Shown here: positions 1 to 64,000 of the stretch, piece by piece | Layout: each line of letters opens with the position of its first letter | How positions within the stretch are numbered: the stretch's first letter is position 1 | Assembly: GCF_025913575.1 (NCBI RefSeq) | Contig: NZ_CP109785.1 | Span: forward strand, 2,356,001-2,420,000 | Source of the DNA: Halocatena marina | Lineage (GTDB): Archaea; Halobacteriota; Halobacteria; Halobacteriales; Haloarculaceae | Length of the DNA stretch: 64,000 nucleotides | Direction of reading: 5' to 3' | Position numbers and translations under genes: made by a program | The notes under the pieces: generated by a model | Databases searched by the model: none | Seen by the model: only the letters and a program-made list of their open reading frames with translations | Told to the model about the DNA's origin: nothing

Positions 1-342
1 TGTCTCTATCTCCACGTCGAGCCACCGTCGTACGAAAAAGAGCGTGCAATCGTCCGCCAGAAGGTGCCAGAACTCGACGGGGCGGTCGCCACCGAGGTGT
101 GTGCAATGACCCAGCGACTCCGTGAGGAACCGTTTTTGAAACAGCCCGGCGTTGCCGAGACCTTAGATTGGGCGCGTGCCGTCGCAGAACTCCGACAGGA
201 CGGCGACGGGCCGTTGTCGCTTTCGACCGTCGAGAATACGCTCGGTTGTCTCTTAAAGGAGGTCGAAGACATCCAACGCGTCGATGATTCCTTACTGTCG
301 GCGTTGCTGGAATCGGCGAGTGACGCCCGAGCAGAAGGATGA
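1..342 (+). CDS. MoxR/CoxD-type AAA+ ATPase, C-terminal part (cut by window start)
   Basis: The reading frame is open from base 1, so the N-terminus with the Walker motifs lies outside the window. About 113 residues remain. They look like the C-terminal helical lid of MoxR-family AAA+ ATPases (phrases such as YEKERAIVRQKVPELDG and FLKQPGVAETLDWARAVAEL). Its TGA stop overlaps the ATG of the next gene (ATGA), which encodes a VWA protein. MoxR plus VWA is the classic chaperone pair, and with the XdhC-like gene after it the set matches the CoxD-CoxE-CoxF/I maturation genes of molybdenum hydroxylases such as CO dehydrogenase or xanthine dehydrogenase. Family assignment rests on context and the C-terminal pattern only. 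Confidence 0.8.
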   Translation, partial: CLYLHVEPPSYEKERAIVRQKVPELDGAVATEVCAMTQRLREEPFLKQPGVAETLDWARAVAELRQDGDGPLSLSTVENTLGCLLKEVEDIQRVDDSLLSALLESASDARAEG

Positions 343-1652
343 ACGGCCCGTTTTCCGGAGAAGGCAGCGAGAACACCGACCCCAATCAGAACGGGACGAT
401 CGATGTGGTCGCGGCGCGAGATACAGTGCTGTCCGCACTGCTCGGATTCTGTCGGGTGCTCAGACAGTCGGGGGTGAACGTTCCCGCAAACGCAGCAATA
501 ACGGCTGCACGGGCGCTCGTGACAGTCGGGTTCGACGATAAAGAGCGCGTACGCGCTGCGCTTCGGGCGTCTCTTATCTCACGGCAAGCAGATATCGCCA
601 CGTTCGACCGGCTGTTTCCCGAGTTCTGGCGACGACTGACTGCCGGACTCGACATTAGCGACGGACCAGATCGTCCGGACGAACCAGATGGGCAGCTCGC
701 TCCCCTCACCACCCGGGAAGCAGCTACGAGCGACACTAACAGGAACGCTGTCAGCGACGAGTCTGCACAAGAGAGCATTTCGCGGTGGACAAAATCATCA
801 GGAACAACCACCGAATCAGAAAACGAATCGGAGACAACGACGACCGCACGCTACAGCCCAACGGGACACTCAGAGCCGGTGTCCATCGAGACGACAGTCC
901 GGCACACAGAGCTCGATCGGGCAGTACGCAGACTGACGCTTGCTATCGGAGGGCTGCGTGACCGACGGTGGAGTCAAACGGGAACAGACCACGCATACGC
1001 TCGAAGAGCGCTCAGAGAGAGTATATCGACAGGAGGGACGGTCGTTTCGCTGCCACAGCGCGACCGTGCCGAACGCGCGGTCCGTGCCGTGTTGCTCGTC
1101 GATGTGAGCCGATCAGTGCTCGATATCGTCGATCGCTCCTTTCTCATTCGATTTCTGCACGCGGTGTCTACAGCATGGCGTCAGGTTCGGGTGTTCTTCT
1201 TCGATACGAACATCCGTGATGTGACTGAGCCGTTTCACGCCCCGACTGACGAGGCGGCGGTTGATGCGCTCAGACGCGCTGAAACCGAGTGGGGTGGAGG
1301 AACCCGCATTGGAAACGCACTCGATGTGGTTAGGCACGAACATCCAGATGCGATTGACCGTCGGACGGTCGTCTTCATCGTGAGCGATGGACTCGAGATG
1401 GGTGATGTTGATCGTCTCGAAGAAGGGATGGTGTGGCTGTCACACAAAGCCCGTCGTTCGTTCTGGCTCAATCCCCTTGCGGTCTCGCCCGCTTACGAAC
1501 CAACAGCACGGGGGATGGCAGCAGCACTGCCCTACACCGACGGGCTGTTCGCGTTCAGCGGTCCGAGCGATCTTGCAGAGATCGCTCGACAGCTCGAACT
1601 CGACCGACGCTCGATTGGCTACGAGCACGATCCGAGACGGACCGATGCATGA
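339..1652 (+). CDS. VWA-domain protein, CoxE-like
   Basis: 437 residues. The start is the ATG overlapping the stop of the MoxR-type gene, which implies translational coupling. The N-terminal 110 residues form the helical CoxE-type region; residues about 110-190 are a low-complexity acidic, Thr/Ser-rich linker; the C-terminal 190 residues form a von Willebrand A domain. The MIDAS motif is visible as DVSRS near residue 254, with GGGTRIGNALD and VFIVSDG further on. CoxE proteins work with the CoxD ATPase to insert the copper/sulfur ligand or mature the Mo active site. The assignment to the CoxE family is firm; which hydroxylase it serves cannot be seen here. Confidence 0.85.
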   Translation: MNGPFSGEGSENTDPNQNGTIDVVAARDTVLSALLGFCRVLRQSGVNVPANAAITAARALVTVGFDDKERVRAALRASLISRQADIATFDRLFPEFWRRLTAGLDISDGPDRPDEPDGQLAPLTTREAATSDTNRNAVSDESAQESISRWTKSSGTTTESENESETTTTARYSPTGHSEPVSIETTVRHTELDRAVRRLTLAIGGLRDRRWSQTGTDHAYARRALRESISTGGTVVSLPQRDRAERAVRAVLLVDVSRSVLDIVDRSFLIRFLHAVSTAWRQVRVFFFDTNIRDVTEPFHAPTDEAAVDALRRAETEWGGGTRIGNALDVVRHEHPDAIDRRTVVFIVSDGLEMGDVDRLEEGMVWLSHKARRSFWLNPLAVSPAYEPTARGMAAALPYTDGLFAFSGPSDLAEIARQLELDRRSIGYEHDPRRTDA

Positions 1653-1735
1653 TCGGAACGATCGCTGTGCACGAAGCTGGCGGAGGTCGGGAAAGAGTCA
1701 TTACTCACCACGAACTAGTATGTTACTAGAGAACA

Positions 1736-2938
1736 ATGAGCGCAAGTAACTGGAGTGTACCGGAAACGGAGGTGCTCGCTGCCGCCCGTGAAGTACTTGA
1801 GGCAGATCGGCCTGCTGCGCTGGCGACGGTCGTCGACGTGCGTGGGAGTGCGTATCGCCGCCCTGGCGCGAAGATGATCATTCCCGAAGACGGTGGCGGA
1901 ATCGGGAGCGTCACAGCTGGCTGTCTCGAAGAGGACGTTCGGTCGCTTGCCACTGATGTGCTCGCTGCGGGAGAACCACGCGTCGAGACGTTCGATCTAA
2001 TGGGCGATGATGATGTCTGGGGACTCGGTGTCGGATGTAACGGAGTGATCGATATCCTCATCGAACCACTGTCCGAACAGTATCGACCAGTCCTCTCTGC
2101 GTTCGCAGCCGGGAACAACATCGCCGTTTGTACCGTCCTCGACAGCACCGATCGGGCACAAAGCATACAGGATGGAGCAGTGTATCTCGGTGATCGAGCG
2201 TATTGTGAACCAGCGCCAGCAACATTCGACCGCGTATCGGGAGCGTGGCCGGACTGGCTTGTCCGAGCTGTTCGGGAACCAGCCGAAACGCTCGCTTCGC
2301 GTGGGAAGGCAGAGACGGTAACGGTCGAACGCAAAGCAAGCGACGGAAGTGAAAACACAGAGCACGCGACAGTGTTCATCGACGGTGTGGCCGCACCACC
2401 AGAGCTGTTCGTGTTCGGCACCGGTCACGACGTTGAGCCAGTCTGTGAACTAGCGAAAAATGCGGACTTTCGCGTGACAGTGGTCGGATTTCGTGGCGCA
2501 AGTGCGACCGAAGATCGGTTCCCGGCTGCCGATCGTGTGGTGTCAACGTCTCCGGGACGACTCCGAGAGGATCTCACCTTCAATGAAAACACCTACGCTG
2601 TCGTAATGACACACAACTTTATTGATGATCGTCTGACTGTGGACGAACTACTCTCGACAAACGTTCCGTACATCGGTCTCATGGGGCCACGCGAACGTTT
2701 CGAGGAGATGCAAGACGATTTCGCCGAAGAGGAACAGGCCAAGACTCCCAACGAACTACAGAATCTCTACACTCCCGCCGGACTCGACCTCGGTGGTGAT
2801 ACTCCGTACCAAATAGCCCACAGCATTGTTTCAGAGCTACTTGTAGTTGATAATAACCGGGCACCGCGACACCTCAAAGCCCGTGAGGGACCAATCCACG
2901 AGCGCGTGACACTTGGTTCACCACAATCAGACGACTAA
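1736..2938 (+). CDS. XdhC/CoxI family molybdenum-hydroxylase maturation protein
   Basis: 400 residues with the two family domains. An N-terminal XdhC_CoxI domain (about residues 18-110) holds ATVVDVRGSAYRRPGAKM and GSVTAGCLEEDV; the conserved Cys of AGCLE is present, as is VGCNGVIDILIEPL. A C-terminal Rossmann-like XdhC_C domain (about 220-380) holds LFVFGTGHD, VVMTHNF, YIGLMGPRER and the late GLDLGGDTP. XdhC binds and protects sulfurated molybdenum cofactor before insertion into xanthine dehydrogenase-type enzymes. It follows the CoxD/CoxE pair after an 83-bp gap on the same strand, so one operon is likely. The final exposed tail is charged and variable. Confidence 0.9.
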   Translation: MSASNWSVPETEVLAAAREVLEADRPAALATVVDVRGSAYRRPGAKMIIPEDGGGIGSVTAGCLEEDVRSLATDVLAAGEPRVETFDLMGDDDVWGLGVGCNGVIDILIEPLSEQYRPVLSAFAAGNNIAVCTVLDSTDRAQSIQDGAVYLGDRAYCEPAPATFDRVSGAWPDWLVRAVREPAETLASRGKAETVTVERKASDGSENTEHATVFIDGVAAPPELFVFGTGHDVEPVCELAKNADFRVTVVGFRGASATEDRFPAADRVVSTSPGRLREDLTFNENTYAVVMTHNFIDDRLTVDELLSTNVPYIGLMGPRERFEEMQDDFAEEEQAKTPNELQNLYTPAGLDLGGDTPYQIAHSIVSELLVVDNNRAPRHLKAREGPIHERVTLGSPQSDD

Positions 2939-3037
2939 TCGAACCGGGATACAGATTCGTTCGATCACCCACGTATCGATCAAACAACCATATGTTATTT
3001 CCTAACCCATTTTTGTCGTGGCCACACAATTAAACAC

Positions 3038-3583
3038 ATGAACCGACGCAAACTTCTCAAAAGTGTTGCTGGGGGCGTCACACTCGGACTAGCGGGATGT
3101 ATTGCTCGTCAGAGCAGCACCGATGCAACCAATGGAAACGAGACGACGAACAACTCGGAAGACAAAACTGACCACGAAAACCGAACTGAGAACGAGGGAT
3201 CCGGTACTGATACCGATTCTGATGGAACCCAATCAGGAAAGCAGCAATCGACACTTGCAAAAAAATCGTTCAACGTTGTCTCGAGTGGGTGTGGGAAGGA
3301 AAAAATAGAGACCAACGCCTCGTTCGAGGGGCGCACTGTTCAGGTTACAGGAACAATCAGTGGATCGAACTCCTGCTATACAGCTGAGCTGAAGGATGTA
3401 ACACTCGAACAGGATACCCTGACCGTGAGGATTCGGTCGTTCGAGAATAAGAACAACGAACTCTGTTCGATGTGCCTATCAAATATCGAATATAACACCA
3501 CGTGCACCTTCGAAGACGAGCTTCCAAACCGAGTCGTCGTCGTCCACAATGGCAAGGAAGCCATGAGCAAACGACGATCATAA
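3038..3583 (+). CDS. Secreted lipoprotein, function unknown
   Basis: 181 residues. The N-terminus reads MNRRKLLKSVAGG followed by GLAGC: a twin-arginine signal ending in a lipobox, so the mature protein is probably lipid-anchored at Cys-21 outside the membrane. An acidic Asn/Glu/Asp/Ser/Thr linker follows (about residues 25-72), typical of haloarchaeal lipoproteins. The C-terminal domain (about 78-175) is small, beta-rich and has five cysteines (SSGCGKE, SNSCYTAE, LCSMCLSN, TTCTF), which suggests disulfides or a metal site. I do not recognise the family. Confidence 0.75.
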   Translation: MNRRKLLKSVAGGVTLGLAGCIARQSSTDATNGNETTNNSEDKTDHENRTENEGSGTDTDSDGTQSGKQQSTLAKKSFNVVSSGCGKEKIETNASFEGRTVQVTGTISGSNSCYTAELKDVTLEQDTLTVRIRSFENKNNELCSMCLSNIEYNTTCTFEDELPNRVVVVHNGKEAMSKRRS

Positions 3584-3676
3584 CTCCATTGCTGCAGATC
3601 TGAATTGACCGATTTTCGATATAACACAAGCTAGTTCGAATTTGATTGGTAAAAGATTATTTGATGCGAATCGGTC

Positions 3677-3692
3677 TTTTGGTTGGCCAAAA
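3677..3692. promoter_or_regulatory. Palindromic iron-box-like operator upstream of dpsA
   Basis: TTTTGGTTGGCCAAAA is an inverted repeat with 6-bp arms. It lies 56-71 bp before the dpsA ATG and just upstream of a TATA-like CTTTAAGT (about 3714-3721). Two near-identical 16-mers lie at 4542-4557 and 4568-4583. The shared pattern TTWGGYTGGCC resembles DtxR/IdeR/SirR metal-regulator boxes (known half-site TTAGG). The regulator itself is not in the window; binding is inferred. Confidence 0.5.
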
Positions 3693-3747
3693 AATATTTC
3701 CCAGTTTGAGAATCTTTAAGTAGGAAGCGTGAGTATTCAGAGGTGTA

Positions 3748-4296
3748 ATGAGCACCCAAGAAGAGCGAATTCGTCAGAAGAAGGGTGACGTCGAAGAGAA
3801 TGCACTGCGCATCGACACAGATCGCGCAGAGCAGATCATCGACGCGCTCAACACAGACCTAGCAAACTCGTACGTTCTATACCACCAGCTAAAAAAGCAC
3901 CACTGGAACGTCGAAGGTGCAGAGTTCCTCGAACTGCACCGCTTCCTCGAAGAAGCGTACGAAACGGTCGAAGAAGGAGCAGACGAGATTGCAGAGCGTG
4001 CTCAGGCTCTTGGTGGGGTTCCGGTTGCAGGACCATCTGCACAAGAAGAGCGCGCGACGGTCACGTTCGAAGGGGAAGACGTGTACGACGTTCGACTGTC
4101 GCTCAGAAACGATCTTGAGATATACGGTGACATCATCGAGTCACTCCGCGATCACATCGAACTCAGTGACAATCTTGGCGACTTCGCGACGAGTGAGATG
4201 TTGCGCGAGATTCTCGTCGAGGTCGAAGAGGATGCACACCACATCGAACACTACCTCGAAGACGACACCCTCGTCCTCGAAGAAGCAACTCACTGA
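3748..4296 (+). CDS. dpsA: DNA starvation/iron storage protein DpsA
   Basis: 182 residues, the usual length of halobacterial DpsA. It is a four-helix ferritin-like protein. The ferroxidase signature is visible at residues about 48-75: LKKHHWNVEGAEFLELH followed by RFLEEAYE, giving the conserved His, His, Asp/Glu and Glu ligands shared between dodecamer subunits. Dps proteins oxidise Fe(II) with peroxide, store the iron as ferric mineral and protect DNA. The start is the ATG at 3748, preceded by GAGGTG. A TATA-like CTTTAAGT about 30 bp upstream and a palindromic iron-box-like motif just above it suggest control by iron, as known for halobacterial dpsA. Monocistronic; the neighbours on both sides are separated or opposite. 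Confidence 0.95.
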   Translation: MSTQEERIRQKKGDVEENALRIDTDRAEQIIDALNTDLANSYVLYHQLKKHHWNVEGAEFLELHRFLEEAYETVEEGADEIAERAQALGGVPVAGPSAQEERATVTFEGEDVYDVRLSLRNDLEIYGDIIESLRDHIELSDNLGDFATSEMLREILVEVEEDAHHIEHYLEDDTLVLEEATH

Positions 4297-4392
4297 GAGA
4301 CAGTAGTTGCCAGACCACGGATCGATTTCTTCTCGGGTTGTTTGCGGTTTCGGTTCGTTCCTTAGTAATATGAGAACATCGAGGCTACGAAC

Positions 4393-4533
4393 TCATCGTT
4401 CGAGGTCAACGACGAGATCCGTCGCGATCCACGCATCGTGATTGCCCGATTCGACGAAAACGGTCTTCTCCGGTGCGGTAGCGTGTGTAGTGATGATAGC
4501 CTCGGTGTCGTCAGCCGTCGGCAGAGTGGCCAT
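4393..4533 (-). CDS. Small acidic haloarchaeal protein, DUF7331-like
   Basis: A 46-residue ORF starting at the ATG complement of 4531-4533 and ending at 4393. The sequence has a short acidic N-terminus, then KTVFVESGNHDAWIATDL and a VVDLER end. The pattern of a strand, GNxDAWI and D-hydrophobic termini is what I recall for the small haloarchaeal DUF7331 group; that family name is from memory and unproven. Two copies of an iron-box-like motif lie directly upstream (4542-4557 and 4568-4583), shared with dpsA, so this gene may respond to iron. Function unknown. Confidence 0.6.
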   Translation of the reverse strand: MATLPTADDTEAIITTHATAPEKTVFVESGNHDAWIATDLVVDLER

Positions 4534-4541
4534 TATCGGTG

Positions 4542-4557
4542 ATTAGGCTGGCCTAAA
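4542..4557. promoter_or_regulatory. Iron-box-like palindrome upstream of the small 4393-4533 gene
   Basis: ATTAGGCTGGCCTAAA contains TTAGGC-TG-GCCTAA, a palindrome with 6-bp arms whose outer half-sites TTAGG/CCTAA equal those of the DtxR/IdeR consensus. It begins 9 bp from the start codon of the minus-strand gene, where a bound repressor would block a leaderless transcript. Same motif family as the dpsA site at 3677-3692. Confidence 0.5.
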
Positions 4558-4567
4558 GTCAAAAACG

Positions 4568-4583
4568 TTTTGGTTGGCCTAGA
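4568..4583. promoter_or_regulatory. Second iron-box-like motif copy
   Basis: TTTTGGTTGGCCTAGA shares its first 12 bases exactly with the dpsA site (3677-3688). It lies 26 bp from the palindrome at 4542 and overlaps the stop codon of the gene ending at 4579. Less symmetric than the other two copies. Confidence 0.35.
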
Positions 4584-5211
4584 CCGGAAGCCAATCTGTG
4601 AGAATATCGTCCTCCGTGAGATGCCAACGGTGTTTCCCGGGACTGAGTTCGATGAGAATATCGAACTGGGGCATGAGTTCCGAAACAACCTCACACTCAA
4701 GTTCGACCGGGAGGTGAAAATGTCCCATTCCATTGGTCTCGCCGATTCGTTCGGTGACGGTATCGAGAAACGACTCAATTCCATTTGTCCCGTACATGTC
4801 GACGAGGGGTCGGAGCGAATCGACACAGACGCGCAGTTCTCCCGGCGAGAGTCCCTCCGCAGCAGCGTCAAAGTCATCAATTGCACTGAGCATCTCTCTC
4901 TCTAACGCTGAGACGTCCAGTGGACTCGATGCGTTTGCACTGATTGCGGCGCTGCGCATTGCAGGACGATGATCGATGACCCGATAGGTGTCCGCATCAG
5001 TCGTCTCTGAACATCGGGTACCGACCCCGTAGCTGTCGGTCGCAACGACCAATCGCCATCGGGATTCAGCGTCTGCAGTCCCCATCAACTGGCGAGAGAG
5101 TTCGAGGTGCGTCCCATCACGAACCGGGCCGGCGATGAGCAGATTACACCCGCGCTGCTTGAGGGCCGAAAGCGAACGAGCGAATGCTCTTGTTTCATTC
5201 TCCCCATCCAT
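4579..5211 (-). CDS. DUF7504-type haloarchaeal protein
   Basis: 210 residues. The N-terminal half looks like a simplified RecA/KaiC-type Rossmann layer: LKQRGCNLLIAGPVRDGTHL, then WRLVVATDSYG and a strand with VIDHR. No Walker A lysine loop is visible, so ATP binding is doubtful. The C-terminal half, with LRVCVDSLRPLVDMYG and GMGHFHLPVE, resembles the region before Walker B-like segments in haloarchaeal DUF7504 proteins, often encoded beside signal-transduction genes. The start ATG at 5211 fits with an AT-rich promoter region upstream. Function unknown. Confidence 0.6.
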   Translation of the reverse strand: MDGENETRAFARSLSALKQRGCNLLIAGPVRDGTHLELSRQLMGTADAESRWRLVVATDSYGVGTRCSETTDADTYRVIDHRPAMRSAAISANASSPLDVSALEREMLSAIDDFDAAAEGLSPGELRVCVDSLRPLVDMYGTNGIESFLDTVTERIGETNGMGHFHLPVELECEVVSELMPQFDILIELSPGKHRWHLTEDDILTDWLPV

Positions 5212-5312
5212 CCTAATGATACACAGTACTACCTGTATATATTATAAACTTTCTGGAAGCATCAAAGTCGCACTTCCGATACGTGTTTCACTTCGGGGAG
5301 TAGAGTACCTGT

Positions 5313-6005
5313 ATGAGCCGGCGTCACGATGATGATCTCGACGAACTGCTCTCGGAGCTCTCGGGGACACTCTCGGAGTTACAAGACGTTCTCGCTGATG
5401 AAGAACGCCACCGTCAGCCCCGTGATCAGCACCAGGCACGGGAGCGACGTCGTCCGCCATCACCGAGACGGTTTCTTCGATTTACCGAAGAGCACACGAT
5501 TCCAACGCTCATCTCACTTCTGGAGACGAATATTCGCGCGCTCGAACTTCTCCAAGGATTGCTTCGACTCGTCAATGGCCGCGACGATGGACGGCAATCT
5601 GATTCGACGCCATTCAAAACCAGTCGGCGTGTTCGAACGACTGGCCGTCGCACGCTCGATACACTGGATGATGCCCTTTCGGATCTGCAAGGCGCATTAG
5701 ACGGAGAACCAACTGACTCCGAAGCCCGCACTCTCTTAGATGATGCCCGTGCACTCCGCGAGGAGATTGATACACAGCTCACTGGCGCGAGGACAGAACA
5801 AAGTCGTTCGAACAGTAGAGACCGAGATCAAGATCAAGACCGAGAACAGTCTCAAGGTCAAGAAGACGATGGCGTCATCACGATCGACGTTGAAGAAGAG
5901 ACAGACAGTGATGAGAATGAAGACACTGACGAGCTAAGCGTCGACGACGAGCTCGATACGATCAAGCGTGAGCTCCGAGATGACGACGATCAAGGACATG
6001 ATTGA
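5313..6005 (+). CDS. Conserved haloarchaeal protein, DUF7547-like
   Basis: 230 residues. The N-terminal part is helical: DELLSELSGTLSELQDVLAD, then FLRFTEEHTIPTLISLLE and RALELLQGLLRL, a conserved amphipathic pair seen in a haloarchaeal family of unknown function (DUF7547 by memory). A second helical segment follows (LDTLDDALSDLQGALDG). The last 60 residues are very acidic and repetitive (Arg/Asp/Gln then Asp/Glu runs) and probably disordered. No enzyme motifs. It precedes aglJ on the same strand by about 100 bp, but no functional link is evident. Confidence 0.6.
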   Translation: MSRRHDDDLDELLSELSGTLSELQDVLADEERHRQPRDQHQARERRRPPSPRRFLRFTEEHTIPTLISLLETNIRALELLQGLLRLVNGRDDGRQSDSTPFKTSRRVRTTGRRTLDTLDDALSDLQGALDGEPTDSEARTLLDDARALREEIDTQLTGARTEQSRSNSRDRDQDQDREQSQGQEDDGVITIDVEEETDSDENEDTDELSVDDELDTIKRELRDDDDQGHD

Positions 6006-6113
6006 GCGATTGATGGTTTGAAGTACAGAAGCCGGAATGTATTCAGATACTCGGTGATCTATTATGAGAATAGAAAGTGAGATTTTTGCGCGTCGGGAAG
6101 CGAGGTGTGGATA

Positions 6114-7160
6114 ATGGCTATCACGGATGTATGTATCCTCATTCCGACATTTAACGAGGCTTCAACCATCGGTGGTGTCATCGACGGATTTACTGATCAA
6201 GGATACACGAACGTCCTCGTTATCGATGGCCGTTCGACCGATGGCACCCAAGAAATCGCCACAGAGCACGGTGCACGCGTCATCGAACAGCGGCGTTCTG
6301 GAAAGGGACAAGCGGTTCGTGAGGGGCTCGAATACATCGAGTCGTCGTACATCCTCATGATCGACGGGGATGCGACCTACGACCCAGCAGACGCAGACCA
6401 GCTCCTCAACCCGCTGGTTGAGGGACGGGCAGAACACGTCATCGGCAATCGATTCGCCAATATGGACGAACAGGCAATGAACCGACTCAATCAGTTCGGC
6501 AACCGGGTCATCAACGGGACGTTTGCGATGATCCACGGACGTGATTTCGGCGATATTCTCAGCGGGTACCGGGCGTTCACTCGTGAATCGCTCGAGCGAT
6601 TCGTCCTTACAGCTGATGGGTTCACGATCGAAACCGAACTCGCCGTTGCGTGCGTCAAACACCGGATTCCGACGGCTATTGTCCCAGTACAGTACCACCC
6701 GCGACCAGAATCATCAGAGACGAATCTCGATCCGTTCCGCGACGGAGGTCGTATCATCCACACGCTCTACAGCCTCGCTCGAACGAACAATCCGCTATTT
6801 TACTTTGGAAGCGTTGGAAGCGTAAGTATAGTTTCTGGGATTGCAATCGGTGCGTTCATTGGCTATGAATGGTACGTACATCACGTTTCTCACGAAGCGC
6901 TGGCAATCGTCTCGGCGTTTGCTATCCTTCTTGGGGTACAGCTGTTCATGTTCGGTGTACTCTCCGATATGGTCATTGCGGTGAATAGAGAACACACCCG
7001 ACAGGTCGAAGAGCTCGCTACCCAGCTCATCGAACCCGAAACCGAATCAGAGATTCATGCCGACTGGGATGAAACTATCGAGCAAACACAGAGCGAACAA
7101 AAAAGCCGAAGCTCCGAACGTGAAGAGAAACCCGATCAGGCGGTTGGAATCGACGATTAG
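6114..7160 (+). CDS. aglJ: AglJ-like dolichyl-phosphate hexose synthase (GT2)
   Basis: 348 residues from ATG 6114 (a GTG three codons earlier is possible, but homologues begin near MAxxDVCILIPT). The GT2 domain spans residues 4-215: ILIPTFNEASTIGGVI, VLVIDGRSTDGTQ, MIDGDATYDPADAD (the DxD-type metal/nucleotide site) and GNRFANMD. Two transmembrane segments follow (about 227-252 and 262-290), then a charged tail. AglJ loads the first hexose onto dolichol phosphate for N-glycosylation of the S-layer glycoprotein. Sequence match over IPTFNEA, GNRFA, HGRDFGDILSGYRAFTRES and NPLFYFGSVG is close. No other agl gene is nearby, consistent with aglJ often standing alone. Confidence 0.85.
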   Translation: MAITDVCILIPTFNEASTIGGVIDGFTDQGYTNVLVIDGRSTDGTQEIATEHGARVIEQRRSGKGQAVREGLEYIESSYILMIDGDATYDPADADQLLNPLVEGRAEHVIGNRFANMDEQAMNRLNQFGNRVINGTFAMIHGRDFGDILSGYRAFTRESLERFVLTADGFTIETELAVACVKHRIPTAIVPVQYHPRPESSETNLDPFRDGGRIIHTLYSLARTNNPLFYFGSVGSVSIVSGIAIGAFIGYEWYVHHVSHEALAIVSAFAILLGVQLFMFGVLSDMVIAVNREHTRQVEELATQLIEPETESEIHADWDETIEQTQSEQKSRSSEREEKPDQAVGIDD

Positions 7161-7486
7161 AACGGAATAAATGATCGGATCCGATCAAGAATCTTAGTTG
7201 GCCCGGCCTCACGGCGTTCCTCGAAAACCGGATGCAAGGCGTTCAGTAGTTCTCGTTTGCTCTCGAAGCGTTGCTTTGGAACCTGTTCGATCGCTTCATC
7301 GAGTGGCATCGTACTTCCAGCGGCATTGTAAGGAATGCCGACGGTGCCGAGCGAATCCCGAAGTGATTCTTTGGTCGTCGGGAACGAGATGTCTTCCTCA
7401 TCGAGATACGAATCGAGCGCAGCGATGCCAAATGCGATCGTATCTGGTTCCTCGCCAGTATTGCCTGTGGGTGGACGAACCGCCAT
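7157..7486 (-). CDS. Conserved small haloarchaeal protein (DUF5789/DUF2795-like)
   Basis: 109 residues when started at the ATG complement of 7484-7486 (MAVRPPTGNTG); the longer frame to 7558 adds a sequence with no family character. It is a compact mixed fold: IAFGIAALDSYLDEED, LGTVGIPYNAAG, FESKRELLNALHPVFEERR. I recall such proteins as haloarchaeal hypotheticals in the DUF5789/DUF2795 group, possibly nucleic-acid binding, but the assignment is weak. The 3' end overlaps the 3' end of aglJ by 4 bp (convergent). Confidence 0.6.
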   Translation of the reverse strand: MAVRPPTGNTGEEPDTIAFGIAALDSYLDEEDISFPTTKESLRDSLGTVGIPYNAAGSTMPLDEAIEQVPKQRFESKRELLNALHPVFEERREAGPTKILDRIRSFIPF

Positions 7487-7802
7487 TGGAAACGATACTG
7501 TCCCCGCGATTGAAAAGCTACTCCCTCTTCCATCTATTGATGTGTTTTGAACCAACAAATTTCAATTCATTTGAGAGTTATTATAACCTGGTTGTGGTTT
7601 CTTGCTGTGTGCTCTCCGTTCGTCGAGTCATCACAGGGTCGTCTGAGTGATTCGCTATTAGTAGCGAGCGGCCAGATTTGCCGTTGTATCGATCAGGTTC
7701 GGTGCGTAGACCGTACTCAATCCAACATTTTGTCACAGCACACACTCCAATCGCAGTTACGAGAGCACCCGATCATATATTGATGGAACGCAATTAGTGT
7801 GC

Positions 7803-8243
7803 ATGACCGACGAGATAGATTTGCGAGCGGCTAAGCGGGATGATATTGGTTATCTCAAATCACTTCTCAGAGAGAACGGACTCCCGGTAGATGATATCCC
7901 AGACGTATTCGACAGTCTCTCCGTTTGCACTATCGACGGGAAACGAGTTGGGGTTGGTGGATTCGAACAGTACGGTCAGGACGCACTCCTCCGTTCGGTG
8001 GCGATTGAAGAAGCAGAACGCAACAAGGGCTACGGGAAACTACTCTGTGAGCAGTTGCTCGCAGTGGCCCGTAGAAAGGGCGTCGCAACGATGTATCTCT
8101 TGACGACGACTGCGGATGAGTTCTTTCGCCAGCTTGAATTCAAGAACGTCGATCGAGACACTGTTCCAAGATCGATTCAACAGACGAGCGAATTCAGCGA
8201 TCTCTGTCCATCGACGGCGACCTGTCTGAAAAGGACCCTTTAG
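7803..8243 (+). CDS. GNAT acetyltransferase, ArsN2-like
   Basis: 146 residues from ATG 7803. The GNAT fold is clear: LRAAKRDDIGYLKSLLRENG, GVGGFEQYGQDALLRSVAIEEAERNKGYGKLL with the acetyl-CoA loop RNKGYG, YLLTTTADEFFRQLEFK, and the diagnostic tail VPRSIQQTSEFSDLCPSTATC. That tail and the YLLTTTA segment are typical of the family annotated ArsN2, commonly linked to arsenic operons; the physiological substrate is not settled. No arsenic gene lies next to it here, so the assignment is by sequence alone. Confidence 0.75.
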   Translation: MTDEIDLRAAKRDDIGYLKSLLRENGLPVDDIPDVFDSLSVCTIDGKRVGVGGFEQYGQDALLRSVAIEEAERNKGYGKLLCEQLLAVARRKGVATMYLLTTTADEFFRQLEFKNVDRDTVPRSIQQTSEFSDLCPSTATCLKRTL

Positions 8244-8365
8244 CGATCCTCGGACGCTCAGTTCCGTCACTCAATCACACGTGGCGTACCGACTACTTTC
8301 AGAATGAGATAAGATAGAAAGAAAACGGCGGATGATATATCTGGCTGGATTGATTTGTATATACC

Positions 8366-8578
8366 ATGACGGAGTATACTACTGTGTCCATTCCGAAGGA
8401 TCTAGCAGACCGTGTTGATGAGACGATCGAGGGAACGAGTTTTTCAAGCACCAGCGACCTCGTTCGGTTCCTCCTCCGGAGTATCGTCATTCAGCACCAG
8501 CGATCTGGGAGCCTCACAGAGGCAGAATTTGAGGAAATAGCTAGTCAGTTGCGCGATCTCGGTTATCTACGAGACTGA
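8366..8578 (+). CDS. Ribbon-helix-helix (CopG/MetJ-type) DNA-binding protein
   Basis: 70 residues. N-terminal strand EYTTVSIPKDLADRVDETI followed by two helices (SSTSDLVRFLLRSIV) is the standard RHH layout; the protein would dimerise and insert its paired beta strands in the major groove. A short helical tail (EAEFEEIASQLRDLGYL) is a typical C-terminal extension in haloarchaeal homologues. Its 3' end overlaps the convergent gene at 8567-8968 by 12 bp. No toxin partner is visible next to it, so a stand-alone regulator is likelier than an antitoxin. Target unknown. Confidence 0.8.
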   Translation: MTEYTTVSIPKDLADRVDETIEGTSFSSTSDLVRFLLRSIVIQHQRSGSLTEAEFEEIASQLRDLGYLRD

Positions 8579-8968
8579 TTCGACTGGCGGCTCTGCATCA
8601 AGTGTCGTCACTGATAGTTGCTGTCCACTCCGATCGAACGCGGTGATCTCACTCCACGGTGGAATCGCAACGAACACGACTTCGTGGAGATCATCCGTCC
8701 GTCGGAGATCGCGATGCCCGTCTGGATGGGAAATAAAACGACCCTGCGTCCGTGGCGTTCCGAGATCAACGCCGAAGACGGCATTCACCGATTGTCCTGC
8801 CTCAGGGAGGTAGAAGTGGGTGAACACCGGGGTATCGGACGCGAGCGAGTCAGCATCGCCCGTGAGCTCTTCTGCCCGTGTCACAGTGAGACCGATAGAG
8901 ATTGGGTCCGGATCCCGCTCGCGGGCGAAATCGAGTAACACCGACACGAGTCCGCGAGTAATGTACAC
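8567..8968 (-). CDS. Conserved haloarchaeal protein, possible degenerate JAB/MPN fold
   Basis: 133 residues. It begins with a helix MYITRGLVSVLLDFARE as JAB/MPN proteins do, then THFYLPEAGQSVNAVFGVD, RFISHPDGHRDLRRTDDLHE and VVFVAIPPW. The SHPDG...D spacing recalls the JAMM motif HxHPxG(x7-9)SxxD, but the first His is replaced (ISHP) and the Ser before the Asp is Thr, so catalysis is uncertain. Strong conservation in haloarchaea is my recollection, not a search result. Alternative: an unrelated family with a chance SHPDG. Confidence 0.5.
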   Translation of the reverse strand: MYITRGLVSVLLDFARERDPDPISIGLTVTRAEELTGDADSLASDTPVFTHFYLPEAGQSVNAVFGVDLGTPRTQGRFISHPDGHRDLRRTDDLHEVVFVAIPPWSEITAFDRSGQQLSVTTLDAEPPVESVS

Positions 8969-9163
8969 ACCCCATAGTAGTAGCTACGGTCGGATAACTC
9001 GATCGCTACATGCGGTTCTATTGAATGGATACCGACCAACTCACCAAATTATAAACATAAATTGTGTGCGGAAAGCCCATCTACTGCTCACCAGACAAGT
9101 AATTACAGCGTCTTGTTGATGGCCAGAAGACATATACCAATTTCACCGATCGTATCGGTATCT

Positions 9164-10771
9164 ATGAATAGCCGCGATGTAGCGGTCAATCGGCGTTCGT
9201 TTCTTGCAGGAACTACCTCAATATTGACTAGTTTTGGTTTATTCACTCGTGATTCGGGTGGGTTTGCACGAGGGGAGACATCCACAACGGCTGGTAATTG
9301 GACACATCCTGGAGCGACCGCTGGCCATTCCGGGTATCTCCCCGAAGATGTCGGTCCGACAGGAGACATCACGAAAGCGTGGGATCATTCTCTCAGCCGC
9401 GGTAACAACAACGACGGGGTGGCAGTCGTCGATGACACAGTCTACACTGGTGGTGGACCGTTACGGGCACTGAATGTCGCTGACGGGGCCGAGCGCTGGT
9501 CGTTCGATCCGACCGTCCCAGACCTCGAGTACCACGACGCAGGGAACACTCCGGAAGTGCAGTCTCCCGCCGTTATGGATGGGACGGTGTACGCATCGGT
9601 CCGAATCGGGGTGTACGACGCTGGTGACGCACAGCACACTGCATTGATCGCTGTCGACGCGGAAACCGGCGAAAAACGCTGGCGGGTCGACTCAGATGGG
9701 CTGTCTAGTGGATTATTCTCACCGGTCGTTGCCGCCGATGGAGCAATCTTCACGAGCGGTCCAGACATTGACGGCGGGACGAAGAACTGGTGGTATGCGT
9801 TTGACGGGGACGATGGAACCGTCCGCTGGCGACGGCCGCTCAAAACAGATACCAAGGAGACGCTCCCCGTCGCCGATGGTCGATTGTACCTTCCTCGTGA
9901 GAAGGGTGTGCAAGCACTCGATACGGCGACTGGCAAAACCGTCTGGACGGCACTACCTCGGGTAAACACCACGTCCACCCCAATCGTGTCCGATGGAACG
10001 CTGTTTGTCACCGAGGAAAATCCGCCGGGGATGACGCTCATCGCACTCGACGCAGCGACAGGAGACGAATACTGGCGCACTGCCTATCCGTCATCTGACG
10101 ACTATCCCAGTCTGGACGTCGGTGCGGTAGACGACGAGCACGTATACATTCAGATTCACAAAAGCGACGCCGATATCATTGCTCTCAGCCGGAACGACGG
10201 CAGCGAGCGTTGGCGGGCATCCATACCACAACCCCCCGAACAAGACGAAGGGCCCGTCATGAACGTCCCGACAGACGGAGTCGCACGAGTCGGTTCTCTC
10301 CTCTACGTCGGTGGGGCCGCCCTGAACCCTACAGACGGGTCCGTTGCGTGGACGCATGCAATACCCGGACCGTGGATATTCGGCTATTCCTTACGCGCGG
10401 TCGCCGGGGGCCGTGTGTACATTGGCGGTGATAAACTCATCGTGCTGAGCGGCACAACCGAACAGCCCGAACCATCACCACCAACAGAAACGCTTCAGGT
10501 CGGTACCACTACGACCGAACCACCATCCACGACAACAGAAAGGAATACGGAAACAGGAACGCTGTCCACAACAGCCCCATCATCTGAGACGTCAGCGCCC
10601 GCAACCGCTGTCCCGTCCCCAACAGACTCGAACCCGTCAGACCCGAGCCCGACAGTCAGCACGGCGTCGGAGCAGACAACGGCGACAGACGGTCCGGGGT
10701 TTGGGGTAGCGTCCGCCCTCGGTGGAATCGGACTAATAGCGTGGCGCGCATTCACACGCAACGAAGAGTGA
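9164..10771 (+). CDS. Exported PQQ-like beta-propeller protein with PGF-CTERM anchor
   Basis: 535 residues from ATG 9164. The N-terminus has a Tat motif (NRRSFLAGTTS) and hydrophobic core. Residues about 60-450 form an eight-bladed PQQ-type propeller with repeated W/Y blades such as LNVADGAERWSF, DAETGEKRWRV, DTATGKTVW, DAATGDEYWRT and RNDGSERWRA. Residues 455-505 are a Thr/Ser/Pro-rich, probably glycosylated stalk. The C-terminus is GPGFGVASALGGIGLIAW followed by basic residues: a PGF-CTERM signal cut by archaeosortase ArtA, giving a lipid-attached S-layer-associated protein. No PQQ enzyme catalytic residues are evident; the propeller may bind partners or glycans. Confidence 0.9.
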   Translation: MNSRDVAVNRRSFLAGTTSILTSFGLFTRDSGGFARGETSTTAGNWTHPGATAGHSGYLPEDVGPTGDITKAWDHSLSRGNNNDGVAVVDDTVYTGGGPLRALNVADGAERWSFDPTVPDLEYHDAGNTPEVQSPAVMDGTVYASVRIGVYDAGDAQHTALIAVDAETGEKRWRVDSDGLSSGLFSPVVAADGAIFTSGPDIDGGTKNWWYAFDGDDGTVRWRRPLKTDTKETLPVADGRLYLPREKGVQALDTATGKTVWTALPRVNTTSTPIVSDGTLFVTEENPPGMTLIALDAATGDEYWRTAYPSSDDYPSLDVGAVDDEHVYIQIHKSDADIIALSRNDGSERWRASIPQPPEQDEGPVMNVPTDGVARVGSLLYVGGAALNPTDGSVAWTHAIPGPWIFGYSLRAVAGGRVYIGGDKLIVLSGTTEQPEPSPPTETLQVGTTTTEPPSTTTERNTETGTLSTTAPSSETSAPATAVPSPTDSNPSDPSPTVSTASEQTTATDGPGFGVASALGGIGLIAWRAFTRNEE

Positions 10772-10873
10772 CAAGGATCCCATTCGATCCAACAACGTAC
10801 GGGACTGAACTCCCGCGGCGTGCACCATCCGATTGTGTCTGGAGAATAGTTAGCTGTTCACCGTTTCAAATTG

Positions 10874-11593
10874 CTACGAGAGGACACTCTCTTTAAGCGT
10901 ATTCAGATAGAGTGACGGCGCACGGGAACGCGAACCTGTGACGGCGTCTCTGATCGCTGCAGTCGCGTTCTCGGTGACGCCGGAGCCGTGACCAACGAAG
11001 AGACGCTCTACCGACAGCTCCGTGAGGTCCGTCGGTGGAGTAAAACGGAGGATCGGATGAACTCCCAGACGCTCTCCAGGCGCACAAAAATATCTGACAG
11101 TTCCGAGCGACTCGGGAACGAGGAGTGTTCCATCATCGGGTCGATATAGCACTGCTTCCTTCCAGACTGGGAGATCGATCCGTTTGCGAACACTGTATCC
11201 AGTGTCTCCGAGCTCACTTCCAAGTGTCCTCACAGGAGCGTCGATCGAATCGTCGATCGTACGCATCCACGATGGACGGTGAACCGAGACATCGTGACGA
11301 CGGGCAATCGCCGCCGCATCTCGCTTGTGTCGATCAAGCAAAACGAGTACGCCGAGCACTGGACCGGATTCAGATAACAGCTCATCGAGAGTATCCGAAT
11401 CGACAGGATCGACGAGCCAAACTCCATCATTACCGTCACTGTCACGTCCCATGAGAGCGTGGCTCGCGCGTTGCATCTGTTCGTTTGGATAAGCAATCCA
11501 GCCGACTCCACCATCCCACCGGTCGATCTCTTCTAACTGAGTCGGCCCCGATTCTTTCAGTGTCATCGTTGTGATTTCGGCCGCAGAATCCAT
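10874..11593 (-). CDS. Degenerate MBL-fold protein
   Basis: 239 residues; the ATG at 11566 (MTLKESGPTQ) is an alternative start. The order of segments follows metallo-beta-lactamase-fold hydrolases: RWDGGVGWIAYPNEQM, VWLVDPVDSDTLDELL, VLVLLDRHKRDAAAIARRH, TLLVPESLGTVRYF and a late LFVGHGSGV. The zinc motif HxHxDH is reduced to DRHKRD, and the metal-binding Asp/His set is not complete, so it is probably not a normal zinc hydrolase. Similar proteins are widespread in haloarchaea as I recall. It is transcribed toward the PQQ-propeller gene (convergent). Confidence 0.6.
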   Translation of the reverse strand: MDSAAEITTMTLKESGPTQLEEIDRWDGGVGWIAYPNEQMQRASHALMGRDSDGNDGVWLVDPVDSDTLDELLSESGPVLGVLVLLDRHKRDAAAIARRHDVSVHRPSWMRTIDDSIDAPVRTLGSELGDTGYSVRKRIDLPVWKEAVLYRPDDGTLLVPESLGTVRYFCAPGERLGVHPILRFTPPTDLTELSVERLFVGHGSGVTENATAAIRDAVTGSRSRAPSLYLNTLKESVLS

Positions 11594-11635
11594 AAAGCGT
11601 GTCCGAGAATCGCCGCCATCAACTCTGAAATTTGA

Positions 11636-11941
11636 TCAGTTCATTGGCGCTTCACTCATGTGCTGTTCGATTTGCTGTCCTACCCACTGATACCGGTTGG
11701 TGAGTTCTTCCCACCCTCCGTCAGTGAGTGCGTAGTAGTTCGAACGTTTGTCGAGTTTCCCTTTCTCAATGAAACCCCGGTCAGCGAGCGCGTCAAGATT
11801 TGGATAGAGATGGCCGTGCTGGATCGGAGAGTCGTAGTATTTATCGAGGGCTTCTTTGATCGCCAAGCCGTGAGGATGTTCTTCACCGATACCCGCGATC
11901 ACTACGAGAAGATCACGCTGGAATGCAGTAAGATCATTCAT
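11636..11941 (-). CDS. PadR-family transcriptional regulator
   Basis: 101 residues from the ATG at 11941 (MNDLTAFQRDLLVVIAGIGE); a start 9 codons upstream is possible. The winged helix is clear: HGLAIKEALDKYY, HGHLYPNLDALADRGFIEKG, RSNYYALTDGGWEEL, followed by a short helix for dimerisation. This is the haloarchaeal PadR type with HGxLYPNLD. PadR proteins repress nearby transporter or stress genes in response to small molecules. The upstream 160 bp is AT-rich with several TATA-like stretches, consistent with autoregulation. Target unknown. Confidence 0.88.
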   Translation of the reverse strand: MNDLTAFQRDLLVVIAGIGEEHPHGLAIKEALDKYYDSPIQHGHLYPNLDALADRGFIEKGKLDKRSNYYALTDGGWEELTNRYQWVGQQIEQHMSEAPMN

Positions 11942-12167
11942 AAGTACCAACCGATTGTTATTGGCCATATATATTCCTAACGATGTATTTTCACATAGTC
12001 GTTGTTTAATTAGTCGCTCAATTTTTAATACAATAAAGTTCTATATATGAATTGCTATGGCTAGTGCTCAAAATGACACCAGGAGTTGACAGCAGGCAGT
12101 CGCCACTAATTGGTCTAATATACGATGAGCCACTCAATCAGCGTGTGAATACTCGTTCTCCGTATCG

Positions 12168-12995
12168 TCATCCAACCGATGGGTGAAGCGGGTCCTCAGC
12201 TGGCGTGTCTCCACCGTTGTTTGAATCGTCTGCAGTGAGTCCAAGCGCACTCGTGACGGCGATCGCGTACAGATGTTGTATAGAAACGTGCAGATAGAAC
12301 CGCAAGAAAAAGCCGACGAGAATAAACTCGAGGAGGATTGCAATCGGGACGACGATGAGCCGCATGACACCGGCAAACACCCAACCAACAGCGTAATCCT
12401 CGGTGAAAACACAGGTACGGACTCTTGAAAATTCGAACGCTGCTCGAACTGAGTTTTGCTGTGCAAACAAGGCAGTTGCTGCGGGAACGAGATACGCAGC
12501 AGCGATAAGAGCGAACAGTCCGAGTAAGAACGCGAACGCACCCACTGTGTTGATCACCGCGTTTTCCGTTTCTGGAGTAGATGGTCGTCGTATGAATAGA
12601 CCAAGACCTCCTAATACGAGTGCTGGGACGAGATAGCCGAACAAGATAAGAGCCGATTTGATGCCATCAACTAATGCACGGATTCGAAACCGGGGAGCAA
12701 CAGGATTCGCTACACCAACGACTGTCCGCAAGACAGCGACGTAATAGCCCCGAACCAAGAGGTGGATACTGAGATAAAAAAGAGCAACAGCGATGAGAAT
12801 GACGAACAGTTCGTCGGTCACAAGCGCCTGTTCTGTAGCTTCTGACGTTGGAAATTCGGCAGATAGCTCCCTGCTGAGAAGATACCCGGAAGTGACGATA
12901 GCCACAGCGAGCACGGCAAAGAAAAGTCCGCCAACAACAACTGCTCTTGAACCGTGCTTTCCCGACGGTGGATAGTTCAACGCCTCACGGATCAC
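12168..12995 (-). CDS. DUF4013-family membrane protein
   Basis: 275 residues if started at the GTG complement of 12993-12995 (VIREALNYPPSGKHG), which matches the usual family start of a helix with EALNYP; the frame continues open to 13076. Five to six hydrophobic segments are visible (AVVVGGLFFAVLAVAIVTSG, LFVILIAVALFYLSIHLL, ALILFGYLVPALVLGGLG, VGAFAFLLGLFALIAAAYLV, WVFAGVMRLIVVPIAILLEF). DUF4013 proteins are polytopic membrane proteins of unknown role, common in haloarchaea. The C-terminus is short and acidic. It is the next gene downstream of rqcH on the same strand after about 155 bp. Confidence 0.75.
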   Translation of the reverse strand: MIREALNYPPSGKHGSRAVVVGGLFFAVLAVAIVTSGYLLSRELSAEFPTSEATEQALVTDELFVILIAVALFYLSIHLLVRGYYVAVLRTVVGVANPVAPRFRIRALVDGIKSALILFGYLVPALVLGGLGLFIRRPSTPETENAVINTVGAFAFLLGLFALIAAAYLVPAATALFAQQNSVRAAFEFSRVRTCVFTEDYAVGWVFAGVMRLIVVPIAILLEFILVGFFLRFYLHVSIQHLYAIAVTSALGLTADDSNNGGDTPAEDPLHPSVG

Positions 12996-13151
12996 AGCAC
13001 ACACTTTCGTGTGTAACGGATATAACTGTCCCGAAGCTGAGGAGAGTGTATCGGCACAAGACACCAAACAAACCACGAATCGTCCAGCCGATCAGTACTA
13101 TCGAGAGCCTGCCATTACCGGCATGGTCACGATCCTGGAGGAGGTGTATCG

Positions 13152-15251
13152 TTACTCAACAATTCTACTCCCACCAGTGGGACAACACTCCTGTATCTGA
13201 TCGGGGCTTGCTACTTTTCTGAGGAAAGACTGATCTTCGAATCGATCGCCGAACTGTCGATAGAGGCGCTTTGCGATGTCGTTTTGGGCATACCGTCCGG
13301 GTTCCAGATCGATCTTCGTCACAGCTCTGGATTCAATAGCAGACGGGGGCCCGCCGATGACACGCGTCTGTGGTTCGCAGGTGATACCAACAGAGATGCC
13401 GACAGCGGTGTCGTTGTAGTAGGTCCGCTCTCCTCTGATAACGAATGATCCTTTTTCGATGAACTCACCACTTTCTGGTGTTTTCGACACCTGATCGGGC
13501 TCTGCCATATACACATCACCGCTGTAGTGCCCATCTTTCCAGACGGAGGAGTAGGAAACGGCGAACTGGGCGGCTTCTTCTCGGCTCTGTTCGGGGATGT
13601 CGACATCCCGTGCTGCCTCGCTCGGCCCAGTCGCTTTCAGGATTGTCACGGGCGCGCCGTGGGCCTGCGCGTGAAAGAAGAGATCGCCGCGTTCCATGTA
13701 TTTCTTGACTAATTCTTCGTTCTGATCGGCGTTTCGACCACCGATGACGAGAAATCCATCGCTCGTGTGGAACCAACGGAAACGCTCGTACCACTGCTCG
13801 TCGCGCCGGATCGGGATCGATGACCGAGAGAGCCAATCGATCGATTCAGTCTCGTCTGATTCTTTTTGGACGTTGGGCCCGTCATCCGTCCCCCACGATT
13901 CACGGCGCTGTTTGACCGCTTCGAGTTGCTCGCGTGTGTCTTCGATCGCCTCCAGCGCGCCTTCTCGTTTCTCCTCGATCCGTTTTGCTTCCTTGTAGAG
14001 CTGATCCGCGTTCTTCTCGATATTGATTGTCGTATCGACGGTAACGGACAGCTCACCGAGATCAAGTGTCACTGTTGCGTCTGTCCCGTCTACGTCCTCG
14101 ATAGCATTCGCGGCGGGAATATCCCGTTCGGCTCCCGCTTCGAATCGTTCTTCAATCTCGTCCCACGATCGATCCTCACTCCGGGCGTGTTGGACTGCCG
14201 TGAGTACCTCGTCTACGAGATCGTAGCGCTCATACAGCAGTTCAGCTTTCCGACGTTCCTGGTTGGCGTCCGCTTCGAAGCTCTCGATCGCACCCTGTTG
14301 TTGTTCGACGATCCGTTCGAACTTCTCGATCTCACCTTCGAAGTCGGGGCGTTCAGGTTCCTCGTGTGCGGCTGTCTCTTCTCCCGCTTCCTCGAGCTGG
14401 GCGAAATACGCATCGAGCGCCATGTTGAACGAGTCGAACTGCTCGCACTCTTGGCCCTCACGCTCTGAGAGCGGGACTGGCGTCGCATCGATTGGATCAC
14501 CGTCCTCGTAGTAGACGTGTGGATCGAACCGGCCCGAAGAAAGGGTCTCTCGGAGATCGTCGACAACGCGAAAGAGGTCGTGATACTCCGCTTCGTCTGC
14601 GTCCTCAATCGATTTCGTTTTCTCGATCCCTGCGCGCGTACACAGCTCTTCCGCCCAGAATCCACCGAGGTTGAGTTGTGTTGCGAGCGTTCGCACGATG
14701 TCGGTATCAGACTCATCCATCTGCCGCATGAACTGGTCTTTGGTCGCATCCAACGGATCGAACCGCGATTGGGGATACTCATAGCGGGCACCAGGCGCGA
14801 CGGTCCGAGAGGAAAGTCGAATCGTCTCCAAACAGCCGAGGATCTCGTGCTCTGCGTTGCAGACAGCAACGTTACCATCCCCGAACAGTTCGGCGACAAC
14901 GAGGGTGTCGCCATCTGGACGCTCGAACCGGAGCGTTACGATGCGGTCGAATTCGTACTGTTCGACGCCCGCAAAATCCGCACCAGAAATACGGTTCCGG
15001 AGCATCATCGCAAAGTGTGGCGGACGCCCTGGTGCATCGGAGACGTTCGCTGGGTCAGCGACGTGTATCCGCTTTGGGTCGCCAACCTCGATCAACAGCT
15101 CGACGCGACCGCGATCGAAATCACGCATCCGAAGCCGCACCAACGAATCGTCGTAGAGATAGGCCTTATCGACCTTAGCGCCCTCAAAGGACTGTAGCTC
15201 CGTGGTGAGCGCACTGAGGTCGATACTGCTCAACTCGCGCTTCCTATCCAT
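13152..15251 (-). CDS. rqcH: Ribosome rescue/quality-control protein RqcH (NFACT family)
   Basis: 699 residues from the ATG complement of 15249-15251 (MDRKRELSSIDLSALTTELQ); the open frame further upstream has no family character. Order: NFACT-N (1-180) with VDKAYLYDDSLVRLR and the conserved Asp-Arg of EFDRIVTLRFERPDG that contacts tRNA in bacterial RqcH; a helix-hairpin-helix region (QLNLGGFWAEELCTRAGIE); a long coiled coil (about 370-520); NFACT-R (about 545-660) with GGRNADQNEELVKKYM and GDLFFHAQAHGAP. RqcH binds 60S/50S subunits with stalled peptidyl-tRNA and recruits tRNA-Ala to add C-terminal tails. Length and domains are complete. Confidence 0.92.
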   Translation of the reverse strand: MDRKRELSSIDLSALTTELQSFEGAKVDKAYLYDDSLVRLRMRDFDRGRVELLIEVGDPKRIHVADPANVSDAPGRPPHFAMMLRNRISGADFAGVEQYEFDRIVTLRFERPDGDTLVVAELFGDGNVAVCNAEHEILGCLETIRLSSRTVAPGARYEYPQSRFDPLDATKDQFMRQMDESDTDIVRTLATQLNLGGFWAEELCTRAGIEKTKSIEDADEAEYHDLFRVVDDLRETLSSGRFDPHVYYEDGDPIDATPVPLSEREGQECEQFDSFNMALDAYFAQLEEAGEETAAHEEPERPDFEGEIEKFERIVEQQQGAIESFEADANQERRKAELLYERYDLVDEVLTAVQHARSEDRSWDEIEERFEAGAERDIPAANAIEDVDGTDATVTLDLGELSVTVDTTINIEKNADQLYKEAKRIEEKREGALEAIEDTREQLEAVKQRRESWGTDDGPNVQKESDETESIDWLSRSSIPIRRDEQWYERFRWFHTSDGFLVIGGRNADQNEELVKKYMERGDLFFHAQAHGAPVTILKATGPSEAARDVDIPEQSREEAAQFAVSYSSVWKDGHYSGDVYMAEPDQVSKTPESGEFIEKGSFVIRGERTYYNDTAVGISVGITCEPQTRVIGGPPSAIESRAVTKIDLEPGRYAQNDIAKRLYRQFGDRFEDQSFLRKVASPDQIQECCPTGGSRIVE

Positions 15252-15335
15252 ACCGAATACAATTGGAGCAGGTGAAAAGGGATGTCGCTCCGCATGCCCG
15301 AAACGATTAGTCGCCCAAAGCGTCTCGTACACACG

Positions 15336-15956
15336 ATGCCGACCGAACTCGTAGACGACGTATACGAAATCACTTGCGCTGAAACGCCCAACGGACACAT
15401 CCGCGCGTATCTCGTCGACGGCACTCATCCGACGCTGTTTGACAGTGGTCTTCCCGATTCGACCGAGGCACTCATCGAGGGCATTGACGCGACAGCCATC
15501 ACGCCTGAACGGCTCGTCATCACGCACACCGATCAGGATCACATCGGTGGTCTCGCTGCCGTAATTGAGAAGTACGGCGTCGAGACGTACCTCCCCGCCG
15601 GGAGCGAACTGGCTGGCGAGCGTACAGACACAGTGTATAGTGAGGGTGACAAAATCAGCGGATTCGTGGCCCTACACATGCCCGGCCACCGCTCTCACCA
15701 GCACGTCTTGGTGAACGAAACACGGGAAATCGCTGTCCTTGGTGATGCGGTGAGCGGTGCGGATCAACGAGGACTTCCTGCCGGATACTTTCATCTTCCA
15801 CCGGGAATGTATTCGGAGGACCTGATTCTCGCCGAAGAAAGCGTGGGGAAGCTCCTCGATTACGAGTTCGAGGTCGGCCTCGTCTACCACGGATCCTCGG
15901 TGACGGAGAATGCACGAGACACACTCGAAGCGTACGTCGGTGGCTTCGTCGATTGA
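15336..15956 (+). CDS. MBL-fold metallo-hydrolase
   Basis: 206 residues from ATG 15336 (MPTELVDDVYEITCAE). The zinc-binding set of the metallo-beta-lactamase fold is complete: VITHTDQDHIGG (HxxxDH form), HMPGHRSHQHVLV, VLGDAVSGAD and a final VYHGSS. The family covers glyoxalase II-like thioesterases and many other hydrolases, so the substrate cannot be assigned. It is divergent from rqcH, with starts about 85 bp apart and a shared promoter region. The HTDQDH version with Thr-Asp-Gln is slightly unusual. Confidence 0.85.
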   Translation: MPTELVDDVYEITCAETPNGHIRAYLVDGTHPTLFDSGLPDSTEALIEGIDATAITPERLVITHTDQDHIGGLAAVIEKYGVETYLPAGSELAGERTDTVYSEGDKISGFVALHMPGHRSHQHVLVNETREIAVLGDAVSGADQRGLPAGYFHLPPGMYSEDLILAEESVGKLLDYEFEVGLVYHGSSVTENARDTLEAYVGGFVD

Positions 15957-16071
15957 GATAAAATCGGTGGATTATCTCCGTTCTGATGGTTGCGGATCGT
16001 CACAGAATTCGTCGCCAGTGTGCCGTAAAGCGGATCAATCGAACGGAGTCACCCCGAGCGATGCACCAAAT

Positions 16072-17151
16072 CTAAAGATCAATCCGCTCACCCGTTTCGA
16101 GACCGCTATTCAGAGCGAGGTGGATGCGTCCGTCGCCAGCCAGCCAGTCACCAGCGAGATAGAGTCCGTGCCGCTCCGCACGGCTCCGAGCGCTGGTTTC
16201 AGAATTTGAATCAAGATCGGCACCGGGGTCGGTGTCGGGAAGCGCGTGTTGCCAGTTTCGCGCATCAGTCCAGTCGGGCGATGCGAGTCGGTCGTCATCC
16301 AACAGATCAGCAGTGAGTTCAGCGACAGTGAGTGCGTTCATCTCAGAATTTGAATCTGAATCTGAATCCGAGACTGATGCACTGTTCATCCGTCGGGCAG
16401 ACCAGTCCGGTGCCATCTGGACGACGAGGAGGGATTCGCCGTCAGGGATGTGGTTGGATTTGCATTCCTCGCGTGACACCCATCCGATTTCGTGCTCTCG
16501 GTCGGTGTTGATGAGAGCGTAATACGGTCGCTCCAACTCGAATGGGTAGTGTAAGAGCACACTGTAGATCGTTCGGTACTCGATGTCGCCAATGGTTGTC
16601 GCGAGTTCATCACGGAGAGTGTGGTCCCAGTGCATTTCCTCGATGAGTTCGGCCGAGCGTGGAGCCGGGGGAGTAAGCACAAGCGTATCGAACGTGCCGA
16701 GATCCTCGCCCGATTCGGAGGCGAGTGACCAACGCCCCTGTTCGTGGGCGACCGTTTGGACCGGTGTGTCTCGGAATATTGTCGCATCTGTCTGTGCGAA
16801 CAATCGTTGTGGGAGCTGTTCAATGCCATCCTCGTAGGTCCATTTGTGTTCGTCCCTCTCATCTCCCTGCGAGATGGTTCCATCCGCACTGAACGTCCAC
16901 ACCGGCGCATCGATGTCCACGAGACCGTCGGTATCAAGTGTTTCAGTGATGAGCTCCTCGGCAATCGGGTCATCACTCTTGACGTAGTTCGCACCGAAAT
17001 CGTAGGAACAGTCGTTCATGCTGTGGGTTGCCGCACGCCCACCGATGGTGGAGGACTTTTCGAAGACTGAAGTAGAATTACCAGTTCTTTGTAGGGAAAA
17101 TACGACGCCGGCGCCTGCCACACCGGCACCGATGATGGCAACTCGTTCCAT
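16072..17151 (-). CDS. FAD-dependent amine oxidase-like (renalase-type) oxidoreductase
   Basis: 359 residues from the ATG complement of 17149-17151. The N-terminal dinucleotide fold is clear: VAIIGAGVAGAGVVFSLQ with the GxGxxG motif, then FEKSSTIGGRAATH (GGRxx). Later segments include YDFGANYV, LVLTPPAPRSAELIEEM and a C-terminal FAD contact GLYLAGDWLAGDGRIHLAL. This is the renalase/protoporphyrinogen-oxidase-like class; substrate unknown. Two low-complexity inserts rich in Asp/Ser/Asn (SDSDSDSNSE near residue 265 and DLDSNSET near residue 310) are encoded by GAATCN-like hexamers and look like expanded loops. Confidence 0.85.
   Translation of the reverse strand: MERVAIIGAGVAGAGVVFSLQRTGNSTSVFEKSSTIGGRAATHSMNDCSYDFGANYVKSDDPIAEELITETLDTDGLVDIDAPVWTFSADGTISQGDERDEHKWTYEDGIEQLPQRLFAQTDATIFRDTPVQTVAHEQGRWSLASESGEDLGTFDTLVLTPPAPRSAELIEEMHWDHTLRDELATTIGDIEYRTIYSVLLHYPFELERPYYALINTDREHEIGWVSREECKSNHIPDGESLLVVQMAPDWSARRMNSASVSDSDSDSNSEMNALTVAELTADLLDDDRLASPDWTDARNWQHALPDTDPGADLDSNSETSARSRAERHGLYLAGDWLAGDGRIHLALNSGLETGERIDL
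16346..16369. repeat. Hexanucleotide tract (GAATYY)4 inside the FAD oxidoreductase gene
   Basis: Four in-phase hexamers GAATTT, GAATCT, GAATCT, GAATCC on the plus strand, encoding a Ser/Asp/Asn run on the minus strand. A related copy (AGAATTTGAATC) lies at 16201-16212 in the same gene. Similar tracts occur at 20661-20738 and 22562-22591. Confidence 0.7.
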
Positions 17152-17213
17152 GCCCACTCTACGGTTCGACTGTAGAAAAACAGCCCTGACCCAGCTACTC
17201 GTTTGCAAAACTG

Positions 17214-17981
17214 CTACAACTGGTCTGCAAGCTCCTGCAGCTTGTCGTGACCATCCTCGGTGAACGGCGCTCCATGACCAGTGCAGATGAGATCGAACGA
17301 AGAGCTGTCGCGGGCGAGTTTCTTGACGCTCTCACGAAGCCGTCGCATGTCGTACGAATCACCCCAAAATGGTGTCGTCAGTTCGCCATCATTTTCCCAA
17401 ACAAGATCACCGAGAAAGGCCGCACCAGCGTCGTGAATGTACACCATGTGGCCCGGATTGTGTCCCGGCGTGTGATAGGCCGTAAAACGACCAATGCGCT
17501 CACCATCACTGACGCTTCGAAGATCGATGTCCGCAGGGAGAGGGAAGAATCGGCGGGCAAACCGATGGAAGAGACCTTTGTGATGAGCGAGAGGAAGCGG
17601 CCGCTCACCTTCTAGCAACGCAATATCGCGCTCTCCGAGATAAACCGGGCAGTCGACCGATATCGTATCGAGACCGCCCGTGTGATCGAGATCGTAGTGA
17701 GTGAGAAGCACACGGTCAATGTCTGCAGGCTCGTATCCTGCAGCAGCGAGCTCTTCGCGCAGCGATCGACGGCTGTACCGAAGTCCAGTGTCGATGAGTG
17801 TGACTTCACCCTCATCCCCACCACCCCCACGCTCGTTATCACTCGTACCCGAATCCATTCTCTCGCTACGCTCGCCGGTCTCTGGATCGATACCGTCATC
17901 GATGAGATATGCGTTCGAACCGAGGGGTGCAGCCCAACCGAGCTCAAGCAACCAGACGTCAGCGCGGAGACGTCGCATCAT
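17214..17981 (-). CDS. MBL-fold metallo-hydrolase
   Basis: 255 residues. Zinc motifs are intact: LLTHYDLDHTGG (HxDxDH), HTPGHNPGHMVYI, AFLGDLVWEN and CTGHGAPF. A Ser/Gly/Glu/Asp-rich insert lies at residues about 35-55 between the first strands, typical haloarchaeal surface decoration. The general layout is glyoxalase II/hydroxyacylglutathione hydrolase-like, but substrate cannot be read from sequence. It runs in the same direction as the FAD oxidoreductase gene, whose start lies about 60 bp downstream of its stop, so the two may form an operon. Confidence 0.88.
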   Translation of the reverse strand: MMRRLRADVWLLELGWAAPLGSNAYLIDDGIDPETGERSERMDSGTSDNERGGGGDEGEVTLIDTGLRYSRRSLREELAAAGYEPADIDRVLLTHYDLDHTGGLDTISVDCPVYLGERDIALLEGERPLPLAHHKGLFHRFARRFFPLPADIDLRSVSDGERIGRFTAYHTPGHNPGHMVYIHDAGAAFLGDLVWENDGELTTPFWGDSYDMRRLRESVKKLARDSSSFDLICTGHGAPFTEDGHDKLQELADQL

Positions 17982-18045
17982 GATATGTATCGTTCGTGGC
18001 GCGTTTAACGTTCACGGCAGATGGAACGCTACGATATATTACGTT

Positions 18046-18057
18046 ATACTATAGTAT
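18046..18057. promoter_or_regulatory. 12-bp perfect palindrome upstream of the MBL-fold gene
   Basis: ATACTATAGTAT reads the same on both strands. It lies 65-76 bp before the start of the minus-strand MBL-fold gene (17981), in an AT-rich spacer with further TATA-like sequence. Could be an operator or part of a promoter; short enough to arise by chance in AT-rich DNA. Confidence 0.25.
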
Positions 18058-18235
18058 CCCACTCAGTTGCGGTTACGTCTGTCCAACAACACAGTTCCAA
18101 CACGAGAGATCACACCAGCCGACGATATCATCTTCATGTCTTTTGGAATTCCAGTTTCGTATTCGTCGGCAACCGTTGACCGTCCTTTCGTGATCGATTA
18201 ACGATAAAAGCAAAACAGTTCGATCGGGCTCAGCT

Positions 18236-19888
18236 TCAGATCTGTTTCGAGACGTATGGACCGTCTTGATAGTATCCGAGCTTCTCGCGGTAGTACTGTC
18301 GAACACCGATACCGCTGATGACACTCAGTTTCTCGTAGCCAGCATCGTGGGCCATGCGTTCTGCGTGTTGAAGGAGTTTTCTGCCGTAGCCTTTGTGTTG
18401 GTACTCCTCGCTCTCGTTTTCTTTCCCAACACCGATCTCATTGCCGTAGACGTGTAGCTCTCGGACGAGTGCCGCGTCTTGCAGTTCGTTGCGAACGGTA
18501 TTCTCAGGGAAACGGAGCCGACAGAATCCGATCAGGAGGTCGTTTTCGGGATCTTCGTAGCTGATGAAGTGCTCGGTTCCGGCGCTTGCCTCGTAGGTCA
18601 TCACGTCACGTTCGATTTGGTCCGGATCTTCGTCGTTCATCCCGACCTCACGACAGCGGATACAATCGCACGTCCAGCCGTGTTCGTCCATACGCTTGCG
18701 GGCCAATTGGCGGAGATTCGACTTCCAGACGCCCGCGTCGATGAAGTCTGCGGGGATGTCGCGTTGGACTCGTTGGAGGCGAGTGTATTTCGGAATCATC
18801 GACTTGATTTCTGCGACGAGATCCGCCGCCTGATCGTTAGTCAGCGGGTCATACTCGTCACGACGCCACATGTCATACGTTATCGTGTCTCTGACGACGA
18901 GTGTCGGATAGATCTTCAGGTAGTCGGGTCGCCACTCTGGGCTGTCGAAGAGTTGTCGGAAGTCCTCGCGACACATTTCCATCGTCATCCCCGGTTGACC
19001 GGGCATCATGTGGAACCCGACTTTGAAGCCCGCGTTCCGCAGGCGACGGTTGGCATCGATCGAGGCTTGAATGCCGTGGCCGCGGTGCATCTCTCGATTA
19101 ATGCGTTCGTACGTCGTCTGTACTCCGAGTTCGACTTTCGTCCCCCCGAGCGCGAGCATCCGGTCGATCTGTTCGGGATCACACCAGTCGGGCTTGGTTT
19201 CGAATGTGGTTCCGATGTTTCGGACGTCTGTCGTCTCATTCTCGGCGATGACATCTTCGAGATACCGGAACTCGTATTCGTCAGGATCCTGCGCGAAGCT
19301 CACATCCTCTGCCGGTTCCGGCTCTTTGGTCACGTCGTAGTCGTTCATCGCCTCAAGCGCGCGTTTGACGAACCATTCTTGGTAGTCGTGTGAGCGAGCG
19401 GTCATCGTTCCACCCATCAAGATGAGTTCGACCTTATCGACAGGATGACCGATCTGACGCAACTGTTCCAGTCGGAGCGTAACCTGTCCGTACGGGTCGT
19501 AGTCGTTCTGTACACCGCGGGCAGCCGCGGGTTCGTGGCCCGTATAACTTTGTGAGGAGGAGAACTCCGAGGCAGGCCCACCGGGACAGTAGAGACACTT
19601 CCCGTGCGGGCACATGTGCGGTGATGTCATAATCGCAACCGGTGAGACACCGGAAGCAGTTCTGACAGGCTTTCGACGGAGAACGGGTTCGAGTTCTTCA
19701 CGTCGCTCATTTCCGACGAAATCTAGTAGTTCAGAGTTCTTCGGAACTTTCGGAGCAGAGTACTCAGAACAAACATCGAGCTTGGCCGATTCGAGGTCTT
19801 CACGCCCGACCTCGCCAGCGAGAATACGTTCGACTAACGCCTCACACACTCGCTCGAACGCGTCGGTTTCGGTCGGATGCGTACTCAT
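18236..19888 (-). CDS. elp3: Archaeal Elp3, tRNA U34 carboxymethyl-modifying radical SAM/GNAT enzyme
   Basis: 550 residues, full length for archaeal Elp3. The radical SAM part (about 90-400) has SPHMCPHGKCLYCPGG, with the [4Fe-4S] cysteines spaced C-x4-C-x2-C, then VELILMGGTMTAR, LALGGTKVELGVQTTYERIN and GFKVGFHMMPGQPGMT. A Cys cluster CDCIRCREVG follows. The C-terminal GNAT domain (about 430-550) has KGYGRKLLQHAERMAHDAG and GIGVRQYYREKLGYY for acetyl-CoA. Elp3 uses acetyl-CoA and SAM to place a carboxymethyl-type group on wobble uridine. Archaeal Elp3 works without the other Elongator subunits, and none is seen here. Confidence 0.95.
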   Translation of the reverse strand: MSTHPTETDAFERVCEALVERILAGEVGREDLESAKLDVCSEYSAPKVPKNSELLDFVGNERREELEPVLRRKPVRTASGVSPVAIMTSPHMCPHGKCLYCPGGPASEFSSSQSYTGHEPAAARGVQNDYDPYGQVTLRLEQLRQIGHPVDKVELILMGGTMTARSHDYQEWFVKRALEAMNDYDVTKEPEPAEDVSFAQDPDEYEFRYLEDVIAENETTDVRNIGTTFETKPDWCDPEQIDRMLALGGTKVELGVQTTYERINREMHRGHGIQASIDANRRLRNAGFKVGFHMMPGQPGMTMEMCREDFRQLFDSPEWRPDYLKIYPTLVVRDTITYDMWRRDEYDPLTNDQAADLVAEIKSMIPKYTRLQRVQRDIPADFIDAGVWKSNLRQLARKRMDEHGWTCDCIRCREVGMNDEDPDQIERDVMTYEASAGTEHFISYEDPENDLLIGFCRLRFPENTVRNELQDAALVRELHVYGNEIGVGKENESEEYQHKGYGRKLLQHAERMAHDAGYEKLSVISGIGVRQYYREKLGYYQDGPYVSKQI

Positions 19889-19983
19889 TACGATATCGGA
19901 ATATGGCGGCGCACGAATAAGAGCCTACGGTTCGAGCGCGACCAAGACCCAACAGTTATTTCATTCTGCGTTGTTTCGGGAGT

Positions 19984-20604
19984 GTGAACGGCAATCGCGT
20001 AATCGCGCTCGCACTCGTCATAACTGTTTTACTGGCGGGCTGTAGTAGTATCGACTCGCTAACTGGATCTTCAACACCGACGGAAGCTGAATCGACAGCA
20101 ACCGAGACCGAGACGGCGACTGCCACAGAAACTTCGACACCGACCGCTACGTCTACCCAAGTCGTCAAGACACCAGCTCCAACGGCGACAGCAAGACCCA
20201 CGGGAACGTGGACAGAACCTGCGACACCAAAGGCTCCGGAAGATAAAAACGACAATCGCATCAAAAGTGCGAAAATCATCAATAAGAAGAAAGCATCCGA
20301 CGGAAACGGCTACACTGACTTCGATGTTCAAGTGAACGCCAACACCTTGTTCGATAATATTGACCCAACGCCAAGTGTGGATGGTGAACCGTACATCGTC
20401 GTTGAGATCAACGGCGAGATCGTCGCACGGGATGAAGTCAATCTCCGAAAAGACGGTTCGTTCACGATCGATGTCCGACCGGGAGCACTCGAACAGTTCG
20501 ATTCCGGCACCCTCAAAGTCAGTGCCACACTCTACGATGAAGACCACAAACACGATGACATCTACGGGACGTGGAGTGGCACTGTCGAGTACACTAGCAG
20601 CTAA
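19984..20604 (+). CDS. Putative lipoprotein with Thr-rich stalk
   Basis: 206 residues from a GTG at 19984. Signal peptide NRVIALALVITVLLAGCSS ends in the lipobox LAGC, so the mature N-terminus is a lipidated Cys. A Thr/Ala/Pro/Glu-rich stalk follows (about residues 28-78; the Thr-Glu/Ala alternation suits O-glycosylation), then a beta-sandwich-like domain of about 120 residues (DFDVQVNANTLFDNIDPTP, PYIVVEINGEIVARDEVNL, FTIDVRPGALEQFDSGTLKV) that resembles a small immunoglobulin-like fold. Function unknown. Divergent from elp3, with 95 bp between starts. Confidence 0.75.
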   Translation: MNGNRVIALALVITVLLAGCSSIDSLTGSSTPTEAESTATETETATATETSTPTATSTQVVKTPAPTATARPTGTWTEPATPKAPEDKNDNRIKSAKIINKKKASDGNGYTDFDVQVNANTLFDNIDPTPSVDGEPYIVVEINGEIVARDEVNLRKDGSFTIDVRPGALEQFDSGTLKVSATLYDEDHKHDDIYGTWSGTVEYTSS

Positions 20605-20660
20605 ACAATCCACCTAGATGCACAATCGATCACCGAACAGCGCGTGACAGATCAGCGTTC

Positions 20661-20738
20661 GAATTCAAATCTAAACCCGAAACCAAAATCGAATCCGAAT
20701 CCGAATCCGAATCCGAATCTGAATCTGAATCTGATTTT
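20661..20738. repeat. Intergenic hexanucleotide tract (GAATCY)7 with decaying flank
   Basis: Seven perfect in-phase hexamers at 20691-20732 (four GAATCC then three GAATCT), preceded in the same phase by degenerate units (GAATTC, AAATCT, AAACCC, GAAACC, AAAATC) and followed by GATTTT. The spacer from 20605 to 20907 has no supported gene. The gradient from perfect to decayed units suggests slippage growth at one end. Possibly the relic of a coding Ser/Glu-type run. Confidence 0.8.
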
Positions 20739-20907
20739 GGGATACGAATTGGTCGGTTGGGCTGCTCTCATTCTAAACTGAACAGCGCTGGTACCGCTCC
20801 GTGTGATTCAGAGCTAAAACGATTCTCGCAGGCGAATTTCAACAGAACATAGAAACATAACGTGGTTTACATGTGTCTCTGTATGCACAGAATACTACTT
20901 GTTCGTC

Positions 20908-23013
20908 TTAGACCGCGTTTGCGATGGCGTCGATCGCGGCTTCGAGGACACGTTTGCGTTCACCGACGACGAACTCAATCCGGCCGTGTCCGTCGCGGGC
21001 GGTGACGCCGGCGTTCGGAACAGCGTCTTCGAGTTGTTGGACGACATCAGAGATATCGACGGGGGTGGTACTCCGAATGGTGATTTCGTCTTCACCGACG
21101 CCGAGCGTGACAAACGTGCCATCGCGGTTACGACGGTGGACTTCATCGAGGAGGAGTTCAGTCGACGGGAAGTCGAACCTGTGGGTGAATGAGTTGGTAT
21201 CGAGAACCGCAAAGGCAACACCGCCCTCGGAGCGACGATCGAGATTCTCCTCGGCTGTCTCCACTTCGCGTGCGAGTTTTTCTCGGAACTGTTCGCTCAC
21301 CTTCTCTCTAAGCCCCGACGTATCGTCTGCGAACAGGAGATCTGAGACGAGTTCCCGTTTGCCATCGTAGGACTGGTAGTACGCTTCGAGTGCTATGGCT
21401 TCACGGAGGTTCTTCGTCTCCTCTGCGTTGTAGCCTCGTTCGTCCGCGAGATCGGCGTACACATCCGGTGTGTTCTCCCAGAAACTCGCTGCGGGTAAAT
21501 GTCCGAGATCGTCTCGTACATCAGTATTGACGTGTGCAGCGATAGCTGTTGCAATTGCAGTGGAACTTGTCTCGGCATCACTCCCAGCCAACTCCGGATT
21601 CGCGATGGTACGAACCGCATCAGCGACGGCCGCATCACCAGTTTCGCCGTCGACGACGATCGCGTCGGCGTCGTAGATCCGAAGCAACTCGAACCCATCG
21701 AGAGAGTCACGAGTGCTCCCAGTTGCAGCGAAAACGAATAGGGGGTGTTTCTGCTGGTGGCGGTCGTGGGCAGCGAGCAACGAGGTGACGTCGTTGGTTG
21801 CATCGTCCATGTCGTACGCACCGTCGAGTGGCCGCCGATCGAAGTGGTGATAGACCGCATCAGCCGATGTCTGTTCATTTTTGATGAGCGGTAATACCGC
21901 ACGCTCGATCGCTGCACCGGCGAGATAGCCGTCGACAGTCGCCTCGTGGCGGACGACGATCGGACGGGATTCGATGACAGCCCGTCGGATGGCCGTTGCG
22001 GCTTCACGGACTGTATCGAGCACCGCTTCGACAGCCGGATCCGGAACGAGCGGTTCGACGGTGTCGACCGCTGCTTCGGCCATGATAGCATCTTCCATCC
22101 GGTCGGATACCGTAGCGGCTGCCTCGTCCTCAAGAACAACGAGTTGCTCGGTCTCGATCTGTAGCTCACCACGCCGCTCGCGCACTTCACCATCGATACA
22201 AACGTAATCGCCCGCGTCGACCCCGGGGTAAGCGCGGACTCCAGCACCCTCGAACGCCGCACAGTCGACAGTTCCCGTCTCGTCTTGCAATGAGAAGACA
22301 GTTGGACCGCTGGTCTGTCGAGCGTCCGTGACGATCCCTTCGAGACGAACGACGTTGCCAACGTTCTCTTCGAGGGCTTCAATCTCTGCGCGCTTGAGAT
22401 CAGCTGATGAACTCTGCGCTCGTTTCCGCTCTACGTCAGGTTCCGGTCCCTGTTCTTGTTCTTGCTCCGTTTTGACGATCGCTTCTGATGCGTGTGCTTC
22501 TTGAACCGAATCAGCTCGTGAATCAACTGATGCATCAGCCATTGCACGGTCGTCGGTCTCCGATTCTGATTCTGATTCTGATTCTGATTCTGGCTTTGAT
22601 TGTAGTTTCGCTGTCTCTGTGGAGTCATCGAGATCTTTGGGATCGAGTGTTCCTTCCGGATCGTGGACGAAGTTCCCACGGAACTCGGACTCCGCGCGGC
22701 GGAGTGACCAACCGAGATCGACATTTCCGTTGTCACGGACGTTTTTCACCTGCGCGTAAACACTGTCGCCGATATCCCAGTCGAGACTTTCGAGCCGAGT
22801 CGGAAGTTCACTCCGATGGAGGAGACCAGTTACGTGCTCTCCGAGATTCACGAATACACCGAAATCGGCGTAGCCATCAACAGTACCGCGATAGTAGCAA
22901 CCAACAATAAGTTGATCAGGCCGCTTCCCGGCGAAATCGAGAACGACATCCTCCTTGTGGAGGTTACCGATCTGGTCCTCCAGGGAGTTACCGGTGACGA
23001 TCTGCTCGCTCAT
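20908..23013 (-). CDS. RecJ-like DHH-family protein with S1 and OB domains, degenerate active site
   Basis: 701 residues. Order: S1 RNA-binding domain (about 38-110; GTVDGYADFGVFVNLG, VTGLLHRSE), an acidic linker with a (Ser-Glu)6 run encoded by hexamers, a nucleic-acid OB fold (about 218-305; RLEGIVTDARQTSGPTVFSL), a DHH-type phosphoesterase core (about 340-560) and a C-terminal DHHA1-like domain (about 600-701). In active haloarchaeal RecJ proteins motif I reads like RHHADADGY; here it is RHEATVDGY. The DHH motif region reads IVVDGETGD rather than VVDHH. The metal site therefore looks lost, as in Cdc45-like relatives, suggesting a structural role in replication or RNA/DNA metabolism. Confidence 0.8.
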   Translation of the reverse strand: MSEQIVTGNSLEDQIGNLHKEDVVLDFAGKRPDQLIVGCYYRGTVDGYADFGVFVNLGEHVTGLLHRSELPTRLESLDWDIGDSVYAQVKNVRDNGNVDLGWSLRRAESEFRGNFVHDPEGTLDPKDLDDSTETAKLQSKPESESESESESETDDRAMADASVDSRADSVQEAHASEAIVKTEQEQEQGPEPDVERKRAQSSSADLKRAEIEALEENVGNVVRLEGIVTDARQTSGPTVFSLQDETGTVDCAAFEGAGVRAYPGVDAGDYVCIDGEVRERRGELQIETEQLVVLEDEAAATVSDRMEDAIMAEAAVDTVEPLVPDPAVEAVLDTVREAATAIRRAVIESRPIVVRHEATVDGYLAGAAIERAVLPLIKNEQTSADAVYHHFDRRPLDGAYDMDDATNDVTSLLAAHDRHQQKHPLFVFAATGSTRDSLDGFELLRIYDADAIVVDGETGDAAVADAVRTIANPELAGSDAETSSTAIATAIAAHVNTDVRDDLGHLPAASFWENTPDVYADLADERGYNAEETKNLREAIALEAYYQSYDGKRELVSDLLFADDTSGLREKVSEQFREKLAREVETAEENLDRRSEGGVAFAVLDTNSFTHRFDFPSTELLLDEVHRRNRDGTFVTLGVGEDEITIRSTTPVDISDVVQQLEDAVPNAGVTARDGHGRIEFVVGERKRVLEAAIDAIANAV
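22562..22591. repeat. Hexanucleotide tract (GATTCT)5 inside the RecJ-like gene
   Basis: Five perfect GATTCT units on the plus strand (GAATCA-type units on the coding strand) encoding a Ser-Glu dipeptide run in the linker between S1 and OB domains. In-frame expansion would lengthen the linker without breaking the gene. Confidence 0.8.
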
Positions 23014-23190
23014 ATGAACACGAACCGGTCCGGCTTGAAACGGTTGTCGAAATCACTTCACTCTGTTCGGAAGACAATTACAGGAACCAATCGGTCCACG
23101 CGGTGCCATACTGTACGCTTCGCGCTGTATTGATGGTAGATTTGTTCGGTCAAATGTTCACGATGCAAACACTACCCCAAATCCTGACGC

Positions 23191-23835
23191 TCAAAGAACC
23201 GCGCTTGTGCTGAGCAGTTCCAGTGCATGGATACCGCGAAAGCCGTATCCGAACACGAGTAGTGACGGGAGGGCTGTCACCACGACGGCTCGTGGGACAG
23301 ATGTGTCGTGGACAACGACAGTTCCGATCACGAGAAGAGCGGCGCCGTAGACCGCAGTGGTAAGCCACAACACGGGGACAATGACACCGGACAGCGAACA
23401 GAGGGCCGTATCAGGCAGTACACACAGCGTACGAAGAGAAACACCAGACAGCGCGCATGGTGCAACAGCGTAGGCAATTACCTGAACCGTCTGGCTCACA
23501 CCACCGCGCGATTTGGCGAGGGGGATGAGCAATGCAGTCTCAAGCGCAGCAACGAGATGCAGCGCGACTGGCGTTACTAACAGTGCCACCAAAAGGAGAA
23601 TGAGTGCAAGCACGGGGACAGAGCGTGTCTCAGACGGGGAAGCAAACGCGAATCGAGTTGCAGTGTGAATTAGCGTGACGGCAATTGCAAACACGAGACC
23701 CGGTGCCTGATCGCCTGCTGCGATATTATCACGAAAAAAGCGCCGTGGACGAACGATCACTGTTATCCACGCCCGAACGAGACCCAGCAGTCCTCGCTGG
23801 CGACCACCACCCGGACTTTCGATCCACGTCGTCAC
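23191..23835 (-). CDS. Yip1-family membrane protein
   Basis: 214 residues. Starts with a basic cytoplasmic segment (VRAWITVIVRPRRFFRDNIAAGDQAPG), typical of haloarchaeal Yip1-domain proteins, followed by about five hydrophobic helices (GLVFAIAVTLIHTATRFAF, VLALILLLVALLVTPVAL, VIAYAVAPCALSGVS, WLTTAVYGAALLVIGTVVVH, AVVVTALPSLLVFGYGF). The PCALSG segment is the usual conserved family element. The role in archaea is unknown. No operon with its neighbours is apparent. Confidence 0.75.
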   Translation of the reverse strand: MTTWIESPGGGRQRGLLGLVRAWITVIVRPRRFFRDNIAAGDQAPGLVFAIAVTLIHTATRFAFASPSETRSVPVLALILLLVALLVTPVALHLVAALETALLIPLAKSRGGVSQTVQVIAYAVAPCALSGVSLRTLCVLPDTALCSLSGVIVPVLWLTTAVYGAALLVIGTVVVHDTSVPRAVVVTALPSLLVFGYGFRGIHALELLSTSAVL

Positions 23836-23884
23836 ACTACGAGAGAGTCACGGCACAGAAAAGAGCGTTCCGGGACGTTCCTCG

Positions 23885-24463
23885 TTAGTCGTCCGCGCCG
23901 ACGTTCTCGGCGCTTTCGACTGTGTACGGATCGGGCTCGATCGAGGCGTACTCGACGGCACGCTGTCCCAGCGTTTCCACGCGCTCTGCAATATCCGTGT
24001 TGCTGAATTCACCGTCATCGAACTGCGTTCTCGCCTTTGGAATTGCGGCCTGATGCGGGATTACCCACGCGTTCAGCGCACGACAGACAGACCGCATGTG
24101 ATCGAGCGTTGTGACGGTAAACGAACCACCGGAGACAGCGAGGAGACCAACCGTCGTGTTCTCGAACTCATCGAAACCACAGTAATCGAGTGCGTTTTTC
24201 AACGGCGCGGAGAACGATCCGTGATACATCGGAGACCCAAGGAGTACGCTGTTTGCTTCTCGAACCCGTCGACGGAGCTCTGTTGCATCACCCGCATCGT
24301 TGCCATCCGCGTCGTAAACAGGGAGATCGAGCGCACGGAGATCGATGTGATCAGTTGTCGCACCGATATCGTCCGCGTGATCGAGCGCGTGATCGAGTGC
24401 GATTCTCGTGTAGCTCCCTTCCCGGAGGCTGCCGCAGACAGCGACAACGTGTGGAGAATTCAT
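23885..24463 (-). CDS. NADPH-dependent FMN reductase family flavoprotein
   Basis: 192 residues from the ATG complement of 24461-24463 (MNSPHVVAVCGSLREGSYT); a GTG/ATG five codons upstream is less family-like. The flavodoxin-like signature is present: VAVCGSLREGSYTRIALDHA for the phosphate loop and LLGSPMYHGSFSAPLKNALDYC for FMN contact, then GLLAVSGGSF. Such enzymes reduce FMN, quinones, azo compounds or chromate with NAD(P)H; the substrate cannot be told. Stand-alone gene 50 bp after the Yip1 gene on the opposite side of a small gap, with its own short AT-rich upstream region. Confidence 0.87.
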   Translation of the reverse strand: MNSPHVVAVCGSLREGSYTRIALDHALDHADDIGATTDHIDLRALDLPVYDADGNDAGDATELRRRVREANSVLLGSPMYHGSFSAPLKNALDYCGFDEFENTTVGLLAVSGGSFTVTTLDHMRSVCRALNAWVIPHQAAIPKARTQFDDGEFSNTDIAERVETLGQRAVEYASIEPDPYTVESAENVGADD

Positions 24464-24539
24464 ACGTACTGTAATCAATAGGTAAAGAAAAACATGCCGT
24501 CTCGGTTGTGCGCGGTCTACTGGTTCGATAGTCGATGAC

Positions 24540-25436
24540 TCATTGCTGGAGCCGTACTCGGTCGTCCTCGACGGTTACAAGCCCATCCGCCGCAAGATCA
24601 GAGAGCAGCCCACGAAGCCACTCGCGGCCGTGTTCTCCATCCGGTGTGTAATCAACACGGATTCTGTGACCCAAGTCATCGATCGCTAGTTCGTCGTATT
24701 TCCCCAGAACGTTCACGATGCGACCACGGAACTGCCGACGACTCCCGGTGAACTCGGGCTGTGTAGGAACATCGGGCGCGGTGAAATCGCCTGTTTCGTA
24801 GGCGTGACACCACTTGCGCCACGGACAACTCTCACTGTCACACCGTGGCGTCTTCTCACAAGCAACACCACCGAGTTCCATGATGGCGTTGTTCCACACA
24901 CGCGATTTGTCTTCGGGCATGAGATCACTCGCACACTGCTCGAATACGCTATCATCGTCAGGGACATCGAACGCTCGGTAGAGCACGCGTTTGACGTTCG
25001 TATCGACGACAGCGTCACCCGCGTTGAACGCAAAGCTCGCAACAGCGTTTGCGGTGTACGGTCCAACGCCTTGGAGCGTCTGTAATGTTTCTGGTGTTTG
25101 GGGGATTTCACCGTCGTAGTCGTCCATTACCTGCTGGGCCGCAGTGTGAAGATATTTCGCTCGGTTGTTGTATCCAAGCCGGTGCTCTGACCAAAATCCA
25201 ACCACAGCAGCCCGATCTTCCCGAGCAAGAGCAGCGACAGTCGGCCAACGATCGAGAAAGGCTTCCCACGCCGTCTCGACCCGCCCAAGTTGCGTCTGTT
25301 GACTCATCACCTCCGAGACGAGGATTTCGTACGGGTCAGTCGTGCGCCGCCACGGAAACTCTCGGTGGCCAGATTCGTACCACTCGATGAGCGCCGTTCG
25401 AACGGCAGCAGTGGGAAACGCGCGCGCATCAGTCAT
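24540..25436 (-). CDS. mutY: A/G-specific adenine glycosylase MutY
   Basis: 298 residues. The endonuclease III fold is complete: FPWRRTTDPYEILVSEVMSQ with the catalytic Glu before MSQQTQ, the helix-hairpin-helix LQGVGPYTANAVASF, and the catalytic Asp in AVVDTNVKRVL. The iron-sulfur cluster cysteines are in ACEKTPRCDSESCPWRKWC, spaced C-x5-C-x4-C-x5-C instead of the usual C-x6-C-x2-C-x5-C; this may be the haloarchaeal variant. The bacterial-type Nudix-like 8-oxoG-reading domain is replaced by a short winged-helix-like end (IDDLGHRIRVDYTPDGEHG). It removes adenine paired with 8-oxoguanine. Confidence 0.92.
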   Translation of the reverse strand: MTDARAFPTAAVRTALIEWYESGHREFPWRRTTDPYEILVSEVMSQQTQLGRVETAWEAFLDRWPTVAALAREDRAAVVGFWSEHRLGYNNRAKYLHTAAQQVMDDYDGEIPQTPETLQTLQGVGPYTANAVASFAFNAGDAVVDTNVKRVLYRAFDVPDDDSVFEQCASDLMPEDKSRVWNNAIMELGGVACEKTPRCDSESCPWRKWCHAYETGDFTAPDVPTQPEFTGSRRQFRGRIVNVLGKYDELAIDDLGHRIRVDYTPDGEHGREWLRGLLSDLAADGLVTVEDDRVRLQQ

Positions 25437-25614
25437 CAGTTCCAGCTACGAGCACGGACGTTTAGGGGTGGCGATAGGGTGTCAGAGTTCTGTTTTCCCA
25501 GAGCGGTTCGGGGTGAACCATCATGACGTTCAATCAGATAGCCAATCGATACGACGTTCGTCAATCGTAGCATGGTCTCGTAAGTTGTATCCGGGGCGCT
25601 ATCGTGACGCCACT

Positions 25615-25935
25615 ATGAGCCTCGACGATCTTTCAGAGGACGTAGAAACTGCCTACAGCGACTTCGATGAAACACTCCCGGTTTCACTCGATCGTGAGAC
25701 GCGAAACGAACTGGCCGTATTACAGACCGTCCTCGATCCCGACGATCCCGATGAACTCGTTCGTCGAGCCATTCACATGCTCTTTCAAACGAAAGTCGAA
25801 ACTGGGTCGCTCGATTTTCATCTCCGTCGTGGCTACAACGTTACCTACGATGAGTATCTCTCAGGTATGACCTTTCAGGAGATGACGGGCGCACCACAAC
25901 CACCCGACAACGATGGCCGACGATATCAGTTCTGA
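25615..25935 (+). CDS. Conserved haloarchaeal protein of unknown function
   Basis: 106 residues from ATG 25615; the in-frame upstream extension has no family look. The N-terminal half is acidic and helical (LDDLSEDVETAYSDFDETLP), then PVSLDRETRNELAVLQTVLD, DPDELVRRAIHMLFQTKVET, and a Tyr/Phe-rich C-terminus. The middle segment (strand, then two helices) could be a ribbon-helix-helix-like DNA-binding core, but no basic strand is obvious. Divergent from mutY with about 180 bp between starts. Confidence 0.6.
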   Translation: MSLDDLSEDVETAYSDFDETLPVSLDRETRNELAVLQTVLDPDDPDELVRRAIHMLFQTKVETGSLDFHLRRGYNVTYDEYLSGMTFQEMTGAPQPPDNDGRRYQF

Positions 25936-26027
25936 ACTCCTGTCTGCCGAACGCGCCGACGAAATACGCTCATAGTAATTCATCATATTACACAAAACTT
26001 ATTCCAATACAATTATTCAGCGTTAGC

Positions 26028-26258
26028 ATGAACGAATTGGCCCTCGTGCTCTTATTCGTAGGAATAATAATCATACGCGCCCTCCTTTCGTACAGTTCGT
26101 CATCGAAGAAACGCAGATCGTCCAAAACCCACACGACTGGGGTGTTCGACGGAGAAAGCGATGGTGACGGTGGTGATGGCGGCGGTGGATTCGGTGGGTT
26201 CGGAGGAGACGGCGGCTTCGGCGGTGGCGATGGTGGCGGTGGCGGCGGCGGAGAGTAA
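26028..26258 (+). CDS. Small single-span membrane protein with Gly-rich tail
   Basis: 76 residues. One N-terminal transmembrane helix (LALVLLFVGIIIIRALLSYS), a short basic Ser/Lys/Arg stretch that would sit at the cytoplasmic face, then about 35 residues made almost only of Gly, Asp and Phe (GGFGGFGGDGGFGGG) ending in Glu. No enzymatic motif. Low-complexity Gly-Phe tails are seen in proteins that self-associate; role unknown. The reading frame is supported by the hydrophobic helix at the start and a TATA-rich upstream region. Convergent with the aminotransferase gene. Confidence 0.6.
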   Translation: MNELALVLLFVGIIIIRALLSYSSSSKKRRSSKTHTTGVFDGESDGDGGDGGGGFGGFGGDGGFGGGDGGGGGGGE

Positions 26259-26309
26259 AGTAGAGTCGTCGGTTATCGCATTATTCTTGCAGCCGTATTT
26301 TCGGCCTGG

Positions 26310-27650
26310 TCACTGGGCGTCAGTGACGGCTTCAATCAGGAGATCGCACGCGAGGTCAATTTCGCGTTCGGTTACGTCGAGTGGTGGTAGCAATCGGAGC
26401 GTTTTGTAACCACAGCCGAGAGTGAGCAGTCCACGTTTGAGCGCAGCGTCGACGACTGCCTCGCGCAGCGCGTTCGTCTCGAACTCGACAGCGAGCATTA
26501 GCCCAAGACCGCGAACGTCTACGATACCATCCAGATTGGCGTCTTGAAGGCGTTCTGTGGCCTGTCGACCGCGCTCGGTCGCATTCTGGAGCAGGTTGTG
26601 TTCCTCGATTGCGTCGATGGTGAGTACTCCTTGTGCCGAAGCAAGGATATCGCCTGCTCCCCACGTCGATGAGATCCGGGCTTTCTCGTCGGGGAAAACC
26701 TCTTTGCGGGAGATTGTTGCTCCGACGCGGAGTGCCTTCGCGCTCGCAATGACGTCTGGTTCGATTGGGAAGTGGTCAGCAGCCCACATCTCACCAGTAC
26801 GGCCGATCCCTGACTGGATCTCGTCAGCGACGAGGAGGAGGTTGTGTTCGTCACAGAGTGATGCGATCTCGTCCATGAAATCCGCGCTCGGGATTCGATA
26901 GCCCCCCTCTCCCTGTACGGGTTCGATGATGAGATAGGCGACATCATCGCCAGCAACGTGGCCGCGCTCGGGATCGAGCAGTTCCCGGAGCTTCGAACCG
27001 TCTGACGTGAAAAAGCCACAGCCACAGCCTTGGGAGGACTGCGTATCGTTGTGAGTACAGAACGGTACGTCGTGGATGTTCGAAATCGCTGGGTAGTGCT
27101 TCCGGTGGACAGTCTTCGATCGATTGAGTGAAAGCGCACCAAGTGTTCGGCCGTGGAACGCCCCTTCGAACGTGATACCATACTCTCCTCGCGTGTGGTC
27201 ATACGCGATTTTAATCGCATTTTCGACCGCTTCTGCACCCGAGTTCGAGAGGAAGACAGTGTCCATTCCGTAGTGACTCGTGATGTCTGTGAGTCGGTCC
27301 ATCAGTTCTGTTGGACCTGGAAGCCCTCCGTCGACAGCGTTCTCACCACTGACGTAGAAGTCCTGCCCAGCAATTCGTAGCGGATCAACGAGATCAAACT
27401 CGCGCAGTCGGTCCACAATCATGGGGTTGTTGTAGCCGAGCGGCGCGGCACCGACGTGGCTCGTAAAGTCCATGAGAATGTTACCGTCAACATCGGTACA
27501 GAATGGACCATCTGCCTCTTCCGAAAGGTCCCAAACGAAATCATAGACGTAGGTGCTCTTCGCAGCATGCTCGCGATGCTGTCTCGATCGATCGCGGGCG
27601 CGCTCACCTGGCATTGACCGAACCGTCGGAGTCGTCGTATCCCGGTTCAT
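26310..27650 (-). CDS. Class III aminotransferase (4-aminobutyrate aminotransferase-like)
   Basis: 446 residues from the ATG complement of 27648-27650 (MNRDTTTPTVRSMPGER); the longer open frame to 27782 is Cys/Trp-rich and unlike the family. Fold-type I PLP enzyme: LSNSGAEAVENAIKIAYDH for cofactor phosphate, FEGAFHGRTLGALSL, LLVADEIQSGIGRTGEMWA (the DE that holds PLP), and the Schiff-base Lys in IASAKALRVG. Class III enzymes transfer the amino group of an omega-amino acid (GABA, ornithine, diaminobutyrate) to 2-oxoglutarate. The exact substrate is unclear. No succinate semialdehyde dehydrogenase is seen in the window. Confidence 0.85.
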   Translation of the reverse strand: MNRDTTTPTVRSMPGERARDRSRQHREHAAKSTYVYDFVWDLSEEADGPFCTDVDGNILMDFTSHVGAAPLGYNNPMIVDRLREFDLVDPLRIAGQDFYVSGENAVDGGLPGPTELMDRLTDITSHYGMDTVFLSNSGAEAVENAIKIAYDHTRGEYGITFEGAFHGRTLGALSLNRSKTVHRKHYPAISNIHDVPFCTHNDTQSSQGCGCGFFTSDGSKLRELLDPERGHVAGDDVAYLIIEPVQGEGGYRIPSADFMDEIASLCDEHNLLLVADEIQSGIGRTGEMWAADHFPIEPDVIASAKALRVGATISRKEVFPDEKARISSTWGAGDILASAQGVLTIDAIEEHNLLQNATERGRQATERLQDANLDGIVDVRGLGLMLAVEFETNALREAVVDAALKRGLLTLGCGYKTLRLLPPLDVTEREIDLACDLLIEAVTDAQ

Positions 27651-27815
27651 GCCCCGCGTAGATCCCCCGGGGGTAAATAATGAATTGTGTTCGGTGCAGT
27701 ATTTACGACAGCAACGTGTCCACGACGAGCACAGTAAACCATCATCGAAATATGAATATCCCCACTCATATCCATAGAACATCCAATACCACGTCGATAA
27801 TGTTCTAGTTATATA

Positions 27816-29072
27816 TCAAATGAGGATGAGGATGGCGATACCTGTTGCGACGGTTGCCAAGCCGGCGCTCCACGCGGCGACGCGGTAGCCAAACGATCTC
27901 GTCGGGCTAACGAGCGCAAGCGCGGCTTTCACGCCGATGCTCGTGATTGTCGCAATCATTACGCCAAGAATAGCCGTGTTCGGGCTAATCACGTTCCCGT
28001 TGTAGAGGACAATTGCCGAGGTTGTCGCACCAGCGCTCGAAACGAAACCACTGAGTGCGGCCGCGAGCAGAAAGCCAGCATTCCCGTACAACGCTTTCGC
28101 GATCGCGCTTCCGAGAAGCACCACAGCGAACAGTGCACCGAAGCTGAGGGCGTTTCGGAGAGAAAACGGACTATCGAGATCGAGATCGATCTGTTCAGAC
28201 CAGTCTGCAGTAAGTCCAGCGACCACGAGACTCCCAAGAATAATAGCGCTCAACGGTAGCACGAGACCGATCATCGGCTGACGGTTGTCGGCAAACACCA
28301 GCACGATCGTCAGATTGCGCAGCGCCATTGCCGCATCCGCAAGGAGAATTGCCGCAACGGCGTACGAGACCGCATCAGATCGCTGTCGGACGTGATCCAA
28401 CATTGCGCCGACGACGGCTGTTGAGGATGCCAATCCTCCGAAGAAGCCGGTAACGACGATGCCACGGCCGCCATACGATCTGACAATTGCGTAGTTGACG
28501 ATGCCGATAGCAGCAACACTGACAACGAGCAACCACACCACTCGGGGTTCGATCTCGATAGAGAGACCGATGAGTGTCACTGTCATCGACCCACCTGGGA
28601 GTATCGGATAGATAACGAACGCGAGGACGCCGAACTCTGCTGCCGAACGCAACTCCGCTTTGGTGAGGCCCCACGCGAAATCGTGCAGTTCGCGTTTCAA
28701 AACGAGGAGGAGTGATGAAAGTATTGTGACCGTCACGCCCTCAAGAAGCATCCCCGTTCCAACGAGTACGCCAACTCCGTACGCCACGAGCATAGACACC
28801 GCCGTCGTCAGAGATAATCCCTCGCCGTCAATGAGGAGCCCACGGAAAGCGAGCACGACCCCCTGTACAACGATTAGTACACCCCCGAGGACGAGCAGCC
28901 ACTGTCGATTAAGCACCGTGAACAACGCTCCGAGGAGCGTGATCAGTGAGAACGTCCGAATGCCCGCCGATCGGTGTGACCACTCTCGTTCCAGACCGAG
29001 AAACAACCCCAACGCCCCTGCGAGAATGAGACGCATGAGAACGGGGTCTGGAACCGAGAGCTCTAATGCCAT
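27816..29072 (-). CDS. MgtC/DUF4010 family membrane protein
   Basis: 418 residues with about eleven hydrophobic segments. The N-terminal part carries the MgtC/SapB signature (LAGALGLFLGLEREWSHRSAGIRT split here as LAGALGLFLGLERE and GIRTFSLITLLGAL). The C-terminal two thirds correspond to DUF4010 (TAVVGAMLDHVRQRSD, LSGFVSSAGATTSAIVLY, AWSAGLATVATG). MgtC proteins are linked to Mg2+ or phosphate homeostasis in bacteria; the DUF4010 fusions are uncharacterised. Divergent from the AI-2E-type gene, with about 80 bp of AT-rich DNA between their starts. Confidence 0.85.
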   Translation of the reverse strand: MALELSVPDPVLMRLILAGALGLFLGLEREWSHRSAGIRTFSLITLLGALFTVLNRQWLLVLGGVLIVVQGVVLAFRGLLIDGEGLSLTTAVSMLVAYGVGVLVGTGMLLEGVTVTILSSLLLVLKRELHDFAWGLTKAELRSAAEFGVLAFVIYPILPGGSMTVTLIGLSIEIEPRVVWLLVVSVAAIGIVNYAIVRSYGGRGIVVTGFFGGLASSTAVVGAMLDHVRQRSDAVSYAVAAILLADAAMALRNLTIVLVFADNRQPMIGLVLPLSAIILGSLVVAGLTADWSEQIDLDLDSPFSLRNALSFGALFAVVLLGSAIAKALYGNAGFLLAAALSGFVSSAGATTSAIVLYNGNVISPNTAILGVMIATITSIGVKAALALVSPTRSFGYRVAAWSAGLATVATGIAILILI

Positions 29073-29151
29073 ATGTTACCGAACATAGCGCTATATATTA
29101 AGTGATTCGGTGTCAACGGGGTTTTTTGCTCTACGGGTCGCATTGCGCCGT

Positions 29152-30423
29152 ATGTCCAGAATTAGCTGGCGGCGCGCAGGGTGGGCAGTTATTGGAGCGA
29201 CGCTTGGCCTCGCGTTGTTGTTCGTGCTGCATTCGTTCATTGGCACGTTCGTCTTCGGTGTTTTCATCTACTACGCTACACGACCGATGTATCAGCGACT
29301 GGAACGGTACATCTATCCGAAAAGCCTCGCAGCAGCAGTTTCTATTCTTGCGCTTGCTCTCCCAGCGATTCTTCTGTTCGCGTACCTCGCTGCCATCGGC
29401 CTCCAACAATTTGGTTCCGTGACACAAAACATCAATCTCGGACCATTTCAGGAAGTCATCGGACCGTACATCGACGTTTCAACCCTCGTTCGGAATCCAC
29501 AACTGATCTCTCAGCGGGTAGATATACAACAACTTTCGAACTTCGATTTCAGCACACTCGCCCCAGTACAGAAGCTCCTCAACGAGGTAGGCAAGTATCT
29601 CGGATTCCTCGGTAACATGCTCCTTCATTTGTTCATTATGCTCGCGCTCGCATTCTACCTCTTGCGCGATGGACCCCGAGCCTCTCGATGGCTCCTCGAA
29701 CGATTCGGCGACGAACGGGGCCTTCTCGAAGAGTATCTGCGTGCAGTCGACACCGATTTTGCGAGCGTCTTCTTCGGAAATATCCTGAACGCCGTCATGA
29801 CAGGACTCATTGGTGCAATCTCGTATTCTGCACTGAATCGGATGGCGTCTGGTGGAACGATCCCATATCCGGAACTACTGGGACTGTTGACGGGCGTCGC
29901 CAGTCTCATTCCAGTCGTCGGCATGAAGCTCGTCTACGTCCCAGTCACGCTCTACCTCCTCGCTCAACAGTTCACACAGTCGGGATCGCTTGTGTTCGTC
30001 GGGCTGTTCTTCGTCATCTCGTTTTTCATCGTGGACACACTCCCTGACTTCGTTCTTCGGCCGTACGTCTCGGGACGAAATCTCCACGTCGGGACGGTCA
30101 TGTTCGCATACATATTTGGTCCGCTGCTGTTCGGCTGGTACGGACTCTTTCTCGGACCGATACTCCTCGTGTTTGCGTATCACTTCGCGCGATTGGTGCT
30201 CCCCGAACTACTCCGTGATGAGCCGACGACACAAACGGATCCCACACTCGTGTTTCCGTCTTCGAATGCCCTCTCGCCAGCCATGATGGACGCAGACGGC
30301 AGACACACATCAGACAACCCAGCAGAACAGAAACGAGAGCAAAGCGAAAGTGAAAATGGATCCAAAACGACACAGATCGATGAAGAGGATGGCTCTCTGG
30401 ATGGATCAGTCAATGAGAGCTAA
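29152..30423 (+). CDS. AI-2E family transporter (PerM/TqsA-like)
   Basis: 423 residues from ATG 29152; an ATG 14 codons upstream (29110) is an alternative. The family architecture is clear: two N-terminal helix pairs (GWAVIGATLGLALLFVLHS, AAVSILALALPAILLFAYLA), a periplasmic-type insert rich in Gln/Asn, then a C-terminal block (LLHLFIMLALAFYLLRDGP, TGLIGAISYSALN, LGLLTGVASLIPVVGMKLVY, FFVISFFIVDTLPDFVLRPY). Members export autoinducer-2, sodium-coupled ions or other solutes; archaeal substrates are unknown. The last 60 residues form an acidic, polar cytoplasmic tail common to haloarchaeal members. Confidence 0.87.
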   Translation: MSRISWRRAGWAVIGATLGLALLFVLHSFIGTFVFGVFIYYATRPMYQRLERYIYPKSLAAAVSILALALPAILLFAYLAAIGLQQFGSVTQNINLGPFQEVIGPYIDVSTLVRNPQLISQRVDIQQLSNFDFSTLAPVQKLLNEVGKYLGFLGNMLLHLFIMLALAFYLLRDGPRASRWLLERFGDERGLLEEYLRAVDTDFASVFFGNILNAVMTGLIGAISYSALNRMASGGTIPYPELLGLLTGVASLIPVVGMKLVYVPVTLYLLAQQFTQSGSLVFVGLFFVISFFIVDTLPDFVLRPYVSGRNLHVGTVMFAYIFGPLLFGWYGLFLGPILLVFAYHFARLVLPELLRDEPTTQTDPTLVFPSSNALSPAMMDADGRHTSDNPAEQKREQSESENGSKTTQIDEEDGSLDGSVNES

Positions 30424-30501
30424 TCGATAGCTGCGATCGAGTGATTCGATCGCGCTCGGCTCGACGCCTAACAGATTCGTTGTTATTCTCGGATTTGGAA
30501 T

Positions 30502-31656
30502 TTAGAATCCTTTGTCCATCAGTTCGCGGGCGATGATGTTCTTCTGGATTTCGGTCGTTCCTTCGTAGATCTGTGTGATCTTGGCGTCACGGTAGAGACG
30601 TTCGACATCGAAGTCGTTGACGTAGCCCGATCCGCCGTGGATCTGGACGGCTTCGTTTGCACAGTCGACAGCGACGCGGGAGGCAAACTCCTTTGCCATC
30701 GAAGCAAGCGTCGTCAGCTGTTCGTCCGAGTGTTCGACGCTCCACGCGGACTTGTACGTGAGCTGTCTGGCTGCTTCGGTTCGAGTGTGCATGTCGGCGA
30801 TCTTATGCTGGATGGACTGGAAGTCGCCGATCGGACGGCCGAACTGCTCGCGTTCTTGTGCGTATTCCAGTGACCGTTCTGCAGCACCTTTCGCGATTCC
30901 CACGCCCTGTGCAGCTACCATCGTCCGTGTGATGTCGAAGAACTGCATGAGCTGGAGGAAGCCCATCCCACGCGTACCGACGAGGTTCTCTTCGGGGACA
31001 CGCACGTCATCGAAGATGAGTTCGGCCGTATCGCTTGCTCGGATTCCGAGTTTCCCCGTGATCTTCTCGCTCGTAAATCCGTCGCGGTCGGACTCGACGA
31101 CGATCTGAGAGAATCCGTTGTATCGACCTTCGGCGTCGGGGTCGGTCTCACACATGACAACGAAGAAATCACCCACAGAGCCGTTGGTGATCCACATCTT
31201 GTTGCCGTTGATGACCCACTCGTCGCCGTCTTTTTCGGCATTGGTTGACACCGAGGACACGTCGGAGCCAGTGTCGGGTTCGGAGATTGCCGCACCCATG
31301 ATCGCCTCGCCGCTCGCAATCGGGGCGAGGAACTTCTCTTTTTGCTCTTCTGTTCCGTATTCGATGATAGCGTCGCTCCCGAACGTGGTTGCTGTGATCG
31401 AGAGAGCAATACCGGGATCGACGGCGAACAGCTCCTCGATGATGATGGCCGTATCGAGCGCGCTGTACTCAGCGCCGCCGTACTCCATCGGAATGTTCGC
31501 TCCGGTCAAGCCCATCTCCGTTGCGGTCTCTAGGACTTCGAATGGGAACTTCTCCTCAACGTCGTACTCTTGGGCGACAGGTGCAATCTCATTCTCCGCA
31601 AAACGACGGACCTCATCTCTGATTTGTGTCTGCTCGTCGGATAATTCGAAATCCAT
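30502..31656 (-). CDS. Acyl-CoA dehydrogenase
   Basis: 384 residues from the ATG complement of 31654-31656 (MDFELSDEQTQIRDEVRRF). All family segments are present: the helical N-terminal domain, AISEPDTGSDVSSVST (signature 1), NGNKMWITNG for FAD contact, ERSLEYAQEREQFGRPI, and YRDAKITQIYEGTTEIQ with the Glu of YEGT that acts as catalytic base. It oxidises fatty acyl-CoA to the 2-enoyl-CoA with electrons passed to ETF. It lies divergently beside a fused hydroxyacyl-CoA dehydrogenase/enoyl-CoA hydratase, so beta-oxidation is the likely pathway. Chain length preference is not visible. Confidence 0.93.
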   Translation of the reverse strand: MDFELSDEQTQIRDEVRRFAENEIAPVAQEYDVEEKFPFEVLETATEMGLTGANIPMEYGGAEYSALDTAIIIEELFAVDPGIALSITATTFGSDAIIEYGTEEQKEKFLAPIASGEAIMGAAISEPDTGSDVSSVSTNAEKDGDEWVINGNKMWITNGSVGDFFVVMCETDPDAEGRYNGFSQIVVESDRDGFTSEKITGKLGIRASDTAELIFDDVRVPEENLVGTRGMGFLQLMQFFDITRTMVAAQGVGIAKGAAERSLEYAQEREQFGRPIGDFQSIQHKIADMHTRTEAARQLTYKSAWSVEHSDEQLTTLASMAKEFASRVAVDCANEAVQIHGGSGYVNDFDVERLYRDAKITQIYEGTTEIQKNIIARELMDKGF

Positions 31657-31773
31657 GCTCATTTTCATCGGTGTTAAACCATAACGATTTTGCGCAAGCG
31701 ATAAACCCGTAAACGGTTGTTATAGGCCCAATGGGAAACGTTGAACACCTCTCCGAGAGACTCACTAATTGTC

Positions 31774-33744
31774 ATGGATGTAGATGATATCGATAGTATC
31801 GCGGTGCTCGGTGCCGGGAACATGGGTCACGGGATCGCCGAGGTGGCCGCACTCTCCGGCTACGAGGTCACGCTCCGCGATATCAACGAGGAGTTCGTTC
31901 AGAACGGCTACGATCAGATTGAGTGGAGTCTCGGAAAGCTCGCGGAGAACGATCGAATCAGCGAGGAGGACGCAGACAACGCGCTCGAACAGATCACGCC
32001 ACTCGTCGACATGGAGGCTGCCGTTAGTGACGCCGATTTCATCATCGAAGCAGTCCCCGAGCAGATGGAGATCAAAAAGGACGTGTACAGCGAGGTACAA
32101 GAACACGCCCCAGAGCACACGATTCTCGCATCGAACACGTCGTCGCTTTCGATCACCGATCTCTCGGAAGTGACCGAACGGCCCGAGCAGTTCTGTGGGA
32201 TGCATTTCTTCAACCCACCAGTGCGCATGCAGCTCGTTGAGGTCATCTCAGGCGAACACACCGCAGAAGAGACGCTTTCTGTGACCGAACAGCTCGCAGA
32301 TTCGTTCGATAAGTCTCCTGTTCGCGTGCGAAAGGATACGCCTGGTTTCATCGTGAACCGGATTCTCGTTCCGCTGATGAACGAGGCGTGCTGGATCGTC
32401 TCCGAGGACGATGCGACCAAAGAAGAAGTCGACAGCACAGTCAAGTTCGACCTCGGTCTCCCGATGGGTGCATTCGAACTCGGCGATCAGGTCGGTAACG
32501 ATGTCACCTATCACGTCCTCGAATACATGAACGACGTACTCGGCGAGGCGTACGCTCCTGCACCGTTGCTTGAGGAAGTTGTTGAGGAAGAACGCTACGG
32601 GAAAAAGAGCGGTGAAGGCTTCTACGACTACAAGAACGGCGATGGGGCACAGATCCCCACCGATGTTGGCAGCAGCGAGATCAAGCACCGTCTGCTCGCC
32701 GTGATGGCAAACGAAGTCGGCAATCTCGTCGGCAACGAGGTTGCACCGGTCGAGGACATCGACGAGGCCGTGATGCTCGGGGCCGGGTTCCCAGAAGGGC
32801 CAGGGAAACTCGCCGACGAAACGGGACTCGAAACGCTCGTCGAGACACTCGATGAACGGCTCGAACAGAACGGCGCATCGCGGTATGAGGCTTCGGACTA
32901 CCTCCGCGATCGAGCCCAAGAAGGAGGATTTTACGACGAGGAAGCTGACGACGACACAGTCGAATACGAGATGATCCGCGTCGAGTACCCGGGCGAGATG
33001 GTTGGGCAGATCGTCATCGATCGTCCACACCGGATGAACACCATCAACATCGAACTGCTCGACGAATTGGGAGCAGCCATCGATGCGTTCGAATCCGACG
33101 ACGACGTCCGCGCGATCCTCATTACGGGCGAGGGCGAGAAGGCGTTCTCTGCTGGAGCGGACGTGCAATCGATGGCCACGAGCGCAGAGCCGCTTCAGGC
33201 AATCGAACTCTCGCGGACGGGACAACAGACCTACGGTAAACTCGAATCGTGTTCGATGCCAGTCGTCGCTGGTATCGATGGCTACTGTCTCGGTGGCGGG
33301 ATGGAACTCTCGATGTGCGCTGACATGCGTATCGCCTCTGAGCGTTCTGAACTCGGCCAACCCGAACTCAACCTTGGTCTGCTACCGGGATGGGGTGGCA
33401 CGCAACGGCTCCAGCACATCGTTGGTGAGGGTCGAGCGAAGGAGATCATCCTGACCGCAGACCGCTACGACGCGGAGACGATGGCCGACTACGGATTCCT
33501 GAATGACGTCGTCTCGAACGACGAACTGGCGTCCGAGGCGTTCGAACTCGCTGCCGATCTCGCTGCCGGACCACCGATTGCGACACAGTTCGTCAAGAAA
33601 GCGATGCTACGCGGCTGGGAGGACACGGATGCCGGTCTCGAAATCGAAGCACAGGCGTTCGGTCACCTCATCGGTACCGACGACCTCATGGAAGGAATTA
33701 CGGCCTTCATGGGCGATGGCGACCCTGAATTCGAAGGGAAGTAG
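31774..33744 (+). CDS. Fused 3-hydroxyacyl-CoA dehydrogenase / enoyl-CoA hydratase
   Basis: 656 residues from ATG 31774. N-terminal Rossmann domain: SIAVLGAGNMGHGIAEVAAL (GxGxMG, NAD+). The C-terminal dehydrogenase helices follow (FIVNRILVPLMNEACWIV) with a second DH-type repeat. From about residue 405 a crotonase domain runs to the end: FSAGADVQSMATS (oxyanion hole), GYCLGGGMELSMCADMRIAS and LGQPELNLGLLPGWGGTQRL with the catalytic Glu. The enzyme would hydrate the enoyl-CoA and oxidise the hydroxyacyl-CoA in one polypeptide; domain order is dehydrogenase first, unlike bacterial FadB. Shares a 117-bp divergent promoter region with the acyl-CoA dehydrogenase. Confidence 0.93.
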   Translation: MDVDDIDSIAVLGAGNMGHGIAEVAALSGYEVTLRDINEEFVQNGYDQIEWSLGKLAENDRISEEDADNALEQITPLVDMEAAVSDADFIIEAVPEQMEIKKDVYSEVQEHAPEHTILASNTSSLSITDLSEVTERPEQFCGMHFFNPPVRMQLVEVISGEHTAEETLSVTEQLADSFDKSPVRVRKDTPGFIVNRILVPLMNEACWIVSEDDATKEEVDSTVKFDLGLPMGAFELGDQVGNDVTYHVLEYMNDVLGEAYAPAPLLEEVVEEERYGKKSGEGFYDYKNGDGAQIPTDVGSSEIKHRLLAVMANEVGNLVGNEVAPVEDIDEAVMLGAGFPEGPGKLADETGLETLVETLDERLEQNGASRYEASDYLRDRAQEGGFYDEEADDDTVEYEMIRVEYPGEMVGQIVIDRPHRMNTINIELLDELGAAIDAFESDDDVRAILITGEGEKAFSAGADVQSMATSAEPLQAIELSRTGQQTYGKLESCSMPVVAGIDGYCLGGGMELSMCADMRIASERSELGQPELNLGLLPGWGGTQRLQHIVGEGRAKEIILTADRYDAETMADYGFLNDVVSNDELASEAFELAADLAAGPPIATQFVKKAMLRGWEDTDAGLEIEAQAFGHLIGTDDLMEGITAFMGDGDPEFEGK

Positions 33745-33916
33745 AAACGAGTCACAGATCGGAACGGGGGAGATCTGAGTACCACCGGCTAAACGATATT
33801 CAACAACTATCGATCGAGTGACCTCGTTCGAGTACTCTCTGTTCGAGAACGATCAGTGTACTCGCTGAAACAAGCGAATACAGAGCGTCCCGCCGTCTTC
33901 TATCCGATCTGATTTT

Positions 33917-35008
33917 TTATGATTCGAATTCGTCTTCGAAGACGAATCGACCATTTCGCTGTACCACGTCTCCATCGACTTCGATGACCGACTCTTCGCT
34001 CATATCAACGATCATATCGACGTGTGCTGCGCTCTCGTTGCGCTCGCGGTTCGGACCGACAGTGTCGCCGTAGGCGTTTCCGACGGCCATGTGGACGGTG
34101 TCGCCCATCTTCTCATCGAAGAGCATATTGTACGTGAACCGATCGATGTCGCGGTTCATCCCGATGCCCAACTCCCCGAGCCGTCGTGCACCCTCGTCGG
34201 TTTCGAGCACCGACGTCAGCACGTTTTCGTTCGTCTCGGCGCTGTGTTCGACGACCACGCCGTCCTCGAAGACGAGATGTGCGTTCTCGACTTCGCGGCC
34301 TTGATGGTAGAGAGGCATATCGAACAGCACTTCGCCCTCAACGGAGTCGGGGACGGGTGCGGTGAACACCTCACCGCCCGGGAGATTGTACTCTGCGTAG
34401 TCGTTCTGGGTGTGCATTCCATCGATGGACATGGTGATGTCGGTCGTGTCACCGCTCTTGATGCGTATCTCACTCGCCGGGTCGAGAATATCGACCATTC
34501 GCTGTTGGTGCTCGCGTTGGGCGTCCCAATCCTTATCGATCGCATCCCAAACGAAATCCTCGTACGCTTCGGTGCTCATCCCTGCGAGCTGAGCGAAGCT
34601 CGCGCACGGGAACTGGGTGAGACACCACCGTTTCGAGAGTGCAATATCGCTGATAGGCTTTTTCGCGCGCTCGTTCGCGGCCATCGTCTCGGGCGTGACA
34701 TCACTCGTTTCAGTGACGTTTTGACCACCACGCACTCGGATGAGCACGTCCACATTCTCGTACAGTGCTGCTAGGTGCTCTGGCGTCTCGATCCCATCTG
34801 CACCGGCCGCTCGGAGATACGCCCGATCAGCACGGTCGCTGTCGGCTAAGTACACAGGAACACCACCGATGTCACCGACTACTTCGTGGAGAGCAACAGC
34901 GAGATCTTCTGCGACAGATGGTGTACTGATAACGACGTTCTCGCCAGGTTGGAGATCGACGGAATGATTCACGATGGTCGCCGCGTGCTGACGGATTCGT
35001 GGATCCAT
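33917..35008 (-). CDS. M29-family aminopeptidase (AmpS/thermophilic aminopeptidase type)
   Basis: 363 residues. M29 signatures are present: NLPGGEVFTAPVPDSVEG (catalytic/metal Glu), LGELGIGMNRDIDRF (second Glu), MAVGNAYGDTVG and NESAAHVDMIVDM (metal His and Asp). These are cobalt- or zinc-dependent exo-aminopeptidases that act as dimers in the cytoplasm. The start ATG at 35008 gives a typical N-terminus (MDPRIRQHAATIVNHSVDLQ). Length is slightly below the bacterial average of about 410, as usual for archaeal members. Divergent from the threonine aldolase gene. Confidence 0.88.
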   Translation of the reverse strand: MDPRIRQHAATIVNHSVDLQPGENVVISTPSVAEDLAVALHEVVGDIGGVPVYLADSDRADRAYLRAAGADGIETPEHLAALYENVDVLIRVRGGQNVTETSDVTPETMAANERAKKPISDIALSKRWCLTQFPCASFAQLAGMSTEAYEDFVWDAIDKDWDAQREHQQRMVDILDPASEIRIKSGDTTDITMSIDGMHTQNDYAEYNLPGGEVFTAPVPDSVEGEVLFDMPLYHQGREVENAHLVFEDGVVVEHSAETNENVLTSVLETDEGARRLGELGIGMNRDIDRFTYNMLFDEKMGDTVHMAVGNAYGDTVGPNRERNESAAHVDMIVDMSEESVIEVDGDVVQRNGRFVFEDEFES

Positions 35009-35185
35009 GGTTAGTGACTGATTTTGCCGGAAAAACAGCTTTCGAAGTCGAGTTGGTGTCTGGTTATTCGGCGACGTTCCTTGTCATCAGTGTCATGCTC
35101 GCTTCGGTCACGGCGATTTCGTTGCCTGCTGATTCGGCTGTTCTGATCGAGGTGTATTTATTTTCGCATCATGATTGTTCACTCC

Positions 35186-36202
35186 ATGATCGACCTTCGA
35201 AGTGACACCGTCACACGACCGAACGACGCGATGCGTGAGAGCGCGCGTGACGCTGAGGTTGGTGATGATGTGTATCACGAGGATCCGACAGTCAACGAAC
35301 TCGAACGTCGTGTAGCCGATCGGCTGGGGTTCGAAGACGCGCTGTTCGTTCCTTCTGGGACAATGGGAAACCAAGTTGCGGCGCGGACACACACGGACCG
35401 CGGACAGGAGATTCTCCTCGAACGCGATAGCCACATCTACCGGTGGGAATGTGCTGGACTCGCCCAACACGCATCACTCCAAACGCGACCGATCGACGGC
35501 GGTAAGCGCGGCGTCATCACCTCTGGAGCTGTCCGCGAAGGGCACGTCCGCGCCAACGACCACCGTCCCGGTACGGGCCTCCTCGCGCTCGAAAACACAC
35601 ACAATGCGAAAGGCGGGACGGCCATCTCGCCCAAGACCATCGACGCAGCTGCAAAAACCGCTCACGATCTTGGAGTTCCGGTCCATCTCGATGGTGCACG
35701 CCTCGCTAACGCTGCTGTCGCTCACGACGTTGCGCTCTCTCGGATGACACGAGAAGTCGACTCCGTTATGATGTGTCTCTCGAAAGGACTCGGTGCTCCT
35801 ATTGGTTCGATGCTTGCAGGATCGTCGGCGTTCATCGATCGCGCTAGACGGGGACGGAAGCTCCTCGGTGGGGGGATGCGACAGGCGGGCATCATTGCTG
35901 CGCCCGGTATGCTCGCGCTCGAAAACGTCGAACGCCTCGAAACAGATCACGAGAACGCCCGTCTGCTTGCTCAGTCACTCGATGCGCTCCAAGGACTCAC
36001 CGCCCACGAACCGGAGACAAATATCGTTCTCGTCGAGACCCACTCCAAAGCGAGTGACTTTCTCACTCGGTGTGCCGATGCTGGCGTTGGCGGTGTCGAA
36101 TTCGACGATCATCTCGTACGATTCACCACTCACTGGGATATTGATCGAGCAGACATCGAAACGGCTATTGAGCGGATCACTAAGGTCATCGAAAAGAGCT
36201 AG
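35186..36202 (+). CDS. Low-specificity L-threonine aldolase
   Basis: 338 residues from ATG 35186 (MIDLRSDTVTRPNDAMRE); an upstream ATG five codons earlier is also in frame. The family hallmark LRSDTVTRP opens the protein. PLP fold-type I features: FVPSGTMGNQVAA, VHLDGARLANAAVAH and SVMMCLSKGLGAPIGSML, with the Schiff-base Lys in LSKGLGAP. It splits L-threonine and allo-threonine into glycine and acetaldehyde. A serine/threonine catabolic role or glycine supply is likely. The end of the gene carries a normal stop, with no terminator beyond AT-rich sequence. Confidence 0.9.
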   Translation: MIDLRSDTVTRPNDAMRESARDAEVGDDVYHEDPTVNELERRVADRLGFEDALFVPSGTMGNQVAARTHTDRGQEILLERDSHIYRWECAGLAQHASLQTRPIDGGKRGVITSGAVREGHVRANDHRPGTGLLALENTHNAKGGTAISPKTIDAAAKTAHDLGVPVHLDGARLANAAVAHDVALSRMTREVDSVMMCLSKGLGAPIGSMLAGSSAFIDRARRGRKLLGGGMRQAGIIAAPGMLALENVERLETDHENARLLAQSLDALQGLTAHEPETNIVLVETHSKASDFLTRCADAGVGGVEFDDHLVRFTTHWDIDRADIETAIERITKVIEKS

Positions 36203-36333
36203 CGGTTTCTCCCTTGGGCCCCTTCTTGGAAAGCAAGCATTGTTCGTCGGAACAGTAAGTACAGCCCGAAGATGAACAACGCGCCAGCAATAAGGAAAAC
36301 GGCGAGTACGGGATCGTTAATACCGAGCACCAT
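36199..36333 (-). CDS. Small single-span membrane protein
   Basis: 44 residues from the ATG complement of 36331-36333. One hydrophobic helix (DPVLAVFLIAGALFIFGLY) followed by a basic then polar end (LLFRRTMLAFQEGAQGRN). The positive-inside residues after the helix are consistent with insertion. Similar short proteins, a single span plus RRTxLxFxEG, occur in haloarchaea as I recall (DUF7859 is one name for such a family), but that identity is not proven. Its 3' end overlaps the threonine aldolase 3' end by 4 bp. Too short for usual gene prediction cut-offs. Confidence 0.55.
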   Translation of the reverse strand: MVLGINDPVLAVFLIAGALFIFGLYLLFRRTMLAFQEGAQGRNR

Positions 36334-36452
36334 GCCTCTATTCCATGCCCATACAACAAAACAATTTCGTCGTTCGTTACTGCTCTTGAGAGGCTTGTTA
36401 GTAGGCAAAGGAAACCATTCACAGAGCGGTTAGAATTGGGCTGGACTCTGAG

Positions 36453-36810
36453 TTAGTGTTCGCCGGGAGTCGTGATTGCGTGCATTCCGGAAGGGTTCCG
36501 TTCGTCGGCTATCTGTACAAGAGCGATCAGACACGACGGGTTCGAGAGGCTCTCCCCAACGACCCCGAATTTATGCTCAGTGCCAACAGGAGCGATGATC
36601 GTATCACCTGATCTCGCGTGAAATACCTCATCACCAACCGTTCACTCCATCTCCCCAGTGTGCATGAAGATGATGGATGATTCATCGTGTGTATGGCGTG
36701 TGCTGGCCTTATTTGGAGTGTGTTCGCGCGTCCATTTCACTTCGAAATGTGTTCGTTCTCGTTTTCATTGCGATGGGCGGATCGAACGGTAGTGGATCAA
36801 ACTCGACCAT
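36453..36810 (-). pseudogene. Broken cupin-domain gene
   Basis: On the minus strand from an ATG at 36810 the frame begins MVEFDPLPFDPP, then shifts by one base between about 36740 and 36766 (the second frame has its own TGA just upstream). The second frame gives EVKWTREHTPNKASTRHTHD and ESSIIFMHTGEME, then TGA at 36642-36644, then TVGDEVFHARSGDTIIAPVG and TEHKFG to a TAA at 36453-36455. Both cupin motifs are recognisable: HTHDESS with the later Glu, and GDTIIAPVGTEH. One frameshift plus one in-frame stop indicate a recent pseudogene of a small single-domain cupin, possibly a sensor or isomerase. The 200 bp beyond its start show nothing else. Confidence 0.7.
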
Positions 36811-37016
36811 TATGAACATCGATGTGCTACTGAAGAGCGCGTCTGGGTTTGCGACGAACTGTGGTAATCCTTCTGGAGGGCTGTAAAGACCTCATCGATG
36901 GAATGACAGGCGACAAGCAGTGTCATCCAGTGTGGAGAGATCAGCCTCCTGCTGCAGCGATCAGCCGACCGATGTGCCGTTCTCACTCTGTCGAGGAACG
37001 GGGTGTCGCGGAGCGA

Positions 37017-37514
37017 TTACACTGTGAATGTATCGATGAGCGTTCCGTCCGGTTCGATGAGCCGTCCTCGAAACGGATCGAGTTCGAGTTCTGCGTACGC
37101 GGGACGATACCATCGCGGATCGGCGTGACTTCCCGGATTGAGAACAGGGAGATCACCGATATAGCGAAAGGAAGGTCTGTGAGAGTGTCCGACAACGAGG
37201 AGGTCCGCGTTTTCCTGCTGTCCGAACAGCGCGAGTCCAGTGTCCGTATGTTCGTGACCGTGTACTAGAGCGATACGAGTTCCTTCGTACTCGACGGTCT
37301 GTGCCACTGGAAGCCGCTCACGAAGCGTGGATGAATCGTTGTTACCGGTAACGCCAGCAAATCGTGTGCTTTCGGCTTCGAAGGCATCGAGAACGGATTC
37401 TGTGACGAAATCACCTGCGTGAAGCACGAGGGTGGCCTCGCGGATAGCGCTGAGCGCGTGATCAGTCAGTCGATGGGAGTCACGGCCATGGGTGTCAGAA
37501 ACGACAGTGATCAT
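37017..37514 (-). CDS. Metallophosphoesterase (YfcE/MJ0936-like phosphodiesterase)
   Basis: 165 residues. Calcineurin-type motifs in order: ITVVSDTHGRDS (DxH), LVLHAGDFVT (GDx2), FAGVTGNNDSS (GNxD), RIALVHGHEH (GH) and LLVVGHSHRP (GHxH). These bind two metals. The family members (MJ0936, YfcE) hydrolyse phosphodiesters such as bis-p-nitrophenyl phosphate; natural substrates are unclear. Length is standard. The start ATG at 37514 is next to a TATA-containing spacer, divergent from the CDF transporter with 75 bp between starts. Confidence 0.9.
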   Translation of the reverse strand: MITVVSDTHGRDSHRLTDHALSAIREATLVLHAGDFVTESVLDAFEAESTRFAGVTGNNDSSTLRERLPVAQTVEYEGTRIALVHGHEHTDTGLALFGQQENADLLVVGHSHRPSFRYIGDLPVLNPGSHADPRWYRPAYAELELDPFRGRLIEPDGTLIDTFTV

Positions 37515-37588
37515 GGAATGATGGTTATCAACCGCATACGAGAGTACGAGCGGTAGGCATTTCGTTTATCCTCTGGTTTGGTAGAGTA

Positions 37589-38530
37589 ATGGCAAGTAGT
37601 AAATCAGTCGTCATTGCAGCGTTATTCGCAAACGCAGCGATTACGGTTTTAAAATTCGCTGGGTTCCTCCTGACAGGAAGCCCAGCGATGCTCTCAGAAA
37701 CATATCATTCGGTCTCTGATACGGGTAATCAGGTGTTTCTTCTCATTGGTATTCGCTACAGCGGCCGAGAAGCAGACGATAAGCATCCCTTCGGCTACGG
37801 AAAGGCACAGTTCTTCTACTCGTTCCTCGTCGCAGTCCTGTTGTTCGGCATCGCTGGCTGGGAGAGCGTGACGCACGGATACCACTCAATCATGCACCCA
37901 CATCCAGTCACGACCTCCACGGAAACGCTGTTTGGCTACCAATTTCCCTCTCACTGGGTCAACTACACGGTGCTCATCGGGGCAATCGCCTTCGAGACTT
38001 ACGCACTCTGGAAAGCGTATCTGGGCATTTCCCGGCAGATGAAAGAACACAACTGGGAGAGCCTTTCAGAAGCATTCCGGAAAACCAGCGATGTGACGAC
38101 GCTGACGGCGCTCACCGAAGATTTCGTCGCTGTCGCTGGTGCCGGGATTGCCCTCTTCGGAATCTACCTCTCACGAATCACAGGCAATCCCTTCTACGAT
38201 GCTGCTGCGTCAGTCTTCATCGGACTCTTGTTGATGGGCTTTGCACTCGCACTCGCGTGGGAGAACAAGCGCCTCCTGCTCGGAGAGAGTCTTCCGTCCG
38301 GAGACGAACGACAGCTGAGAGCGATCGTCACTCAGTGGGACACTGTTCGACATATTGACGACTTCCGAACGGTCTTTTTCGGACCCGAACAACTCCTCGT
38401 AACTGCCGACATCAGTTTCGAAGATACGATGGACACAGAGTCGATCGACGAACAGATAACGGCTATCGAGAACGCGCTCATAGAACACAATCCACAAATC
38501 GAGAAGGTCTACATCGAACCAGAGATGTAA
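37589..38530 (+). CDS. Cation diffusion facilitator (CDF) transporter
   Basis: 313 residues, six hydrophobic spans in the N-terminal 225 residues. The metal site of span II is YHSVSDTGNQV (HxxxD) and that of span V is ALTEDFVAVAGAGIALFG (DxxA); the GxGKAQFFYSFL loop between spans II and III is typical (RHPFGYGKAQF form). The C-terminal cytoplasmic domain (about 235-313) has the ferredoxin-like dimer fold (VRHIDDFRTVFFGPEQLLV, IEKVYIEPE). The branch resembles Zn2+/Mn2+/Fe2+ CDF exporters driven by proton exchange; exact metal is not readable. Confidence 0.9.
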   Translation: MASSKSVVIAALFANAAITVLKFAGFLLTGSPAMLSETYHSVSDTGNQVFLLIGIRYSGREADDKHPFGYGKAQFFYSFLVAVLLFGIAGWESVTHGYHSIMHPHPVTTSTETLFGYQFPSHWVNYTVLIGAIAFETYALWKAYLGISRQMKEHNWESLSEAFRKTSDVTTLTALTEDFVAVAGAGIALFGIYLSRITGNPFYDAAASVFIGLLLMGFALALAWENKRLLLGESLPSGDERQLRAIVTQWDTVRHIDDFRTVFFGPEQLLVTADISFEDTMDTESIDEQITAIENALIEHNPQIEKVYIEPEM

Positions 38531-38851
38531 ACGATGACGACAGAGTCCATATAGAACAGTTATCATTCATTTTCGCACCATTTAATACTATGAACAGATG
38601 TGAGTACGTACATTCATCATTTACAGAAGAAATGGACCACCACCTCTTATAAAAGCCGTCAACAGACAGGTAAACAATTATTACGTATGATTAAGATGAG
38701 CCTTAACAAACACATTATCGAACCACGAAAGCCCTGTGACGGAGGGAACATCCTCCAAACCGGGGAGGTTCGATATCAGTGAGTACGGGCACAAGCGCAT
38801 CACCATGCATACCGTCACACAATCGCCGATCCAATAAACAGAAAGCAAATC
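38531..38851. other. Intergenic region without a supported gene
   Basis: 321 bp, AT-rich in the first 170 bp. A minus-strand frame ending at 38681 (PYSLISNLPGLEDVPSVTG) crosses the region but runs into the histidine kinase gene and has no recognisable family. The last 60 bp probably hold the promoter of the kinase (TATA-like AATAAACAG near 38835). Confidence 0.4.
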
Positions 38852-40375
38852 ATGAAAAGGGAGCCAAGAGGTGCTGCTCACAGGTATCTGAGCGCAGCAC
38901 TCGTCGGTGGGATCGGAGTAGTGACTGGTTCGGTTCACACCTATCACTTCATTACCGATGGTCCTAATTCGCTCCTCGCAACCATCAGTGGTATTGTTCT
39001 CCCGTTGTGTCTTTCGCTGGCGATGGCTGGTTCTGGATGGTGGCTCGTGCGGAGCAATATAACGGACAAACAAGTCACCAGAATCGTCAGCTGGAGCACC
39101 ATGGGGGCAGTGGTGTTCATTATCTCGGGTTTGTTGATAATTCAATATCAGCAGGCACAAGGCGTCATGATGAGCGACCGCGTGTTCATACTCATAGACA
39201 GCGCGACGGGAGGAATGGCTATTGGCTTCGCCTTCGGATTGTACGCAACTCGGATCAAGCGCCGAACATTGCAGTTAGATCGGTATCAACGCCGGTTAGA
39301 ACAAGAACGCGACCGATTCGTAGCACTACTCGATAATCTCCCAGATCCAGTCATCCAGTACGAGCATGTGGACGGTACACCGACAATTCGCGCCGTTAAT
39401 CCAGCATTCGATCGGGTATTCGATGCTGATGGTGCGACTGTCGACGGAATTCAGATCAGTGAAGTCGTCGTTCCCCCTAATCAGGAGCGCGCAGCCATCG
39501 ATCTCGATACTGATCTCCACTCCGACAAGACGCTACAACACGAAATTCGACTGAAGACATCAGCAGGTATCCGCGATTTTCAACTGATTGTCATCCCGCC
39601 AGCAGTCGCTACGACAGACGGAACTGGACACATCATCGCAACAGATGTTACCGAGAATAAACAGCACGTGAGACGATTAGAGGTTCTAAACCGTGTCCTG
39701 CGACACGATCTGCGCAACCATGCTGGGGTCATTATTGGCAACGCTGACCTGCTGATCGACAAATTATCGGAAACAACCCGAGCAGAAACAATACGGGATA
39801 CAGCCAATAAGCTCGTCGAGTTAGGCGATACAGTCCAGCAGATAGAGCACGCACTCGATCGCAACAACGAGACGACAGAGACAGTCTCTCTGCCTGAAGT
39901 ACTCGATGAATGTGTCAGGCGCGCTCGCAATGAGTACCCAGAAGCCGATATTAGGACCGAGATACCCTCGAATGAGAACATGGCTGTGTGGGCAAATGAT
40001 CAGATTGACTTAGTGTTCGATAATGTGATCGAGAACGCCATTGAGCACAACGATGCTACAACCCCAACTGTCACAATAACGATTACGAGCACGCACACCT
40101 TCACTACCGTCGAAATAGCAGACAATGGTCCGGGACTTCCTGATCGAGAACGACAGGTCCTACAGGAGGGGACAGAAACACAGCTAAAGCATTCGCTTGG
40201 CTTGGGACTGTGGCTCATTAGTTGGATCGTCGTTGACTCGGGCGGTGACGTAGCGTTTGAGGATAATGATCCACACGGCAGTATCGTTTCGATCGATCTC
40301 CCGAAAGCAGATAGCAAGACGGCAGAGACGGTCAATAAGCGATCTGCATCGTCAACGAGATTCGTGAGTGAGTAG
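38852..40375 (+). CDS. Membrane sensor histidine kinase with PAS domain
   Basis: 507 residues. The N-terminal part has four transmembrane helices (YLSAALVGGIGVVTGSVHTY, LLATISGIVLPLCLSLAMAG, IVSWSTMGAVVFIISGLLII, IDSATGGMAIGFAFGLYAT). A coiled linker (LQLDRYQRRLEQERDRFVAL) leads to a PAS domain (about 155-270; LPDPVIQYEHVDGTPTIRAV). The histidine box is NRVLRHDLRNHAGVIIGNAD, and the ATPase has NVIENAIEHND (N box), DNGPGLP (G1) and HSLGLGLWLISWIV (G2). This is the haloarchaeal HTR-type soluble-signal kinase layout; no adjacent response regulator is seen, so its partner is elsewhere. Signal unknown. Confidence 0.9.
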   Translation: MKREPRGAAHRYLSAALVGGIGVVTGSVHTYHFITDGPNSLLATISGIVLPLCLSLAMAGSGWWLVRSNITDKQVTRIVSWSTMGAVVFIISGLLIIQYQQAQGVMMSDRVFILIDSATGGMAIGFAFGLYATRIKRRTLQLDRYQRRLEQERDRFVALLDNLPDPVIQYEHVDGTPTIRAVNPAFDRVFDADGATVDGIQISEVVVPPNQERAAIDLDTDLHSDKTLQHEIRLKTSAGIRDFQLIVIPPAVATTDGTGHIIATDVTENKQHVRRLEVLNRVLRHDLRNHAGVIIGNADLLIDKLSETTRAETIRDTANKLVELGDTVQQIEHALDRNNETTETVSLPEVLDECVRRARNEYPEADIRTEIPSNENMAVWANDQIDLVFDNVIENAIEHNDATTPTVTITITSTHTFTTVEIADNGPGLPDRERQVLQEGTETQLKHSLGLGLWLISWIVVDSGGDVAFEDNDPHGSIVSIDLPKADSKTAETVNKRSASSTRFVSE

Positions 40376-41165
40376 TCACACAACCCGGTTCCAATTCAGT
40401 CGATACCGCACGAAGGAATGCTATCAAATATCTTATCCAAATTATGACAACCAGATAAATTGTATTTGTACACTACATTTCCCACGTAGAGATCCATAGC
40501 GATACCTCATTTGGACAGCGGTATGCGAGAAACTATAATAATGTTTTTAACCGTTTGTTGAATACGGGAATACGTAGTGCTTAGCGCTACCACTGCATCG
40601 CATAGCAAGCACGTAAGATAACAGATGAGGGTCAGTAACAGCCTCTCTGACACCTCTGCCGTTTCTACGATATCATGGTCCACGTGGCAGGCAGGCATGA
40701 TCCTGTTTGCCCAAATCAGATCTTCAAAGCGCAGTTCGATAGACATCTTTGTAGATAATCTTCACCAACTAATGTTGTGAGTGAACATCGCACGTATTCG
40801 AAGACGTTTGTCTGAGATAATCATCAAGTCATATAATAATTGTATTGTAATCTTCCAATTATCTTTGAATAATACGTCTGACAGGGATTTATATGATAGC
40901 CTCAATGCAGCCTAGACGAGGCTGTTACAGCGGGAGTCAGCGCATCTTCCGCTCTTTCGGAGGCATTTTCCGGCAGCCTCTCCGCCATGAGAGTAACCCG
41001 TGATGGGACATCTCCCATCTACCCCATCCCATCGTATTCCTGTCCACAAATTGGATGGGGTGGGATAATAGTTGGTAATAAAGATAGTGTTAATTTGCAA
41101 TTAGTTTTGTAGTTGCGGATAATATAGCAACACTTAATTGGTTGTTACTCACAGGGTAGTCCGCT
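40376..41165. other. AT-rich spacer with hairpins
   Basis: 790 bp. The first 530 bp are AT-rich with no convincing gene. A 79-residue minus-strand frame at 40507-40746 (LRFEDLIWANRIMPACHVDH) is possible but has no recognised family. The part from about 40910 to 41065 is distinctly more GC-rich and contains two inverted repeats (see 41003-41061). The last 60 bp are AT-rich and lead into the Tat-exported gene. Confidence 0.4.
41003..41061. other. Tandem inverted repeats (possible structured RNA or element end)
   Basis: ATGGGA-CATC-TCCCAT (41003-41018) is a perfect 6-bp stem with a 4-nt loop. Immediately after, ACCCCATCC (41021-41029) pairs perfectly with GGATGGGGT (41053-41061) across a 23-nt loop. 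No poly-T follows on either strand, so a simple terminator is less likely. Could be a small RNA, the end of a mobile element, or a recombination site. Confidence 0.4.
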
Positions 41166-42149
41166 ATGGTCCGAGACAAGTCTCGTCGCCGATTTTTGCA
41201 ATTGGCGGCTGCTGGTGCAACATCAGCCGGAGTTAGTCGTATCGCAACTACCCGAGGGCGGGCACTGCCTGCCGTCGGTGGTCCCTCGGTCATCGGCCAA
41301 ACTGGCCGAATCGTCGCTGGTCAGAGCGATCCTGACCGCTGGGCCCGTGTCTCATTTGATATCCCGTTTGCACTCACCCCCGTCGTTATCATGAACCCCG
41401 TCACCGCAAACGAGACGGCCCCCGTCGATGTCCACATCCGGAAGGTTACCCGGAACGGCTTTGAGTTCCGCCTCGAAGAGTGGGATTACCAAGACGGCGA
41501 GCACGCCGCCGAAGAACTACACTTCCTTGCGATGGCACGCGGTGTCCACGAACTCGTCGGCGCACTCCTCAACGCCGAAGCCGGCTTCGTCGCCGCTAAC
41601 ACCACTGCACAGAGCGTCTCCTTCACGCAGTCGTTCTCCCAGCGCCCCACCGTCTTCGCACAAGCACAGACGCATAATGGCCGCCGCGGCGATGCCGCCG
41701 GCAAGGGCGATTCCATCACCACCCGCGTCGACGTCGCGGGCACCAACCAGTTCACCGTCAAACTCCAAGAACAGGAGCGATACCGACAGTTCCACCGCTC
41801 GGAAACGGTTGGCTACATCGCCCTCGAACCCGGTGAGGGCATCCTCGATCCGCCGCTTGGCAAGCTCGATTCGATCCTCGGCGGCTTCGAAGTCGACGCC
41901 ACCACCCAGACCGTCACGCACGACGAGTACCCACTCGAGTTCGCAAACGACTACGACTCACCCATCTGCCTCGCCGACATGCAGACACTCGCCGGGCACA
42001 ACACCGCCACCACCCGCGTGAGCGATATCGACGGAACTGGTGCAACCGTCGCTGTCGAGGAAGAACAGAGTGCTGACACCGAAGTCGAACACGTCCCCGA
42101 AGCCATCGGCTACGCCGTCTTCGAAGACGACGCCCTCCTCTACGTCTGA
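41166..42149 (+). CDS. Tat-exported protein with H-type lectin-like domain
   Basis: 327 residues. The start ATG at 41166 gives a clear Tat signal (KSRRRFLQLAAAGATSAGVS). The mature part has two similar beta-rich segments: SFDIPFALTPVVIMNPVTAN, VHIRKVTRNGFEFRLEEWDY and LHFLAMARGVHE recall the H-type lectin fold (six-stranded sandwich seen in snail agglutinin and discoidin), and TQSFSQRPTVFAQAQTHNG begins the second. Codons end mostly in C (CGC, GCC, ACC, TCC) and the GC content is clearly higher than in both neighbours, which points to a different history or to strong expression. No cysteine in the mature domain. Ligand unknown. Confidence 0.65.
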   Translation: MVRDKSRRRFLQLAAAGATSAGVSRIATTRGRALPAVGGPSVIGQTGRIVAGQSDPDRWARVSFDIPFALTPVVIMNPVTANETAPVDVHIRKVTRNGFEFRLEEWDYQDGEHAAEELHFLAMARGVHELVGALLNAEAGFVAANTTAQSVSFTQSFSQRPTVFAQAQTHNGRRGDAAGKGDSITTRVDVAGTNQFTVKLQEQERYRQFHRSETVGYIALEPGEGILDPPLGKLDSILGGFEVDATTQTVTHDEYPLEFANDYDSPICLADMQTLAGHNTATTRVSDIDGTGATVAVEEEQSADTEVEHVPEAIGYAVFEDDALLYV

Positions 42150-42346
42150 AGCGGACGAGCATGGTCCATGCAGTTTTTGGCTGATTCAGTTCTAAAGAGC
42201 GGCACGTCTGTTCATGTACGTACGATGACCACAATGTAGTGGATCGTAACACCGCATGACTACTACGAATACATCACAACACAGTCATGATAGACCGTGT
42301 TAAATCCGGGCATTTTTATGTGCTGACACATATGTACGTCGCATCC

Positions 42347-44020
42347 ATGTCGCTTGAGACCATCAACGCCGGTGTATGGGCACTCGTCCCCGCGATTCTC
42401 GCGATTGGGTTAGCGTGGACCACCCGCGATGCCCTCATTGGTTTGTTTGTTGGCGTTATCGGTGCAGGCATCGTCTACGGAGCGTTTAGTCCGGCCACTG
42501 TCGGAGTTCCATCGGGCCTCACAGGGAGTATTACTGGGACCATCCTCGGTGGCGTGATGGGACTAACCGTCGTCCCGACCCTCATTGCAACTGCGCCGCT
42601 GTTCAACGACGCATGGTACGTCGAAAACGTACTACTTGCAATCTTCATGATTGGCGGAATGATTGGCCTGATGATTCGTGCTGGGGCAATCCAAGGTGTT
42701 CTCGAAGCACTGGCCGCACGTGTCGATTCACCAGCAGATGCCGAGCGGGCGTCGTTTTTCGCTGGTATGATCGTCCACATCGACGATTATTTCAACTGTC
42801 TTGTGGTCGGATCGATGATGCGACCACTCACAGATCGCTACAACGTTTCGCGGGCCAAGCTCGCGTACTACGTTGACAGTGCTGGCAGTCCGGCTGCGAG
42901 ACTCGCGTTTTACTCGACGTGGGGAGTCGCACTCATCGGTTTCATCGGCGGAGGACTTGTCCGAGCACAGCAGAACGGTGAGTTGCCGGCAAGTATGAGC
43001 AACTACGTGCAAGGATCTGGCCAGCAGGCGAGCGCAGTCACCGCCGAAATCTGGCCGCTGTTTTTCAACAGTCTCTTTTTCGGGTTTTACTCATGGATCG
43101 CGCTTATCATCGCGGCGTTGGTCGCGTGGCAAATCATCCCGAACATCGGGATGATGAAGCGCGAAGAAGAACGCGCACGCTCGGGTAACGGTGTTGTTGG
43201 CCCGGACGCCGACCCGATGATATCCGAAGAGATGAATCAGTACGAGATGTCAGAGGCTGCCACTCCCGATTGGCGCAACTTCGTGGTCCCAATTGCGACA
43301 ATGATACTCATCGCCGTCATGGCGATGTTCTGGCGGGCAAATCCGGTCATTCAAGCGCCACAGATGTCTACGCTGTTCTCTGCCGGAGGGTATTCACTGA
43401 TCCTCCCGTCTGGTGGACAGTGGTCGTTCGATATCGGCGGTGTCCGGCTCGGACTGGCCGCCACTGCGGGATTGGTCGTCGCGTTCGTTCTCTATCGAAT
43501 CCGTGGGGATATCCCAACGAACACGGACGCGACAGACGCGATCGTCCGTGGTTTCAAAGGAATTCTCCTCGCTGCAGTCATCCTCACTCTTGCAAGCTCC
43601 ATCCAGAATAGCGTTTCACTGCTCGGGATATCGAAGTTCGTCACCAACTGGTTCCAAGGTGTGCCAGCGTCGATCGTTCCAGTTAGTCTCTTCATTGCAA
43701 CGAGTTTCATCAGCTTCTCTGACGGGAGTTCGTGGGCAACCTACGGGATCATGTTCCCAATTGCGATTCCGATCGTGTTTGTCACGGGAGCGAATCTCCC
43801 GTTGGTTCTCGGAGCCGTTTTCAGTGGTGGTATCTTCGGTGATCACTGCTCACCGATCAGCGATACGACCGTGCTTTCTTCCTCGACGAGCGGAAGCGAC
43901 CACATGGTTCACGTCCGTACTCAGATCCCGTATGCGCTGATCACCGCGACGATCGCTGCAGTGCTGTTTCTCATCTTCGGCTTTCTGATCCCACAAGGGT
44001 TCAACATTATTCCGTACTGA
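42347..44020 (+). CDS. Na+/H+ antiporter NhaC family
   Basis: 557 residues from ATG 42347 (MSLETINAGVWALVPAILAI); an in-frame ATG 20 codons earlier is less likely. About twelve transmembrane helices. The NhaC hallmark segments are present: GMIVHIDDYFNCLVVGSMMR (His-Asp-Asp in the transport core), LAYYVDSAGSPAARLAFYST, FIATSFISFSDGSSWATYGI and GIFGDHCSPISDTTVLSSST. NhaC proteins exchange Na+ (sometimes malate/lactate) for protons, fitting a salt-in organism. A short hydrophilic loop of about 40 residues after helix 7 is charged (EEERARSGNGV). Confidence 0.9.
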   Translation: MSLETINAGVWALVPAILAIGLAWTTRDALIGLFVGVIGAGIVYGAFSPATVGVPSGLTGSITGTILGGVMGLTVVPTLIATAPLFNDAWYVENVLLAIFMIGGMIGLMIRAGAIQGVLEALAARVDSPADAERASFFAGMIVHIDDYFNCLVVGSMMRPLTDRYNVSRAKLAYYVDSAGSPAARLAFYSTWGVALIGFIGGGLVRAQQNGELPASMSNYVQGSGQQASAVTAEIWPLFFNSLFFGFYSWIALIIAALVAWQIIPNIGMMKREEERARSGNGVVGPDADPMISEEMNQYEMSEAATPDWRNFVVPIATMILIAVMAMFWRANPVIQAPQMSTLFSAGGYSLILPSGGQWSFDIGGVRLGLAATAGLVVAFVLYRIRGDIPTNTDATDAIVRGFKGILLAAVILTLASSIQNSVSLLGISKFVTNWFQGVPASIVPVSLFIATSFISFSDGSSWATYGIMFPIAIPIVFVTGANLPLVLGAVFSGGIFGDHCSPISDTTVLSSSTSGSDHMVHVRTQIPYALITATIAAVLFLIFGFLIPQGFNIIPY

Positions 44021-44124
44021 TCTCGGCGAGTCAGGATGTTGAACTGGTGTCAGTCGGTATGAATTCTGCGTAGCAGATGACCGCGAGCGTTTTACGCGCC
44101 AGTCGGTTATCGCTGGATACGACC

Positions 44125-45198
44125 ATGAGTACGCCTAATCCCGACGTGTATGAACAGGGACGCGGGATGGACGCGCACAATCAAGTGATGCGCGATATTC
44201 GTGCGCGCAATCAGCGCACCTACGATCCATCCGAACCGACCCGTGTCTGGCTCGATGAGGACAACACACCCGATGGTGTCTATCAGTCACTCACGATTAT
44301 CCTCAACACAGGCGGCTGTCGATGGGCTCGTGCCGGAGGCTGTACGATGTGTGGATACGTCGCCGAATCAGTCGAAGGCGGCACCGTCTCTCACGAGCTG
44401 CTGATGGAACAGATCGACGCGTGCCTCGAACACGAACGTGAGAACGCAGGAGACGAATCGTCCGATCTCATCAAGATCTATACGTCCGGATCGTTCCTCG
44501 ACGAGCGCGAAGTCCCCGCGACAACGCGTCAAGCTATCGCATCGACGTTTTCCGATCGAGAGCGCATTGTCGTCGAGAGTCTCCCTGATTTCGTCGAGCG
44601 AGAAAAGCTCACAGACTTCACCGAGGTCGGTCTCGACGTGGATGTCGCCGTCGGTCTCGAAACAGCAACCGACCGCGTTCGACACGACTGCGTGAACAAG
44701 TATTTCGACTTCGATGACTTCATCAAGGCAAGCGACGCAGCCGACGCGGCGGGAGCGGGCATCAAGGCGTATCTTCTCATGAAGCCTCCCTTCCTCAGCG
44801 AGCCAGAAGCCGTCGAAGACATGAAACGTTCCATCAGGCGCTGTGCCGAATACGCCCACACTGTCTCGATGAACCCGACGAACGTCCAACGCTACACGAT
44901 GGTCGAAGAGCTGTACCACGACGGCGGGTACCGCCCACCGTGGCTCTGGTCAGTCGCAGAAGTGTTGCAGGACACCACGGACGCCGACGCCATCGTTGTC
45001 TCTGATCCAGTCGGGCATGGCAGCGACCGCGGATCACACAACTGCGGCGAGTGCGATGATCGTGTACAAACCGCCATCAAAGATTTCAACCTACGCCAAG
45101 ACCCAACAGTGTTCGATCAAGTATCGTGTGAATGTGAGCTGACGTGGGATGCGATTATGGAGCGAGAAACGAGCTACGGAATGCCATTATCGCGGTGA
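44125..45198 (+). CDS. raSEA: Archaeosine synthase radical SAM subunit RaSEA
   Basis: 357 residues from ATG 44125. The unusual radical SAM cysteine motif is NTGGCRWARAGGCTMCGYVA, spaced C-x7-C-x2-C, as in RaSEA and not the common CxxxCxxC. Further features: IKIYTSGSFLDEREVP, VGLETATDRVRHDCVNKYFD, GIKAYLLMKPPFLSEPEAVE and a Cys set HNCGECDDRV plus SCECELTW that may hold extra metal. RaSEA works with ArcS to turn the lysine adduct of preQ0 in tRNA position 15 into archaeosine. ArcS itself is not in the window. Confidence 0.9.
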   Translation: MSTPNPDVYEQGRGMDAHNQVMRDIRARNQRTYDPSEPTRVWLDEDNTPDGVYQSLTIILNTGGCRWARAGGCTMCGYVAESVEGGTVSHELLMEQIDACLEHERENAGDESSDLIKIYTSGSFLDEREVPATTRQAIASTFSDRERIVVESLPDFVEREKLTDFTEVGLDVDVAVGLETATDRVRHDCVNKYFDFDDFIKASDAADAAGAGIKAYLLMKPPFLSEPEAVEDMKRSIRRCAEYAHTVSMNPTNVQRYTMVEELYHDGGYRPPWLWSVAEVLQDTTDADAIVVSDPVGHGSDRGSHNCGECDDRVQTAIKDFNLRQDPTVFDQVSCECELTWDAIMERETSYGMPLSR

Positions 45199-45257
45199 GT
45201 GATCACAATTGTAGAACTATCAGATTTAAGTTTTTCCGATTGAAATTGCTGTTATAG

Positions 45258-48200
45258 ATGGTCACGTCCGGTAGTACTGATGATCTCATCCGCTTACTGG
45301 AGCGACGAGTAGAGTTTCTGCGGTGTCTCGAATCGTCACCTCATCAGAAACCGGAGGTCGTCGAGGCGCTCGAGTGGTCGCGTTCGACTGTCGACCGCGC
45401 GCTCCGTGAACTCGAGCAGGCAGGCTTTGTCGAGCGGACGGGAGATGGATATGTAACGACGCTGGCCGGTCGACTGGCCACCATCGAGTACGACGAGTTC
45501 GTCGATCGGGTCAATAATGTTCTCGTTGCATCACCTCTCGTTGAAACCTTTCCCCGGGATACCCGCATTCCGCTTGAAGTGTTAACAGGCGTCGAGCGTG
45601 TTCCGACCGACGCACAGAGTTCGTTCGATATTCCAACGGCGGTTCGGTCTGTGATTGAATCAGCCGACCAGCTCACCGCCTTTCTCCCTGTTCTTGCGGA
45701 TCCGCTCTTGCTCGGGCTGTGTCAGTCACGTGTGGTAGAGGATACTCTCGATCTCGATCTCGTCGTCGGGCCAGATCTCTATGAAACACTTCACCAGCGC
45801 TTTCCGGGAACACTCGGACAGTTAGCCGATCACGGGGGAACGCTCATGCGTGCCGACCGATCACCACCGTGCTCTCTTTTCGTCGTGGAACGGTCGTCGG
45901 GTGAAAACGAAGCCATTGCTATCGCATACGACGGCGACACTCGTGCCGGAATATTCCGAAACGACACCGCCATTGCGTTTGCGCAGGCGCAGGAGTACGT
46001 AACCTCCGTCATCGAGTCAGCGACGGATGTCACAGAAGAGACAACAACGAATACTTCTGGTTCAGCAGTGCAACAGCGTCTTCCGGTGGCACAAACCACG
46101 GTTACCGAACATCACGGGCAGGTCGTCCTCGAACGGGAGGGATTCGTCGAGCTGACAGAGGAGTTTTTTGAGTCACGCGCACCCGGGCCACCGACGACCA
46201 GCTGGCGAACCGGTATCGACCTTGCAGAAATCGCGGCGGACCACGCCGTAGAACGGACACGTGAACGAAATGGCGAACGCCAGTCGCTCGTCGGTACAAT
46301 CCTCAATGGACTCAAAGAAGGCAACGATCACGCACTCATTGGACATCCTGGTTCGGGAAAAAGCACCGTCTGTAAGACGGTCGCCTACCGCTGGTACGAA
46401 GCTGGCTACGGAACCACACTGTATCGAAAGGAGGGAATGGGACAGGTGTTCGATAGTGCAACCGCACTCTGCAACCGTTTGCGCGAGTGTGATGGACACA
46501 CACTCATTGTCATCGAAGATGCGCTCTCAGCAGAAGCGAACGCCATCTTCCGCGTGATCGAAGCGTATCGTGACGATCCGACAGTGACCTTCCTCCTCGA
46601 ATCGCGTGAACACGAGTGGGACAATCCTTCGGTCCCCGAGCAGGAGACACACATCGATACCAACTGGAAAGAAACGATCGCACGCGTCGAAATGCCTGCT
46701 CTTGACGTGACCGAATGTGATCGACTCATCAGCCACTTCGAGACCGTGACCGGACGGCGAATCGATCTCGATGCCTCAGATCTACTCGATGGACACGAGG
46801 ATGACGACGATCCAGCGGCTCTCCTCGTAGTGTTGCACCGTCTTGCTCTCTCCGTCGATCCACTCGCATCGTTCAGAGCGATGACCTCGACAACGCTCAC
46901 AGAAGACGTACTACAGACCTATGACGATCTTCTGTCACTCGGTGACTGTGCGCTTGATGTCGGAGTGCTCGTTTCTCTCCTCAATGCAGCTGACATCGGC
47001 GTTTATCCCGGCTTCGTTTACGCGCTCACAGCTGACGATCATGATCGTAATCAGGAGATAATTGAAGAGGCACTGTCGTTGTTAAAAGGGCGCGTCGTTT
47101 TCGAACCATCCGATTCAGAGGATGGAACACGACCGTACCGCACGGTTCACGAGTCGTGGTCTGTACTGTTCCTCCAACAACTGTACAACAGAGGTCACGA
47201 ACAGCAAAAACAACGAGCAACAGAACGGTTCGACCGCGTCGTTACCGCTCTTTTATCGTTGGCCGATGACGAAACTCGCCGCGTGCGTATTGACTGGGAA
47301 TTCGCTGGGACATCACCAGTCATCAAAGAGATCTCTGCTGATCCACAAGGATGGGCAGACACGACGATCGAGCGGCTATTTTCCCTCGGTCTCTCTCACT
47401 CCACGCTCGTTCCGTTGTTCGGTGCGGGCTCTGACACGAAAATCAACCTCCCAGAGGTCTGCTCGGACGAGATGGAGATTCACTGCACCGAGTGGCGAGG
47501 AAAAATGTCTCTGTATGCTGGCAACTTCGACGATGCCGACCGCGAATTCGAGCATCTCGCTGACCTTGCGAGTGATGAAACGAGGGACACGACCGAAACA
47601 CTCCACGCAAGGAGCCTCAAACACAGGGGAACGGTCGCATTTCGTCGGAGTGAGTTCGACGAAGCCGAGCAGTTTTACGAACGGAGTTATTCGGCGTATC
47701 TCGCGGCCGGCGATGAACAGGGTGAGCTCGATGCGATCAACAATCTCGGAATCATCGCGTGGTCGCGTGGTGATCTCGACGAAGCGAAAACGTATCTCCA
47801 GACGTGTCTCGATCGCTATCGTGAACTAGACAACCACAGCGCCGAAACGGACGCGCGATTCAATCTCGCAACGGTACTCGATTCGAAAGGTGATCTCGAT
47901 GCTGCTGTCGATCACTATCGCGCCTGTCTCGACTACTACCGATCGATCGGGAACCATCGTTCAGAAGCGGATACACTCAACAACCTCGGTGTCCTCAATC
48001 GAAAGCGCGCCGACTTAGACGCGGCAGAACGCTGTCTCAAACAGGCACTCGATACGTACCGGGATATTGGCGACGATGTTGGAGAGGCGAACAGCTTACA
48101 CAGTCTCGGGCACGTTGTCCAACTCCGCGGCGAATTCGACCGTTCGATCGAATTCCACGAACGTAGTCTCGAACGCTATCAGGAGCTCGGCGACACGCAG

Positions 48201-48836
48201 GGAATGGCACAATGCCTCAACGACCGCGGCACCGTCGACCGCCAGCGGGGTGATCTCGCGGCCGCCAGACGACGCTACGAACGCAGCCACGATCTCCGGT
48301 GCGACATCGGAGATCGTCTCGGAGTCGCTGAGTCGCTTTTCAATCTTGGATCCGTTGCGCGCCTCGAAGGACACCTCGATACCGCCGTGGACCACATCGA
48401 GCGCAGCCTCGAGTGTTATCAAGAACGCGGTGACGTGCGCGGTGTGGCCAACTGTCTCCGACTACTCGGCACAATAAACCGTGATAAGAGCCGGTTTGAG
48501 ACGGCCGAGGCGCAACTCGCTGCGAGCCTCGAACGGACACACGAAAGCGGTGACAGAATTGGTGAAGCCCGAACACTCACACAACAGGGAATAGTTGCCG
48601 AGGAACGACAGAACTTCGAACGTGCCCAAGAGCGCTACGAAACCGCACTCTCGATGTTCCGTGATATCGGAGCGATTCCCGACGCTATCGAGACGTGCCA
48701 CCATCTCGCCAACGTCGCTACCGCGCTCGATGATATGGATGCAGTACTCGAATATCGCGAGACAGCGGCCGAGCTCGTCGAAAAAACAGGATTCGACAGC
48801 GGAGAAGCGAAGACGATGTTGGACGAAGACCGATAA
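45258..48836 (+). CDS. Fused FilR1-type HTH sensor, STAND-like NTPase and TPR protein
   Basis: 1192 residues. Residues about 8-75: winged helix (VEALEWSRSTVDRALRELEQ, FVERTGDGYVTTLAGRLA). Residues about 120-260: a FilR1/DUF1724-like ligand domain as in archaeal two-domain regulators (FLPVLADPLLLGLCQSRVVE, LMRADRSPPCSLFVV, AGIFRNDTAIAFAQAQEYV). Residues about 345-480: P-loop NTPase with Walker A GHPGSGKST near residue 362 and Walker B TLIVIEDALS near 415, then STAND-type helices with LSLGDCALDVGVLVSLLNAA. From about residue 770 to the end: about ten TPR repeats of exactly 40 residues, each with LNNLG and Gxx(D/G)-type turns. The layout resembles MalT-type signal receptors, but with an N-terminal DNA-binding part. 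I know no described protein with this architecture. Confidence 0.8.
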   Translation: MVTSGSTDDLIRLLERRVEFLRCLESSPHQKPEVVEALEWSRSTVDRALRELEQAGFVERTGDGYVTTLAGRLATIEYDEFVDRVNNVLVASPLVETFPRDTRIPLEVLTGVERVPTDAQSSFDIPTAVRSVIESADQLTAFLPVLADPLLLGLCQSRVVEDTLDLDLVVGPDLYETLHQRFPGTLGQLADHGGTLMRADRSPPCSLFVVERSSGENEAIAIAYDGDTRAGIFRNDTAIAFAQAQEYVTSVIESATDVTEETTTNTSGSAVQQRLPVAQTTVTEHHGQVVLEREGFVELTEEFFESRAPGPPTTSWRTGIDLAEIAADHAVERTRERNGERQSLVGTILNGLKEGNDHALIGHPGSGKSTVCKTVAYRWYEAGYGTTLYRKEGMGQVFDSATALCNRLRECDGHTLIVIEDALSAEANAIFRVIEAYRDDPTVTFLLESREHEWDNPSVPEQETHIDTNWKETIARVEMPALDVTECDRLISHFETVTGRRIDLDASDLLDGHEDDDDPAALLVVLHRLALSVDPLASFRAMTSTTLTEDVLQTYDDLLSLGDCALDVGVLVSLLNAADIGVYPGFVYALTADDHDRNQEIIEEALSLLKGRVVFEPSDSEDGTRPYRTVHESWSVLFLQQLYNRGHEQQKQRATERFDRVVTALLSLADDETRRVRIDWEFAGTSPVIKEISADPQGWADTTIERLFSLGLSHSTLVPLFGAGSDTKINLPEVCSDEMEIHCTEWRGKMSLYAGNFDDADREFEHLADLASDETRDTTETLHARSLKHRGTVAFRRSEFDEAEQFYERSYSAYLAAGDEQGELDAINNLGIIAWSRGDLDEAKTYLQTCLDRYRELDNHSAETDARFNLATVLDSKGDLDAAVDHYRACLDYYRSIGNHRSEADTLNNLGVLNRKRADLDAAERCLKQALDTYRDIGDDVGEANSLHSLGHVVQLRGEFDRSIEFHERSLERYQELGDTQGMAQCLNDRGTVDRQRGDLAAARRRYERSHDLRCDIGDRLGVAESLFNLGSVARLEGHLDTAVDHIERSLECYQERGDVRGVANCLRLLGTINRDKSRFETAEAQLAASLERTHESGDRIGEARTLTQQGIVAEERQNFERAQERYETALSMFRDIGAIPDAIETCHHLANVATALDDMDAVLEYRETAAELVEKTGFDSGEAKTMLDEDR

Positions 48837-48866
48837 ACCTACTGAGATACTGTTAGCACAGCAGTT

Positions 48867-49556
48867 TCACGATGGCGTACTGGCTACCTTGAATCCGTTG
48901 AGGACGCCTTGTCCATCAGTTCCATGCAGTTCTGGGAGCGCTGCACGCTCAGGGTGAGGCATCAACACCGCCGTGGTGTCGCGCTTGCCACTGACACCAG
49001 CGACGTTGTCGGTCGACCCATTCGGATTTGCACTGTCGGTGACCGCTCCGTCCGCGTCACAGTACCGAAAGAGGATTCGATTCTCGTCTTTTAGCTCCGC
49101 TAGCCGGTCGTCCGTGATCTCGAAACGACCCTCACCGTGAGCGATTGGGAGAGAGATAACGTCACCCTGCTCAAACGCGCTCGTCCACGGCGTCTGGTCG
49201 TTCTCGATCCGGAGATGAACGCGCTCGCACTGAAAACGCGCGCTCTCGTTCGTGGTGAACGCTCCAGGCGTCAATCCCGTCTCACAGCCGATTTGTGCGC
49301 CATTGCAGATACCAAGGACAGGGACACCATTCTCGGCCTGTTCTCGGACAGCACTCATCGCGGGAGAGCGAGCAGCCATCGCACCGGCACGGAGGTAATC
49401 GCCGTAGGAAAATCCACCCGGAAGGAGGATTCCATCGGTTTCGTCGGGGAGTTCATCTTCGTGCCAGACACGTTTGGCCGTCAACCCGAGCTGTGAAAGC
49501 GCTCGGACGGCATCACGATCGCAGTTGCTCCCACCGAACTGCAAGACAGCAATCAT
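48867..49556 (-). CDS. purQ: Phosphoribosylformylglycinamidine synthase glutaminase subunit PurQ
   Basis: 229 residues. Class I glutamine amidotransferase: IAVLQFGGSNCDRDAVRALS, LLPGGFSYGDYLRAGAMAA, and the nucleophile Cys in PVLGICNGAQIGCETGLTPG, then LPIAHGEGRFEI with the catalytic His and a late HPERAALPEL with the Glu-associated His. It releases ammonia from glutamine for PurL in step four of purine synthesis. Its ATG overlaps the purS stop by 4 bp. A Gly/Asn/Ser-rich insert (TDSANPNGSTDNVAGV) near residue 180 is a variable loop. PurL is not in the window. Confidence 0.95.
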   Translation of the reverse strand: MIAVLQFGGSNCDRDAVRALSQLGLTAKRVWHEDELPDETDGILLPGGFSYGDYLRAGAMAARSPAMSAVREQAENGVPVLGICNGAQIGCETGLTPGAFTTNESARFQCERVHLRIENDQTPWTSAFEQGDVISLPIAHGEGRFEITDDRLAELKDENRILFRYCDADGAVTDSANPNGSTDNVAGVSGKRDTTAVLMPHPERAALPELHGTDGQGVLNGFKVASTPS

Positions 49557-49804
49557 CGCTCCTCGACCACAGCTTCGTAGTCGTGAATGGTGGGATTCGC
49601 AAGGAGACGCTCCGCCATCTCCTCGGCACGTCTGACAGCAGCCTCACTCGATTCAGCTTCGAGATCGATTTCGAATCGGTCCGCAGTGCGAAGCTCCTCT
49701 AACTCGAACCCGAGACGGGAAAGCGCACGTTTCGTTGTCTCTGCCTCTGGATCGAGGACACCCCGCTTGAGACGGACGGTCACAGTCGCCGTATACGCGG
49801 CCAT
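49553..49804 (-). CDS. purS: Phosphoribosylformylglycinamidine synthase subunit PurS
   Basis: 83 residues, normal for PurS. The ferredoxin-like small subunit is recognised by AYTATVTVRLKRGVLDPEAE, TKRALSRLGFELEELRTAD and AEEMAERLLANPTIHDYEA. It bridges PurQ and PurL in the FGAM synthase complex of archaea and Gram-positive bacteria. Its stop overlaps the purQ start (ATGA), so the two are translated together. Confidence 0.95.
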   Translation of the reverse strand: MAAYTATVTVRLKRGVLDPEAETTKRALSRLGFELEELRTADRFEIDLEAESSEAAVRRAEEMAERLLANPTIHDYEAVVEER

Positions 49805-49990
49805 TGGATACGACTCGGTGATGATGGGTCAAATGGATTGCCATCTCTCCGTCGAGTCTTCCAGTAAGACGAACCGAACCGACTAGCAGCCACTAAACAC
49901 AGAAAACAACGATGTGCGGTCACTACAAATCCACTAACATCAGTACTGTCGATCAGTGACTGGAGAAGTCGGTGCCGACCCATCAGAGGG

Positions 49991-50821
49991 TTAATCGTAG
50001 ATGTCGTAGTAGTCCAGAATGCCACCGACAATCTTCTTCTGCCAGCTGACTCGTGCCTTCTTGTTTACGTTTTCGAATGTCTCAACGATGAACGACGGAA
50101 TTCCTGCCTCATAGGCGGCCTTTTCCGCGAGCAGTCCGTTCGGCGCGCGATTTGGCCCACTGATAGGCCCAGTACCAAACTTGAGTTTCTGACTACCGAT
50201 TGTTCTGTTCGCACGCTTGAGACCCAACGAAGCGGCATCAGAGGTGTTTCGTCCGGGCGAGCTGAAGACTGTTTGTCCCACACCCGATGGGTATTTGTTA
50301 CGGATACCGCGCGATTCCTGAAGCGTCAACAAAATATCTGGATCAGCCGCAGAAACCGCATTCCAGATCGATTGCGCGAGCTTCGTGGACGGAAGTTGAC
50401 CGAATCTGAATTTCCGGTTCAGGTCACCGAGATCGTTCCCACGAGTGTTGTTCTCGATAGCAACCGGATTTGCTTCGGGAAGTACTACGATCTGTCCGGC
50501 ATCTGGACTCCAGTTCGTAATACTGTGTGACGCAATGACTCCAGCCTCCTCATCCCCATGAAGACCACCAACAACGAACGCTGTTGGTCCCTCCACACCG
50601 CTGTCAATGATCTCAATGTCGAGATCAACATCGATCGCATTGGACAGATCTGGGAGATCGATCGGCAGTGTGTGCTCTTTTGTACCCTTATCACGGCGAG
50701 TACACGCATTTTTGAGTCCTCCAGCACCCGTTGCCTTCACCCGACTGACACTCACGATTCCGGCTCCGACTGCGGCTGCTGTTGCTAAGAATGCCCGTCT
50801 ACCGTGCCGTGCCCCTGGCAT
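49991..50821 (-). CDS. Tat-exported aspartoacylase/M14-like protein missing a zinc ligand
   Basis: 276 residues. Tat signal at the N-terminus (GRRAFLATAAAVGAGIVSVS), so it works outside the cytoplasm. The mature part matches succinylglutamate desuccinylase/aspartoacylase and zinc carboxypeptidases: VVGGLHGDEEAGVIAS (HxxE), NDLGDLNRKFRFG (NR). The third zinc ligand, normally the His of a DLHE segment, is Gln here: DPDILLTLQESRG (codon CAG). The C-terminal FIVETFENVNKK holds a glutamate that could serve as general base. With one zinc ligand missing it may be a pseudoenzyme or use water-mediated coordination. Confidence 0.7.
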   Translation of the reverse strand: MPGARHGRRAFLATAAAVGAGIVSVSRVKATGAGGLKNACTRRDKGTKEHTLPIDLPDLSNAIDVDLDIEIIDSGVEGPTAFVVGGLHGDEEAGVIASHSITNWSPDAGQIVVLPEANPVAIENNTRGNDLGDLNRKFRFGQLPSTKLAQSIWNAVSAADPDILLTLQESRGIRNKYPSGVGQTVFSSPGRNTSDAASLGLKRANRTIGSQKLKFGTGPISGPNRAPNGLLAEKAAYEAGIPSFIVETFENVNKKARVSWQKKIVGGILDYYDIYD

Positions 50822-51009
50822 ATAGGAATAATTCTACCAACACAGCCTTAAAACTTTGTGAATAGGTGTGTAAATGGTTGAATTGTAGTAACTAAATGGA
50901 ATAAGCAAATGAATCATTGATAGAATATGATAAAGATCGATGATTTTGTGTGATTATACGTGCGTCTCCCGACTACAACAGTTGGAGAACATTGTCTACT
51001 GAGCCACCG

Positions 51010-52029
51010 TCACAGTTCTTCGATCGTTTCGATAGCCGCTGAAAGCGGTGGTGCATCGAACAATTCCCGATCGAGATAGCGGTTTGCTCCTGCAGTGTAG
51101 AGATCAGAGACCGCATCGATGACGTCCTGTTCGAGCGGTTGTGGTTCGACGCTGCAGATCGTCCGCCAATCGGCGATATCGCGGTCGATCGCATCTTGTT
51201 TTGCCTGATTGACAGCATCGATCCAGTCGGACTGTGTACGTTTGTGGTACTGTCGGAGCACCTCTTTCGAGAGTTGCTGTTCCTCGTAGGAAAAGCGATT
51301 CTCATCAAACGTTCCAGCGACATCGGCAACGCGGATCTCGCCGTCGTAATACAGACACTCGATCTTCCCGTCCTCGTGGTGAAGCCCTACTTCGCTGGCG
51401 TGTTGTGTGATGATCTCGTTTACGTCTTGTGCGATCGATTCGAGATCGTCAACATCTGCTTGTCCCGCGATGTGATCGGCTTCCTCCTGTGAGAGCTGTC
51501 GATCCGACTCCTCGTATTTTGTCGTAAATTCGATGACCGGTTCGGGGAGATCAACCGACTCATCGGGCCACTGTTCCTGATCGAGACCGACTTCCTCTGG
51601 TGTGGTTCTCGATCGGAGACTCGATCCGACAGGTACCCGATTTCGGAAGACGATTTCTAACGGTATGAGGTAGTTCTCTCCTGCTGCTGCGTGGAACGCA
51701 TCGTAGTCGTACTGCTGGCCTTCATGAGGTAATTCAGGAACACGGGTGAGATCAATGGCCATCTCTCGCGGAGGACGGGTGACCGTATCGAGACTCGATG
51801 GCCCACCCTTATCGAGCACGCCACGATAATGGGTCTCGATGCCGTCAGCCTCAAGCAGTTCGAAGGTAGCCGCACCCATCACACAAAGGCTCTCGCCCTT
51901 CTCTGGGATCTGGTCGGGCATCGTTCCCCAATCGAAGACTGAATAGTCGTCGGTGAAGACGAACCACCCGCGTCCGAGGCGGTCCGGCGTCGCCGCCTTG
52001 TCGACGCGGAAATCCTTAACGCTCGTCAT
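51010..52029 (-). CDS. purC: Phosphoribosylaminoimidazole-succinocarboxamide synthase PurC
   Basis: 339 residues from the ATG complement of 52027-52029 (MTSVKDFRVDKAATPDRLGR). Family segments: GWFVFTDDYSVFDWGTMPDQ, ETHYRGVLDKGGPSSLDTV and LIPLEIVFRNRVPVGSSLRS for substrate phosphate binding, then VGLHHEDGKIECLYYDGEIR. The N-terminal ordering is that of the longer archaeal/halobacterial SAICAR synthase form, about 340 residues versus 240 in E. coli. It condenses CAIR with aspartate in purine synthesis. purS-purQ lie about 1.2 kb downstream on the same strand, with the exported M14-like gene in between. Confidence 0.9.
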   Translation of the reverse strand: MTSVKDFRVDKAATPDRLGRGWFVFTDDYSVFDWGTMPDQIPEKGESLCVMGAATFELLEADGIETHYRGVLDKGGPSSLDTVTRPPREMAIDLTRVPELPHEGQQYDYDAFHAAAGENYLIPLEIVFRNRVPVGSSLRSRTTPEEVGLDQEQWPDESVDLPEPVIEFTTKYEESDRQLSQEEADHIAGQADVDDLESIAQDVNEIITQHASEVGLHHEDGKIECLYYDGEIRVADVAGTFDENRFSYEEQQLSKEVLRQYHKRTQSDWIDAVNQAKQDAIDRDIADWRTICSVEPQPLEQDVIDAVSDLYTAGANRYLDRELFDAPPLSAAIETIEEL

Positions 52030-52303
52030 ACCGATCCTTTTATCGGGAATCACTAATCGATTTCTATCGTTCAAACGCATCAGTGCGCGATAAGTGTTAT
52101 CTCCAGATAGTTTCGTGTGTGGAATAACGAGATCGATTGGCTGCTGACGGGAGAGGACATGGTGTGCGTTAGAATGATAAGAATAGATTATCTGCCATGA
52201 ACTGATGCCTTCACCACTAGTGCGTGATCTGAAGATGCTCGAACCGGAGCCGAGTGTCCGTAGTTCAGAGGGGTTTTAGTCATTCGGGGAACCATCGTCA
52301 GCA

Positions 52304-53674
52304 ATGGTTGAGAACAGACCGACGAACGTTCCGGACCCAAACGAGTTCGACTTTGCGTACAGGGCTGAAACCGATCAGTCATTCGAAAACGCCCTCGAAA
52401 AGGCCCGGAGTGGCGAGCGTCTCTCTATCGATGACGGTGTCGAGCTTCTCACGACCGGTACGGAGTTCGACGGCATCGATCTGGAGCGAAAAGAGCGTGT
52501 TCTCGAAGCCGCAGATCGTCGCCGAGCCGAAGTCGTCGGAGAAGAGGTGACGTTTGTGGCAAATCTCAACAACAACGTAACCACTGCGTGTAACACCGGC
52601 TGTCTGTTTTGCAATTTCAAAGATCCAGCTGGTGAGTTCGAGTCCGAAGGAGACAGAAGAACGGACGGCTTCACAAAGACGCCTGATGAGTCGCGTCGCA
52701 TCGTCGAAAACGCAATCGACCGTGGGATCTACGAAGTCTGTTCAGTCAGTGGGCTCCATCCCGCGCTCGCACTCGATGCGGAGCACCGAGAGATCCTCAA
52801 AGCAAACGGTGGGCCAAACTACAAACCAGCCAGTGCGTACCGGATCGACCCAACGACGTATATCGAGCAGATTTCGGCAATGAGTGTGGGTGATATCCAC
52901 GTCCACTCGATGACACCAGAGGAAGCCGCCCACGCAAAGCGTGGCACCGAGTGGTCGTACGAACACGTCTACAAGCGATTGTGTGATGCTGGTCTCGATT
53001 CTGTGCCGGGGACCGCAGCAGAAATTCTCGTCGACGAGGTGCGCGATGTCATCTGTCCGAACAAGATCAATACGGACGATTGGCTCGCTGCGATGAGTGC
53101 AAGCGCGTCGGTCGGACTGGACACAACTGCGACCATCATGTACGGACACGTCGAAAACGAGATGCACCGCATCATGCATCTCGATCGAGTACGCGAGCTA
53201 CAGGATCGCACCGGTGCGATTACCGAATTTGTCCCGCTCTCGTTCATCCACTACGATACGCCGTTGTACGATGAAGGGATGGTGACTGCGGGTGCAACGA
53301 GAGACGAGGACGAGCTGATGATCGCCGTCTCGCGCCTGTATCTCGACTCCATCGAAAACATCCAGTCATCGTGGGTGAAGTTTGGCGATGAGCTTGGTCT
53401 GAAGCTCCTCTCATGCGGTGCAAACGACTTCATGGGCACCATTCTCTCCGAAGAAATCACGAAACGTGCTGGCGGCCAATTCGGTGAGTTCCGATCCGTC
53501 AGCGAGTACGTGGAGATGATCACCTCAATCGGCCGTATCCCCGTTGAGCGCTCGACAGACTACCGCAAACAACGGATTATCGATCCCGAGGAGCGACCGA
53601 TGGGGCCGATGCTCGGCCCAGCGGCCGACGGAACACCACTACTTGACGACTACAGCGTAGTGGCTGATGATTGA
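52304..53674 (+). CDS. cofH: Fo synthase subunit 2, CofH
   Basis: 456 residues from ATG 52304. Radical SAM cysteines NNNVTTACNTGCLFCNFKDP (C-x3-C-x2-C), then GIYEVCSVSGLHPALALDAE, HVHSMTPEEAAHAKRGTEW, LCDAGLDSVPGTAAEILVDE and MYGHVENEMHRIMHLDRVRE. This is CofH, which joins tyrosine to 5-amino-6-ribitylaminouracil on the way to Fo, the chromophore of F420. It is about 60 residues longer than methanogen CofH, mainly at the N-terminus, as in haloarchaea. cofG and cofC lie 2.3-4 kb further on, on the other strand. Confidence 0.93.
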   Translation: MVENRPTNVPDPNEFDFAYRAETDQSFENALEKARSGERLSIDDGVELLTTGTEFDGIDLERKERVLEAADRRRAEVVGEEVTFVANLNNNVTTACNTGCLFCNFKDPAGEFESEGDRRTDGFTKTPDESRRIVENAIDRGIYEVCSVSGLHPALALDAEHREILKANGGPNYKPASAYRIDPTTYIEQISAMSVGDIHVHSMTPEEAAHAKRGTEWSYEHVYKRLCDAGLDSVPGTAAEILVDEVRDVICPNKINTDDWLAAMSASASVGLDTTATIMYGHVENEMHRIMHLDRVRELQDRTGAITEFVPLSFIHYDTPLYDEGMVTAGATRDEDELMIAVSRLYLDSIENIQSSWVKFGDELGLKLLSCGANDFMGTILSEEITKRAGGQFGEFRSVSEYVEMITSIGRIPVERSTDYRKQRIIDPEERPMGPMLGPAADGTPLLDDYSVVADD

Positions 53675-54096
53675 TTGCACGTAAGCGAAGGGTTCCGCAA
53701 GCTGCTGATGCGGGAATCCGGCGAAACTGACCGTCGAATCAACCACTCCGCCTTTCCGTCTCCGCTTGCTTTACCGCCCGACAGCGACGAGCAGTGAGAT
53801 CCGAGCACAGATCACCGACCGAGATAACGAAAGCAAAGTCGAGACAGTGCCTGAAATGTAGATCAAAACGGGAATAAAAATAAGAACATGGGACGGAACA
53901 TAATTGAGAACGAGCCACTCGATGAGTACAAGACCGGGCCGATTCAACCATTCATGGTTGACATTTCAGCTACTGAGATCAAATCAGTAATCGACTTCAC
54001 ACGATCAGAGCACGAGACGATGATATGGGAGCTTCCAAAAATTCGATAGGCAGAGAAAGACACCATAGATCATAGTATTTGACACACAAAAACCAT
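53675..54096. other. Spacer with possible 53-residue ORF
   Basis: 422 bp, AT-rich toward the right. An ATG at 53888 opens a 53-codon frame ending at 54049 (PLDEYKTGPIQPFMVDISAT and SVIDFTRSEHETMIWELPKI). No ribosome-binding site and no recognised family; could be a small gene or a remnant. Confidence 0.3.
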
Positions 54097-55689
54097 ATGT
54101 CTGATTCGTATTATGACTGTCTCGGCGTCGAACCGGATGCTTCTGAAGCGGAGATCGAGGCAGCCTACCGCGAAGTGGTGAAACAAATACATCCGGACAA
54201 GAGCGACAGTTCCGATACTAAAGATCGATTCATGCGGGTGCAGGAGGCACGGGCGGTGTTGATGGATCCGATAAAGCGGGCTCAGTACGACCAACGCCGC
54301 ACATCAAATACCGAGAAACAAACACAAGATACGAATCGAGAACAGGATCAAGCGCACGATGATCGTCAGCAGAGCCAAAATCAAGAGCCACAGCAACACC
54401 GTCACCAACAAGAAGATTGGCAGAGACAGTACAGCGACGAGAAACGACGATCCAAATCGTATCAATCACGGACACGAACGAGCAACCAAGCAGACAATAG
54501 AAATGAACCAGACCGCAAGCGTCGACGCAATCGTGCATCGGCGAGAACTGGTTATTCACAGCATGGTGCTTCTGCTCCGATCCTAGAATGGGTGATAACA
54601 TTGATCGAGAGCGTCCACCGGACAGGACGAACATTTCTGAGAATGGTTCGGTGTCCAAGCGTTCGTTCGGTAGATCGTGTACTGCTCCGTTCACTCATCA
54701 CCTCGCCAACAGGTGTTCGTCTCGGAACAACGATCGCGTTCGTATTCGTGCTCAGTATCGGTGTTCGATTGTTCGGATATTCACCGAATGAATCGCCGTC
54801 ACTCGGTCTCATGCTCCTCCTTATCGCGCTTATCGGGAGCTATGCTGGATACGAGCTTCTCGTCTCACATCCAAACTACGGATCACAGATACAGAAACGG
54901 ACACGAAATCGAAAACGGACACGGACACGGACGCGAGTGCAACCGCAGGAGCAACACTCCTCGAGTGGTAGCCGGCGTATTTGGCCGATTGCTGTAACAA
55001 ATCTACTCGGTGTCAGCCTCGTTGCTGGTGCGATCGTCAGTGACGCACCAACTGGAGGTGTCGTATTCACTGGAGTGTTGCTCTTTCCGTTCGTCGTTCC
55101 ACTGTTGATCTACAGTGGTGTGCTGCTACCGACGGTACGGTTTCAGAGAACGACGAAGATACTCACATACGTAGTCAGCGATGTGCACCGTTTGCTGAGT
55201 ATAACGGCAGCGATCGGGGTCGTGATCGTCGTATTTACCCAGTGGGGGATACAGACGCCTAATCTACTGGATTCGTGGGCAATGACGACATCCTCACCGT
55301 GGATTCAGAGCTTCACAATCGGACCGATCTATCTGGGATTGTTTGTGAACTTTGTCGTTGGGATCACGATGTATTCGTGTGTTCTCTGGAGTATGTACGC
55401 GATGTTTCGGTACTTGACCGCTGCACCGTGGACTGACCGATTCGATTACGGATACCGCATCAGACCCGGGACGTGGAATTTGCTGGTTGCCGGCCCGTTC
55501 GTCGTCGTCACGTGGATGGTTCTCGAAGGCGTTCCTACGATCAGTATACCACTCGGCGCTTCGACGCTCACTCTTACCCAACAGAGATCGCTTGTTGCGT
55601 TGTTTTTCCTCCCAACGGTGCTAACAGTCTTATACATCGTCCGACGCCGTCTCGAATGGATACTTCATACGCAGCCGAGACGAGAGTAA
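54097..55689 (+). CDS. Membrane-anchored J-domain protein
   Basis: 530 residues from ATG 54097. An N-terminal J domain (1-65) has LGVEPDASEAEIEAAYREVV, the HPD motif in KQIHPDKSD, and ARAVLMDPIKRAQYD. Residues about 68-160 are Gln/Arg/Ser/Asn-rich and low in hydrophobics. The rest holds about eight hydrophobic segments (VRLGTTIAFVFVLSIGVRLF, LGLMLLLIALIGSYAGYELL, VTNLLGVSLVAGAIVSDAPT, FTGVLLFPFVVPLLIYSGVL, LLSITAAIGVVIVVFTQWGI, IGPIYLGLFVNFVVGITMYS and two more). HPD implies DnaK stimulation at the membrane. No known DnaJ-class zinc finger or C-terminal domain is present. It lies between cofH and cofG but a role in F420 is only suggestive. Confidence 0.85.
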   Translation: MSDSYYDCLGVEPDASEAEIEAAYREVVKQIHPDKSDSSDTKDRFMRVQEARAVLMDPIKRAQYDQRRTSNTEKQTQDTNREQDQAHDDRQQSQNQEPQQHRHQQEDWQRQYSDEKRRSKSYQSRTRTSNQADNRNEPDRKRRRNRASARTGYSQHGASAPILEWVITLIESVHRTGRTFLRMVRCPSVRSVDRVLLRSLITSPTGVRLGTTIAFVFVLSIGVRLFGYSPNESPSLGLMLLLIALIGSYAGYELLVSHPNYGSQIQKRTRNRKRTRTRTRVQPQEQHSSSGSRRIWPIAVTNLLGVSLVAGAIVSDAPTGGVVFTGVLLFPFVVPLLIYSGVLLPTVRFQRTTKILTYVVSDVHRLLSITAAIGVVIVVFTQWGIQTPNLLDSWAMTTSSPWIQSFTIGPIYLGLFVNFVVGITMYSCVLWSMYAMFRYLTAAPWTDRFDYGYRIRPGTWNLLVAGPFVVVTWMVLEGVPTISIPLGASTLTLTQQRSLVALFFLPTVLTVLYIVRRRLEWILHTQPRRE

Positions 55690-56001
55690 TTCACAGAGAA
55701 TTGTTACGGATCACGGTCGTCCGTGCTTTTTCGCTATGGACAGCGGCGGACGACGATAGTAAATTCGGAGATCAACGGTAATCTTCTTACAGTCCTGAAG
55801 TTAACTCCAAAAGGGTGTGAACTATCTCAAGTATTTATCCACTATCGAGAATATTCTTTTCACCTGTGTTGGTGCCGTATTCACCTATGAATTAGTTTTT
55901 CTGTACCATTCGAGAGAGTCCCATCTCAGTTACAGATCACTGATCGTCTCTTTAATTATTCGCTTGACTCCGGACTCCCGCGTTCCTAGGCGCAAAAGGA
56001 C
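55690..56001. other. AT-rich intergenic region without a supported gene
   Basis: 312 bp between convergent genes. No conserved ORF on either strand. The stretch TTTAATTATTCGC near 55950 and several T runs could serve termination for either gene. Confidence 0.4.
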
Positions 56002-57105
56002 TCAATTCCGCATCACGTCTCGGAATCGTTCACCTGCTTCGTTTTCAGCGTTGATCGCCGTTTCGATCGTCGAGGAAAGCCACCCATCATCGACGTATCG
56101 TTCGTACACTGGTAGCCGTTCGTCGAGTGGGACACCGGCTTCGTTTGCGATATCACGCAACTCTGCCAGCGCGGGCCACGCATAATCTGGGTTGATGTAA
56201 TCGTCCGTGACGGGCGATACGCCACCAAGATCATCAACACCGCAATCAAGCAGTTCCCGAACGGGCGAAAGGTTCGGTGGAACTTGTATACTCACAGTCT
56301 CCGGAAGGGCAACACGCGCCATCGCAACGGCACGGCGCATCGTTGCTACCGGAACAGGATCGTTACGCCAACGCTCGTTTGGCACAACGTTCTGGACGAG
56401 GACTTCCTGAACGTGTCCGTACTGCTCGTGCAATGTTCGAATTGCAAGAAGGCTCTCAGCTCGGTCGCGCCACGTCTCCCCGATACCGACGAGGATGCCA
56501 GTGGTAAATGGAACGCCGAGTTCGCCAGCGACACGGATCGTGTTCAGCCGTTGTTCCGGTGATTTCGCTCGTGAACCGCCGTGGACTTGTACGTCCGCCG
56601 TTGTTTCCAGCATAACGCCCATACTCGCGTTCACATCCGCGACGGTGGCCATCTGCGCTCGTGTCTGGTCGCCGGGATTCGAGTGAGGGAGGAGTCCCTC
56701 CTCAAGTGCGATTTCACACGCTTCGTGCAGATACGAGTGGATTGACTCGTGTCCCCATTCGGTCAACTGCTCGTGGATCTGTGTGTATCGATCGTCAGGG
56801 TCGTCACCAAACGTGAACAGTGCCTCGGTACAACCGGCGTCTGCACCCATGCGGACAGTGCGACGGATCTCCTCTGGACTCATGAGCGAGGCCTGTCCCG
56901 GTGGATCGTAGTACGTACAGTACGTGCAGGTGTACCGACACGCTGTCGTGAGTGGAATGAAGACGTTCCGCGCAAAACTCAACGCGGGTGCTGGCTCGAC
57001 ATCGGCGGGAGTGACCGACAGCAGACGATCGACAGCCGACTCATCAAATTTAACTCCATGTACACCACCGCCGTCGATGCCGTCCTCGTCCTCCACGTGT
57101 GTCAC
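56002..57105 (-). CDS. cofG: Fo synthase subunit 1, CofG
   Basis: 367 residues. Radical SAM motif FIPLTTACRYTCTYCTYYDP (C-x3-C-x2-C), then MGADAGCTEALFTFGDDPDD, HSNPGDQTRAQMATVADVNA, VQVHGGSRAKSPEQRLNTIR and GIGETWRDRAESLLAIRTLH. CofG performs the second radical step that closes the deazaflavin ring of Fo. The gene lies 300 bp downstream of cofC on the same strand; the AT-rich gap argues for separate promoters. The ATG at 57105 fits family length. Confidence 0.93.
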   Translation of the reverse strand: MTHVEDEDGIDGGGVHGVKFDESAVDRLLSVTPADVEPAPALSFARNVFIPLTTACRYTCTYCTYYDPPGQASLMSPEEIRRTVRMGADAGCTEALFTFGDDPDDRYTQIHEQLTEWGHESIHSYLHEACEIALEEGLLPHSNPGDQTRAQMATVADVNASMGVMLETTADVQVHGGSRAKSPEQRLNTIRVAGELGVPFTTGILVGIGETWRDRAESLLAIRTLHEQYGHVQEVLVQNVVPNERWRNDPVPVATMRRAVAMARVALPETVSIQVPPNLSPVRELLDCGVDDLGGVSPVTDDYINPDYAWPALAELRDIANEAGVPLDERLPVYERYVDDGWLSSTIETAINAENEAGERFRDVMRN

Positions 57106-57409
57106 ACTATAATGTTTTCATCAACAGTAAAAAAGACTGCCACCCCTTAGACCAGCCATAGTCTTGGGTATACCATGCCCATTTGCGACAGCCTCGATAC
57201 GTAGCTTTGTCTGCGGTGGACAGCCCGTAACCCATGTTGACTGACCCCGCATGACATGGTATGTGGTAACATGATATATGCTTTGTCCCAATTCTCTCCC
57301 AATTATCCAGAGCTAGTATCACATTTTTCGCCATTATGCCATCTCACCAAATCACTCGAATTAAATAGTGACCCGTCCCCTCCAGCTTCAGGCAATCATT
57401 ATTCAGAAT
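57106..57409. other. Spacer between cofC and cofG without a supported gene
   Basis: 304 bp. A minus-strand frame of 75 codons (57107-57334, Trp/Tyr-rich) is not supported by composition or family resemblance and ends at the cofG start. AT-rich parts around 57260-57370 may hold the cofG promoter. Confidence 0.35.
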
Positions 57410-58003
57410 TCAGTATCGTTTGACACCAGTTCGTCCGTTCGAGGTGCTCAGTTCGAACCGGTCGTCGAGCCAGTCGGCCGCCCGTCCGTCACCGTGTAAG
57501 AGCACTTCCGCGAGATCAGCCGGTTCGTCGATATCGGTACCGAGGCGATACGAGTCAATCGTCCGCACGCTGGCTCCGATCGCTTTACAGATCTCCACGT
57601 GATCACGGTACGAAGCACCGTGATAATCGACCCGGAATTGGGGATGGCGAGCGACGATCGCGTTCGTTCCACCACCACGTCCGGGAGCGAGAACCACGTC
57701 TTCGTTCGTTTCGAAGAGTTCTCCAAGCACTGACGGAGTTGCGAGCGCAAGATCCGCCATCACGACCGCCGTATTCGGTTCGAGATGACTGTTCACTGCA
57801 ACCGTCAATGGACGCTCATCGACGCAGTCCCCACCAGAAAGCGGTGCCGTCGATAGAACCGTCGGGTCGTAGCCCGCGCTGCGGACGGCAGCGAGGACAT
57901 CCGCGAGCATGAGGCGAGAGAATTCGCGTCGCTCCTCGTCGTCGAGTACGGGGGCGAGCCGTGTTTTCGGCTCGTCGACGCGATAGGGAACGAGAACCTG
58001 CAT
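57410..58003 (-). CDS. cofC: 2-phospho-L-lactate guanylyltransferase CofC
   Basis: 197 residues from the ATG complement of 58001-58003 (MQVLVPYRVDEPKTRLAPVL); the frame further upstream is not family-like. Nucleotidyltransferase A-fold: VPYRVDEPKTRLAPVLDDEE for phosphate contacts, NTAVVMADLALATPSVLGEL (metal Asp), VVLAPGRGGGTNAIVARHPQ, and SYRLGTDIDEPADLAEVLLH with the second Asp site. It couples GTP to 2-phospho-L-lactate (or PEP in other taxa) before F420 assembly. Same strand as cofG. Confidence 0.92.
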   Translation of the reverse strand: MQVLVPYRVDEPKTRLAPVLDDEERREFSRLMLADVLAAVRSAGYDPTVLSTAPLSGGDCVDERPLTVAVNSHLEPNTAVVMADLALATPSVLGELFETNEDVVLAPGRGGGTNAIVARHPQFRVDYHGASYRDHVEICKAIGASVRTIDSYRLGTDIDEPADLAEVLLHGDGRAADWLDDRFELSTSNGRTGVKRY

Positions 58004-58266
58004 CGTTACAACCGCGTCCGACAGATGAGTGATAGTCGTTGCACACGCTACTGTCCGAAACGTAGTAGCAAAAAATCTATCACCTCTCTTCGCGGGGTCG
58101 AACATCGAGATTCGTTACATTGCTCATTCGGTGCAGGAAGCATCGATATCGATCGGTTCCGGTATATCAGCTATCGATGGTTCCGATCCAGAATACGAGT
58201 CAGCAGGGAAATTCGACTCATCACGCAGCGTCGCGCTTTTCATTAGTCCCCAGTAATTCAACCTAC

Positions 58267-58833
58267 ATGACCAACAGCGACGATCTCGCGTGGGAGACAC
58301 TCGATGCGCGCACAGCGTATGAGTGCCCGGGATTCACCATTACGAACGAATCGGTGCGACTCCCTGACGGTACCGAATCGGATTTTGACTACCTGACCGA
58401 ACCTGCGGCTGTTGTCGTACTCCCGTTCACAACCGATGCAGAGGTAGTCATCATCGATGAGTGGCGACAGGCGGTCAGTCGCGTCAACCGGAGCCTGCCA
58501 ACGGGAGGCGTCGAGCCAGACGATGAGAATCTCGAAGCCGCCGCCCGCCGAGAACTCCGTGAAGAGACCGGTTACGAGGCGGATCGGATGGAACAGTTGT
58601 GCTCTATCGAACCGGCGAACGGGATCGCAAATTCGGTCCTTCACTACTTCGTTGCCCACGATTGTGAATCAACTAGCGAACAGGAACTCGACTTCAACGA
58701 ATCAATTCGAGTACGGACAACGACGATCGATAAACTTCTGAACGCCATTTCGACCGATGAGGTACAAGATGGCCGCGCTGTACTCGGTGTTCTTTACTAT
58801 CAAATGTATGCTGCGGGGTCAGTTGGCCGTTAG
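58267..58833 (+). CDS. Nudix hydrolase (ADP-ribose pyrophosphatase-like)
   Basis: 188 residues from ATG 58267. The Nudix box is complete: GGVEPDDENLEAAARREL followed by REETGYE (G-x5-E-x7-REUxEExGU pattern). Upstream strands (AAVVVLPFTTDAEVVIIDEW, RQAVSRVNRSLPTGG) are those of ADP-ribose/NADH-type pyrophosphatases. It likely cleaves ADP-ribose or a related nucleotide diphosphate with Mg2+. The C-terminal helix (TTTIDKLLNAISTDEVQDGR) is normal. Stand-alone, with an AT-rich upstream region shared with cofC (divergent). Confidence 0.87.
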   Translation: MTNSDDLAWETLDARTAYECPGFTITNESVRLPDGTESDFDYLTEPAAVVVLPFTTDAEVVIIDEWRQAVSRVNRSLPTGGVEPDDENLEAAARRELREETGYEADRMEQLCSIEPANGIANSVLHYFVAHDCESTSEQELDFNESIRVRTTTIDKLLNAISTDEVQDGRAVLGVLYYQMYAAGSVGR

Positions 58834-59287
58834 CGAAAGAGATCACAGGAAAACGTCGTGTGCGACCGATGTACGGTGGTTGAATTATCAGCCAGTGGGC
58901 ACCCCCGTTCTCGTATCCGCCTCCAATCATAATAGCAGATTTCATGTGTCTTCGTATCTACCGTGGCGGACTCTGAACCGTGCTTGAGAGGATTACGTCA
59001 TAGGATATCTACGGTGATGTCCGTCACAACGTTCGGATAGCTTGAATTGGGTATCACAGGTAAAAATTCGGAACGGTATTGGAACTGACTGGACACGCTG
59101 CGTTGCTTCGCTATTGGGTATATCTGTTAGGGTGAACTCTCAGCACTCATAGCACCATCACCTGCACTCACCTCTATCGGCATCGATGTATGCCCGATAC
59201 GACAATAAATTGTCATTAGGCTGCGCAATCGAGAGTAGAATACTACGCTGGCAAAGAACTATACTCCTTCACCTCGTTGATGAAGAC
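58834..59287. other. Intergenic region without a supported gene
   Basis: 454 bp. Nothing resembling a conserved gene is visible on either strand. The sequence AGAATACTACGC near 59240 and the AT-rich part before 59288 may form the promoter of the gene pair that follows. Confidence 0.35.
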
Positions 59288-59878
59288 ATGACTGACGACA
59301 CCCCCTCGGACAACTTCGAGGACATCAACAAGGTGGTTAGCGATGAGTGGGAGTCAGAGACAACACCCTACGAGCGCGTTCGTCACGTTATCGCCCACAC
59401 CTATTCACCTGCGTCGGCCGAGACTGTCGCCGAAGAGGCACAGACTTCACCGAAGACAGCACGGAAGCATCTGAACGCACTCGCTGACGAGGGGTTCGTT
59501 GGTACCACAACGGGGAAGCATGGTGGGACGATCTATCAGCGGTCATCAGAGTCACTCGTCGTTGAGCAGGCCGCAGACATACTCAAACACATCTCAACTG
59601 ATGAACTTGTTACACGCATCACAGAAATGCGTGATCAACTCAATGACTACCGGGCAGAATACGGCGTCGACTCACCCGAAGAGTTGACCATCGAACAGAC
59701 AAATCACAGCCTCGCTGAGACCGACTCAGACCAATCCGATGTCGACGCTGAAACGCTCCAAGACTGGCAGACGACACGGCGAAATCTCGCATTTGCGAAT
59801 GCCGCACTCTCAATTGCGAACGCCGAACGATTTGTTGACGGTGACGCACGAACAACTGATGATAGTGTCCCCGTCTAG
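59288..59878 (+). CDS. Winged-helix protein of a two-gene module (DUF7342-like)
   Basis: 196 residues from ATG 59288. The N-terminal 35 residues are acidic; a winged helix follows (VRHVIAHTYSPASAETVAEE, SPKTARKHLNALADEGFVGT, HGGTIYQRSSESLV). The second half is helical and acidic (ILKHISTDELVTRITEMRDQ, LQDWQTTRRNLAFANAALSI). This layout of wHTH plus acidic helices resembles the haloarchaeal DUF7342 group by memory and would suit an antitoxin/repressor. The stop is 3 bp before the start of the next gene, so the two are coupled. No family match is certain. Confidence 0.7.
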   Translation: MTDDTPSDNFEDINKVVSDEWESETTPYERVRHVIAHTYSPASAETVAEEAQTSPKTARKHLNALADEGFVGTTTGKHGGTIYQRSSESLVVEQAADILKHISTDELVTRITEMRDQLNDYRAEYGVDSPEELTIEQTNHSLAETDSDQSDVDAETLQDWQTTRRNLAFANAALSIANAERFVDGDARTTDDSVPV

Positions 59879-59881
59879 CAA

Positions 59882-60364
59882 ATGACGGGCAGAAACGAGA
59901 CAGATGAGTCTCACTCGCTACGAGGGCCGATCGACCGGTCAGCACTCCTTACGATTCGTACCATCATCGAGAGAGAAGAACCGCTCGCAGCGCCATCGCT
60001 GGATGACTATCTCAATCCAACGGTTCTCGAAGTCCTGCTTGACGACGGCCTCTGTCGTGCCGAATCCGCCCGGATTGACGTTCAGTGGACGACCCAAGCA
60101 GACTACAAATTTCACTACACGGATGTTGACGACGTGAATTTCCGCTGGGGGAAACATCCACACGACGGTGACTACATCCACGTCCACGAATTTGGGCACT
60201 ATCATCCACCTCCTGACGCCACCGCTGATTCTGACGACGTCGAGCAGTCCTGCATCGAGCAGTCTGTCGAAGCACTTGTCACTCGTGCTGTTCTCAAATT
60301 ATGGCGTGTTGCCTATCATGCAGGCTCCTACGACCCGCTGAACGCTGCGAGTAATCCCCCGTAG
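59882..60364 (+). CDS. Partner protein of the two-gene module, His-rich, unknown family
   Basis: 160 residues. No known domain is recognised. It begins with a polar segment and a helix (SALLTIRTIIEREEPLAAPS), continues with VLEVLLDDGLCRAESARIDV and strand-rich TTQADYKFHYTDVDDVNFRW, then a striking His cluster (HPHDGDYIHVHEFGHYHPPP) that could bind metal, and ends with a helix (QSVEALVTRAVLKLWRVAYH). The ATG is 3 bp after the stop of the wHTH gene. The coupling suggests toxin-antitoxin-like pairing, with this as toxin candidate. The proposal is inference. Confidence 0.6.
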   Translation: MTGRNETDESHSLRGPIDRSALLTIRTIIEREEPLAAPSLDDYLNPTVLEVLLDDGLCRAESARIDVQWTTQADYKFHYTDVDDVNFRWGKHPHDGDYIHVHEFGHYHPPPDATADSDDVEQSCIEQSVEALVTRAVLKLWRVAYHAGSYDPLNAASNPP

Positions 60365-61048
60365 CAGTGCAAGTGGCTATCGAAGAGACTCCATTCCCGG
60401 ATGATCCACTGCTGTTGTAGAATCGTTGGACCATCGGCACGAAAGAGGAAGAAAACGAGGACGCTTAGCAGTGGATGAGCATCCAGACCACTGGATGGGG
60501 ACCACGGATAATGCTCGACACCGATCCATCCAAGAGGGCGAGACGCTCGTCGGATCATCACGGATCACCCCGAATCGGCCGAGAACTTTGTTCGTATCGA
60601 TCGCGCCCTCATCGATCGAGAATTCGACAGTCAGCACGTCCTCGAAGTGGCCAACGGGCGTGGCTATGGCTATATGTGTTTAACAGGCAGTATTTCAAGA
60701 CAGTCTCATTATACACAACCTATAACAGCCGATATAGCGCATATCGCAATATCTTGTGCCACGGTTTCGGGAGACAGTACAATCGTATTTCATACAGCTA
60801 GTAGTCTTGCTTCGTCGCTCCCGATCTAAGGTTGTAAGCGGGTATCCGAACGTCAATTGCCACCAGCTATTGGAATCGACTGGTTCTGACTCGATTCTTG
60901 CTGAACAGTGTTAGAAAATCAAGACAAGAACTCTCTCGCTGTCCGCTAATCAGTTCTCCGAGCAGAATGTGTTTTACCCCCTATCTACCATCCATTCATA
61001 AACAATGAACCGATACTGTGATGTCTGAGTAAGCACTTACTAAATAGA
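60365..61048. other. Spacer with decayed sequence
   Basis: 684 bp without an intact gene. It contains the transposase-like remnant at 60521-60690, and beyond it AT-rich DNA (60690-60990) with no conserved frame. Several short ORFs exist in all frames but none is longer than expected by chance. Confidence 0.4.
60521..60690 (+). pseudogene. Transposase remnant (haloarchaeal IS type, uncertain)
   Basis: One frame reads HPRGRDARRIITDHPESAEN and then FVRIDRALIDREFDSQHVLE VANGRGYGYMC as separate short stretches; the DRxFDSQHVLExxxxRGxxY pattern matches a segment I recall from haloarchaeal IS transposases around the catalytic Asp. A TAA lies just upstream in the same frame and the frame fades after 60690. 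No inverted repeats or start were found. Low-moderate confidence. Confidence 0.4.
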
Positions 61049-61603
61049 ATGGGCGAGAGAAATCATCAAAAAGAGAGCAACGAGAGGCAGACCCCAGACA
61101 GCATCCAGAAACCGGGAGCAACAGCAAATGCCACCAACAACACCGATTCAAAAAGTCCGTATCTCGTGATGCCGTTCCTGATATTCTTAGTGACATGCTT
61201 CATTCTTCGTGCGCTGGGCACACTCGGTGTGGAAACGGTGGATTCGTGGCATACTTCCGTCAGGGTAGCGTTGGCTGTGATGTTCATTTTCACGAGTACG
61301 ACTCATTTCACTAGCAATCGAGACGCACTCGTGCGCATGGTACCTCACAGCGTGCCGTATCCAAAGCAAGTAGTAACGGTGACAGGCATCGCTGAGCTCG
61401 TCGGCGCGGTTGGATTGCTCTGGCCTGTCACCGACCGGATCGCGGGATTCGGACTCGCCGCGTTGCTCGTGGTGTTGTTCCCCGCTAATATCGTGGCTGT
61501 ACGAAACGAAGTAGCAATCCACGGAAAACCACCGACACCTCTCTGGATTCGCCTGCCGATCCAACTGGTGTGGATCGCATCGCTCCTCTGGGTGACGTGG
61601 TAA
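61049..61603 (+). CDS. DoxX-family membrane protein
   Basis: 184 residues. A polar N-terminal extension of about 40 residues (Gln/Asn/Ser-rich) precedes four hydrophobic segments (YLVMPFLIFLVTCFILRALG, SVRVALAVMFIFTSTTHFTS, VTVTGIAELVGAVGLLWPVT, FGLAALLVVLFPANIVAVRN) and a final span (LWIRLPIQLVWIASLLWVTW). The ARVALAxMFxxTSxxHF and GxxELxGAxGLL elements are typical of DoxX/SURF4-like proteins; DoxX is a quinol oxidase subunit in some archaea, but most homologues have unknown roles. It is followed by a broken TetR gene. Confidence 0.8.
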   Translation: MGERNHQKESNERQTPDSIQKPGATANATNNTDSKSPYLVMPFLIFLVTCFILRALGTLGVETVDSWHTSVRVALAVMFIFTSTTHFTSNRDALVRMVPHSVPYPKQVVTVTGIAELVGAVGLLWPVTDRIAGFGLAALLVVLFPANIVAVRNEVAIHGKPPTPLWIRLPIQLVWIASLLWVTW

Positions 61604-61777
61604 ACGAAACAGAGTCCAGTCGTCCGTCCACACCACTGCTGTCGAGTAGCTGTCCGAAGAAACTATTCCGTTGATGATATAATCCACTGCGTGAAGTACC
61701 GCCATCCACCGACAGACGAAGACCATCGAGGATTTCATGACCGGAATCGTTATTCAGTTTCAAACTGGCTAGCCACC

Positions 61778-62328
61778 ATGCGTGGGTTCGGTGATAAGGA
61801 ACGTGAATAGATTTGGAAACAACTAGTTGAATCGGGACGCGAGTTGCTCCTCATTTACGGGCCAAAAAAGACGAACATCGTCGAGCAGTTGGTATCGCTA
61901 AGAGTTCATTCTATCTCTTCTTCGACTCCAAGGAAGAGTTGTATCTCGAAATACTTCGCCGCGAAATGGAGGAGTACCGCGAGAACCTTCGTGATGAGTT
62001 AGAGCAGGTCGAAGAACCACGTGAGGGATTAGAGTCGCTGTTCAGGAACTACAGGGAGATCGCCGAAGACGATCCGTTCATCCAGCAGATGGTCATCCAG
62101 CGCGACTACCGGGAGGTGCTTTATAATATCTCATCAGAAACGGGAAAAACCCGATCGAAGAAGTTCGAACACACGACGCCGTTCATCGAGACTCTCCAAG
62201 AACAGAGTACAGGGCACCTCGCGGAACACGGTCCCAAAACGGTTCTCGGCGTCAAGGGAACAATCCTGCTGGTCCTGTACAAAGACGAGTTCGAAGCGTA
62301 CAGAGCGGAATTTTACGAGCAGACATGA
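61778..62328 (+). pseudogene. Broken TetR-family regulator
   Basis: From ATG 61778 the frame reads MRGFGDKERE, then TAG at 61808-61810, then IWKQLVESGRELLLIYGPKK and TNIVE. Near 61890 the sense frame shifts by two bases with loss of about five codons, resuming as GIAKSSFYLFFDSKEELYLE, the second half of a TetR helix-turn-helix. The ligand domain after it is intact to the stop at 62328 (REMEEYRENLRDELEQ, HLAEHGPKTVLGVKGTILLV). One nonsense codon plus one deletion mark a fairly recent inactivation. Its former target may have been the DoxX gene just upstream or the PEP-utilising gene downstream. Confidence 0.75.
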
Positions 62329-62410
62329 GACCTGCTTATCACTGCACTCTCGGATGATTGACATCTGAAGCAGAAACCAACATACAAGCCACGAGAGCTT
62401 CCAAACCCGA

Positions 62411-64000
62411 TTAATCGAGTCGTTCGACAGTCCCACGGCTTCCATCGACACGGAGTCGTTGTCCAGTCTCGATGCGTTTTGTCGCACGCGGGACGGACAT
62501 AACGGCTGGGAGACCATATTCGCGTGCGACCAGCGCACCGTGTGTCATCCGCCCTCCCACATCTGTCACCAACCCAGACGCATTAAGAAACAGTGGTGTC
62601 CATCCCGGATCACAGGATGGTGCAACGAGTATCTCACCCTTCTCAAGCGTGGATTCACTCGGATTGTGGATGACGCGTGCAGTTCCCTCGATGACACCCG
62701 ACGAAACCCCTGTCCCGACGAGAGCGCCGTCGAGACACTGGTCAGTCCGAGTAGTGAGTGCCTCTCCTTCGCTCGTCAGCAGTGCTGGTGCGTCCAGTCG
62801 GGCGAATCGTTCGTGTTCGCGTCGACGACTATCCACGTCGATATTCGCGGCGGCTCCCGATTCAAACAGTTCGAACAGCTCCTCTTTTCGAAGATACCAG
62901 ACATCGTCTGGATCTCGCAACTGGTCGTTCGCAGCGAGCTGTTCTCCGGCGTGCTGAAGTCCCTCGTGCCAAGCCGCGAACAGATGGGCGGATCCCTGTT
63001 TCGGTTCGTCCCGTAACGGAATGTAGCCACGATAGACGCGTAGTAACCGACGAACGAGGGGTCGTCGGAGCGGGCCGAGAACACCCTGTCCCGCCTTCCG
63101 CAGAAGATCGTCTACGGCTTGCTTGGCTGCTTGCTGTCGAGCACGAAGATGGCTCCGATACGTTTCCTCGTCCCCTGCACGGAGATTACTCCGAACGATT
63201 TGCAGCACGCCAGCGGGATCGTCTCGCCATCGAGGACGACTGACATCGATCTCACCGGTTGTTCTGTGACCGAAGTCTTCGAGGAACGTCTCAAGTTCGC
63301 TGACGAACGCGTCACCACCATCAACAGTGGCAATCTCGGCCAGCGTTCGCCCATCACGGAGAGCTTCTCCGACAGCAGGATACTCGTGCGCGACTGCTTC
63401 GAGGTCATCAAGACCGAGATTCATCCGGGTGCCCACCTCATCACTAGAGCCTCTCCCCGCAGCATCGACAGTAGCGTGCTCCTCGGGAAAGAGCTTCTTC
63501 AGTGCCTTTCCTGCTGTCATTCCAGCCATGAGAGGCATGAATCGAGGGTAGACCTCCCGCATGAGAGAAACCGTATCGTATGGGAGCCCATCGAAAACCG
63601 TCCGTGCCAGTTGTTCTCCATCGTCCGGTTCGAGTATCTCTGTGGCGGCCTGCTCACCCCACTCACGATACCATTGCCGGAGGTGGGGCATATCCTCTCC
63701 CGCGCGGATAAACGATAGACAGTAGCCCGAGACGATACCCGGAATGATTGGTGCGACGGTACGAATCAGCTGAAACGCATCACGCCCGAGCGAGGGAACG
63801 ATCGAAGGCGAGACTCCCCCCTCGAACTCCGATTCGCGTCGCTCGGTCAGCTCTTTCAATCCGAGAGCTGCGTGCTCGACCATCGAGATGAGTCCCGTTA
63901 CGATTGTCCCCCGAAAGAGAGACTGACGCAGGAACGGCGTAATATCTTCGTACACCCGTCCACCCGCGTGAGCTGCCCATCTGCCACGTTCACCTGCAGT
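62411..64000 (-). CDS. PEP-utilising-enzyme-like protein (rifampin phosphotransferase type), cut by window end
   Basis: About 530 residues are visible; the frame is open through base 64000, so the N-terminal part (with any ATP-grasp domain) lies outside. The visible sequence starts GGRVYEDITPFLRQSLFRG, which continues a PEP synthase/rifampin phosphotransferase middle region (SLMREVYPRFMPLMAGMTAG, VSELETFLEDFGHRTTGEID, YRSHLRARQQAAKQAVDD). The C-terminal swivelling phosphohistidine domain is clear: VAPSCDPGWTPLFLNASGLV, DVGGRMTHGALVAREYGLPA with the His, and VDGSRGTVERL. Such enzymes transfer phosphate from ATP to a substrate (rifampin, pyruvate) via His. The substrate cannot be told from this part. 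Confidence 0.85.
   Translation of the reverse strand, partial: TAGERGRWAAHAGGRVYEDITPFLRQSLFRGTIVTGLISMVEHAALGLKELTERRESEFEGGVSPSIVPSLGRDAFQLIRTVAPIIPGIVSGYCLSFIRAGEDMPHLRQWYREWGEQAATEILEPDDGEQLARTVFDGLPYDTVSLMREVYPRFMPLMAGMTAGKALKKLFPEEHATVDAAGRGSSDEVGTRMNLGLDDLEAVAHEYPAVGEALRDGRTLAEIATVDGGDAFVSELETFLEDFGHRTTGEIDVSRPRWRDDPAGVLQIVRSNLRAGDEETYRSHLRARQQAAKQAVDDLLRKAGQGVLGPLRRPLVRRLLRVYRGYIPLRDEPKQGSAHLFAAWHEGLQHAGEQLAANDQLRDPDDVWYLRKEELFELFESGAAANIDVDSRRREHERFARLDAPALLTSEGEALTTRTDQCLDGALVGTGVSSGVIEGTARVIHNPSESTLEKGEILVAPSCDPGWTPLFLNASGLVTDVGGRMTHGALVAREYGLPAVMSVPRATKRIETGQRLRVDGSRGTVERLD

Follow-up and report, generated by a model that had tools for sequence, protein, structure and literature searches.

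Two proteins, PH0952 of Pyrococcus horikoshii and AfsR of Streptomyces coelicolor, set the precedent for an order of DNA-binding head, NOD, in some cases an arm, and TPR sensor. In the available part of its description, PH0952 (PDB 6MFV) is an archaeal protein with a putative N-terminal DNA-binding head, a NOD placed between the APAF1 and MalT clades, an arm and a sensor of six TPRs, and that part describes no FilR1 domain. AfsR combines an N-terminal DNA-binding effector with NOD and TPR and, according to the accessible part of the source, its NOD and TPR inhibit SARP activity and ATP binding restores it (PMC10936776). MalT of Escherichia coli is likewise a STAND transcription regulator with a TPR sensor; as far as the accessible text goes, its DNA-binding domain is C-terminal, that is, at the opposite end, and DNA binding requires oligomerisation (PMC10427625). 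Archaeal STAND regulators seem hardly studied, and a structural example, PH0952, is a predicted transcription factor only. In Bacillus subtilis, GutR also has the order of N-terminal DNA-binding effector, NOD and TPR. To our knowledge, MalT has no FilR1 domain.

Here, we describe a protein encoded in a 64,000-nucleotide stretch of Halocatena marina DNA, the whole of which we refer to as the window. Like PH0952, as described in the available excerpt, this protein is archaeal with the same order of head, NOD, arm and TPR, but it has a FilR1 domain and ten TPRs, and its NOD matches the Pfam model nSTAND_NTPase5. It differs from the bacterial MalT in being archaeal with an N-terminal head, and from the bacterial AfsR and GutR, with their SARP or other heads, in its wHTH-FilR1 head. 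Free FilR1/HVO_A0261-type regulators have the same wHTH and FilR1-like domains, but neither NOD nor TPR. The NOD-arm fold is like that of EfAvs5 and other Avs defence STANDs, but EfAvs5 carries a SIR2 effector (according to its structure entry title) and the window protein has no defence neighbourhood; relatives of the window protein, like Avs STANDs, bear other effectors.

The gene and its wHTH-FilR1 head

The gene is complete and intact, with an ATG start and a stop-free reading frame of 1192 amino acids at positions 45258-48836 of the plus strand, on which all features below also lie. Three other species have a syntenic ortholog in which the domains follow one another in the same order, so this reading frame does not reflect chance. 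A TATA-like box, TTTAAG (45225-45230), lies 33 nt 5' of the ATG; as read in this and three ortholog upstream regions, it is a putative promoter of the gene's own and would give a near-leaderless transcript. A conserved upstream sequence, GAACGTTCGGGTTTAAGG, has a single exact copy per genome in three genomes out of six, each time before this gene. Because it is exact only there, and the window's own copy differs by more than 3 mismatches, it marks no regulon; a search allowing up to 3 mismatches found 16 places, against 9 for the reversed control.

The head begins with a winged helix of the HVO_A0261_N type (residues about 7-90, positions 45276-45527; Pfam match 14-86, 62.2 bits against a curated cut-off of 35), delimited by Pfam, the structural model and alignment A4. 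It is followed by a FilR1_middle alpha/beta domain (residues about 113-254, positions 45594-46019), which Pfam matched at residues 123-246 with 33.5 bits against a curated cut-off of 27 and which was modelled with pLDDT blocks of 66-91. Both domains thus exceed their cut-offs, the combination that defines a FilR1-type regulator, and this bears out the original prediction of an archaeal winged helix joined to a FilR1-like region. A search of PDB sequences with an N-terminal profile returned two weak matches, one of them to the ArsR family.

Some wHTH domains do not bind DNA, and the winged helix could instead be a protein-interaction or messenger-related module; its stretch also gives weak PADLOC matches to CARF-associated models. 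We consider such a non-DNA-binding head very improbable, given that the segment SRSTVDRA is the best-conserved N-terminal segment among 30 aligned proteins, with R42 and T44 invariant in all 30 (alignment A4), and that the winged-helix domain is common to free FilR1-type proteins. The host genome itself holds at least four free FilR1/HVO_A0261-type regulators. When the 30 fused heads were compared with 16 free FilR1-type proteins drawn from the loci read, a single branch set the two groups apart (support 99/97). The FilR1 insert on a STAND, whose fused forms lie on one side of this branch, is new as far as the searches reach. We found no earlier description of such an insert in the open-access literature searched, so the expectation of an undescribed architecture holds for the insert; it does not hold for the overall layout, which PH0952 and AfsR share in the available parts of their descriptions.

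NOD, arm and TPR array

A conserved pre-NBD motif (residues 291-333, positions 46128-46256) follows the head and is common to the FilR1, kinase and t2 classes of relatives described below. By analogy, it is the positional counterpart of the MalT N-loop, as presented in the accessible part of that report (PMC10427625). The nucleotide-binding domain (residues about 344-478, positions 46287-46691; Pfam, motifs and model) contains a match to nSTAND_NTPase5 (PF25199) at residues 358-456, with 41.4 bits against a curated cut-off of 34. Its Walker A sequence is GHPGSGKST (residues 362-370), its Walker B sequence is LIVIED (416-421) and its sensor-1 arginine is R450. Alignment A2, which contains 31 of the 47 FilR1-class proteins, shows no variation at the Walker A positions, E420 or D421 and at least 90% conservation of R450; outside A2, one relative (L069) has N in place of the second Walker B acid. 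Motifs and model place a helical domain at residues about 484-561 (positions 46707-46940) and a winged-helix switch domain at about 563-644 (positions 46944-47189), both with approximate boundaries. The former has a GxP-like DPA at 518-520, a motif that is not strict, as many relatives have PG or GGP. The latter has an MHD-like VHE with His631, at least 90% conserved in A2, and nearby Trp634 is also marked. Conservation of H631 and the predicted fold point to a switch domain with a histidine of the nucleotide-contacting type, followed by an arm (residues about 648-771, positions 47199-47570; model).

VIA comparisons of the full model were swamped by TPR proteins, and we therefore used a separate NOD-arm model, in which AlphaFold2 predicts the nucleotide-binding, helical and winged-helix switch domains and the arm as one confident unit (pLDDT 90.4, pTM 0.90). 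The best VIA match of this model is EfAvs5 (Z 15.3, 370 residues, model residues 4-492, rmsd 18.8), and five SAMD9 entries also match it (Z 13.9-14.9, 342-385 residues, rmsd 4.8-5.4). A second look at these alignments showed that they run from the nucleotide-binding domain into the arm, whereas the alignments of most AAA+ rows cover about 200 residues and end near model residue 250-268; two Clp rows, with rmsd 18.3 and 23.1, nominally span the model too. Foldseek ranked a MalT chain (8bob_C) second and also returned NLRP3, NOD2, NLRC4 and Apaf-1. PH0952 is absent from the best 50 Foldseek matches of the NOD-arm model, which excludes nothing, and the full model matches it loosely (6mfv_A, rank 33, E 1.6e-7, rmsd 23.4, TMq 0.20). 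A NOD profile matched 336 PDB sequences, and the 60 listed align with it at the P-loop only, so the case for STAND membership is made by the Pfam model and the predicted fold. From this fold, and from the solved chains that align through the NOD and arm, mainly EfAvs5 and SAMD9, we take the 1192-residue protein to be, very probably, a member of the STAND class. The original prediction had named a P-loop NTPase of STAND-like type, for which helical switch domains would be expected, and a self-contained device leading from signal to transcription. The NTPase agrees with the Pfam match, the STAND fold, with its helical domain and winged-helix switch domain, agrees with the model and its structural matches, and the single-chain layout agrees with Pfam domains and a predicted fold that place a DNA-binding-type head, NOD, arm and TPR array in one chain.

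The presumed sensor comprises ten TPRs (residues 782-1181, positions 47601-48800; Pfam, repeat register and model), with several TPR Pfam models matching over about 780-1180. The repeats keep an exact 40-residue register (identity about 0.30 at lag 40 and at most 0.125 at other lags from 30 to 49). Of the ten near-perfect 40-residue repeats first proposed, the length is thus exact, but the sequences are not near-perfect, with a mean pairwise identity of 27.8% (range 7.5-50%). TRF listed no DNA-level repeat in this region. Each TPR is more similar to the same repeat of the orthologs (38-75%) than to its sister repeats (mean 28%). The array aligns with MalT domain III (VIA: Z 30.3, 355 residues, rmsd 3.7) and also resembles the LGN/Pins and Rap/NprR interaction arrays. 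The latter likeness, the lack of a ligand candidate and the relaxed GxP motif would suit a regulator in which NOD and TPR act mainly as a scaffold or protein-interaction hub and not as an ATP-driven switch. We regard this as quite unlikely, because conservation in A2 (n = 31) is complete or at least 90% at the Walker A, Walker B, sensor-1 arginine and MHD-like histidine positions, and the GKGT P-loops of two t2 relatives, L044 and L046, illustrate what loss looks like.

We consider it likely that the protein is an ATP-switched STAND transcription regulator of the MalT/PH0952/AfsR type. By analogy with homologs, the resting chain would be monomeric, with ADP clamped between the nucleotide-binding and helical domains and the winged-helix switch domain, and with the NOD kept closed by the arm and TPR array. 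A cytoplasmic inducer (small molecule, peptide or protein) may bind the TPR superhelix, upon which ADP would be exchanged for ATP and the pre-NBD loop and NOD would drive oligomerisation. Several wHTH/FilR1 heads could then be gathered on operator sites, where they would activate some genes or, with lower probability, repress them, with the FilR1 domain either dimerising the heads or supplying a second ligand input. In culturable haloarchaea, a STAND that is fused to FilR1 and keeps a stable site is a subject for studying ATP-driven receptor control of archaeal promoters, and it also lets one ask whether a single chassis, by exchange of heads, underlies both regulators and receptors of the conflict type.

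Genomic site, relatives and exchanged heads

The gene lies on the main contig at a conserved site, flanked by RaSEA on one side and purQ/purS on the other in four Halocatena species; it is absent from this site in two of six Halocatena genomes, and similarly placed relatives occur in Halomarina and Halegenticoccus. In comparison with three syntenic orthologs, the best-kept parts include the pre-NBD motif (70-72% identity) and the wHTH (63-69%), followed by the GxP/switch-domain part (64-66%), NTPase (58-60%), TPRs (55-58%) and FilR1 domain (45-53%).

Relatives were collected by a genome scan with one strict pattern, GKST[VLA]C[KR]xVA, which diverged relatives can escape. Five matches in Chelativorans, Brucella and Mesorhizobium were dropped as 25-residue P-loop matches, and two short partial haloarchaeal matches gave no row. 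Five other ATPases or TPR-only proteins (L049-L053) were removed before family alignment, and the tree of 63 cores was built after removal of duplicates and two split ORFs. Within the searches made, the family is found in Halobacteria only, a new observation. Of 97 genomes examined in the class, 13 hold a PF25199 match above the cut-off, against none of 14 controls; only this over-cut-off count was used, as at E 0.001 the model matches every genome and all 14 controls. On plasmids, at least 100 records match, and the non-haloarchaeal ones among the 30 listed align at the arm/TPR part only.

Also new is that the chassis of pre-NBD motif, NOD and TPR bears a Ser/Thr kinase in place of the wHTH-FilR1 head in two relatives (L045 and L112) and an uncharacterised helical domain in the t2 class; a further relative (L150) has a glycine-rich head. 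Kinase and uncharacterised heads, as in conflict-type STANDs, count against the regulator reading, as does the top VIA match of the NOD being a defence STAND.

These heads, together with EfAvs5 as best NOD match and a patchy distribution of relatives, some of whose copies are carried by secondary contigs or named plasmids, would fit a defence or conflict sensor whose TPRs detect a viral or plasmid signal, whose NOD oligomerises and whose head acts on DNA and so shuts down transcription or replication, either the invader's or the cell's. Consistent with this, TPR arrays are strongly homogenised in 6 of the 12 t2 copies, with identities at lag 40 of 0.475-0.671, whereas the 47 FilR1-class copies do not exceed 0.406 (medians: t2 0.389, FilR1 class 0.242; Mann-Whitney p 0.002, with no correction for relatedness). 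The window protein, at 0.292 and with ortholog-like repeats, is not homogenised. The window copy also sits at a fixed site, and its ten scanned neighbours gave no PADLOC match at E 1e-5; those that could be named comprise an NhaC-like antiporter, RaSEA, PurQ, PurS, SAICAR synthetase, CofH, a histidine kinase-like ATPase, an H-type lectin, an AstE/AspA-like domain and a DnaJ-domain protein. No relative was present among 600 pattern-matched viral stretches. Among the immediate neighbours of relatives (81 of 84 proteins, three long ones left out), the PADLOC matches located at E 1e-10 comprised a pair of CDC48-like double ATPases, a pair of ABC ATPases and a partial mad2 match that adjoins the kinase-type L045; matches were traced to 10 chosen proteins, and one pVip match was not among these. 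For this copy, the suggested role as a defence-type sensor is therefore unlikely and disfavoured relative to the ATP-switched regulator.

A broader reading, which we hold only tentatively, is that haloarchaea possess an NLR-like toolkit in which the nSTAND5-TPR chassis and pre-NBD motif, with exchanged heads, serve both immunity-like signalling and gene regulation. The homogenised TPR sensors in half of the t2 copies would then be recent, as conflict receptors may have, and one branch of the transcription-factor class would be a regulator settled at a stable site.

Two named assignments were rejected. HaaT (NF041717) scored 285.9 bits against an equivalog cut-off of 1125, with its best stretch (889-1139) in the TPRs. 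As for a known anti-phage system (PADLOC 2.0.0), the window protein matches at its TPR and CARF-/Csa3-type wHTH parts, and two weak matches touch the NTPase part (mad8, E 0.0028; PprDinG, E 0.0076).

Domain order and predicted switch fold

The gene is an uninterrupted ORF (45258-48836, + strand) encoding 1192 residues, in which Pfam models scoring above their curated cut-offs place HVO_A0261_N at residues 14-86, FilR1_middle at 123-246, nSTAND_NTPase5 at 358-456 and TPR models at about 780-1180. This overall domain order was known before and is not new here. The array had been predicted to hold ten near-perfect 40-residue TPRs; we observed 10 repeats of exactly 40 residues each, so number and length were correct, but their average identity is only 27.8%, so near-perfection does not extend to sequence.

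A full-length AlphaFold2 model (input: 31 family proteins) had a mean pLDDT of 87.0 and pTM of 0.68, and a model of residues 284-775 (input: 36 proteins) had a pLDDT of 90.4 and pTM of 0.90. In a second look at VIA structural alignments of the 284-775 model, EfAvs5 and five entries for SAMD9, which we take to be STAND-like, aligned from the pre-NBD segment or the NBD through to the arm (EfAvs5: 370 residues, rmsd 18.8, reflecting differently angled domains; SAMD9: 342-385 residues, rmsd 4.8-5.4). Among the Clp, RFC, ORC and Rpt rows, most aligned ~200 residues and ended near model residue 250-268; three Clp rows extended to residue 431, and two reached residue 492 (rmsd 18.3 and 23.1 over 261 and 252 residues). 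For this model Foldseek listed MalT, NLRP3, NOD2, NLRC4 and Apaf-1, mostly at high rmsd, among many AAA+ chains. From these alignments, the predicted fold contains HD, WHD and arm; this supports the original prediction of a STAND protein against its main alternative, a non-STAND ATPase lacking helical switch domains. The TPR array aligned over 355 residues with MalT domain III (Z 30.3, rmsd 3.7); matches of similar or lower Z were also obtained with APC/C subunits, Rap/NprR receptors and LGN.

Walker A, E420 and D421 do not vary across an alignment of 31 of the 47 FilR1-class proteins, in which R450 and H631 are conserved at ≥90%. The pre-NBD segment (residues 291-333) is common to the FilR1 and kinase classes and the helical class t2; a MalT loop in this place is described as acting in autoinhibition and oligomerisation (PMC10427625). 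By analogy with PH0952 (PMC6468293), AfsR (PMC10936776) and MalT (PMC10427625), we infer that the window protein is probably an ATP-switched regulator. It would rest in an ADP-closed state, inducer binding to the TPRs would be followed by exchange of ADP for ATP, and oligomerisation would bring several heads onto DNA. Other branches of the STAND-TPR family may serve defence.

Distribution and implied exchange of N-terminal heads

Some match was found in 47 of 59 related genomes, mostly to the N-terminal part, and the NTPase part is present in at least 17 of the 59 among the matches listed. A genome scan gave 55 loci, all from Halobacteria apart from five bacterial matches covering the P-loop only. 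The genome that carries the window encodes two further full relatives, one on contig C3 (34% identity, different N-terminus) and one on contig C4 (L058:6073-10062; 39% identity) with tandem winged helices, seen as two HVO_A0261_N matches ahead of FilR1. Locus L062 likewise has two such matches ahead of FilR1. At L143 and L149 (Halorubrum tebenquichense and a MAG), two overlapping ORFs represent a split family gene, the product of a frameshift or sequencing error.

The heads of 63 cores comprise 47 wHTH-FilR1, 12 t2, 2 Ser/Thr kinase and 2 other modules. The kinases (L045:5479-9840 and L112:5924-9907) occupy the position of wHTH-FilR1 on the same NTPase-TPR chassis, and the nesting of this pair (99/96) in an otherwise FilR1 part of the tree (fork 100/98) implies that heads were exchanged on one chassis, in either direction. 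When 30 fused FilR1 heads were placed in one tree with 16 free ones, a single branch (99/97) separated the two sets, which fits a single origin of the FilR1-STAND fusion.

The t2 proteins (L038, L039, L040, L041, L042, L044, L046, L130, L131, L133, L139, L144) have a helical N-terminus of ~170-220 residues. Their TPR arrays are strongly homogenised in 6 of 12 copies, all six lying in two clades (lag-40 identity 0.475-0.671), compared to at most 0.406 in the 47 FilR1 copies (p 0.002, counting copies as independent despite kinship). As GKGT replaces GKST in the congener copies L044 and L046, and both lack the sensor arginine, their ATPase may have decayed. A distant relative from Haloferax sulfurifontis (L150:1358-4879), without a match among NCBIfam models, has a glycine-rich hydrophobic N-terminal stretch that is perhaps membrane-active.

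Genomic site, divergence and a candidate regulatory site

Neighbours named via Pfam/NCBIfam include an NhaC-type antiporter, RaSEA, PurQ, PurS, SAICAR synthetase and CofH. The window also encodes an H-type lectin domain protein (41166-42149) with what we take to be a twin-arginine-like start. RaSEA was located in 37 of 39 related genomes, and 30 loci were examined with ~1.5 kb of flank. The STAND gene follows RaSEA in four (this genome and three congeners), RaSEA runs straight into purQ at an empty site in 2 congeners, and the other 24 have no STAND gene within that flank. In Halomarina halobia (L104) and Halegenticoccus soli (L108) the order is RaSEA, STAND, purQ, purS, interspersed with extra sequence, and in a Natronomonas MAG purQ adjoins the STAND gene at a contig end. 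In the tree, the window protein groups with the three congeners (100/99) and then with Halomarina (100/100); Halegenticoccus and five Halocatena secondary-contig copies join next (100/99), in either order.

The window protein shares 54-57% identity with its orthologs, compared with 82-85% for RaSEA, 75-78% for PurQ and 80-82% for the NhaC-like protein. As a nearby histidine kinase (56-57%) and an AstE-like protein (52-54%) are as diverged, the STAND gene is, judged by these identities, not unusually fast-evolving.

Upstream, TTTAAG (45225-45230) is conserved in L054, L055 and L056, the three congeners, 32-33 nt ahead of the ATG. In these congeners it is preceded by the palindrome GAACGTTC, possibly an autoregulatory site.
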